DNA of 30,547 bases from a virus. Of this stretch, positions 1-30,547 are shown piece by piece. How positions within the stretch are numbered: the stretch's first letter is position 1; each line of letters opens with the position of its first letter. The stretch covers positions 1 to 30,547 of the IMG/VR virus record IMGVR_UViG_3300049916_000661. One strand, 5' to 3'. The notes below the pieces were generated by a model, which was not told where the DNA came from, did not search any database, and saw only the letters and a program-made list of their open reading frames with translations. Position numbers and translations under genes: made by a program.

Positions 1-113
1 TCGCCACCGATAACACCGAGCATATTAAGTACGATGAGTACGACTACAAGGCCGACTACTGTTTTCTTTTTATTGGCTTTTACCCAATTGATTAATGTTG
101 CGATATATTCCAT
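1..113 (-). CDS. Small membrane protein, 3' part cut by window edge
   Basis: The visible 37 residues begin MEYIATLINWVKANKKK and continue into a strongly hydrophobic stretch (TVVGLVVVLIVLNMLGVI), so this is a one-helix membrane protein with a basic segment just before the helix; by the positive-inside rule the N-terminus would face the cytoplasm. The start ATG at 113-111 lies one base after the stop codon of the next upstream gene (115-117), so the two are probably translated together. The C-terminus lies outside the window. I do not recognise a family; by position it belongs with the neighbouring small membrane proteins. Confidence 0.6.
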   Translation of the reverse strand, partial: MEYIATLINWVKANKKKTVVGLVVVLIVLNMLGVIGG

Positions 114-114
114 T

Positions 115-291
115 TTATTTTTTTCCAATTATTTTGCCCATAAATCCGAAGATTTGACCAAAGATCCCTAAGCCTTTTCCAAGGAATGAATCTTTCGGTA
201 TGAGCATTGTTAACATTGATAAGATACCAATCGTTGCGATTGCTATCTCGATTAAATTTCCTTTACATTGTTGAATTATATATTGTATCAT
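115..291 (-). CDS. 58-residue membrane protein with amphipathic tail
   Basis: The reading frame starts at ATG 291 and encodes a hydrophobic helix at about residues 13-31 followed by a Gly/Ile/Phe/Lys-rich tail (KGLGIFGQIFGFMGKIIGKK) that would form a cationic amphipathic segment like membrane-active peptides. A late-type TATAAATA box (295-302) sits only 3 nt before the ATG. The 489-residue gene ends just upstream at 303 and the next membrane gene starts two bases after this stop. Its GxFGxxFG pattern recalls the GLFGLFG repeats of the 489-residue neighbour. A membrane or lysis-related role is inference; no family recognised. Confidence 0.6.
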   Translation of the reverse strand: MIQYIIQQCKGNLIEIAIATIGILSMLTMLIPKDSFLGKGLGIFGQIFGFMGKIIGKK

Positions 292-294
292 AAC

Positions 295-302
295 TATTTA
301 TA
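295..302 (-). promoter_or_regulatory. T4-type late promoter box TATAAATA
   Basis: An exact TATAAATA on the minus strand, three bases before the ATG of the 58-residue membrane gene. In T4, gp55/gp33-dependent late promoters use this octamer at about -13 to -6. That spacing would place the start of transcription at or just inside the ATG. Confidence 0.5.
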
Positions 303-1772
303 TTAAAATTGAGTTGCGTATAACGGACCAGCTGGTGAAACGATTATTGTGCCTTCGTTAGGTGTAATGACTTGTTCAATTACGTCGTCAATTGCCGTTA
401 CTTCGATTCCTGGATCGATTAAAATGTCGTCAACTATTACCTCGGCGTTAGCTACCACATTAGAAATATCTATTTCAACTACAGGTTCTTTAACAACCTC
501 TGCCACTGCAGGCATTTCAAGTTGTATTTCTGGCTGTTCTTCGCTAGAAATGGGTGGGGTCTCCGTTTCTGATTCGACTTCTGCGATCTCAATCACAGGT
601 TCCTCATCAGCAGATATATCACCTTGTTTAACCACCTCCTCTTCATTAGTATTAATACCAAATAACGAAAGGAGACCACCACCAGATTTCTTCACACCAT
701 TCGATTCTGCAGAATTGGCGTTCGTTTCAGGTTGTGTAGCCTGTTCGCCTCCGTCAACTTCTGCCTCAGCCGTTTCCGTCTTAGGCTCCTCAGTAGACTT
801 TTCTTCTGTTTGCTCATCTGGTATTGTGTCGCCATCTTGTGTTGGTTCTCCTTGTTCTTCAGATTCGGGCTCATCCTTATCGTCATCTCCGCCTGTGAGA
901 AAACTAAATAAACCTCGTTTCTTCTTGGGTTTTTCTTCAACCTGTTCCTCGGCTTCGGGCTCAGGTTCGTTAGATTCTTCTTCAGATTCTTTAGCTTCTT
1001 CAGCCTCAGCTTCTGGTTCGGGCTCTGATTCTTCCTCAGCTTCTTCAGCTTCGTCTTCATCGTCATCGCCTCCAAATAGTCCGAAAAGACCGCCTTTCTT
1101 TTTCTTCTTAGGCTCTTCCTTTTCTTCTTCTACGGGTTCTTCTTTACTATCTTCATTGGGTTCATTATCTGTATCATTTTCTTTACTATCAGTTTCCTGC
1201 GTTCCTTCTTCTCCGCCTTCACCTGATTCTTTAGATACTGTTGTAGATCCATTTGATTTTCCTTTTGTTGTATCATCGGACGGTGTATTACCAGTCGAGC
1301 CGCTCGAGGCTGGAGGATCTAGGTCGATCTCTATATCTCCCATTCCAATGATTGTAGTGAACCCTGCAAGAGGGTCATCCCAATTAATATTAGGATGTTC
1401 GAGTTTTACTTCTTCCCATTTTTCTTCAGCCACTGCTTGAACTGTCCTTGTTTCTTCAACGACCGTGTCAACTTGAAAATATGCAGCTGATCCAAGTGCT
1501 ATAAGACCAGCAGGTCCGAGTGCAGCAGCTTGGCTTCCAATTTGCTCTAAAAAGCTTGGTGGCTTTGTTAATTCTTCTGTGGCTGATGGTCCACCTCCGC
1601 CATCTTCATCTTCTTCGAATTCGAATCCAGGTTGGACTTCGTTTAATAGGGTTGATGATGCTTTCTTAAGAAGTTCCAGTTCCTCATTAGGCCTATCTGG
1701 TTTAGATAACCTTTTGACAGCGTTAATTGCTTCTTCGAGTGATAATTCTTCTGTGTCTTTATTTTCTGCCAT
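303..1772 (-). CDS. 489-residue acidic repeat protein with hydrophobic segment
   Basis: The N-terminal 70 residues are mainly helical and charged. Residues about 76-101 form a Gly/Ala-rich hydrophobic segment (PAGLIALGSAAYF) that could insert in a membrane. Residues about 150-400 are low-complexity Glu/Asp/Pro/Ser, interrupted by three short lysine-then-hydrophobic repeats near residues 222-241 (KKKKGGLFGLFGG), 283-301 (KKKRGLFSFLTGG) and 361-378 (KKSGGGLLSLFG), each followed by an acidic run. The C-terminal 90 residues are Val/Ile-rich and end in ATQF. Start ATG 1772 follows a TTAGG ribosome-binding site and a TATAAATA box. I do not recognise the family; a late virion or membrane-associated protein is inference. 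Confidence 0.7.
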   Translation of the reverse strand: MAENKDTEELSLEEAINAVKRLSKPDRPNEELELLKKASSTLLNEVQPGFEFEEDEDGGGGPSATEELTKPPSFLEQIGSQAAALGPAGLIALGSAAYFQVDTVVEETRTVQAVAEEKWEEVKLEHPNINWDDPLAGFTTIIGMGDIEIDLDPPASSGSTGNTPSDDTTKGKSNGSTTVSKESGEGGEEGTQETDSKENDTDNEPNEDSKEEPVEEEKEEPKKKKKGGLFGLFGGDDDEDEAEEAEEESEPEPEAEAEEAKESEEESNEPEPEAEEQVEEKPKKKRGLFSFLTGGDDDKDEPESEEQGEPTQDGDTIPDEQTEEKSTEEPKTETAEAEVDGGEQATQPETNANSAESNGVKKSGGGLLSLFGINTNEEEVVKQGDISADEEPVIEIAEVESETETPPISSEEQPEIQLEMPAVAEVVKEPVVEIDISNVVANAEVIVDDILIDPGIEVTAIDDVIEQVITPNEGTIIVSPAGPLYATQF

Positions 1773-1788
1773 AACTGTAACCTAAATG

Positions 1789-1796
1789 TATTTATA
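1789..1796 (-). promoter_or_regulatory. Late promoter for the 489-residue gene
   Basis: An exact TATAAATA lies 16 nt before ATG 1772, with TTAGG between them, which gives a normal short leader. It diverges from the plus-strand box at 1845-1852, so the two transcription units fire away from each other. Confidence 0.6.
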
Positions 1797-1844
1797 CTTT
1801 ATAGCTTTTTTAACGCTATTAATTTACGTTTAAATGCTTTCTCG

Positions 1845-1852
1845 TATAAATA
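1845..1852 (+). promoter_or_regulatory. Late promoter for the plus-strand membrane cassette
   Basis: TATAAATA followed by 5 nt (GATAT) and then ATG at 1858. The box lies inside the longer reading frame that opens at ATG 1834, which favours 1858 as the working start. With T4 late spacing the transcript would begin at the A of that ATG. Confidence 0.5.
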
Positions 1853-1857
1853 GATAT

Positions 1858-2343
1858 ATGTTTGGATTAATAACAATGTTACTAACAACCCTTGGCGCTA
1901 CCGGCATGGGATCAATGTTAAAAATAGTCGGTGGCCTAGTACAAAGTATAAGTGATGAAAGAGAAGCAAAAGCAAAACGTGAGATGGCTCGAGACATGGC
2001 AATGTCTAACGCAGACCTTAAATTTCAACAAACGGTATTCGGAAATTCTTCAGATCCCGAAGCAAACTTATTTACTCGGGCTACTCGCAGGCTCATTGCT
2101 CTTATCGGGATGCTCAACTTTGCGACCATATCCATTCTTTGCACCCTCTACCCCAGCGTCGAGCTCGTCACCTTTACACCACCAGAAAACAAAGAAGCCA
2201 TTTCACTTATTTGGGGACTCATTAAATTCCCAAGTGGTGCCGACATCACAACCTCAATCACGACGGGACACATTTCTCTTGTTTCAATCGCCACTTTGGG
2301 AGCAATAGTTGGTTTCTACTTCACTCCTGGCGGTAAAAGATAA
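1858..2343 (+). CDS. Three-TM holin-like membrane protein
   Basis: The 161-residue product has a hydrophobic N-terminus (about 2-28), a charged central stretch rich in Arg/Lys/Glu (DEREAKAKREMARDMAM), a second helix (about 77-98) and a C-terminal helix ending in LGAIVGFYFTPGGKR. A central charged region followed by RRLIALIG and a closing GAIVGFYF resembles the three-TM holin family described for gene-transfer-agent release; I make that link from memory of the motif, not a search. It is the first gene of the only plus-strand unit, driven by a late box. An in-frame ATG at 1834 is possible but lies upstream of the promoter box. The stop overlaps the next start (TAATG). Confidence 0.6.
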   Translation: MFGLITMLLTTLGATGMGSMLKIVGGLVQSISDEREAKAKREMARDMAMSNADLKFQQTVFGNSSDPEANLFTRATRRLIALIGMLNFATISILCTLYPSVELVTFTPPENKEAISLIWGLIKFPSGADITTSITTGHISLVSIATLGAIVGFYFTPGGKR

Positions 2344-2564
2344 TGCTTTCGAAACTCATTCTTTTTGTTCTTGCTCTAACAGTTGTTGGGTGTTTCTATC
2401 TACAAACCCAAGAAACAATTGATTTAGAAAATAAAGTTGAATCGCTTGAATCAGATATCGTAAACATTAACGAAACAATCGATGAGTTCGATGAAGTTTT
2501 TATTCTTTTAATTCAAGAAATAAGAAAAGAAAATAGCCAAAATTTAGCACATTATTATAAATAA
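2343..2564 (+). CDS. Small lipoprotein-like coiled-coil protein
   Basis: A 73-residue protein with a hydrophobic N-terminus ending in a lipobox-like VVGC (Cys17), followed by a heptad-rich acidic coiled coil (ENKVESLESDIVNINETIDE). It could be an exported lipoprotein or a simple signal-anchored coil. The layout (lipoprotein plus coil beside a holin-like gene) resembles an outer-membrane spanin, but the length, the Phe after Cys and the missing proline-rich region leave this open. It is translationally coupled to the upstream gene through a TAATG overlap. Confidence 0.55.
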   Translation: MLSKLILFVLALTVVGCFYLQTQETIDLENKVESLESDIVNINETIDEFDEVFILLIQEIRKENSQNLAHYYK

Positions 2565-2568
2565 TAAT

Positions 2569-2853
2569 ATGACTGGCGATATACTCAATTTTATTCAATC
2601 TGTTGGAGTACCAATCACTGTGGCTTTAGCTACTGGAGGATTTCTTTTCTTAATTCTTAAATTTATTTTAAGTCAAGTTACAGATCAAATAAAAGGCATT
2701 TCAAACTCCTTGCTTTCACTTGAAAATAAGTGCGATGTTATGAATAATGATATCGTAAAGATCGATGCTCTTTTTTCAAGTGCATTTAATGTAGAACCAA
2801 ACCTTGACCGCATTGCAGCGAGTGAAGGTAAAGAAGATTGTAGGGACGACTAA
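2569..2853 (+). CDS. TM plus coiled-coil protein (paralogue A)
   Basis: The 94-residue product has one N-terminal TM helix (about 13-35, GVPITVALATGGFLFLILKF) followed by a coiled-coil segment (SLLSLENKCDVMNNDIVKID) and an acidic tail. It aligns by eye with the next gene: both have G-x-P, A-L-x-x-T-G-x-F, a Lys after the helix, and a D-x-D or N-N-D coil at the same distance. They are therefore probable tandem duplicates. The topology (short N-terminus, one helix, coiled coil) is like an inner-membrane spanin or a membrane anchor subunit. Function not known. Confidence 0.6.
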   Translation: MTGDILNFIQSVGVPITVALATGGFLFLILKFILSQVTDQIKGISNSLLSLENKCDVMNNDIVKIDALFSSAFNVEPNLDRIAASEGKEDCRDD

Positions 2854-2854
2854 T

Positions 2855-3142
2855 ATGAGCGGAAGAGATTTTACATTTTGGGCAGATACAATTCAAACCT
2901 TCGGGTTTCCTGTCATTGCACTACTTTTAACCGGTTACTTTATTTGGTACATTTGGAAATGGGTAATCAAAGAAGTAAGGCCGGCGCTAAGTTCTGCTGG
3001 TAGTTCACTTGGAAAACTCAAAAGGCAAATTCAAGCACTTGATAATGATATGATTCGCTTGAATATGAAGCTTAAGATTTTAATTCAGGAAAGACATATT
3101 ACAGATAAGCATAGAACAACGGATGAGCTTCAAGGAAAATAG
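2855..3142 (+). CDS. TM plus coiled-coil protein (paralogue B)
   Basis: I start this gene at ATG 2855, immediately after the stop of paralogue A, with AGGGA about 10 nt upstream; a longer in-frame ATG at 2804 would only add residues overlapping the previous gene. The 95-residue product has a TM helix (FGFPVIALLLTGYFIWYIWK) and then a basic coiled coil (KLKRQIQALDNDMIRLNMKL). It mirrors its neighbour but has a Trp-rich helix and positive rather than acidic coil, so the two may pair. Function not known. Confidence 0.6.
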   Translation: MSGRDFTFWADTIQTFGFPVIALLLTGYFIWYIWKWVIKEVRPALSSAGSSLGKLKRQIQALDNDMIRLNMKLKILIQERHITDKHRTTDELQGK

Positions 3143-3305
3143 TTCTGTATATCAGTATTATCAAAAAGAACTAAACGAGGTCCTAAAACATAAATGGGCC
3201 GAATCAGAAAAAGCCGGCAGAGATGTCGGCTTTAATGTTGCACTTACGAGTTGGATAAGAAACCATCGTGATGCTTGGCGCGAAAGCATAAAAAAGCCCC
3301 ACTAA
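3123..3305 (+). CDS. Small soluble conserved-looking protein
   Basis: A 60-residue charged protein with no TM segment. It contains the pattern E-S-E-K-A-G-R-D-V-G-F then W-I-R-N-H-R-D-A-W-R, which looks like a short conserved helical domain; similar small proteins occur in marine T4-like phages, as far as I recall. It overlaps the end of paralogue B by 20 nt and its stop lies in the loop of the terminator at 3292-3319. Function not known. Confidence 0.6.
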   Translation: MSFKENSSVYQYYQKELNEVLKHKWAESEKAGRDVGFNVALTSWIRNHRDAWRESIKKPH

Positions 3306-3319
3306 AAAGTGAGGCTTTT
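3292..3319. terminator. Bidirectional intrinsic terminator
   Basis: The hairpin has arms AAAAGCC/GGCTTTT and CACT/AGTG separated by one mismatch, with an AAAA loop. T runs follow the hairpin on both strands. It lies between the convergent plus-strand cassette and the minus-strand gene ending at 3332, so it can stop transcription from both sides. Confidence 0.85.
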
Positions 3320-3331
3320 GTTTTAAAAATT

Positions 3332-3535
3332 TTACTTTTTAACTGACTTCTTTGTAGGAGTCTTTTTCTTTGTAGGCTTTTTGACCTTTGCTTTGAGTTC
3401 AGCAATTTCTGCTTGAGCCTTTTCATAAAGCTCGGCTGCATCTTCAACTGCACGGTTAACCTTTGTTGCGTTATTACGCGCAACTAAGATACCTGCAATA
3501 AAACCTGCGAGTACGAGTAGGATTGATACGATCAT
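3332..3535 (-). CDS. Single-TM protein with coil and lysine-rich tail
   Basis: The 67-residue product has an N-terminal TM helix (IVSILLVLAGFIAGILVA), an alanine/glutamate coiled coil (EDAAELYEKAQAEIAELKAK) and a very basic tail (KKPTKKKTPTKKSVKK). The tail would stay in the cytoplasm if the N-terminus is outside, or could touch nucleic acid or acidic partners. A weak AAAGAAA lies upstream of ATG 3535. No family recognised. Confidence 0.6.
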   Translation of the reverse strand: MIVSILLVLAGFIAGILVARNNATKVNRAVEDAAELYEKAQAEIAELKAKVKKPTKKKTPTKKSVKK

Positions 3536-3567
3536 GATCTATTTTCTTTGTTATGGTTTATTTTATA

Positions 3568-3834
3568 TTATGCCTTGTAGATATTCTGCAAGTGCGTTTC
3601 AAAAGCCTCTACTTTATCTAAGCGTTTTGGCCAAAGGATGTAATCCTTTTCAGGATTCTTTTTCAAATTGTTTAAAAGAGGTATGATAGCGTTATATAAG
3701 TCATCACACTTCGCTTGCAAGTTTTCTGCTTCCGCAGTAGTTCTTTCAACTTTCTTTTCAGCCTGTTGATAAGAAGTTAACTCTGTTTCGTCTACGGCTG
3801 TAAAGCCAAAATCAAATAGTTCGTTGTCGCTCAT
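3568..3834 (-). CDS. Conserved T4-like small protein
   Basis: An 88-residue soluble protein beginning with FDFGFTAVDE and ending with a NPEKDYILWPKRLDKVEAF segment. Proteins with this FGFTAVD start and NP-x-K-x-Y-I-x-W-P-x-R end are, to my memory, widespread in marine T4-like phages, but without a known function. The middle is predicted coiled coil (EKKVERTTAEAENLQAK). A late TATAAATA box ends 5 nt before the ATG and includes the stop codon of the upstream oxygenase gene, so this is a late gene. Confidence 0.7.
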   Translation of the reverse strand: MSDNELFDFGFTAVDETELTSYQQAEKKVERTTAEAENLQAKCDDLYNAIIPLLNNLKKNPEKDYILWPKRLDKVEAFETHLQNIYKA

Positions 3835-3839
3835 ACTCT

Positions 3840-3847
3840 TATTTATA
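3840..3847 (-). promoter_or_regulatory. Late promoter box overlapping a stop codon
   Basis: Minus-strand TATAAATA, then AGAGT, then ATG 3834. The TAA inside the box is the stop codon of the 2OG oxygenase gene (3843-3845). Promoter, stop and next start thus fit within 16 nt. Confidence 0.6.
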
Positions 3848-4460
3848 CGTTTCTTTTGTTTAACGGATCACATATGGGTGCGGTATTTGGTAACCATACA
3901 TAAGATGATATTACGTACTTTGGGCCAGAGATTGGAGTTGCTCCTTTATGAGGAAACGTCCAATGTGGAGGAAAGCAACACACTGTTCCTGCCTTTGGTT
4001 CTACTTTAACTTCTTCTCCAATATCGAAAACTGTTTCACCGCCTTCATCAACATCATTCAAATACCAAAACATTACTAAGGCGCGCTTTGCAGAAGATTC
4101 ATCAAAGGAATCAACATGCCAATCGAAAACACCTTCATTCGGTTCATACCTTTTAATACGTGGTGCTTCGTAATCTTTCAATGGTTCATAGCACACTAAC
4201 TTATCTCGTAATACGTTATGAACTTTATCCATGTAAAAATTATTTACAGCCTGCATTAACGCGCCCATAGGTTCTCTAAAGTCTTCAAACGCTGAGTGAT
4301 TCAGCATATTGATTTCGTCAAACTTATAGATGGCATTATCGCGTTTTTCGTAATGCTCATCGTCTTTACTCACCGAATCATACGTATCGATAAGTGCTTT
4401 GCAAATGTCCAAAGGCATTGCATCTTTTAAAACTAAGATATGCTCAGCCAGCGTCTTCAT
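3843..4460 (-). CDS. 2OG-Fe(II) dioxygenase (prolyl-4-hydroxylase-like)
   Basis: A 205-residue member of the Fe(II)/2-oxoglutarate dioxygenase family, which couples decarboxylation of 2-oxoglutarate to hydroxylation of a protein, nucleobase or small molecule. The double-stranded beta-helix motifs are visible: HVD (His115, Asp117) and the distal His171 in FPHKG bind iron, and Lys181 in PKYVISSY is in the place of the basic residue that binds 2-oxoglutarate. Trp/Phe-rich strands lie between them. Such enzymes are common in marine T4-like phages with unknown substrate. The gene overlaps the end of its upstream neighbour by 17 nt. Confidence 0.88.
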   Translation of the reverse strand: MKTLAEHILVLKDAMPLDICKALIDTYDSVSKDDEHYEKRDNAIYKFDEINMLNHSAFEDFREPMGALMQAVNNFYMDKVHNVLRDKLVCYEPLKDYEAPRIKRYEPNEGVFDWHVDSFDESSAKRALVMFWYLNDVDEGGETVFDIGEEVKVEPKAGTVCCFPPHWTFPHKGATPISGPKYVISSYVWLPNTAPICDPLNKRNV

Positions 4461-4653
4461 TAATGTCTTTTATAGTTTCTTGGAATTCATTCCAACCAAA
4501 GCCTTCTTTATAAGATACAACAAACCACAACCATCCTCGATGGACGTAAGCATATCCTCGTTCTTCACTATTTTCTTCGTATTCGAGTTCAACTCTGATC
4601 CAAGGCTTTGTTTCAAACTCGGTTATATCTATGCAGTATTTTCCTATATTCAT
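4444..4653 (-). CDS. Small aromatic-rich protein of unknown function
   Basis: I start at ATG 4653, four nt after the stop of the preceding 51-residue gene; an upstream in-frame TTG (4677) would lie inside that gene. The 69-residue product is soluble, rich in Trp and Tyr (YAYVHRGWLWFVVSYKEGFGW) and looks like a small all-beta fold with a C-terminal helix. No family recognised. It overlaps the oxygenase gene start, so the two are co-expressed. Confidence 0.6.
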   Translation of the reverse strand: MNIGKYCIDITEFETKPWIRVELEYEENSEERGYAYVHRGWLWFVVSYKEGFGWNEFQETIKDINEDAG

Positions 4654-4657
4654 AATT

Positions 4658-4813
4658 TTAACTTGTTGTTTTGGCAAAGCCCATTAGCATTAATACTAAA
4701 AGCAAACCTCCTCCAATATATAATAAGATTGATTTCCAAAAGTCTTTATTTTTCCAAAAGGTCATTGAACCATACATTGGAGAACATACATGACATTTAT
4801 TATCTTTTTTCAT
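4658..4813 (-). CDS. 51-residue membrane protein with CxxC
   Basis: The frame runs from ATG 4813 to TAA 4658. The N-terminus carries a CHVC pair (Cys7, Cys10) that could bind metal or form a disulfide. Residues about 28-46 form a TM helix (SILLYIGGGLLLVLMLMGF), followed by a short AKTTS end. Its start overlaps the stop of the upstream gene (TAATG) and the next start follows its stop by 4 nt, which supports it as real. Function unknown. Confidence 0.6.
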   Translation of the reverse strand: MKKDNKCHVCSPMYGSMTFWKNKDFWKSILLYIGGGLLLVLMLMGFAKTTS

Positions 4814-5073
4814 TAGTCTGTAAATTCTCCTGAGTGTGGGTTGTGACGAGGATAGGGGCGGTGTTTATTTTCGCTCATTTCCTTTTCTTTGAATTCTTCA
4901 GTCGTCATTGGTCGCGATTTCTTAACTTTAGTTGTTACCTTTTTTTGTCGAGAAATAACAACATAGTTACAGAACGTATTTGTCAATACCGCTATGTATA
5001 ACCCCGTCATTATATCGTATAACGCCGCGATAAAGGACACGGCCATGCCTGTTGCTATAATTTTACTTTTCAT
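4813..5073 (-). CDS. Two-helix membrane protein with basic tail
   Basis: An 86-residue product. Residues 1-45 are hydrophobic with two possible helices (IIATGMAVSFIAALYDI and TGLYIAVLTNTFCNYVVI). They are followed by a positively charged cytoplasmic segment (RQKKVTTKVKKSRP) and a polar tail with PYPRHNPHSGE. The early part resembles the small helix pairs of phage 'DUF2061-like' membrane proteins, but that link is weak. Start overlaps the stop of the ParB-like gene (5070). Confidence 0.55.
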   Translation of the reverse strand: MKSKIIATGMAVSFIAALYDIMTGLYIAVLTNTFCNYVVISRQKKVTTKVKKSRPMTTEEFKEKEMSENKHRPYPRHNPHSGEFTD

Positions 5074-5525
5074 TCGTAGTATCTTGTCTGGTATGGTTTT
5101 CTCATATCCTTTTGGTGTGAAATTGCTTTTTTAACTGATGGTAAAACTGCTGCATCAATGTGGGTGTATCCTAGATGTTTAGCGATGTCTAACCTTTGGC
5201 TTCCTCCCCAAACACTCCAGATTTTTTTAGATTGAGGATTGTGGTCATTATGCCAAAACGGCAATTCACATATTCTTTTCTTATATTCCTTTTTTAATTC
5301 TATCAACTCTAAGTGTGTTGTGTGAACGCACATAATAGGAAAATGCATACCGTCTTTCTGAATATCATTGATTAAGTTTTTTCTAAATGGCTTTAGTGGA
5401 GCTCCTTTTACAGTATCTACTGATGGAACAGATTGCCAAATTTCGTCAATAGGTAATTCAACTATAGGATAATGTCTCCAATGTGGAGAATAATCGCACT
5501 TAAGAATCTTTTTCATCGTTTCCAT
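5070..5525 (-). CDS. ParB/sulfiredoxin-like domain protein
   Basis: The 151-residue product carries the hallmarks of the ParB-like N-terminal fold: an early IDEI element, then LINDIQKDGMHFPIMCV, and then a WGGSQRLDIAKHLGYTHIDA segment, where the G-x-x-R-L pattern matches the nucleotide-binding box of ParB/Srx proteins. There is no helix-turn-helix domain, so it is not a partition protein; single-domain phage members are often nucleases, regulators or kinases. An internal ATG at 5516 after GGAAA is an alternative start. It overlaps both neighbours. Confidence 0.65.
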   Translation of the reverse strand: METMKKILKCDYSPHWRHYPIVELPIDEIWQSVPSVDTVKGAPLKPFRKNLINDIQKDGMHFPIMCVHTTHLELIELKKEYKKRICELPFWHNDHNPQSKKIWSVWGGSQRLDIAKHLGYTHIDAAVLPSVKKAISHQKDMRKPYQTRYYE

Positions 5526-5682
5526 AAAACATTCTTACAACCATATCATAAATTATAGGAGGATAAACTTTTGCGACTTCAATAATTAACATGCACATTG
5601 CTTGAATAAAGTGAATAGGCATTAGCACTATCAACAAAGTTACAAACGTTATTTCAAAACAAATTCTTTTTACGACACTCAT
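5500..5682 (-). CDS. Small membrane protein
   Basis: A 60-residue hydrophobic protein: basic N-terminus (MSVVKR), one long or two short helices (residues about 8-50, including FVTLLIVLMPIHFIQAMCML) and an acidic C-terminus (GNDEKDS). No family recognised. It overlaps the start of the ParB-like gene by 26 nt. Confidence 0.5.
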   Translation of the reverse strand: MSVVKRICFEITFVTLLIVLMPIHFIQAMCMLIIEVAKVYPPIIYDMVVRMFYGNDEKDS

Positions 5683-5708
5683 TTTTATTCTGCTCTTTTT
5701 TTCTGTCC

Positions 5709-5954
5709 TTAAACTGAACCGTTGGTTTTGGCATTTTGCCGCGTAAGCTCTTCAGCACGTCCAACGTAGTGATCGTACCAAGCTTGTTCGTCTGCTTCTT
5801 CGAGTGCATCTTTTGCGGTATCTGTTAATTGAATTCCTTGTTCTTTAAATTTGCGAGCTTGATCTATACTGATTATATTCTCGTCATTGTTATTTATTAA
5901 AACAAATCGAGTGTTGTTAAAATCGATCATAGTGTTGCTGTTGTTTTCTATCAT
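5709..5954 (-). CDS. Small acidic protein of unknown function
   Basis: I place the start at ATG 5954, because a clear TTTACA-17-TATAAT promoter (5961-5989) ends just before it; a longer frame to 6014 would include the promoter. The 81-residue product begins with a polar stretch rich in Asn, then has a helix-rich half (SIDQARKFKEQGIQLTDTAK) and ends with a Trp/Tyr-containing helix (QAWYDHYVGRAEELTRQN). Only 6 nt separate the -10 box from the ATG, so the mRNA may be leaderless. Function unknown. Confidence 0.55.
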   Translation of the reverse strand: MIENNSNTMIDFNNTRFVLINNNDENIISIDQARKFKEQGIQLTDTAKDALEEADEQAWYDHYVGRAEELTRQNAKTNGSV

Positions 5955-5960
5955 ACTTCT

Positions 5961-5989
5961 ATTATAAACTAAGTTTGCGTATTTGTAAA
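5961..5989 (-). promoter_or_regulatory. Sigma70-like promoter for the 5954 gene
   Basis: TTTACA at 5984-5989, a 17-bp spacer, then TATAAT at 5961-5966 on the minus strand. The promoter overlaps the stop codon and last codons of the upstream glycosyltransferase gene. Confidence 0.65.
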
Positions 5990-6811
5990 CAGTTTTTGTT
6001 TTAAGTGTTCCCACGTTTCGCCTGACGCAACTTCATTAGGTTTCCACTGCGCATAAGCAATATTGTTACACCATTGTGTTCGATCAGGCCACTTTAGAAC
6101 ATTCAGATCTGTGAAGTCGTGCGCTGCGATATCATACACCATTGATCCTTTATCTAAAGCAACTACTGGTTTTCCTGCAAGAACTGCATCAACGCCTGCA
6201 TTACTGTTAATAGTAACTACTACCTTTGCGCCTTTAACTGCATCTTCAATTGGCATAAAGCGTTCTACATAACTTATGTCTTTTCCATGTATTCTTGGCC
6301 AGCCATCATTAGCTGTTGGGTGCTGTTTTATTTTAATTGGCAAATCTGTAAATTTTCTTATTGAATCAACTATAGTTTGATAAGAAAATCCTCTTCCATA
6401 AATTGATGCATCATTTTTAATTTGAAGAGGTATGAAAATATAATTACCATCGCTATAGTCTAATAATCTTCCATCATTAAAATGTTTATTCCATCTATCG
6501 TTAGGTGAATTTTGATTACAAAAATCTGCGCGGCCGTTAAGTCCATTCCAGCCAAACGACAACCAAAACTTTTCTTTTGATTGCACATTATTTAAATATG
6601 AGTTTTCAATTACTATAACGTTTTTAGCAATTTTTGATAAGCCATAAAAATTTCTACTACCCCAACAAAACGCCACATCGTATTGTTTTCCTATATCGCG
6701 CTCTAAAGTGTAAACATCTATGTCTGCATGACCGTGCTTTTGTAATCCTTTTACAAAATTTTTGATAGGATTAGTGTGGTGATTTAAAGTACAACGCGCA
6801 ATAAATTTCAT
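5969..6811 (-). CDS. GT-B-like capsule-type glycosyltransferase
   Basis: The 280-residue product looks like a GT-B glycosyltransferase of the capsule polysaccharide/Kdo-transferase type. The C-terminal half holds the characteristic donor-site run INSNAGVDAVLAGKPVVALD followed by GSMVYDIA, in the place where such enzymes have an N-S-x-x-G-x-x-A-x-x-x-G-x-P-V motif. The middle has KIKQHP, matching the family's K-x-H-P element. The N-terminal half has a Rossmann-like DVAFCWG strand. It may change host surface glycans or glycosylate phage components; substrate unknown. Confidence 0.65.
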   Translation of the reverse strand: MKFIARCTLNHHTNPIKNFVKGLQKHGHADIDVYTLERDIGKQYDVAFCWGSRNFYGLSKIAKNVIVIENSYLNNVQSKEKFWLSFGWNGLNGRADFCNQNSPNDRWNKHFNDGRLLDYSDGNYIFIPLQIKNDASIYGRGFSYQTIVDSIRKFTDLPIKIKQHPTANDGWPRIHGKDISYVERFMPIEDAVKGAKVVVTINSNAGVDAVLAGKPVVALDKGSMVYDIAAHDFTDLNVLKWPDRTQWCNNIAYAQWKPNEVASGETWEHLKQKLFTNTQT

Positions 6812-6817
6812 AAATTT

Positions 6818-7069
6818 TTACTTCAATATATCTACTTGCTTGGTGTAAAGCGTAAAATATTCGCCAAAGTGTTTATCAAATGTTTTGACTAAATGAGTGT
6901 AATCAGAAGACATCATATCATCCTTAAGCTTTTTTCGCTCATCTTCGTTATAATCTAATTGATGCGCAGTAGAATCTGCTAATCCTATTAGCATATGTGC
7001 GTTACCATCTGGTCCATCTAAATCGATATCCCTTTGGGCTTCTCTAAATGCGGTGTGCCTTATTGCCAT
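6818..7069 (-). CDS. Conserved T4-like small protein
   Basis: An 83-residue soluble helical protein. It contains DLDGPDGNAHMLIGLADSTA, then a Lys/Asp-rich helix, and SSDYTHLVKTFDKHFGEYFTLY. I recall small proteins with a GPDGNA-x-x-L-(M/I)-G start and a DY-x-x-L-x-x-x-F-x-x-x-F-G end in many marine T4-like phages; their function is unknown. The start overlaps the stop of the T5orf172-like gene (TAATGG). Confidence 0.6.
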   Translation of the reverse strand: MAIRHTAFREAQRDIDLDGPDGNAHMLIGLADSTAHQLDYNEDERKKLKDDMMSSDYTHLVKTFDKHFGEYFTLYTKQVDILK

Positions 7070-7737
7070 TATTTAATACGATAGTTGTTGTTGTTTAGTA
7101 TGACGTCAAGCCCCTGATCTTTCATTACTTCAACGATAGGAGTTCCATTAATCAAAAATGCTTTATAGCAAAAATTTGAAGTTCCTACTATAGACCTACA
7201 CGCCTTTGCTATAGTGTTGTACCTTTGCCCATTTACATAGTAGCCATCTTCCTTTAGAACTCCTTCAACAGGCTTAAAGCTATTCCAAGTGTCAACTGTT
7301 AACGATGTTTCACCAATCTTTTTGTATAACTCTCGTTCTAACTTAGCCCAAGAGTTTGATTGCTTTGCTTTCTTAAATTCTACATCTTCAGTATATGTAC
7401 CTAAGTCAATTTCAGCAGATTCATGTTTTAAGTGTTCAATCAAAGCTGTGATTGCATCTACTAAAGTTAGATCTTCATCTAAGATCCATTCTCCTGCGTA
7501 AGGTTGGCGAATGTTGTGAATTAGTTTTTCTACTTCACTCGCCACAGATTCTTTAAACTCCCAAGCTTTGACCACGACATACCCAAACGGCATAATCGTA
7601 CTCGCGTTCTTTTTAAGCTGACCTTCTCTAATAGGAAGATGACCTTTCGATTGAGTGATTCCTACCTTTTTTCTATTCTGAACGTCTACTTCTTCGAGTG
7701 GATCATATGGTTGTCCTATGTATAATACGTGTTTCAT
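7069..7737 (-). CDS. GIY-YIG/T5orf172-like nuclease domain protein
   Basis: The first 105 residues match the T5orf172/MUG113 branch of the GIY-YIG fold: LYIGQP strand, KVGITQ (residues 24-29) as the variant YIG strand, and then R-E-G-Q-L and a conserved E before KLIHN. The C-terminal third has YYVNGQRYNTIAKACRSIVG, which looks like a small DNA-binding helix-turn-helix module of the kind found in homing endonucleases. The product may be a homing-type or defence-related endonuclease; activity is not certain because the catalytic Arg/Glu pair cannot be fixed by eye. A GATAAATA late-type box sits 7 nt before the ATG. Confidence 0.6.
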   Translation of the reverse strand: MKHVLYIGQPYDPLEEVDVQNRKKVGITQSKGHLPIREGQLKKNASTIMPFGYVVVKAWEFKESVASEVEKLIHNIRQPYAGEWILDEDLTLVDAITALIEHLKHESAEIDLGTYTEDVEFKKAKQSNSWAKLERELYKKIGETSLTVDTWNSFKPVEGVLKEDGYYVNGQRYNTIAKACRSIVGTSNFCYKAFLINGTPIVEVMKDQGLDVILNNNNYRIK

Positions 7738-7744
7738 AAAATTT

Positions 7745-7752
7745 TATTTATC
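7745..7752 (-). promoter_or_regulatory. Late-type promoter variant GATAAATA
   Basis: GATAAATA lies 7 nt before ATG 7737 and contains the TAA stop of the upstream gene (7748-7750). The first base deviates from the TATAAATA consensus, so it is weaker evidence than the other boxes. Confidence 0.35.
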
Positions 7753-7951
7753 CACGCATAAAATTCTTAACACAGGACCGTGGTCCATTTGGTACATAGT
7801 ATTTCTTATTGCGTTCCCACGATTCATTAGTAAATACTTGAATCGATCCCGCAGTCTTATGACCATAGTTCATAACACCTCTACGATTACGAGTAGTCTC
7901 ACGTGGAGGTGCACTGTTTAATCCAAGTATAGCTTTTATATTTGCGTCCAT
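7748..7951 (-). CDS. Small basic protein of unknown function
   Basis: A 67-residue soluble protein, rich in Arg, Asn and Lys (PPRETTRNRRGVMNYGHKTA), with one Cys and a FTNESWERNKKYYVPNG segment. No family recognised. The start overlaps the stop of the upstream gene (TAATGG), consistent with translational coupling in the 7.7-9.1 kb run of small genes. Confidence 0.5.
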   Translation of the reverse strand: MDANIKAILGLNSAPPRETTRNRRGVMNYGHKTAGSIQVFTNESWERNKKYYVPNGPRSCVKNFMRG

Positions 7952-8262
7952 TAGCGTGGTAGTATTTTTAAGATTTCAGTTGAAGTATAACCTTCGCTGA
8001 GAAGAAGGCCGATGACTTTTCTAATATCGACATATCCGTAGACATCGTCTCCAGAATCTTCAAGCTCAGGTATATTGGCAAAAATTCCATCGCCAATCAA
8101 ATATGCAACTTCGAAACATGTGTATGGACCATGATCGTGCTTTGGATGACAATAGTTATACGAACTTGCCTGAATCGAAAGTCGGCCATCGCGGAACTTT
8201 ACCGCAGGATTTTGTGGCTTAAGCTTTTCTATATATTCTTTTTGTATATCGTCAGGGTTCAT
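7951..8262 (-). CDS. Small protein of unknown function
   Basis: A 103-residue soluble protein. The central part contains a Cys/His cluster (YCHPKHDHGPYTCFE), which could bind a metal ion, followed by an acidic stretch (ELEDSGDDVYG) and a C-terminal helix (RKVIGLLLSEGYTSTEILKI). I do not recognise the family. It overlaps the upstream gene through ATGA and the downstream one through TAATG. Confidence 0.5.
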   Translation of the reverse strand: MNPDDIQKEYIEKLKPQNPAVKFRDGRLSIQASSYNYCHPKHDHGPYTCFEVAYLIGDGIFANIPELEDSGDDVYGYVDIRKVIGLLLSEGYTSTEILKILPR

Positions 8263-8474
8263 TTGATCCTTCCGCTTTTTACGTATTCTTCTATAGTTGG
8301 AAGACTATCTCGATATTTAATAAGATCAAGAATAAGTTGATTTAAAGATACACGACTATGTTGATGTGGATCGAATAATGCGTTACCGTGAACAATGGCT
8401 TCGACTTCCATCCCAATATTTGTGTGAGATGGAAAGTTTTTTTCGGCGTTATCTGAAACAATAGTAGCAGCCAT
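8259..8474 (-). CDS. Small protein of unknown function
   Basis: The start is ATG 8474, preceded by a strong AAGGAGGTAGCATA ribosome-binding region that is also the coding sequence for the last residues of the upstream gene. The 71-residue product is soluble with an early AATIVSDNAEKNF, a His-containing middle (FDPHQHSRVSLNQLILDL) and a basic end. No family recognised. The longer frame from 8507 would begin inside the upstream gene and lacks a ribosome-binding site. Confidence 0.6.
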   Translation of the reverse strand: MAATIVSDNAEKNFPSHTNIGMEVEAIVHGNALFDPHQHSRVSLNQLILDLIKYRDSLPTIEEYVKSGRIK

Positions 8475-8794
8475 TATGCTACCTCCTTCCAACCAAATGA
8501 TTCGCATAAGAATCGTACTCCATCTACTTCTACGATATCGCCTGTAGAAAGTGAATAGTTACCTGGAGCTCGAAAATCATTTGCGATATTGATTTCCTCC
8601 TCACTTAGCATTTCTTCAGGAGCGTTTAAAATATGAAACACATATTCAGCAACTTCTTCACCGATACGTACGTGATCCATTTTAAAGCTTTGAGGAATAA
8701 CTGCCTCGTAAATTTTAGTACGAGTTGCGAATTCGTCTGCTTCAAACGCATAGCGACTATTAATTGGACGATGTATTTTGATTGAGTTGCTCAT
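8474..8794 (-). CDS. YodL-like small protein
   Basis: The start ATG 8794 follows AAGGAGGTAACTATATA, so the frame is 106 residues rather than the longer one opening at 8842. The C-terminus NYSLSTGDIVEVDGVRFLCESFGWKEV matches in style the M-S-x-G-D-V-[IV]-x-[VI]-[DN]-G-x-x-[YF]-x-x-x-x-x-G-[FW] pattern of YodL-like domains seen on plasmids and phages (quoted motif spans about residues 80-105). The N-terminal part is acidic and helical. Function unknown. The last codons (KEVA) double as the ribosome-binding site for the next gene. Confidence 0.5.
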   Translation of the reverse strand: MSNSIKIHRPINSRYAFEADEFATRTKIYEAVIPQSFKMDHVRIGEEVAEYVFHILNAPEEMLSEEEINIANDFRAPGNYSLSTGDIVEVDGVRFLCESFGWKEVA

Positions 8795-8886
8795 TATATA
8801 GTTACCTCCTTGAGTTTGAGTGTGTAAAGAATTTTGTTCCAAAATGAAGCTTTGCGCTTCAGGCGGGCTTTGTATCGATTTGTCAT
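8794..8886 (-). CDS. 30-residue basic peptide gene
   Basis: ATG 8886 follows GGAGGTAGCATAATT, one of the best ribosome-binding sites in the window, and the stop overlaps the next start (TAATG). The product is strongly basic (MTNRYKARLKRKASFWNKIL then YTLKLKEVTI). Either it is a genuine small protein or a leader that couples translation of the YodL-like gene; both fit the sequence. Confidence 0.5.
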   Translation of the reverse strand: MTNRYKARLKRKASFWNKILYTLKLKEVTI

Positions 8887-8888
8887 AA

Positions 8889-9080
8889 TTATGCTACCTC
8901 CATTTGAGATACTGACCTGACTTGTACGTCTGCCCTGAAGGTGAAGTATGCGTAATAGTCTCTACGATAATCCTTAGCTTGAGCGCGGGTGATTTCAGTG
9001 TGCTCGCCGGTGCGAGTGTTGGTGAGGTCGAATATGTCGCCATATCCTTTGTGGTCGATGATGTATTTTATTTTAGCCAT
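8889..9080 (-). CDS. Small protein, first gene of an early-type unit
   Basis: The start ATG 9080 (MAKIKYIIDHKG) is preceded by AGGA at 7 nt and by a promoter (9108-9136), so the longer frame to 9188, which would include the promoter, is not used. The 63-residue product looks like a small beta-sheet domain (IIDHKGYGDIFDLTNTRTG) followed by a basic/aromatic helix (AQAKDYRRDYYAYFTFR). It ends in MEVA, encoded by the ribosome-binding site of the next gene. Function unknown. Confidence 0.65.
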   Translation of the reverse strand: MAKIKYIIDHKGYGDIFDLTNTRTGEHTEITRAQAKDYRRDYYAYFTFRADVQVRSVSQMEVA

Positions 9081-9097
9081 AATTGTTCCTAACTTGA

Positions 9098-9119
9098 TTA
9101 TGGTACTATTATACCATAA
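9098..9119. promoter_or_regulatory. Operator-like palindrome over the -10 box
   Basis: Perfect 8-bp arms TTATGGTA and TACCATAA flank 6 bp; the TATAAT of the promoter lies across the first arm and the centre. A dimeric repressor bound here would block the promoter. Confidence 0.45.
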
Positions 9120-9136
9120 GAAACGAGTTATGTGAA
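9108..9136 (-). promoter_or_regulatory. Sigma70-like promoter with extended -10
   Basis: TTCACA (9131-9136), a 17-bp spacer, and TATAAT (9108-9113) preceded by TGG, which makes an extended -10. It drives the run of small genes from 9080 to about 7.7 kb. Confidence 0.7.
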
Positions 9137-9183
9137 CAGTTATTTTCGGCCTGCAAGCCCTTAAGGTGCACAAGCTAATAGCA

Positions 9184-9234
9184 GTCAACTACTTAAAAAC
9201 TGCACTTTTTTTCACCTTTTCATAAGTGGTTGAC
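9184..9234. repeat. 12-bp inverted repeat forming a stem-loop
   Basis: GTCAACTACTTA (9184-9195) pairs with TAAGTGGTTGAC (9223-9234) across a 27-nt loop. In RNA from the plus strand the only non-Watson-Crick pair is G-U; in minus-strand RNA it is an A-C mismatch. A competing short stem GCAGT/ACTGC (9181-9203) followed by T7 overlaps the first arm. Confidence 0.45.
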
Positions 9235-9242
9235 TATCAACA

Positions 9243-9365
9243 CTAGAGTAAACTTAACCACATAAAGAGGGCAATAGCGAAAAATACGCTGAATACTCCT
9301 ATAACTACCTTATCGGCTGTCGTAAGTCTACGATCAGCGTTCCTGCTATTCATTGATTTTTTCAT
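9243..9365 (-). CDS. 40-residue single-TM protein
   Basis: The frame runs from ATG 9365, which overlaps the stop of the SemiSWEET-like gene (TAATG), to TAG 9243. The N-terminal half is basic (MKKSMNSRNADRRLTTADK) and the rest is one TM helix (VVIGVFSVFFAIALFMWLSL). It may be an accessory subunit of the upstream transporter-like protein; that is inference from coupling only. Confidence 0.5.
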   Translation of the reverse strand: MKKSMNSRNADRRLTTADKVVIGVFSVFFAIALFMWLSLL

Positions 9366-9634
9366 TATTTTTTATATTTGTAATATACGCAAATCATTAC
9401 TATAACGAATATAGCGCTGAAGATGTAATTTAAACATAGCCAATAATCAAAGCCGAACTTTAAAACAGCATATCCTAACGCTGCAGCATAACCAATTATA
9501 GACATAAAGCATAGACCTATACTCACGTCTTCAACTGATTTTGTTCTAATTGACTTTATTATTTGAGGCCAAAAACATCCGATAAAACAGACGTTATATA
9601 TTATTCCTAAGGTGTTTTCAACAAATCCACTCAT
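9365..9634 (-). CDS. SemiSWEET-like PQ-loop membrane protein
   Basis: An 89-residue three-TM protein with the PQ-loop motif: FWPQIIKSIRTKSVEDVSIG at residues about 21-40, with Pro-Gln at 23-24. Size and topology match bacterial SemiSWEETs, which dimerise into a sugar uniporter, and other one-repeat PQ-loop proteins. Later helices are IIGYAAALGYAVLKFG and IFSAIFVIVMICVYYKYK. Overlaps with the HAD gene upstream and the 40-residue gene downstream put it in one operon. The substrate cannot be inferred. Confidence 0.75.
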   Translation of the reverse strand: MSGFVENTLGIIYNVCFIGCFWPQIIKSIRTKSVEDVSIGLCFMSIIGYAAALGYAVLKFGFDYWLCLNYIFSAIFVIVMICVYYKYKK

Positions 9635-10187
9635 ATAGATCTTTCCAATTTTTTACTCGAGTTACGTTATCGTTTACGTTATAATATTTATTGTATGGTT
9701 GATTTAAGAGAAAAGACTTTAGTCCGAGCTTAGCTCCCACTTCAGCGTTTTCAGGCTTATCCTCAACCCATATGAATTCTGAATCTTCGTACCTCTTTAG
9801 TGCTTCTGTCTTATCAGCTCCACAATCGAGACACTCGATTCGTTCGAAAACTGTTTCTCCAAATACTCTTTTTAGATTTTCTTCGCGTAGTCGTTGAGCA
9901 TAAGGTTCTGTTCCAAGAGATGTAATGCAATGAAATACTGCGCCGTGTTCTTCGTGTAACTTACGAACATACTTAATAGCATCGCCTAATGGAGGTAGAA
10001 AACCAATAGCTGCTGATTCGTTAAAGTGTCTTACAAGAACATCAGCTTCATCGTCTGATATGCCATAAACTTCTGACACCTTATACGAAATCTGAGGACT
10101 TTTCTTAAAGCCTTTACGCTTCATCCACCATTCAAAGGAGTGAACCCATGATAGGAGCACTCCATCACAATCTGTCAATATAATCAT
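9618..10187 (-). CDS. HAD-superfamily phosphatase (5'-nucleotidase-like)
   Basis: The 189-residue product has all HAD motifs: DCDGVL at residues 6-11 (Asp6 nucleophile, Asp8 acid/base), CITS as motif II, a Lys in ADKTEAL as motif III, and WVEDKPENAEVG as motif IV with an acidic pair. The small helical cap after motif I (WWMKRKGF onwards) fits a C1-capped 5'(3')-deoxyribonucleotidase or a similar phage phosphatase. It overlaps the exonuclease gene (ATGA). Role in nucleotide turnover is inferred from neighbours. Confidence 0.75.
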   Translation of the reverse strand: MIILTDCDGVLLSWVHSFEWWMKRKGFKKSPQISYKVSEVYGISDDEADVLVRHFNESAAIGFLPPLGDAIKYVRKLHEEHGAVFHCITSLGTEPYAQRLREENLKRVFGETVFERIECLDCGADKTEALKRYEDSEFIWVEDKPENAEVGAKLGLKSFLLNQPYNKYYNVNDNVTRVKNWKDLYEWIC

Positions 10188-10873
10188 TTTCTATTTTCGT
10201 AATAATAAGTTAGTTCTTCAATCAAGGGATCAATCCAATCTTCTTTGTTTTCTTTAAAAATAATTGGTTTAGGATCTCCATCAACTACCATCAGCGTGAC
10301 GAGTTGATCAATTACAATTCCAGTACGTTCTTCAAACATGATAGCATAAGCGCATTCTTGCATAAAGTAAGAACTAATTTCGCTACGTTCTTTAACTCTA
10401 CCAGCTGTTTTAAAATCGACGATAGATAGTTTACCATCAAATTCAGCGATGCAATCTACTCGTCCTGCAACCTTAAGCTTATCTGAATAAAGAGGGCATT
10501 CTTGCATATAGACTTTACCTACGTTATCATCAATTACTTCTTTTAATGTGTTCCAACTATATTGAACATGCGGCATTTTATCGCCTGGTGTACGAATAAA
10601 GTCTTCTTCGTTATTGATATACCTTTCGGCAATATTGTGAACTGCGGTTCCACGTGTTGTAGCATGACGGGTGATCCTCTTAGCTTCTTCTTCACCAATA
10701 CTTTTACGCCACTTAGCCCACTTCCAACGATCCCTATAACCAAGTGCAGTCGTAATCGAAGGATACTTTTCACCTTCTGGCGTAACGTACGTACGGCCTG
10801 ATTTAAGTGTTTCAGCCTCAAGATCTTGATAGCCAAGATCAACGTTTTCGTGTATGAATTTAGTAGTGTTCAA
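10184..10873 (-). CDS. RecB/Cas4-like PD-(D/E)xK exonuclease
   Basis: The product has the RecB-family nuclease core: RGTAVHNIAERYI (the G-x-x-x-H motif), then GRVDCIAEFDGKLSIVDFKT with the catalytic Asp and D-x-K, and finally the QECAYA motif. Marine T4-like phages often carry such single-domain exonucleases. I favour a TTG start at 10873 (product LNTTKFIHENVD... read as Met), because AAGGA lies 8 nt upstream and conserved-looking sequence begins there; ATG 10921 and ATG 10960 lie deep inside the upstream gene. Product 229 residues. Confidence 0.75.
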   Translation of the reverse strand: MNTTKFIHENVDLGYQDLEAETLKSGRTYVTPEGEKYPSITTALGYRDRWKWAKWRKSIGEEEAKRITRHATTRGTAVHNIAERYINNEEDFIRTPGDKMPHVQYSWNTLKEVIDDNVGKVYMQECPLYSDKLKVAGRVDCIAEFDGKLSIVDFKTAGRVKERSEISSYFMQECAYAIMFEERTGIVIDQLVTLMVVDGDPKPIIFKENKEDWIDPLIEELTYYYENRK

Positions 10874-11102
10874 TTGTATTGTCCTTTCCAGATGCTTTTT
10901 TAATTCCTTTGAGAACGTCATTCCATTCGGTTCCTGCTCGTCTAATTGCTCCAACTGCACCTTGATAATTTAGTCCTGGTGCTCCTATGACATATTCCCA
11001 ATCAGGACCTTCTTCTTTCAAAGTTTTTTCTTTATCTTTATAACTGCAAAACACTTCTTTTGTTTTACCGGTTTTTTCGTTGTATATATCGTATGTAGGC
11101 AT
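10860..11102 (-). CDS. FmdB-like small protein without zinc cysteines
   Basis: The start ATG 11102 gives MPTYDIYNEKTGKTKEVF, the M-P-T-Y-x-[FY]-x-N-x-x-T-G opening of the FmdB-like family; the typical CxxC pairs are replaced (one Cys remains in VFCSYKDKEK), as in phage members. The C-terminus has EWNDVLKGIKKASG, matching the F-x-D-V-L-x-x-I-K-K ending known from cyanophages. Function unknown. It starts two bases before the upstream stop and overlaps the exonuclease gene by 14 nt. Confidence 0.65.
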   Translation of the reverse strand: MPTYDIYNEKTGKTKEVFCSYKDKEKTLKEEGPDWEYVIGAPGLNYQGAVGAIRRAGTEWNDVLKGIKKASGKDNTIEHY

Positions 11103-11103
11103 T

Positions 11104-11652
11104 TTATGTAATGAACCAATGTGGAGTAGTGCGTTTTGACCAAGCCATATTGAATCTTTCTTGTTTTGTTTTGTAAAAGGCACGGTATGACTTAACGGGA
11201 TCGTCAAACATACATTCTGGATTTGATTTCATAGCCAATGGGAACTTAGTTAGTTTACCATTTGGAATGTTTACTGGTGCATCGAATAATTCTTTACGAA
11301 GAATCTGATCTGTTTTGTGAACTTTGCCATAGCGATATGTATATTCGTCACAGAGAGCATCAAACAACTTCCAATGCCAGCGATAGTTTTCGAGCGTTTG
11401 CATAGTCCATACTGTACAAGGATGATACTTATGAACTGCTTTATAAAGTACATTTTCGCGATCATCAGATAAGGCGTAGTATTGTTGAATTGTTTTACCT
11501 GATACTGAACGGCGTTTTTCTGCTTTGCCGTCAAGCATGCGATGAGCAGTTGACAACATCTGTGCAGATTCAATAATCATTTTGACTACATGTTTATCGC
11601 AGTGTTCTTGTGCTGCTTTTACTGGATCTTTATTGAGTACAAATACATTCAT
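11104..11652 (-). CDS. Conserved phage protein with HCDKHVVKM motif
   Basis: A 182-residue soluble protein starting MNVFVLNKDPVKAAQEHCDK, followed by HVVKMIIESAQMLSTAHRML, then a helical part with WTMQTLENYRWHWKLFDALC and a C-terminal RAFYKTKQERFNMAWSKR. This family is widespread in phages and some bacteria in my memory (D-P-x-x-A-A-x-x-x-C-D-K-H start) without an established function. His/Cys/Asp clustering suggests a metal or active site. It has its own promoter (11664-11692). Confidence 0.7.
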   Translation of the reverse strand: MNVFVLNKDPVKAAQEHCDKHVVKMIIESAQMLSTAHRMLDGKAEKRRSVSGKTIQQYYALSDDRENVLYKAVHKYHPCTVWTMQTLENYRWHWKLFDALCDEYTYRYGKVHKTDQILRKELFDAPVNIPNGKLTKFPLAMKSNPECMFDDPVKSYRAFYKTKQERFNMAWSKRTTPHWFIT

Positions 11653-11663
11653 AATATACTTAT

Positions 11664-11692
11664 ATTATACTTTAAGATTACTCTTGTGTACA
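11664..11692 (-). promoter_or_regulatory. Sigma70-like promoter for the 11652 gene
   Basis: TGTACA (11687-11692), a 17-bp spacer, and TATAAT (11664-11669). The -35 box touches the stop codon of the upstream gene, and the predicted leader is only about 5 nt. Confidence 0.65.
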
Positions 11693-12142
11693 CTATAAAA
11701 TTTCTGGAAAGGCTGCTTGAACAAGACTCTTTGTGATTTTTCTATACTTCTTATTTTGAAGATTTATGATAGTTCCGTCTTTCGCTGCACAAAGAATTGC
11801 TGCATCCGGTTCAACAATTGATTCTAAAATAGTAATAAAAGCCTTTTCTTTACGCAATCTATCAATCCCATTTCCTTTAACGCATTTGCCAATTTGCGAA
11901 AATGCGTTTTTCAAAGAACATGGCTCTTTCCCTATTGGACATGCTTCAAATGGAGGTTTACCTTGAGGTAAGTCTAATTCAATTTTATCGTTATAACAAA
12001 GCTGTAAAACAGACTTTACTTGTTTAAAGGCATTGGCCTTAAGATATTCTATTCTTTCGTTTCTGTCTTCGATTTTGCAAATTTCATCGAATACCTCGTG
12101 TATATATTTACTATCTTTCATAATTCCTGTTGCAGTTGGCAT
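11693..12142 (-). CDS. Conserved T4-like protein next to RNase H
   Basis: The start ATG 12142 (MPTATGIMKDSKYIHEVFDE) lies two bases after the RNase H stop. The 149-residue product is mainly helical and has LPQGKPPFEACP in the middle and a C-terminal IVEPDAAILCAAKDGTIINL plus QAAFPEI. Marine T4-like phages carry a family with L-P-x-G-x-P-P-[YF] and a closing A-F-P-x-[IL] (DUF6433-like in my recollection) of unknown function. Its place beside RNase H suggests a DNA-replication or late-transcription accessory role, which is inference. Confidence 0.65.
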   Translation of the reverse strand: MPTATGIMKDSKYIHEVFDEICKIEDRNERIEYLKANAFKQVKSVLQLCYNDKIELDLPQGKPPFEACPIGKEPCSLKNAFSQIGKCVKGNGIDRLRKEKAFITILESIVEPDAAILCAAKDGTIINLQNKKYRKITKSLVQAAFPEIL

Positions 12143-12144
12143 AA

Positions 12145-13017
12145 TTAACTTTCGTTTACAAAGAAGTCTTTTGCTGATTCTACAAGCAAAGCACATCTTT
12201 TGGTTATTAGATAATTCAAGACTTTCATGTTTTTCTTGCCTTGTTGAGATTTATATTTATCCATGATATTAGATTGAATATCTGCAGGGATACAATCTAA
12301 GTCAATCATAAGTTTGTTACGGCAATAGTTTCTGTATTGCTCCTGTGTCATTACATCCTCATCGCAAAGATTTGGATATGCTTTGTACCATTCTTGAATC
12401 CTTTTAGTACGTAAAGGTGTTTGACGTAAACCATCGCTGAATGTGTTATCAGCACTGAGCATGTTTGGTACACCATCACTTACATCGCCTTTACAGATGT
12501 GTTCGAACTTGTAGTAAACAGGATCGTCGACCTTTAAGAAGTTGCGCTTCATAGGACTAAACTGTTTGACGTTTGAATAACGATGCAGTTGAATAAAGTC
12601 TTTATCAGAAGAAACAATCATGACTGGCTCGTTTTGGCCAAATTCTTGAGTAGATTCTACTAGTACACCAATTACATCATCTGCTTCTGCGCGGTCTACG
12701 TGAACTACGGGATAAGGCATTTCTTCTGCGATTTCGTCACGGATGCCATTGAGAAACCCAAAGAACTTGCCCCAATCGAGCGGTGATTCTTCTCGAGATG
12801 ATTTACGCTTTGCTTTGTACTGAGGATACTTTTCCTTACGCCAGGATGTACTATCGCAGGCCAGTATCATAGGGCCATATTCGTCCCTGAATTTGACATT
12901 GTACCTTCGAAGGGAGTTTAATATCATATGACGGATAAGGCTTTCTTCAACCTCGTCCGGACGATCTTGTGAAAATATTGCGGCGATCGCAATACCGCTA
13001 TAATCTACTATTATCAT
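12145..13017 (-). CDS. rnh: T4-type RNase H (FEN-1-like 5' nuclease)
   Basis: This 290-residue protein belongs to the T4 rnh/FEN family that removes RNA primers from lagging-strand fragments. The metal-binding acidic clusters are visible in order: MIIVDYSGIA (Asp5), ACDS (Asp55), DRAEADD (108-114), SSDKD (136-140) and GDVSDGVPN (177-185). The segment RKEKYPQYKAKR after ACDS matches the arch region. Length is close to T4 RNase H (305 residues). It has its own promoter and is coupled to the gene that follows. Confidence 0.92.
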   Translation of the reverse strand: MIIVDYSGIAIAAIFSQDRPDEVEESLIRHMILNSLRRYNVKFRDEYGPMILACDSTSWRKEKYPQYKAKRKSSREESPLDWGKFFGFLNGIRDEIAEEMPYPVVHVDRAEADDVIGVLVESTQEFGQNEPVMIVSSDKDFIQLHRYSNVKQFSPMKRNFLKVDDPVYYKFEHICKGDVSDGVPNMLSADNTFSDGLRQTPLRTKRIQEWYKAYPNLCDEDVMTQEQYRNYCRNKLMIDLDCIPADIQSNIMDKYKSQQGKKNMKVLNYLITKRCALLVESAKDFFVNES

Positions 13018-13034
13018 AATTTAGTCTACTTTTA

Positions 13035-13062
13035 CTTGATTTAGTATCTATTATAAACCAAG
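13035..13062. promoter_or_regulatory. Imperfect inverted repeat around the rnh -10 box
   Basis: CTTGATTTA and TAAACCAAG are 9-bp arms with one mismatch, 10 bp apart, with TATAAT between and under the second arm. This resembles the arrangement at 9098-9119 and could bind a regulator. Confidence 0.3.
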
Positions 13063-13078
13063 TTTGAAGGTTTGTACA
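13050..13078 (-). promoter_or_regulatory. Sigma70-like promoter for rnh
   Basis: TGTACA (13073-13078), 17-bp spacer, TATAAT (13050-13055), about 32 nt before ATG 13017. No strong ribosome-binding site lies between. Confidence 0.7.
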
Positions 13079-13085
13079 CCTATAG

Positions 13086-13514
13086 TTACTCAAAATCTTC
13101 TGGACTAAGATCCTTTAAATGACCTCTGTGAATCTTTCCGCCGAAAAAAGCATTATGATATTCTTCAGGTTTAAGAAGTGCGTGGGTATTCATTTGTTCA
13201 TAGCATTCCATATAACTCATTACTCCTTTAGATTTACATAGATGGATGATTTCACGATGGAAGTGGTCTAGGCCGTTTTGTTCTACAATCAATTTTACGG
13301 TTTCGCTTGACCCACAATACGTTTTCCAATCAGATTCTTTTAAAGATCGACGTTTACGTGTTTTACCTTTTAGAGGTGGTTTAGTTACTTTAGAAAAGAA
13401 GTTCTTTTTTCCAATATATTTCATGCCTGTAGAAGTATCTGTAACTACGTAGACGAACCCTACCGCATCACCTATCATTTCACTAGTAAACTCCTCACCT
13501 TTATAACTCCACAT
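13086..13514 (-). CDS. GIY-YIG-like endonuclease domain protein
   Basis: The 142-residue product opens MWSYKGEEFTSEMIGDAVGF and has GFVYVV...KYIGKK, the two strands of a GIY-YIG-like fold, followed by a basic loop (KGKTRKRRSLKESDWKTYCG) and an acidic/His helix. Similar short proteins (MWxYKGxEFT start) occur in many T4-like phages. Whether it cuts DNA is not known; the canonical catalytic Glu may be the one in HREIIHL. A late TATAAATA box ends 5 nt before the ATG. Confidence 0.7.
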   Translation of the reverse strand: MWSYKGEEFTSEMIGDAVGFVYVVTDTSTGMKYIGKKNFFSKVTKPPLKGKTRKRRSLKESDWKTYCGSSETVKLIVEQNGLDHFHREIIHLCKSKGVMSYMECYEQMNTHALLKPEEYHNAFFGGKIHRGHLKDLSPEDFE

Positions 13515-13518
13515 AGAG

Positions 13519-14130
13519 TTATTTATATTGCAGTAAACGATAGTCAGCTTCGTATCTATTTTCGATTAGTTCTGTAATTTCTTTAGATACATTTACCACT
13601 TCTTTAACTGATGCGTTTTCAGGTTTTATGACTTTAGGATAAAGTATATTGCAGCGATTAAATATTAGTTCTCTCGCCTTTTCCCAATCTTTTTCAAATG
13701 ATTCCATTTTTACAATAAAGTTTAATCTTTTTAAGTTTAAATCGTATGTCTGTGATCGAAAATGTTGATCGCCTGTTTCATCTTTTATTTTGCAAACTTT
13801 TTTAATAAAATCTTCAAATGGTAACTTATAGGGAATATTGTGTCTTTTAATAAAGGGCCGAAAAGGTTTATCATTTACTTTATCTCTCCAACAACTTATC
13901 AAGCGTTTTTCTGGATTTCTACAAAACCCAATGACTAAATAATCATCTGGTATAGAATTCTTATCGCAGTATTTCCATTTTTTATCAGGCCACTTAAATA
14001 CGCGTTCTTTTTCATTTTCATCACATAATAGATCAACTAACAATCTTTTAATCGTAGTATTTCCTGCTTTACATATAAACTGAAAGCATACTCTGTGTTC
14101 GTGAATTAAACAGTTGTTTGGATCAGGCAT
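13519..14130 (-). CDS. Sulfotransferase family protein
   Basis: A 203-residue protein with the carbohydrate-type (Sulfotransfer_2) pattern. The 5'-phosphosulfate loop appears as CKAGNTTIKRLL (Lys21, Thr25/26), the 3'-phosphate site as GFCRNPEKRLISCW (Arg71, Ser79), and the downstream D-x-H-F-R-S-Q element also fits, as does KMESFEKDW. It would move sulfate from PAPS to a sugar or protein hydroxyl. I start at ATG 14130 after GGAAG; the frame's upstream TTG (14145) has no ribosome-binding site. It overlaps the glycosyltransferase gene by 25 nt, which suggests joint work on a glycan. Phage sulfotransferases are uncommon. Confidence 0.75.
   Translation of the reverse strand: MPDPNNCLIHEHRVCFQFICKAGNTTIKRLLVDLLCDENEKERVFKWPDKKWKYCDKNSIPDDYLVIGFCRNPEKRLISCWRDKVNDKPFRPFIKRHNIPYKLPFEDFIKKVCKIKDETGDQHFRSQTYDLNLKRLNFIVKMESFEKDWEKARELIFNRCNILYPKVIKPENASVKEVVNVSKEITELIENRYEADYRLLQYK
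13520..13527 (-). promoter_or_regulatory. Late promoter box overlapping a stop codon
   Basis: TATAAATA, then ACTCT, then ATG 13514. The last bases of the box are part of the sulfotransferase stop codon (13519-13521). Confidence 0.55.
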
Positions 14131-14819
14131 TTGGGTAACTTCCAATTATGTAGTTTTGTTGCGATCGCTCTTTCATAAATTTTTTTAAAATGTGGATCGT
14201 TTTTCCAGCCTTTTGGCCACGCTTGTGTTTGCGCATATTCTGATTTTGCCCATTTTGTGTGAATAAAAAGAGGCTCGTTTGTTTTTATTGTTTTGTGAGG
14301 ACGCAATGTACCTTGTTCTATCGCTTCACTATTTGCACCATTTATATAATTAGCTTTCTTATATAATCTTACTTCAGCCGCACAAAATTCTCTATCACCA
14401 ATATGATATACGTCTTTAACTACGTCGACTCCAGAAAAACAAAGGGAAGCATTATTTTTAATTGCATTTTTAAACCAGTTTTTGCAGGTGGCCATTGCAA
14501 TCATATCTCCATCCCATTTACAAACCCACTCGCATGTTGCTTTACTAAAACACCAATTGTAAAAATAAGCACGAGCATATTTATCATAAGGTTGTTTAAA
14601 ATGACCTGGACCGTTTGGACGACTTTCGTGTTCATAGTGATAATATTTTATCTTATCATATTTAGAACACCAATCTTTACAAATTTGAGTTGTATTGTCT
14701 TTTTGAACTCCTTGCGTGCATAATAATATTTCGTCAAAAATATCAATAACTGATTCTAAACATTTTGGAAGCCATTCTGCTTCGTTACTTAATCTTATAA
14801 CCGCCGCAATATCATTCAT
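14106..14819 (-). CDS. GT-A-type glycosyltransferase (family 2-like)
   Basis: The start ATG 14819 overlaps the zinc-ribbon stop; the 237-residue product begins MNDIAAVIRLSNEAEWLPKC, typical of family-2 glycosyltransferases (beta strand, then nucleotide-binding loop with LESVIDIFDEILLC). The metal-binding D-x-D is in KWDGDMIAM (Asp103/Asp105). The rest has HTKWAKSEYAQTQAWPKGW, an acceptor-side segment. Together with the next gene (sulfotransferase) it may build or sulfate a surface glycan of host or virion. Substrate unknown. Confidence 0.75.
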   Translation of the reverse strand: MNDIAAVIRLSNEAEWLPKCLESVIDIFDEILLCTQGVQKDNTTQICKDWCSKYDKIKYYHYEHESRPNGPGHFKQPYDKYARAYFYNWCFSKATCEWVCKWDGDMIAMATCKNWFKNAIKNNASLCFSGVDVVKDVYHIGDREFCAAEVRLYKKANYINGANSEAIEQGTLRPHKTIKTNEPLFIHTKWAKSEYAQTQAWPKGWKNDPHFKKIYERAIATKLHNWKLPKCLIQTTV

Positions 14820-14967
14820 CCCACTCAATGTCTTCTGGTTCGCCATTGAACTCTTCTGCACACATCGGACAGAAGTTAGGTTCTAAAAAGTCAGGTGATT
14901 CTTCTTCATCAAATTCGATGTGGACGTGGATTTTGCATCTGGCACAATATAGTTTTTCAGCGTACAT
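14812..14967 (-). CDS. 51-residue zinc-ribbon protein
   Basis: The product has two CxxC knuckles, YCARC (Cys8, Cys11) and FCPMC (Cys33, Cys36), separated by an acidic stretch with HVH, and ends acidic (NGEPEDIEWDE). This is a small zinc ribbon. It starts just after NrdA (14971) and overlaps the glycosyltransferase start. Role unknown; a NrdA-linked function is only suggested by position. Confidence 0.7.
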   Translation of the reverse strand: MYAEKLYCARCKIHVHIEFDEEESPDFLEPNFCPMCAEEFNGEPEDIEWDE

Positions 14968-14970
14968 ATA

Positions 14971-16605
14971 TTAACCTTCGCAGGAAGTGCAGGTGAGTAG
15001 ATTCCTCGATAATTCCTGTGAAGGATTAGTTCCACGATGATAGTAAAGTGTCTTTACACCTTGTTCCCAAGCGTAAATCAAAAGTTGATTTGTATCACGC
15101 GGTGGTGTCTTTGGATGAATCATTAGATTAATACTCTGTGATTGATCAATGAATTTTTGTCTTATACTCGTTTGTAGTATAATTTCCTTTTGTGATATTT
15201 CACCAAACGTTTTGAATACGTCTTTTTCATGATCTGACAAGAACATAAGATGTTGAACACTTCCACCGGTTACAAGAATAGATTTCCAAACGTCTTGTGT
15301 ATCGTGTCCGTAATTGTTTAAGACTTCTTTAAGGTGAGGATTCTTATAAGTAAACTTACCTTTTGCGAGATCTTTAACAAAGTAATTACTGTTTAGAGGT
15401 TCAACGCTTGGTGATACTTGACCAAGAATAAAAGAACTCGAAGTAGTAGGTGCAATTGCTTGCGTTGTCATATTCCTACGACCTGCACCTTTAAGTTTTT
15501 CTGGTTCTCCTAGTGTCTTAGCCATTTCGCTTGAAGCGATCATGCTTTCAGATTCAATGTGCTTAAAGATATCACTTGTTAGCATTTTTGCTTGAAGATC
15601 TTCAAACGCAATACTTTTACTCTGGAGATATGAATGCCAACCAAGTACACCAATACCAATTGCACGTTGTTCAATTGAGAATTTACGCGGTGCATCCATA
15701 AATGGTAAACCTTCTGTCTTTTCAATAAACTCTTCAATCACGGTGTCAAGAAACTTTGTCATTACTTGAACTGCATCTGTTTCTTTCCAATCATCATAGT
15801 GTAATAGGTTCATTGAAGATAGACAACACACAAATGATTCTTCTTTATTTGTCGATAAACAAATTTCAGAGCATAAGTTAGATGCGTAGATTTTACCACT
15901 TTCTTTTGGTTTATTCTTATTCACTGTGTCGCTAAACATAATATAAGGATAACCACTTTCATATCGTTTTTGAATTACTTTACCCCAAATCTTACGCTTT
16001 TCTTTGTCGCCATCAAGCATTTCTTTCATAAAGCTATCAGGCACTGTAACCCCAATTGACATATTTTGAATAGGATGACCATCACCGCGTATTTGAAGAA
16101 ACTCAAGAATATCAGGATGATCAATTGGCATATAACCTGCAAATGAACCACGACGTACGTTTGACTGAGAAACAACGTTAGTCATAGTTTCATATAACTC
16201 CATAAAATGAACAGGTCCGTTTGAATTACCACCTGCAGAAATTTCAGATCCACGACTACGCAGTGATCCAAAGTATGCAGATGTTCCTCCACCCATCTTA
16301 GTCATCATGCCGACCTCGGCCTGTTTACCTAAAATAGATTCCATCGTATCGTCGATGTATGATCCAAAGCAAGAAATGGGTAAGCCACGTTTAAGCCCAT
16401 AGTTTGCCCAGATAGGAGAGGCCAGTGAATACCAACCCTTCTTCATATAGTCTTCAAACTTATCGGCGAAACCATCTTCACCCAAAGTTCTTTGCGCCTT
16501 TAACGCAATTTGTCTTATACGTTTTTCGGGTGTAACACCTTCTGTTAAGTAACCACGCTCAAGAAATAAACGCGAGTCTTTGTTCAACCAATAATAATCT
16601 TCCAT
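14971..16605 (-). CDS. nrdA: Ribonucleotide reductase large subunit, short form
   Basis: This is the class I alpha subunit, which reduces ribonucleoside diphosphates together with NrdB. The active-site set is complete: Cys79 (ISCFGS), Asn243-Leu-Cys245-Ser-Glu247, Cys260 (VCCLSS), Tyr521-Tyr522 (TLYYHRG) for radical transfer, and the C-terminal Cys539-x-x-Cys542 for re-reduction. At 544 residues it lacks the roughly 100-residue N-terminal ATP-cone and more of the N-terminus found in the 760-residue E. coli enzyme, so inhibition by dATP through the cone should be absent. NrdB is encoded just upstream in the same operon. Confidence 0.95.
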   Translation of the reverse strand: MEDYYWLNKDSRLFLERGYLTEGVTPEKRIRQIALKAQRTLGEDGFADKFEDYMKKGWYSLASPIWANYGLKRGLPISCFGSYIDDTMESILGKQAEVGMMTKMGGGTSAYFGSLRSRGSEISAGGNSNGPVHFMELYETMTNVVSQSNVRRGSFAGYMPIDHPDILEFLQIRGDGHPIQNMSIGVTVPDSFMKEMLDGDKEKRKIWGKVIQKRYESGYPYIMFSDTVNKNKPKESGKIYASNLCSEICLSTNKEESFVCCLSSMNLLHYDDWKETDAVQVMTKFLDTVIEEFIEKTEGLPFMDAPRKFSIEQRAIGIGVLGWHSYLQSKSIAFEDLQAKMLTSDIFKHIESESMIASSEMAKTLGEPEKLKGAGRRNMTTQAIAPTTSSSFILGQVSPSVEPLNSNYFVKDLAKGKFTYKNPHLKEVLNNYGHDTQDVWKSILVTGGSVQHLMFLSDHEKDVFKTFGEISQKEIILQTSIRQKFIDQSQSINLMIHPKTPPRDTNQLLIYAWEQGVKTLYYHRGTNPSQELSRNLLTCTSCEG

Positions 16606-16620
16606 AATATATCTATACCT

Positions 16621-17598
16621 TTAAAATAGGTCGTCTTCGTCGTATGATTTGTCTTTCTTCGAATATTCTGTTGGACGTTTAAAGAAGAAGTCAGTAGCAG
16701 TATTGCCAAGTACATCTTCATCAAACCATTCTGTTTTTGCAAGTAATTCTTTATCGATATCATCAAACACTGGCTCAATACCAATCTGTGTTAATGAGTC
16801 ATTTAACCGGTTTTTAATAAAGTTATGCATGATAGGAGAACTGAGGTGCTCCGATTGATAACCATTTACCGACCACTCGATAATCTTTGCTTCTGCGTTA
16901 AACGCTTCAACACACTCAGAGCGAATACGTTGAATAAGTTCTTCATCAAAAAGCTCAGGGTGTTCTTCGCGAATAACGTTTACTAACTTTACACCTACCA
17001 TAGCATGAATCATTTCTTCCTTTGAAGTATACGCTACTTGTTGAGCAACGTCTTTTAATTGATTTTTGAAACGATTAAAGTAGTTAATGGTGTAGAATTG
17101 TGAAAACAACGAAACGTTTTCTACGTATAAAGTAAACAAAATAAGCGAATAAACATATTGCTTCTTTGAATCTTTATAATACTTATGTAGATACTTGCGT
17201 AAATACTTTACACGATTTTGAATAATAGGAAGTTGAAGATTGTCTTCAAACACATCTTCCATATCTAAAATATCGATGAGTCGTTCATAAGCGTTGTTAT
17301 GAATAACTTCTACATTGGCCATCACATAACCAAGATCGGTAATTGATGGGTGAGGTAGGTTTTGACCTACGTTTGCCCAAAAGGTTTTGACCGCAACCTC
17401 AATTTGTGCGATCGCTGAAAGACAACGTGTGACCATTTCACGTTCGTCTTCTGACATATTAACTTTAAAGTCTTGGACATCTGATTGAAAATTAAATTCT
17501 TTATCAGTCCAAAAGCCATTGTGCATAGCTTGTATAAAATTTTCGGTCCACGGATAGTGATCTGGTTTTCTAGATATTTGTTCTACGAATATTGACAT
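16621..17598 (-). CDS. nrdB: Ribonucleotide reductase small subunit
   Basis: The 325-residue class I beta subunit, which makes the radical used by NrdA. Diiron ligands in order are Glu67 (QIEVAVKTFW, the place of Asp84 in E. coli), Glu97 and His100 (EVIHNNAY), Glu160 (YVENVSLF), Glu195 and His198 (EEMIHAM). Tyr104, four residues after His100, is at the radical position. The acidic C-terminal tail YDEDDLF should dock into NrdA. A TGTACA-17-TATAAT promoter precedes it, and nrdA follows 15 nt after its stop. Confidence 0.95.
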   Translation of the reverse strand: MSIFVEQISRKPDHYPWTENFIQAMHNGFWTDKEFNFQSDVQDFKVNMSEDEREMVTRCLSAIAQIEVAVKTFWANVGQNLPHPSITDLGYVMANVEVIHNNAYERLIDILDMEDVFEDNLQLPIIQNRVKYLRKYLHKYYKDSKKQYVYSLILFTLYVENVSLFSQFYTINYFNRFKNQLKDVAQQVAYTSKEEMIHAMVGVKLVNVIREEHPELFDEELIQRIRSECVEAFNAEAKIIEWSVNGYQSEHLSSPIMHNFIKNRLNDSLTQIGIEPVFDDIDKELLAKTEWFDEDVLGNTATDFFFKRPTEYSKKDKSYDEDDLF

Positions 17599-17631
17599 AT
17601 GGTTAGGCTCTTCTTTATTAGTTAAGGATTA

Positions 17632-17660
17632 ATTATACCACAAGTAACGTTACATGTACA
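17632..17660 (-). promoter_or_regulatory. Sigma70-like promoter for nrdB-nrdA
   Basis: TGTACA (17655-17660), 17-bp spacer, and TATAAT (17632-17637) preceded by TGG, an extended -10. Predicted leader about 27 nt before ATG 17598. Confidence 0.7.
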
Positions 17661-17668
17661 CAACAAAT

Positions 17669-17959
17669 TTACTCATTTGCTGCCTTTGGTCTAATCGATC
17701 TTAGAGCGCCATTTTCTGAATTTCGTAGAATTATTACTGAACCTGTATTTTTGCGATGATAATCATATATAGATTTTTCAACATCATCTTGCAAATTAAG
17801 ATATTTTTTCCATCTTTCAAATTTTGTACGGCCTGCTTGGAAGCGATTAAACGTTTCAGACGAAACATCAAACTGACGATATACTCTTTTATCCTTATCA
17901 ACGCCTAAGGGCTTATCAGCAATTGCGACAGCTGACGTCGTAGTAGAATCTTTTATCAT
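17669..17959 (-). CDS. Conserved T4-like small protein
   Basis: A 96-residue soluble protein with RVYRQFDVSSETFNRFQAGR, KFERWKKYLNL, and ends with SVIILRNSENGALRSIRPK. I recall relatives with F-x-x-G-R-x-K-F-E-R-W and S-V-I-[IL]-[RK]-N in marine T4-like phages; function unknown. The start overlaps the stop of the upstream gene (ATGA). Confidence 0.6.
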   Translation of the reverse strand: MIKDSTTTSAVAIADKPLGVDKDKRVYRQFDVSSETFNRFQAGRTKFERWKKYLNLQDDVEKSIYDYHRKNTGSVIILRNSENGALRSIRPKAANE

Positions 17960-18534
17960 CGGTAAATGTCCTCTTGTGTAACATAAATTACTTGTTTTGT
18001 TTTTGTGTGATTTGCTTTATATACCTTATGGCCTAATATAGAGCCATGAGGTGCAGATTCCACGATGTTAACCCAAGTATCTTTCTTTGCGAGTAGTTCG
18101 CCGGTCTTGGGTAACGCAATGTCGCGGGCCAGTGCGTATTTACCTGTTTCTATGTCTCCGTTTTCAGTCAAATACCATTCGTTGATTTCAGCGGTATAAT
18201 TACTTAAATCATACCCTGTTGCTTCCTTAATGACCTTTACTAATTTATTGTCTGTTATGCCAGTGTGCTCTCTAATTAAGAAAAGAGCTCCTAGATAAGA
18301 GGCAAGGGTCGACCTGCCGAGTGGAAGCTTATTTATCAATCTTTTGATATTGAAGACTAATCTATGGAATATATTATAAGCAGCTTTTTCTTTATCATTT
18401 TCTGGTTTTTTTAAAACTTTACCGTCTTTATCTATTAGCCCTAATTTAAACGCGGTTGTCCTATTCCACTTGGTGGTTAACAAACGCAAAAATCTTAGTG
18501 CGTAAAAAAAGTCTGGTCCTTTTAAAAATCCCAT
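17956..18534 (-). CDS. Conserved T4-like protein of unknown function
   Basis: A 192-residue protein beginning MGFLKGPDFFYALRFLRLL, followed by TAFKLGLIDKDGKVLKKP, FHRLVFNIKRLINKLP and LASYLGALFLIREHTG. This series of motifs marks a protein family conserved in many T4-like phages. The C-terminal 70 residues contain an SH3- or barrel-like segment (PHGSILGHKVYKANHTKTKQ). Function unknown. It starts one base before the upstream gene's end (18536), so they are coupled. Confidence 0.7.
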   Translation of the reverse strand: MGFLKGPDFFYALRFLRLLTTKWNRTTAFKLGLIDKDGKVLKKPENDKEKAAYNIFHRLVFNIKRLINKLPLGRSTLASYLGALFLIREHTGITDNKLVKVIKEATGYDLSNYTAEINEWYLTENGDIETGKYALARDIALPKTGELLAKKDTWVNIVESAPHGSILGHKVYKANHTKTKQVIYVTQEDIYR

Positions 18535-18535
18535 T

Positions 18536-18904
18536 TTATAATTCTTTCAGTTTCTTGGCTATGCTTAAATCTATATTTATATTTTTATGTAAGTTCTCTG
18601 GCAAATAATGCAAATAAACTAAAAATGTTTTTAGCGTCGGCCATAGGTTTGTATCTACTTTATGAAATATCATTCTATTAGCCGCACCAATTTCAAAAAC
18701 ATTATAAATCGTTATAATGTGATTTAGCAATAATCGTTCTTGTATTTTACCGGTGTCGCGATACCTTCTAAGAAGTCTTACTACATATTTGAATTTAGCA
18801 ACATCATCATAAAAATCTTGTACATCTAAGCACGAGCTATTTCTATAATGATTGGCCGCATATATTTCAAAGTTCGCATTATTTAGTTCATCAAATAGTT
18901 GCAT
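18536..18904 (-). CDS. Conserved T4-like protein of unknown function
   Basis: A 122-residue helical protein: MQLFDELNNANFEIYAANHY, DVQDFYDDVAKFKYVVRLLR, LLLNHIITIYNVFEIGAANR and LWPTLKTFLVYLHYLP. The pairing with the downstream 192-residue gene and these motifs recur, as I recall, across marine T4-like phages; no function is established. A TATAAATA box ends 8 nt before ATG 18904, so it is a late gene; no ribosome-binding site is visible. Confidence 0.7.
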   Translation of the reverse strand: MQLFDELNNANFEIYAANHYRNSSCLDVQDFYDDVAKFKYVVRLLRRYRDTGKIQERLLLNHIITIYNVFEIGAANRMIFHKVDTNLWPTLKTFLVYLHYLPENLHKNINIDLSIAKKLKEL

Positions 18905-18912
18905 TACAAAAT

Positions 18913-18920
18913 TATTTATA
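18913..18920 (-). promoter_or_regulatory. Late promoter box
   Basis: TATAAATA, 8 nt before ATG 18904. It lies in the 21-bp gap after the stop of the 375-residue gene. Confidence 0.55.
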
Positions 18921-18925
18921 CCTCT

Positions 18926-20053
18926 TTAAGAAGCTTGCGATGATTGTACACCCAACTCATAAAGTTGAAAATCCGCAGTGTCTTTTTTGTAAGGATTCTT
19001 TTTCTTTCCTTTATCTTTTTCTCCAGCTTGATAAGCTTCAGAATCTTCAACTTGTTTTGCAAGTTTATTATTGATAAAGATTTTTGAAAGCATGCCATCA
19101 ACATCGCGTTTTGTTACTTTAGTGTCTCCACCTTTTACAAAAACTTCTGGTTTAACTGCTTCTTCAAGATCAGCTGCTTCTTCAACTTCAATTGATTCGT
19201 CCTTTGGCATTTCGTCATATATTTTTTGAACGAACTTGATAACATCATTCGCACTAGAAAAGTATTCTTCGTAATCTTTACCTTTACCGTTTGTACGATC
19301 ATCGTGAGTAACTACTATACCTTTTTTACCACCAAGTCGAAGAATGATGATGTTGAAAATAGTAAGATTGATAAATGCAGTACCATATTTTTTAGAGATA
19401 TCAAGCTTAGCACCTGATAGATTCTTTTTGGCCCACTTCATTACCTTTTCGATGTCGCCAAAGTTTGCAGCTTCTTGAAGTTCAACTGATTCTTCAATCT
19501 CTACTTCTTCCTTTTTGGCAAGGATCTTTTCAGCAGCATCTTGCCCGATTTCTACAGGATACTTTTTACCGTCAAACTCAAATTCATCTTCACCAGCAAG
19601 TTTAGCTTTAGCGGCAGCTGCAGTAAATTCATTGCCTTCTTTAGTAAAATCACTTGATTCTTGCATACCAGCAGCAACTTTCATTGCTTTTTCGATGTTA
19701 CTAACTGAACCTTCAAATCCCATTACGTGGAATTCTTTACCGCCGCGCTTCATTACAACTGGGTTGCTTATTGGCTTAATTTTAAGCTTCTTAGCCATCG
19801 ACTGGAATTTAACTAATCCGTCTTTTGTTGAAAAACCAAAGAAATTATCTACGGCTTCTGCAAGATTTTCTTCAGTTTGCTTTTCGCTTTCTGGATTCTT
19901 TTTCTTATCGACAACGTGGTCGTCGTGTGCTGCTTTATCAGCAGGTGCGATTTCAGTTTCAGAAATCTTTTTTTCTAATTGTACGTCGGGAGCTAAAACT
20001 TCTTTTACCGCTTCAGCCACAGACAGTGTATCTTTGTTTTGATGTAAGTTCAT
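18926..20053 (-). CDS. Putative head-internal polyprotein with three cleavage sites
   Basis: A 375-residue protein with no TM helix and alternating lysine- and glutamate-rich parts. Acidic linkers carry three sites that match the T4 gp21 prohead-protease consensus [LI]-x-E|[AGS]: LAE|A (64-66), LQE|A (192-194) and LEE|A (296-298). Cutting there would release fragments of about 128, 104 and 77 residues, each a small alpha/beta domain (for example RRLGGKKGIVVTHDD-like strands in the second). The end, GKKKNPYKKDTADFQLYELG, is a tail type seen in marine phage proteins. AAAGGA and a TATAAATA box precede the start. Function unknown. Confidence 0.6.
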   Translation of the reverse strand: MNLHQNKDTLSVAEAVKEVLAPDVQLEKKISETEIAPADKAAHDDHVVDKKKNPESEKQTEENLAEAVDNFFGFSTKDGLVKFQSMAKKLKIKPISNPVVMKRGGKEFHVMGFEGSVSNIEKAMKVAAGMQESSDFTKEGNEFTAAAAKAKLAGEDEFEFDGKKYPVEIGQDAAEKILAKKEEVEIEESVELQEAANFGDIEKVMKWAKKNLSGAKLDISKKYGTAFINLTIFNIIILRLGGKKGIVVTHDDRTNGKGKDYEEYFSSANDVIKFVQKIYDEMPKDESIEVEEAADLEEAVKPEVFVKGGDTKVTKRDVDGMLSKIFINNKLAKQVEDSEAYQAGEKDKGKKKNPYKKDTADFQLYELGVQSSQAS

Positions 20054-20070
20054 GTGTTTATTCCTTTATG

Positions 20071-20469
20071 TTATTTATACGAGGTTGTGGCCTCTGTTGT
20101 AGTTTTTCCCTTAAAGTCTCCTTTAAGTTTTTTTAATCTTTCAGACTCGGTTTTTTTAATTCCGGGTAAAAGTTTCTTTGCGATTTTTTTAATGGCTGCA
20201 GATTTAGCTTGCACTTTTTTATCTACTGCTATTTTTTCGCCATACGACATCGAATTATAATTTTTGTCTTTAATAAATTTTTTTCTTATAATATCTCTTG
20301 CCTTTGCTTGCGCCTTTTTCTTCAACTTTTCAGGAGAAGCTTTTTTCTTAGCAGCCATTTTTCTTTTCATCGCAAGCTTAGGGGCAAGTCTTTTCATTTG
20401 CTTACTTCTTGCAATTCTTTGCTGAGGTGTTAAAGGCTTCTCAACTAGAAACTGTGAGAAACTCATCAT
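20071..20469 (-). CDS. Very basic protein with capsid-targeting-like leader
   Basis: The start MMSFSQFLVEKPLTPQQRIA at ATG 20469 overlaps the upstream stop (ATGA); a longer frame to 20535 runs into that gene. The first residues (M-S-F-S-Q-F-L-V-E) resemble the T4 capsid-targeting sequence (M-K-x-Y-x-E-F-[IL]-x-E). The remainder is extremely Lys/Arg/Ala-rich (RLAPKLAMKRKMAAKKKASP), like T4 internal proteins or a DNA-condensing core protein. It is part of the putative head-protein cluster. DNA binding inside the head is inference. Confidence 0.6.
   Translation of the reverse strand: MMSFSQFLVEKPLTPQQRIARSKQMKRLAPKLAMKRKMAAKKKASPEKLKKKAQAKARDIIRKKFIKDKNYNSMSYGEKIAVDKKVQAKSAAIKKIAKKLLPGIKKTESERLKKLKGDFKGKTTTEATTSYK
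20072..20079 (-). promoter_or_regulatory. Late promoter for the 375-residue gene
   Basis: TATAAATA, 18 nt before ATG 20053, with AAAGGA between. The final bases belong to the TAA stop of the upstream basic-protein gene (20071-20073). Confidence 0.6.
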
Positions 20470-20765
20470 AGCGAAGGCGTTCCCCAAAAGATCATTGCTA
20501 CTGAACCAGTGATTAGTGCAGTGAGCGCGATCCAAAAGATTTTGTTTAATACACCTACTGCACCCTCTACGTCGTGGACTTTTGTCTCCACCTTTCTCAT
20601 TCTATCGTCAAGATCTTGAAGCTGTTGATGCTGTGCTATGTTTAAAGATTCAAGACCAGCTAGTTTTTCTTCTGCTCTCGCAATAGAAACAACTGCATCG
20701 GCGAGTTTATCGATCTTCTCTTCGATGCGGTCTAGTCTTGTTGATTCCCCTTTATTCATTGTCAT
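20466..20765 (-). CDS. XhlA-like coiled coil with C-terminal TM helix
   Basis: The 99-residue product has a long coiled coil (RLDRIEEKIDKLADAVVSIA; then LDDRMRKVETKVHDVEGAVG) and one C-terminal TM helix (FWIALTALITGSVAMIFWG). This layout matches XhlA/hemolysin-like phage proteins, which in Bacillus phages act with holins; in T4-like phages the role is unknown. An alternative start is ATG 20759. The next gene starts inside its stop codon. Confidence 0.6.
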   Translation of the reverse strand: MTMNKGESTRLDRIEEKIDKLADAVVSIARAEEKLAGLESLNIAQHQQLQDLDDRMRKVETKVHDVEGAVGVLNKIFWIALTALITGSVAMIFWGTPSL

Positions 20766-20771
20766 AAAATT

Positions 20772-21332
20772 TTATTTTACTGCTTTACCTTTTAGTTTAG
20801 ATAGAACATTCATAATTACGCGTGGATTTAAACCTGAACCTGACATGGCGTTATTAATGTCACCCCACATATACTTATCTTTATTAGATTCTTCAATTGA
20901 TTCTCCGAGTACCGCATCTACACTTCCGCTTGGTACTGTGTTTGGATTAGCCTTCATTTGTTTAAGGCCTTTCTTAATAGCTTCAGCAGAGTTACGGGCC
21001 TTCACATCAACTGTTTGACCTTTAAAGAGTTTACCAGCTTTCTTAGTGATAGTAACTGTCCAAAACTTAACTGCTTCATCGACTTCAACTGAATCTCTAA
21101 GAACAAACTTAACTTCTTTTGCGCCCCTAAAGAAATCCCTTAGCTTCTCATCGTTTGGAAAAACGATTTCATCCTTTTCAATTTGTTCAATTTCTCCTTT
21201 GTACTTTGGAAACTTCTTTTCAGCTTTTTTAATGAATGCTCTAATCATTCTTGGATTATAGACAATGGCTCTATTTTCTTTTAAAGCGGTTTCTTCTAAA
21301 ATTGTTTTTGCGGCGTTTAATAATTCTTTCAT
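20772..21332 (-). CDS. Head-cluster protein with gp21-like sites
   Basis: A 186-residue charged alpha/beta protein. It begins MKELLNAAKTILEE and has a strand-rich middle (KFWTVTITKKAGKLFKGQTV; DVKARNSAEAIKKGLKQ). Two possible prohead-protease sites, LGE|S and IEE|S, lie in VLGESIEESNKDKYMWGD near residues 142-150; cutting there would free a C-terminal piece (MWGDINNAMSGSGLNPRVIM). Tightly coupled to both neighbours. No known family; membership of the head-protein set is inferred from position and sites. Confidence 0.55.
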   Translation of the reverse strand: MKELLNAAKTILEETALKENRAIVYNPRMIRAFIKKAEKKFPKYKGEIEQIEKDEIVFPNDEKLRDFFRGAKEVKFVLRDSVEVDEAVKFWTVTITKKAGKLFKGQTVDVKARNSAEAIKKGLKQMKANPNTVPSGSVDAVLGESIEESNKDKYMWGDINNAMSGSGLNPRVIMNVLSKLKGKAVK

Positions 21333-22210
21333 TTTGATTTTTTACTCCAGTTAAGTGAAATTTCGTCAGTTGCTATTGGTCCACCTTTTGCCCATGTGTG
21401 ACAGGAACGAGCAGAGTGACATTTAAAATGGTGCATCCAGCAATAACCAAGTTCACCATCATCATCTGAGGTTTTTCCTGGCATGCAGTCTTTCATTCGA
21501 GGAGATACATCAAAAGCTACACAGTTTTCACATAGTGATTTCTTTGCAGCTTCTTCTGTTGTTTTCCAGTAGTCGGCAATATCTTTCCAGTAACTGCCAG
21601 GTTCGTCTACATTGAGCGGACCGTAGTTGAATTCTTTAATAGTGGCATCACGATTTTTCGTGTTTACCTTTAAGTCTTGAGTTGCAACAGGGCAAGATGC
21701 ATCTTCGCCATAAAGGGTTTCTTCTAAATCTTCTTTTTGGCCTTTATGCTGGGCCCACAAATCTTTATCTGCTGTAGTGCGGGTTTTACCTCCCGTTATA
21801 AATGAGTTAATACGAGCATAAGCCCATTGATGAGGTGTTGCTCCTGGGCGGTGACCTGTTTTCCAAGCAGCCATTCCGCGATCAAATACTTTTTTAAGAA
21901 TGCCATACGAAATACCTGATTCGTCAGCTTTATTCTTAATGCCTTTAATTTGTTTTTCGCTTAGCTCTTTTGCATATAATAGAGCCTTTAGCTTTTCTTT
22001 AAATTCTTTTGTTCTACCATCAATTGTAGGACCTTTTGATTCTATAATGGTTTCATACTCATCTTTATAACTACTTACAAATTTTTTGTATGCTTCTTTT
22101 ACTGAGGATGAGCTAGTAAAGTTTGCATCTTCGTAAATAAAATCAGTCCAAAAATCTTCACCTAAGATGATTTTACACTGTTCAATTAATCTTTGTTTTT
22201 GTAAGTTCAT
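21329..22210 (-). CDS. Protein with conserved helical domain and six-Cys domain
   Basis: The 293-residue protein joins two modules. The central part, ESGISYGILKKVFDRGMAAW (residues 97-116) through THHQ-like PHQWAYARINSFITGG and ADKDLW, is a helical domain seen in many T4-like phage proteins with a G-x-x-x-x-x-W-x-x-x-R-[IV]-N-[SA]-F pattern. The C-terminal part has Cys227, 230, 242, 257, 264 and 270 plus several His, which suggests a zinc or Fe-S site, ending in HTWAKGGPI. A late promoter and GGGAACTC leader precede ATG 22208-22210. Function unknown. Confidence 0.65.
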   Translation of the reverse strand: MNLQKQRLIEQCKIILGEDFWTDFIYEDANFTSSSSVKEAYKKFVSSYKDEYETIIESKGPTIDGRTKEFKEKLKALLYAKELSEKQIKGIKNKADESGISYGILKKVFDRGMAAWKTGHRPGATPHQWAYARINSFITGGKTRTTADKDLWAQHKGQKEDLEETLYGEDASCPVATQDLKVNTKNRDATIKEFNYGPLNVDEPGSYWKDIADYWKTTEEAAKKSLCENCVAFDVSPRMKDCMPGKTSDDDGELGYCWMHHFKCHSARSCHTWAKGGPIATDEISLNWSKKSK

Positions 22211-22224
22211 GAGTTCCCATTAAA

Positions 22225-22242
22225 TTATAAATCTATTTATAA
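22225..22242. repeat. 18-bp late-promoter palindrome, copy 1
   Basis: The minus strand reads TTATAAATAGATTTATAA, with 8-bp arms around AG. The identical 18-bp sequence recurs at 28670-28687. It contains the TATAAATA box for the 22210 gene. Confidence 0.6.
22234..22241 (-). promoter_or_regulatory. Late promoter for the 22210 gene
   Basis: TATAAATA, 23 nt before ATG 22210, with an ATGGGAACTC leader whose GGGA may be the ribosome-binding site. Confidence 0.6.
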
Positions 22243-22247
22243 TAAAG

Positions 22248-23744
22248 TCATCCTCCAAATTCGTGTCCAGCGACTCTTTTCATTTGTTTTTTATATTCTT
22301 CGAAATCTGGTTTTTTCTTGTAAAGCTTAATTGAAATCTCATCGCGGTCTTTACCTTTAATGCGCCATTTAAATCCCTTTTCCAAATGTTCAGGTTTAGT
22401 TGTCTTAACTACACGGCGTTTGAAACCATCTTCCCACGGTTCGCTTTTACCTTCGCCTTCCTCAAGACCTTCTGCATACATGTTATATCCACGAACGTCT
22501 TCTTTGTCTTGCATTTTCTTTATAAACTTTTCTGCATCCGATTGGTTCTTAAAAGACTTTTTCATCTTTTTGCCATTCCACAATTCGACTGAAGCAATTA
22601 CCTTTTTAGCTTCTTCGATATCTTCAGGCACACAATTGGGAACTTTCTTGTTTCCTTTTTTCTTCATGCCTACTTGTTTATATCCATCCCAACAATCTTC
22701 GGCTTGGCCAGGTGTATCTTTTTTATACGCCTTTGTCAATTCGTCAGATGGATAATCATTAGATTCTTTTTCTACAAATTCACCAAACTTTTTGCGATAA
22801 GCGAGTGTGTGTTTAGACACTTTAGTCTTTGCTCTAGCATCTCCAGGGGCAGGTTTATACGCCTTTGGATTATCATCAGACATTTTAGCCTGTTTATTAA
22901 ACTGCGCAGACCTTTTGTCCTTTGTTGACTTTGAAAGGTTTTTACCATAGGTTGGATTCAGCTTTTCAATAAAGTACTTTTTATCGTCTGTTGATATAAC
23001 ATAATTTGATTTACGTTCTTTAATAATTATTTCTACGTCTTCAGCGTACACATTATCACCAACATTAAATATTTCACCTGAAATATATTGTTCTCTTTTT
23101 TCTGATATTGCTGGTAGTTGTATGTGCTTTCTAAAATTATTCATTTCCTTTAATCCCATTCTTTTACGAAGTAGATTAAAGAGTGTCATATCTTCGCCAT
23201 ACGCCTTTGGTAAACCCATTGTAAACGATTTAAAGTCTCCGTCTATTACGGCTTGTCGCATTTTAGATGCACTCATACCTGATACACCTTCAGCGTCTGG
23301 ATCACGTTCGCCAGCTGATGCGATTTCAATACCATCTTTAAAGTTGTAATAGCCATGACGCCCTTTAGCACCATTGTATTGATTCAAAAGTTTTTGAAAT
23401 TCTTTTACTCGATCTGATCCTACGACCATAGTGATTTTAGTAAACCCCTGATCAAATAATATTGATGCAATGTGTAGTGCTGTTTTTGCGTTTTTATCTT
23501 CGATAATGCTACGGCCGTGCTTTGGAAACATTTTGCGCATTACTTTAATTTTTTCTTTATATTCTAAAGGATTCTTTTTAGCGTCACTAGATTGTGAAGC
23601 GTAGATGCGATAATCATTTCCTCTTGCAAGTGATGCGACTTTAGCAAGCAATTTTCCATGTCCTATTGTAGGAGGATTAAACCTACCAAACGTAAAGATT
23701 ACTTCTCTCTTTTTATCTTCGTTATATTCTTTAAATGATTTCAT
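22248..23744 (-). CDS. Nucleotidylyltransferase fused to virion-type tail
   Basis: Residues 1-200 form a cytidylyltransferase-like (NadR/NMNAT-type) domain: FTFGRFNPPTIGHGKLL with the HxGH-type TIGH (26-29), VVGSDR, and GMSASKMRQA (156-165), the I-S-x-[ST]-x-x-R phosphate-binding loop. It starts MKSFKEYNED, similar to the T4 capsid-targeting leader. The other 300 residues include a GDNVYAEDVEI barrel-like segment, a C-W-D-G-Y...P-N-C-V module (351-372) common in marine phage structural proteins, and possible gp21 sites IEE|A (376-378) and LEE|G (427-429). NAD-related or other nucleotidyl transfer is expected; packaging in the head is inference. Confidence 0.7.
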   Translation of the reverse strand: MKSFKEYNEDKKREVIFTFGRFNPPTIGHGKLLAKVASLARGNDYRIYASQSSDAKKNPLEYKEKIKVMRKMFPKHGRSIIEDKNAKTALHIASILFDQGFTKITMVVGSDRVKEFQKLLNQYNGAKGRHGYYNFKDGIEIASAGERDPDAEGVSGMSASKMRQAVIDGDFKSFTMGLPKAYGEDMTLFNLLRKRMGLKEMNNFRKHIQLPAISEKREQYISGEIFNVGDNVYAEDVEIIIKERKSNYVISTDDKKYFIEKLNPTYGKNLSKSTKDKRSAQFNKQAKMSDDNPKAYKPAPGDARAKTKVSKHTLAYRKKFGEFVEKESNDYPSDELTKAYKKDTPGQAEDCWDGYKQVGMKKKGNKKVPNCVPEDIEEAKKVIASVELWNGKKMKKSFKNQSDAEKFIKKMQDKEDVRGYNMYAEGLEEGEGKSEPWEDGFKRRVVKTTKPEHLEKGFKWRIKGKDRDEISIKLYKKKPDFEEYKKQMKRVAGHEFGG

Positions 23745-24106
23745 TTCTTTTTTGATAAAGTAATTTTACGCTTATAGGCGCCACTCGCCATTTTCTCTTC
23801 TACCTGAATAAGCGTTCTTATTTTTGATTGCAGAGGTGATTCAAGATCGCTGTCTGTAATTTTTCCTATTACGCTATAAAGCGCGGAGTAATTACCACGC
23901 TTAGAAAGTTTTTCGAGTTCTTTTATTTGACGCGCTACATCTTTCTTTAAACCTTCGTAATCGTATTTTGCTAAACCTACTACTACGACTGCAGGATTTT
24001 CAGGACTTGCAATAGTCTGTGGATCGTCCATTACGATATATCCAGAAACTTCTGTTTTAGTTCTAGCTTCTTTTAATACGCTTATTGCTCTGTTTATCGT
24101 TCCCAT
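23741..24106 (-). CDS. Small soluble protein of the head cluster
   Basis: A 121-residue alpha/beta protein that starts MGTINRAISVLKEARTKTEV, then has strands (GYIVMDDPQT; PAVVVVGLAKYDYEGLKKDV) and a helical, basic end (KRKITLSKKK). Its start overlaps the preceding gene by 13 nt and it overlaps the nucleotidylyltransferase start (ATGA). No family recognised. Confidence 0.55.
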   Translation of the reverse strand: MGTINRAISVLKEARTKTEVSGYIVMDDPQTIASPENPAVVVVGLAKYDYEGLKKDVARQIKELEKLSKRGNYSALYSVIGKITDSDLESPLQSKIRTLIQVEEKMASGAYKRKITLSKKK

Positions 24107-25602
24107 CCTTTTATTACGTCCTTTGAAAAATTGTTTGTTGAAAATTCTAATCGATCAACCAATTTAACTGCGCCACCTTGATTGTCAATGGCGACAAAAC
24201 CTTCCGAACCAGTAACTTTAAATCCATTCTTAGTTCTAACAAAGGTGTCAATTGATTTGACCTTATCTAATTTATTTATAATGATTAATTTCGCATCAAC
24301 TATTGCATTCATAAGTTGAAACATTAAATCTAGATTTTTTTTATTATCTTTTGAAAAGAAACGCATTTCATCCTGTTGGCGTTGTAACACCGCTTCTTTT
24401 CCTTTAACGCTTGACCTTTTGTCGTATTCCTTTTTGTATTTTTCGTCAAACCATTTTATCAAATCCTTAACGTGCTTTGCAGTATTCATAATACGCTGTC
24501 CTTTGCGTACAAGTGTATTATTGAACGTTTCTATTTTAATTGCTAAAGCTGTATTATTTTCTAGTTCGTATAAAGTTGTTGACTTAATCTTTTGAAATAT
24601 TTTACCAGCCTTTGAAAGTTGTTCAGTAACTTCATCGGTATCAACAGATGTTAAAGTAGCAGTGCCTGATAAATCTTTGTATTCAGCATCTTGATACCAC
24701 ACACTTGATTTCTTTTTTAGTCCTTTAAGGTTTACGCCGAATGACGCTTTCATAGAAGCAAAGTCTTTACCTTTGTATGTTGTATGCCATACGACTCCAA
24801 GATTCGCTTGTGTGATTTCTTTTGCTAAATTCGATTTTGTTGGAACTGCGTAAACAATTGTGTTCGGTTGAAATGTAATCATTTTTTCACCGTCAATTGT
24901 TTCACTACTTAAATCGCCTTTTGTAAACATTACATCGCCCTGAATAACATCTTTGATACCAAGATCTTTAAGTTCGTTAAATGCTACTACTAACTTTTCC
25001 GCAAGATCTCCAGAAGTGTCAGCTCTTACTTCAGCTTCTGACTTATAGACTTTAGGATCTTTATTGAAGATACCCTTTTTAGCAACAAAGAATTGTCCAT
25101 CACTTGGATCGATACCCGCAAATACTGCTGGTGCACCATCCCACTTTACTGTAACATCAGTAGATGAGCTGTTATTGCCAGCAAGCATATCTCTTAAAGA
25201 ACGAAGAGCAAAAATCGCTTCCCTTGCACCTTTCACACCACCGTAAATTACACGGTCTTCAATGTGTGTCATGTGAGTATTCTTACCAGCTTTAGATGCT
25301 TCTGACAAGTAATCACTAAAAGATTTTACATTCTTTGGTTCTTCGATTTCTATTACTAAGTTAGTTGAACCTGCTTTGTAAATTCTATGGTATTCCATTT
25401 TAGAAATATTTAAAACATCACCTTCTTCTAATTCATACGGAATACTATTATCCATTTGGAACATCCAACCATTTCCTTCAAGCACCGTTATAACACGATC
25501 GCTTTTATCGCGATGCCAAACTAGTTCGTGCGAATCGGTGTTTGATTCAAATGTACGGGTTTTAAATCTACCGTTTACTTTATCTGTGTAAGGTTTACTC
25601 AT
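24094..25602 (-). CDS. Cupin fused to KxDG-motif nucleotidyltransferase-like domain
   Basis: I start at ATG 25602 (MSKPYTDKVNGRF), right after the upstream stop; 25626 is an alternative. Residues 1-90 are a cupin (HELVWHRDKSDRVITVLEG, YELEEGDVLNISKMEYHR). Then comes FSDYLSE|ASKAG (about 95-105), which resembles both a capsid-targeting sequence and a gp21 cleavage site. From about 112 a domain with VKWDGAPAVFAG (Lys153-x-Asp-Gly), IQGDVMF and VVWHTTYKG resembles motifs I, III and IV of DNA/RNA ligases. Related proteins are common, unnamed, in marine T4-like phages. Ligase activity is a hypothesis. Confidence 0.65.
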   Translation of the reverse strand: MSKPYTDKVNGRFKTRTFESNTDSHELVWHRDKSDRVITVLEGNGWMFQMDNSIPYELEEGDVLNISKMEYHRIYKAGSTNLVIEIEEPKNVKSFSDYLSEASKAGKNTHMTHIEDRVIYGGVKGAREAIFALRSLRDMLAGNNSSSTDVTVKWDGAPAVFAGIDPSDGQFFVAKKGIFNKDPKVYKSEAEVRADTSGDLAEKLVVAFNELKDLGIKDVIQGDVMFTKGDLSSETIDGEKMITFQPNTIVYAVPTKSNLAKEITQANLGVVWHTTYKGKDFASMKASFGVNLKGLKKKSSVWYQDAEYKDLSGTATLTSVDTDEVTEQLSKAGKIFQKIKSTTLYELENNTALAIKIETFNNTLVRKGQRIMNTAKHVKDLIKWFDEKYKKEYDKRSSVKGKEAVLQRQQDEMRFFSKDNKKNLDLMFQLMNAIVDAKLIIINKLDKVKSIDTFVRTKNGFKVTGSEGFVAIDNQGGAVKLVDRLEFSTNNFSKDVIKGWER

Positions 25603-25603
25603 A

Positions 25604-26122
25604 TTACCAAAAGAAGTTTCCTCCATCTTTTAGGCCGAGTTGCGCTGCATATCGTGGAAGATTGCAGGACCAATAGCCTGGTTTTGTTTTATCCTTTTTG
25701 GCTGCGCAATTGTGACGTGCTGCAAATGATTTACGAGCAGCTGGATCGCTGATTTTTGCTTTAAGACCAGATGTATCGCCAAACTGCACTTTAATCACAT
25801 TGCCTTTTTCATTTTTGACGTAGACGTAAAATTTCTTTTTACCGCCACGCTTTGGGTCGTTAAGTTCAACCTCTTTACCTTTATACTCTGCTTCAACTAA
25901 TGGGTGATCTAAAGGTACTTCTACACCTTCATACATTGCAAGTTCACCAATGTCTGTTGACATGAGATAATCGTCAAACTCATTTAAGAATACAGATTCT
26001 TTTAAAGTTTTTGCTTCTCTAAAAAGTTTGTAGTAGTTTTCACTGTGAGGACGAAAGATATTTTGTGCTAATGGTATATCGTTTTCCTTATGAAATAATA
26101 TTGCCTTTTCTACTATGTCCAT
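25604..26122 (-). CDS. Marine-phage structural-type protein with RHNC domain
   Basis: The 172-residue product has an N-terminal helical part (ILFHKENDIPLAQNIFRPHS then YYKLFREAKTL) and an acidic linker. Its C-terminal domain has KVQFGDTSGLKAKISDPAAR, FAARHNCAAKKDKTKPGYWS and CNLPRYAAQLG. The F-x-A-R-H-N-C...K-x-K-x-x-Y-W-S-C pattern is a common unnamed domain in marine T4-like phage genomes; its two Cys and His may bind metal. Coupled to both neighbours. Function unknown. Confidence 0.65.
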   Translation of the reverse strand: MDIVEKAILFHKENDIPLAQNIFRPHSENYYKLFREAKTLKESVFLNEFDDYLMSTDIGELAMYEGVEVPLDHPLVEAEYKGKEVELNDPKRGGKKKFYVYVKNEKGNVIKVQFGDTSGLKAKISDPAARKSFAARHNCAAKKDKTKPGYWSCNLPRYAAQLGLKDGGNFFW

Positions 26123-27102
26123 TAAATAAATTCGCCAGTGGATTTAGGTTTTTGTCCTTTTGGAAACACTCCAAGTCGAACATTCGCAATACCAAATTGG
26201 CCGCGAGTTCCTTGATAACGTGCCACGTAGTACGCATCATACTCGCCCTTTGGTTCTTCACCATTATTAGCATAGTGAGTAGATACAATCTTATAACCCT
26301 TACCGGTCTTCTTAAGTTTCATATGACCTTGGTGAAATTCATCTACATTGTTTCGTCCACGTTTCTTACCGTAATCAATTCCCCAAACAGATTGATGAAT
26401 AACTTTGCTATCTTTTACTTCGCGCCAAAATGATTCTTTTCTAGCTAAACCATTTGGTCGTAATTCGCGAACATCTTCAATAAATTTTTGTACACCCTTT
26501 GCTTGTTGTAAAACCGGATGAGTAACACCGCCGTATTGTTGAAAATCTTTTGATGTCTTACCCGCTTTATGCGATATCCATGCAACTTCATCACCATTTA
26601 AATCTTTTAGATGAAAATCGGCCTTTGGAACACCTGGTGTAGATTCCATTGCAACAACGTCTTTTAATCGACGCTTGCCAACGATAAGATCAAGCGAAGA
26701 TACTTTATTTTTCGCCATAACCTTTGTCATTTCCTTTTGAAATTCTGCTAAGTGAGCATCTTCTGCTGCGGTTCCAGCACCAACACCCTTGCCGCCAAAA
26801 TCAGGTGTCTTGTAAAAGTCACGAGGGTATTCTACTTTCACGCGGCCTTTATCTAGCTTACCTTCAAACGAGCTTCTAAATCCTTTTTTATCGAATGGTG
26901 TAGCTTTAGTGGCATCGGCAAAAGATTTTTTATCGATAATAACATTACCATGAGTAGTAAGAAACGGATCACCGTTTTTAATTTTATCTTTAAATACCGC
27001 TAATCGCAATCCACCGCGTTTAGTAAGATCGTTGTGTTTTAAAGCTGCGTACGCCGCAGCTTCACCCAGAAAGAATGTTTTAAATGAATTTAAATTAAGC
27101 AT
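26122..27102 (-). CDS. PD-(D/E)xK-like protein with capsid-targeting leader
   Basis: The 326-residue protein starts MLNLNSFKTFFLGEAAAYAA: a T4-like targeting leader with a perfect gp21 site LGE|A at 12-14. In the middle FGGKGVGAGTAAEDAHLAEF (102-121) supplies an acidic residue, PKADFHLKDLNGDEVAWISHK (159-179) is split here as PKADFHL then AWISHK, and together they resemble the E...P-x-D-x(n)-[ILV]-x-x-K core of restriction-type nucleases. It may be a nuclease delivered with the genome. The assignment is by eye and needs structural support. Confidence 0.6.
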   Translation of the reverse strand: MLNLNSFKTFFLGEAAAYAALKHNDLTKRGGLRLAVFKDKIKNGDPFLTTHGNVIIDKKSFADATKATPFDKKGFRSSFEGKLDKGRVKVEYPRDFYKTPDFGGKGVGAGTAAEDAHLAEFQKEMTKVMAKNKVSSLDLIVGKRRLKDVVAMESTPGVPKADFHLKDLNGDEVAWISHKAGKTSKDFQQYGGVTHPVLQQAKGVQKFIEDVRELRPNGLARKESFWREVKDSKVIHQSVWGIDYGKKRGRNNVDEFHQGHMKLKKTGKGYKIVSTHYANNGEEPKGEYDAYYVARYQGTRGQFGIANVRLGVFPKGQKPKSTGEFI

Positions 27103-28636
27103 ATGTTTCGATCATTCGTGTTAAATCGCTATCCGAAATATTTACTCCTGATTTAAGAGTACCAGCCTGCATATTTAAAGCGCGGGAAAGTTTACGTAAG
27201 TTAGCAGTTTGCTTAGACTTACCTTTTCGAAGTAAGTCAACTGTCTTTTTGCGTGTTGCTGAATCTAAATTTAAATCACCATCTAATTTAATTTTGTCAA
27301 CGATACTTTCCATAAAGTCATAGATTTCTATGTCTGTCGGATCGATCTCAATCATAAATGCTCGAGTACGTATTGCGCCATCAGGATCAAGCTTATCCAT
27401 CTTTAAATTCGAGATGAAAATAACCTTACCTGTAAATTCAAAGAAGCGCGGAATCTTCCCATCATCAATAAGTTCTTGTGGATCTTCGTATTCGTCGGGC
27501 TCAACAACGTTTTTGCCCATTTTATTCCATACGAGTTTCCTTACCTTTTTCGTATCAGTAGCAGCCTTAAACATATTGCGTGCTTCCTGATCCTTTAATG
27601 CATCATCAGAATCATCAAACAAGACAATATCGTTTTGATACTTAAATAGAAGTGAATAGATACCAGCAGCAGATGCTGTACCGGTGTTTTTAAAGTAACC
27701 ATTACCATCTTGTAAACCGATCTCGCCTAAAACTTTTTCAACTGTGTATGTTTTACCAATACCACCTCGACCTGCAATAAAGAGCGCATTAGATGCACCA
27801 GATGCAGTCATCTTAATAAGATTTTCAAGGTCGGCAAGTTGCTTTTCGTAAGTAAGTTTTTCTCGGTTTGCTTCTAATTCGTCAAGCTGTGAGTTATGCG
27901 CATAGGTTTCTTTAGCTGAACCACTACGAATAGTTCCTGAAGTTGCACCAATAGCAGTAAGAATATTTGACTTCTGTGAAAGAAGTTTCTTTTCATCTTT
28001 CTTACTACCTTTCCAAATGTATTGTCTTCCTACTTTTTTAATGATAGCAGGATTCTGAGCTTCCATTTCATCAAAGATTTTAATACCCACAGACTTCCAA
28101 ACTTTAAATACCTTTTGTTTAGTAAATCCTGGACTTGAAATAAGTGAAACTACATTATCGTAAGCATCGTCAGGATCAACCGCTTCTGTAATACATTTAA
28201 GATCTTCAGGGGTAAAATCTTCTTTTAGCGAAATATCTGTTGGGTAAGATGTAAATGGACCACTTTTTACTTTACCGCTTTTTACCATATCAGCGACTTG
28301 AGGAAGTACTTGGACCAATGATACGTCTCTATCAAATGAGATGTGGTAAGTCGGGCCTTGTGTTGAACCATTCCACATATCAATTGAACTTAAGTTTTGT
28401 GAACTAGCTCCACCTACACTTTTCCAATTGAATCGAATAGATTCAATTTTTTTACCTGGTGCATAATAACGTAAACCGTAACCTGCTCCATTTGAGTTTT
28501 TAAATCGTTCCAATCCTAAGTTTGCAAACATTGACTTGATACCGGTCTTTTTGCGGAGGTACCTTAGGATGATGTTGCCAGCTTTTTCTAGAGAACCAGT
28601 GGCGAGTTCTTCGGTAATATAATCTTTAAATTGCAT
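27095..28636 (-). CDS. AAA+ ATPase with capsid-targeting-like leader
   Basis: I start at MQFKDYITEEL (ATG 28636), using the upstream GGGAAC as ribosome-binding site; ATG 28645 adds MGT. The 513-residue product has an N-terminal region of about 150 residues ending in CITE|A (149-152), a gp21-like site, and then an AAA+ module: Walker A GRGGIGKT (289-296), Walker B IVLFDDSD (337-344), sensor-1 Asn in VIFISN, and an Arg-rich AIRTRAF. It is a P-loop ATPase conserved in marine T4-like phages with unknown role. It opens the late transcription unit that runs to the PD-(D/E)xK-like gene and beyond. Confidence 0.8.
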   Translation of the reverse strand: MQFKDYITEELATGSLEKAGNIILRYLRKKTGIKSMFANLGLERFKNSNGAGYGLRYYAPGKKIESIRFNWKSVGGASSQNLSSIDMWNGSTQGPTYHISFDRDVSLVQVLPQVADMVKSGKVKSGPFTSYPTDISLKEDFTPEDLKCITEAVDPDDAYDNVVSLISSPGFTKQKVFKVWKSVGIKIFDEMEAQNPAIIKKVGRQYIWKGSKKDEKKLLSQKSNILTAIGATSGTIRSGSAKETYAHNSQLDELEANREKLTYEKQLADLENLIKMTASGASNALFIAGRGGIGKTYTVEKVLGEIGLQDGNGYFKNTGTASAAGIYSLLFKYQNDIVLFDDSDDALKDQEARNMFKAATDTKKVRKLVWNKMGKNVVEPDEYEDPQELIDDGKIPRFFEFTGKVIFISNLKMDKLDPDGAIRTRAFMIEIDPTDIEIYDFMESIVDKIKLDGDLNLDSATRKKTVDLLRKGKSKQTANLRKLSRALNMQAGTLKSGVNISDSDLTRMIETYA

Positions 28637-28669
28637 AGTTCCCATAGTCTTAGTTGATAAATAAGTGAT

Positions 28670-28687
28670 TTATAAATCTATTTATAA
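28670..28687. repeat. 18-bp late-promoter palindrome, copy 2
   Basis: Identical to 22225-22242 (minus strand TTATAAATAGATTTATAA). Both copies are followed, before the gene start, by ATGGGAACT. Confidence 0.6.
28679..28686 (-). promoter_or_regulatory. Late promoter for the AAA+ operon
   Basis: TATAAATA, 42 nt before ATG 28636, inside the 18-bp repeat. Confidence 0.6.
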
Positions 28688-28698
28688 CAAACGACTCT

Positions 28699-29175
28699 TT
28701 AATAATGTGCCCATTTGCATTTTTTCCATTGACTTTGTTCGAACCATCGTATAAATAAGCCTCGCTCGCGGCCGTGCGCCTCAATTTCCCACGGGTGGTC
28801 GTAGTAGTTTACCTTTTCCCATTCTACGTTAACACCTTTCCATTTACAAAGCTTAATGGTTCGTGAAAAATCTTTGAGTTCACCACGAGCATATTGCTTT
28901 ACGTGGACCATCTCATGCGCTACAGTTGATAGCATTTCTTGCAAAGGTTGCGATGAGTTAACACGTATAGTAAATTCACGAGGCCTATTACAAGATTCAT
29001 CTTCCCATATACAATCTCCGGACAAGCCATCCTTTTCATCAAGCTTATTGATTAAACGTATATCGATAAAAAGTTTATGTTGTAGACGAGGCATGAGATG
29101 TAGGCCTACCCAATGAGCAATGTCACCAGCCATTTCTCTTTTCTTAGATCCAGAACCTACAACGCTAATAAACAT
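28699..29175 (-). CDS. SprT-like zinc metalloprotease
   Basis: The 158-residue protein has the zincin motif VAHEMVHVKQ (HEMVH at 87-91) and a later YDHPWEIEAHGRE that can supply the third ligand or the Met-turn region, as in SprT/Wss1-like proteases. A CIWEDESC pair could hold a structural metal. SprT family proteins cut DNA-bound proteins; phage forms are common in marine T4-like genomes and could remodel host or virion proteins. Its start overlaps the helicase stop (TAATG-type), so it follows the helicase on one message. Confidence 0.78.
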   Translation of the reverse strand: MFISVVGSGSKKREMAGDIAHWVGLHLMPRLQHKLFIDIRLINKLDEKDGLSGDCIWEDESCNRPREFTIRVNSSQPLQEMLSTVAHEMVHVKQYARGELKDFSRTIKLCKWKGVNVEWEKVNYYDHPWEIEAHGRERGLFIRWFEQSQWKKCKWAHY

Positions 29176-30539
29176 TATATCTTAAATGCACTAAAGTCGT
29201 TATTCGCCGGAGCTGCAGGTGTAGTGATTTCGTCACTTGATAATGTTTGAGCTGATTCTTCTACATCATATAGTCGCATTTTAGATCGATCAATTCCAAC
29301 AACAAACCTTTTGTCTTGTGTAGGATCATTGTAACGATTTTTAAGTTGCTTTACCATTAGTTGATTCATACCTTCAAGTTGTTCTGTAGATATAAGAGCA
29401 AGCATCAAGTCAGCCGTTGCCGGTAAACCAAATGATTCTGACGTATCTGTAAGTTCAACGTCGGTATTACCAAATCCTGTACGAGTAACTTGGGTTGCAG
29501 ACCAGATGGGTACGTTATGTTCAACTGCAAGACCGCGTAATTCTTCAGCGATTGCTTTAATTAACGAATAAGTATTTATAGATCCACTAAGACCCTTCAT
29601 TCGCGAACTACCACAGATGTTCAAATAGTCAACATAGATTACATCTGGTTTGAAATCTTTCTTTAGCTTAAGTTCATCTAATAGCGCCCTGAAATGTCCT
29701 ACGTGCGCTGTCGCTGTAGGGTATTCTTTGACGATAAGGCGGCCTCGTGTTTTGCCTTTGAGTTTGTCGACTTTGGAATCAAATAATTCGCGAGGCAACG
29801 TCTCAAGTTGATCAATCGGCACGTCAAATAAGTTTGCGTCGATTCTTTCAGCAATCCTTTCTTCTGCCATTTCCATGGTGATATAAAGCACGTTTTGTCC
29901 CATGGAGAGATTGGCAGAAGCAAAGTGACACATCGCCAAAGACTTTCCCACACCAGTACCTGCAAGTATAATATTAAGTGTCTTATTTGAGACACCACCT
30001 TTGGTAATTGTATTAAACATAGAAAGATCAAATGGTATTTTGTCTTCCTGTAGATGATAGAAATCATATCGTTTTTCTGAGTTTTCAAAATAATCGTGGC
30101 CGACATTAGTATCAAATGTAACACTTAGCGCTTTTGATAAAATACCAGGGATAGCACCATCAGTAAGTTCCTTTTCCTTACCATCGATGATGCCAATTGA
30201 TTTTATGATTGCAAGATATACTGCTCTTTGCTTACACCATTCCTCGGTCGAGTTCAGTAGCCATTCTCGTTCAACTTCTTCATGATTTTTCAGATCAAGT
30301 ATGAGATTATGAATTTCATTACGATTGCTTTTATTTATATAATCAGACTTTTGAAACTCAACATCAAGTGCCGAGGAGTTAGGAAGTTTGTTATATTTTT
30401 GTAAAAAGGAAAGTATAAGTTCATAGACTGGCTTTTTTTCATCTTCAAAATACTCTGCTTTTACGTGAGGTAAAGCCTTACGGCAATATTCTTCGTCGTT
30501 AATAATTGTTTTAAGTATTATCGTTTGCAGATTTGTCAT
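29175..30539 (-). CDS. 41: Replicative DNA helicase (T4 gp41, DnaB-like)
   Basis: The 454-residue hexameric helicase has a small N-terminal helical domain and a RecA-type core with Walker A AGTGVGKS (193-200), Walker B IYVD (301-304), the SATQ motif (347-350), and VKQLKNRYNDP near residue 396-406, where DnaB-like helicases have their arginine finger. The T4 protein has 475 residues. It unwinds DNA 5' to 3' at the fork with the primase. The acidic/Ala-Pro tail and closing DFSAFKI are typical of phage members. The complete gene lies in the window, 8 nt from its right edge. Confidence 0.93.
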   Translation of the reverse strand: MTNLQTIILKTIINDEEYCRKALPHVKAEYFEDEKKPVYELILSFLQKYNKLPNSSALDVEFQKSDYINKSNRNEIHNLILDLKNHEEVEREWLLNSTEEWCKQRAVYLAIIKSIGIIDGKEKELTDGAIPGILSKALSVTFDTNVGHDYFENSEKRYDFYHLQEDKIPFDLSMFNTITKGGVSNKTLNIILAGTGVGKSLAMCHFASANLSMGQNVLYITMEMAEERIAERIDANLFDVPIDQLETLPRELFDSKVDKLKGKTRGRLIVKEYPTATAHVGHFRALLDELKLKKDFKPDVIYVDYLNICGSSRMKGLSGSINTYSLIKAIAEELRGLAVEHNVPIWSATQVTRTGFGNTDVELTDTSESFGLPATADLMLALISTEQLEGMNQLMVKQLKNRYNDPTQDKRFVVGIDRSKMRLYDVEESAQTLSSDEITTPAAPANNDFSAFKI

Positions 30540-30547
30540 GTTTGTTT

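Follow-up and report, generated by a model that had tools for sequence, protein, structure and literature searches.

DUF6267, a widespread family of marine T4-like phages, resembles a divergent ligase-type nucleotidyltransferase

DUF6267 (Pfam accession: PF19782), a phage protein family without an assigned function, occurs in most T4-like viruses that infect ocean cyanobacteria and in certain related viruses. It looks like a divergent ligase, giving it an interest broader than that of the cupin fusion for which one member had initially been annotated. That member is encoded in the window, the 30547-base stretch of a virus record analysed here in full, which also carries T4-like replication genes. 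The reading we favour, with a probability of about 0.6, is that DUF6267 of the window lineage is a divergent covalent nucleotidyltransferase of the ligase/capping type that is packaged in the phage head. Taken separately, a ligase-superfamily fold with a catalytic lysine is very probable, packaging of the window protein in the head is reasonably probable, and nucleic-acid joining as the job of DUF6267 is favoured slightly less strongly. A full-text literature search for the term DUF6267 found no paper, and none of the titles and abstract openings retrieved for cyanophage ligases or for capsid targeting describes the family as a ligase.

Architecture of the window protein

The protein is encoded on the minus strand (Table 1), the plus-strand reading of 24094–25602 being full of stops. 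Residues are numbered here from the first ATG; the ATG at 25602 appears the likelier start from sequence comparison because other cupin fusions (e.g. L007, L016, L018) begin there, and K161 of the present numbering corresponds to Lys153 of the initial annotation, which counted from that ATG. All motifs cited in that annotation were recovered, with KWDGAPAVF at 161–169, IQGDVMF at 228–234, VVWHTTYKG at 278–286 and FSDYLSE/A at 103–110 (the slash marks a cleavage site, proposed or known). The cupin is followed by VKSFSDYLSE/A (100–110) and then by DUF6267, the assignment of the latter resting on a Pfam score of 347.8 bits against a curated cut-off of 27; the same domain is also PHROG 455, a family of unknown function.

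Table 1. Features of the window protein and its neighbour (positions are those of the window; residue numbers from the first ATG)
Feature	Position	Strand	Basis or conservation
Whole ORF	24094..25626	(-)	510 aa counted from first ATG
Likely start ATG	25602	(-)	Protein begins MSKPYTDK, 502 aa
Cupin domain, aa 9–99	25330..25602	(-)	Weak Cupin_2 match and predicted fold
Capsid-targeting-like peptide VKSFSDYLSE, aa 100–109, proposed cleavage E109/A110	25300..25329	(-)	Pattern of T4 IPII/IPIII
DUF6267 domain (PF19782), aa 116–501, predicted ligase-like nucleotidyltransferase	24124..25281	(-)	E 1.3e-103; fold of relative
Invariant N-terminal motif H118-x2-H121-x-E123-D124	25255..25275	(-)	328/328
Motif I, K161-W-D163-G164 (K161 predicted to be nucleotidylated)	25135..25146	(-)	K, D, G 328/328
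Motif Ia-like FFVAKKGIF (179–187), invariant K184	25066..25092	(-)	Inferred by eye from placement and resemblance to AKRTG (T4-type Rnl2)
Proposed motif III, Q229-G-D231	24934..24942	(-)	Q, D 328/328; putative assignment
Proposed motif IIIa region, P254-N255-T-x2-Y259	24850..24867	(-)	P, N, Y 328/328; putative assignment
H281-T282-T-Y284, 'motif IV' of the initial annotation	24775..24786	(-)	Invariant but not motif IV
Mostly helical insert, aa 327–454	24265..24648	(-)	Secondary structure of predicted model
Motif IV, E475-G476-F-V478	24193..24204	(-)	G, V 326/326; E 325/326
Motif V region, K488-L-V-D-R492	24151..24165	(-)	K 326/326; R 325/325
NMNAT/cytidylyltransferase-like neighbour	22248..23744	(-)	CTP_transf_like E 2.8e-5; kind fused to DUF6267 in metaG-MbCM1

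The Pfam Cupin_2 match lies below its cut-off (19 versus 27.2 bits, E 0.0012), and the double-stranded beta-helix fold of cupins is recovered in the predicted model of the window protein (Foldseek 2fqp, E 2.2e-4; VIA 5bxx, Z 10.8). Among the 80 nearest loci a cupin is fused N-terminally to DUF6267 in ten and matched elsewhere in the locus in 26, so the cupin is joined to the N-terminus of only some members and lies outside the enzyme core.

Invariant motifs and predicted fold of DUF6267

Alignment of the DUF6267 proteins of 327 loci with that of the window (328 sequences, 275 distinct rows) yielded residues identical throughout, namely H118, H121, E123, D124, K161, D163, G164, G171, F180, V181, K184, F187, Q229, D231, P254, N255, Y259, H281, T282, Y284, N370 and K446; nearer the C-terminus, G476, V478 and K488 are kept in all 326 sequences that have a residue there, E475 in 325/326 and R492 in 325/325. 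The motif I of the ligase superfamily, K-x-x-G with an invariant lysine, is therefore present in every aligned sequence, as the initial annotation had proposed for KWDGAPAVF, and the conservation of its lysine, on which that proposal hung, is complete. Motifs IV (EGxV) and V (a lysine) follow motif I in the order expected of the superfamily, with G, V and K invariant wherever covered, and the candidates for motifs III and IIIa, QxD and PNxxxY, are invariant and in the right order, the roles of their residues being proposed from sequence. An ordered signature K.DG...EG[YFILVM]V...K occurs in 316/317 DUF6267 ORFs and in 0/1364 other ORFs with a length of 150 aa or more, counted over loci L001–L327, many of which are mutually close relatives. 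The earlier placement of the later motifs held in part: IQGDVMF is plausible as motif III, whereas VVWHTTYKG as motif IV was wrong, the HT-x-Y within it being invariant, yet EGxV at 475–478 and K488 come after the helical insert and are the real motifs IV and V, close to the C-terminus. The insert, like the H-x2-H-x-E-D element, seems peculiar to DUF6267; as a guess, these features might make up for the absent accessory domain or bind the leaving group.

Predicted structures were obtained for the window protein (pLDDT 87.3, pTM 0.73, 76 sequences) and for a compact 303-aa relative, L168 (AlphaFold, pLDDT 91.6, pTM 0.86, 42 sequences). Cupin matches fill the Foldseek and VIA lists of the full-length window model, with no ligase among the matches listed, and the ligase claim therefore rests on the compact relative, through which the window's DUF6267 was judged. 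For the relative's model, 995 of the 1000 top-ranked Foldseek chains could be aligned by VIA; of the 50 matches listed, 49 carry the names of RNA, tRNA or DNA ligases and the remaining one, 9cq6_F, is one chain from an NHEJ ligation complex. The best of these 50 is the Naegleria RNA ligase NgrRnl (6vt1; Z 8.5, 175 residues, rmsd 3.9), a score barely above the 7–8 that the tool typically reaches at best when a model has no clear match, Z values near 8 being borderline; T4 Rnl1 (5tt6; Z 8.2, 155 residues, rmsd 3.5) and T4 Rnl2 (2hvr; Z 6.7, 169 residues, rmsd 4.3) are also matched. The aligned range of NgrRnl (143–339) covers the residues named in the titles of its entries (R149, K170, D172, E227, E312 and K326), and that of T4 Rnl1 (73–252) covers K99, likewise named in an entry title. 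Foldseek against the PDB ranked a DNA ligase first at E 0.13, with carbonic anhydrases also among the matches and capping enzymes at rows 30 and 34, while in the viral structures of BFVD 14 of the next 29 listed matches after 21 presumed family rows (membership verified for the first) are named ligases, the best at E 4.7e-3. The predicted model of the relative thus has the nucleotidyltransferase core fold, at middling scores. The suggestion of a ligase or covalent nucleotidyltransferase accordingly stands as regards a ligase-like fold with a conserved KxDG lysine, and is tempered by those scores and by their origin in the compact relative.

NgrRnl, a nick-sealing enzyme of Naegleria gruberi, and T4 Rnl1 would share the core fold with DUF6267 over 155–178 residues of the predicted model, at 10–11% identity and with no significant profile match. 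In T4 Rnl1 (a 99%-identical copy) KEDG at 99, EGYV at 227 and K at 240 stand in the same order as in DUF6267. Unlike both enzymes, DUF6267 has a helical insert before motif IV, the extra invariant H-x2-H-x-E-D upstream, a proposed motif III of Q-G-D, not G-E, and no evident C-terminal accessory domain of the kind that most ligases possess; an OB domain is likewise not evident. T4 Rnl2 and TbREL1 (PF09414) share the fold of the DUF6267 relative at VIA Z 6.7 and 6.4, respectively, and in T4 Rnl2 (99%-identical copy; KIHG at 35, EGYV at 204, K at 225) the AKRTG after motif I and the K...KFS after motif IV resemble DUF6267 by eye, whereas the Rnl2 C-terminal domain is not evident in DUF6267.

At the sequence level, no ligase family was matched by the window protein in Pfam at E up to 1, family profiles A1 and A2 found no ligases among PDB sequences, and comparison with PDB sequences, by phmmer as well as by profile, yielded matches at chance level only. 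None of four hhalign comparisons of DUF6267 with Rnl1 or Rnl2 was significant; three aligned only the EGxV region (E 0.05, 0.058 and 0.25), placing the EGxV of DUF6267 in register with the EGYV of Rnl1, not significantly, and the fourth aligned six unrelated residues (E 0.57).

A capsid-targeting-like peptide

The description of FSDYLSE/A as a targeting-like sequence between the cupin and the following domain is supported as to its kind. Its pattern, a peptide of about ten N-terminal residues ending in [LI]xE before a small residue, is that of T4-type capsid-targeting sequences: T4 IPII and IPIII begin MKTYQEFIAE/A, similar to the MKSFKxYLxE/A of the window lineage, and T4 IPI does not fit. 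T4 gp23 reads SFLTE/A at 65/66 and T4 gp24 LLRE/S at 10/11, positions that correspond to the cleavage lengths given in the relevant part of PMC9958956. In comparison with IPII and IPIII, the DUF6267 cargo would be an enzyme, and the tag of the window protein is internal because a cupin is fused upstream, that of unfused relatives being N-terminal. A loose [FL]xxY..LxE-like peptide lies within the 22 residues before DUF6267 in 69/78 proteins of the window clade that are not cut at the 5' end, against 1/81, 0/83 and 5/79 in the other three clades. The window's FSDYLSE/A occupies the position at which most unfused members of its clade begin. Among isolates the tag is clear in C48C1, Melnitz-3 and DLP6 and weak in HTVC008M. 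At the cupin junction it is retained in some form in 10/10 other fusions (11/11 with the window), two of which have MKSF.

Other genes of the same phages carry this peptide too. In the window clade a strict form occurs in the first 30 aa of 82/516 distinct non-DUF6267 ORFs versus 42/3917 later 30-aa segments, a 14.8-fold enrichment (a first count of 133/639 was set aside, as it included DUF6267 itself and near-identical copies), and ACG-2014a-type loci show 53/337 N-termini versus 15/2725 later segments. ACG-2014e-type loci show no enrichment (3/396 ORFs versus 11/2461 later segments), and none of 52 T4 ORFs matches the strict form, in which F comes first, because IPII and IPIII have Y at that position. 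The tag analysis suggests a simple rule for some enzymes that may enter the cell with these phages.

In two phages with an untagged DUF6267 protein, virion proteomes bear indirectly on packaging. Table 1 of PMC9146016 (30 rows, S-SZBM1) and the proteome section of PMC10665884 (S-CREM2) list a tagged NMNAT-like protein, with two and three peptides, respectively, and neither of these lists contains the untagged DUF6267 protein (SSZBM1_141; S-CREM2 ∼58.9–59.8 kb), a pattern that by analogy is consistent with tag-based packaging. The S-CREM2 authors warn that such proteins may be carry-over. Within the surrounding region, 7/8 virion-detected proteins of S-CREM2 and 2/3 of S-SZBM1 in these lists are without the strict tag; virion association there thus does not depend on it.

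An unlikely alternative is that SFxxYLxE is a docking tag of another kind or, in the fusion, a mere relic of an old N-terminus. We infer the packaging of tagged DUF6267 proteins, which leaves room for this explanation, as do the strict pattern in just one of eight listed virion-detected proteins of the S-CREM2 region and one of three of S-SZBM1, and a T4 IPI that is without it. The likeness to the N-termini of IPII and IPIII, together with an end that resembles the gp23 and gp24 cleavage sites of PMC9958956, argues instead for capsid targeting, as do the listing of the tagged NMNAT-like protein and not of untagged DUF6267 in the two virion tables, and the retention of the tag in every cupin fusion. 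Under head packaging, the prohead protease, by cutting after LSE, would trim the enzyme or release it within the head, and the packaged enzyme might enter the next host together with the genome.

Gene neighbourhood, distribution and candidate role

DUF6267 is carried by cyanophages, pelagiphage HTVC008M, Methylophilales phages, C48C1 and the Stenotrophomonas phage DLP6. By name, 371 Synechococcus, 61 Cyanophage and 24 Prochlorococcus records hold it, compared with 376 Synechococcus-named and 61 Cyanophage-named records for gp41 (totals, not a record-by-record comparison, from a collection that includes duplicate records); these counts agree with a cyanophage-wide candidate ligase. If the ligase reading is true, it supplies a function for a gene almost as common among cyanophage records as that of the core helicase gp41. 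The usual place of DUF6267 is between gp41 and an NMNAT-like gene. In the window it lies 350 bases upstream of the NMNAT/cytidylyltransferase-like gene, and a DnaB/gp41-type helicase gene (29175–30539) lies ∼3.5 kb upstream of it. In each of three clades out of four, DUF6267 is followed by a same-strand NMNAT-like gene in 52/52, 43/43 and 47/47 loci with at least 2.5 kb downstream (142/142; gaps of -6 to 781 bases), and gp41 precedes it in 32/34, 36/37 and 38/41 loci with at least 3.8 kb upstream (106/112; gaps of 983 to 5197 bases); in the ACG-2014f-type clade an NMNAT-like gene is near DUF6267 in only 3/47 loci. One fusion of the two was verified, YP_007001680.1 of metaG-MbCM1 (728 aa; DUF6267 3–302, CTP_transf_like 388–494). 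Apparent fusions in 39 loci of L088–L167 proved to be merely abutting or overlapping genes (gaps of -6 to 9).

The absence of a recognisable DNA ligase gene has been noted before: an extract of a 2010 review (PMC2984593) states that homologues of the g30 DNA ligase were not found in cyanomyoviruses, nor RNase H except in S-PM2, and in weighing distant homologues that had escaped identification against true absence prefers the latter because host enzymes can substitute, a host ligase being able to replace the phage ligase in T4. Known families were sought in a panel chosen for carrying DUF6267 (19/20 records by construction, T4 being the outlier), with carriers comprising nine named Kyanoviridae (11 in the PF09414 search), seven IMG/VR records that possibly repeat named phages, and DLP6. 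PF01068, PF01653 and PF09511 gave nothing above cut-off in 16/17 DUF6267 carriers, the seventeenth being DLP6. PF01068 exceeded its cut-off only in T4 and DLP6 of 18 records, with one sub-threshold 44-position match in G002; at the place of DUF6267 it had no match in 17/17 carriers, those in T4 and DLP6 lying elsewhere. PF01653 matched 0/18 records, T4 included, so that T4 offers no positive control for this family and only the tool's own genomes do; PF09511 exceeded its cut-off in T4 alone of 18 records, with one weak, broken match in S-SSM5; and PF09414, the Rnl2 family, matched T4 and none of the 19 DUF6267-bearing records among 20 searched. By these profiles DUF6267 appears to be a member of neither the Rnl2 family nor the ATP-dependent DNA ligases (PF01068).

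DUF6267 is consequently a concrete candidate for the distant ligase reported missing from cyanomyoviruses in that 2010 extract, and its divergence fits with escape from sequence searches. It may share with T4 gp30 (PF01068) the role of a phage ligase encoded with replication genes, in spite of having no sequence match to gp30 and no evident OB domain. Simple replacement of the DNA ligase is not the whole story, because DLP6 bears both a canonical DNA ligase (PF01068) and DUF6267; together with host substitution in T4, this means that ligase replacement is not required.

In the chemistry of the superfamily, as outlined in part of PMC4599027, AMP is transferred to the motif I lysine and then to a 5' phosphate before sealing. 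By this scheme K161, the presumed lysine, would attack ATP or NAD+ as the nucleotide cofactor and retain AMP as a lysyl adduct; the AMP would then move to the 5' phosphate at a break in a DNA or RNA strand, which would be sealed. Across the whole family, whose genes mostly sit next to those of replication, DUF6267 would act inside the cell. The NMNAT link raises NAD+ as a candidate cofactor. A speculative extension, doubtful as a whole, would make DUF6267 the polynucleotide ligase that marine T4-like phages seem to lack, loaded into the head in the pelagiphage/methylophage-like lineage and injected to mend the incoming genome, perhaps using NAD+ that the NMNAT-like enzyme, adjacent or fused, rebuilds from released NMN.

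Three other explanations bear on the enzyme itself. A ligase-fold nucleotidyltransferase that does not join ends, and instead transfers a nucleotide to an RNA 5' end, a protein or a small molecule in concert with the NMNAT-like partner, would account for the lack of an evident OB or other nucleic-acid domain, the tight NMNAT-like linkage in three clades and the verified fusion, the cupin fused to some members and the capping enzymes in the Foldseek list; we consider it improbable given that the 50 listed VIA matches are ligases (families beyond the matches listed may also fit) and that DUF6267 sits near replication genes. That DUF6267 is unrelated to ligases, with KxDG and EGxV coincidental and the structural matches reflecting a common beta-sheet arrangement, would suit the middling Z scores, the Foldseek E values of 0.13 or worse against the PDB and the silent sequence profiles, yet all 50 listed VIA matches come from one superfamily, ligases come next after the family rows among the BFVD matches listed, and the superfamily's motif order is found among invariant positions, all of which makes this explanation very unlikely. 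Least credible is that DUF6267 keeps a ligase-like fold without its catalytic activity and works as a scaffold or by binding nucleic acid: the divergent proposed motif III and the lack of any significant sequence match to active ligases speak for it, against lysines of motifs I and V that are invariant (328/328 and 326/326), in tagless clades as well. A divergent, catalytically competent ligase-type nucleotidyltransferase remains our preferred reading.

Some minor observations concern the records themselves. Thirty-seven loci come from cellular genome contigs, nearly all of them from metagenome bins and likely phage contigs. Three further BFVD rows in the presumed family bear cytidyltransferase-like names, and the verified fusion from metaG-MbCM1 carries the annotation NrdB.

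Domain fusions of DUF6267

The cupin part of the DUF6267 ORF (window 24094-25626, minus strand) has an apparently altered metal-site pattern by eye, with WHRD in place of HxH. WHRD is identical in the other proteins with a cupin N-terminal to DUF6267 (10/10), in which EYHRI is likewise conserved. At four further loci (L010, L015, L025 and L026), DUF6267 is joined to a different N-terminal domain, which in L010 opens with a capsid-targeting-like tag of its own, MKSFIEHLSEAE; by eye, this domain resembles the window neighbour at 25604-26122 (phrog_7595). DUF6267 and a CTP_transf_like domain form a single protein in L445 (2495-4681; NC_019443.1, YP_007001680.1), contradicting its annotation as 'NrdB ribonucleotide reductase A subunit'.

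Neighbouring genes in the window

Genes upstream of the DUF6267 ORF or carrying a capsid-targeting-like motif
Feature	Window position	Strand	Basis
AAA ATPase-like protein, MGTMQFKDYITEE	27095-28645	-	motif
Small lysine-rich protein, internal start MMSFSQFLVEK	20071-20535	-	motif
phrog_13937 gene, upstream of DUF6267 ORF	26122-27102	-	PHROG match

The motif in the AAA ATPase-like and lysine-rich proteins suggests a possible cluster of packaged proteins. A Pfam search with the phrog_13937 gene returned zero families above cut-off; its product reads like a PD-(D/E)XK nuclease by eye (PKADF...SHKAG), and has a tag-like start, MLNLNSFKTFFLGEA.

Tag-like motifs at other loci

Within the ACG-2014a-type clade (L168-L247), the motif occurs in 0/83 DUF6267 proteins and is frequent among other ORFs (53/337 distinct). 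At L082, the adjoining cytidylyltransferase gene begins with a tag-like motif, MKKFSAFLNEAE.
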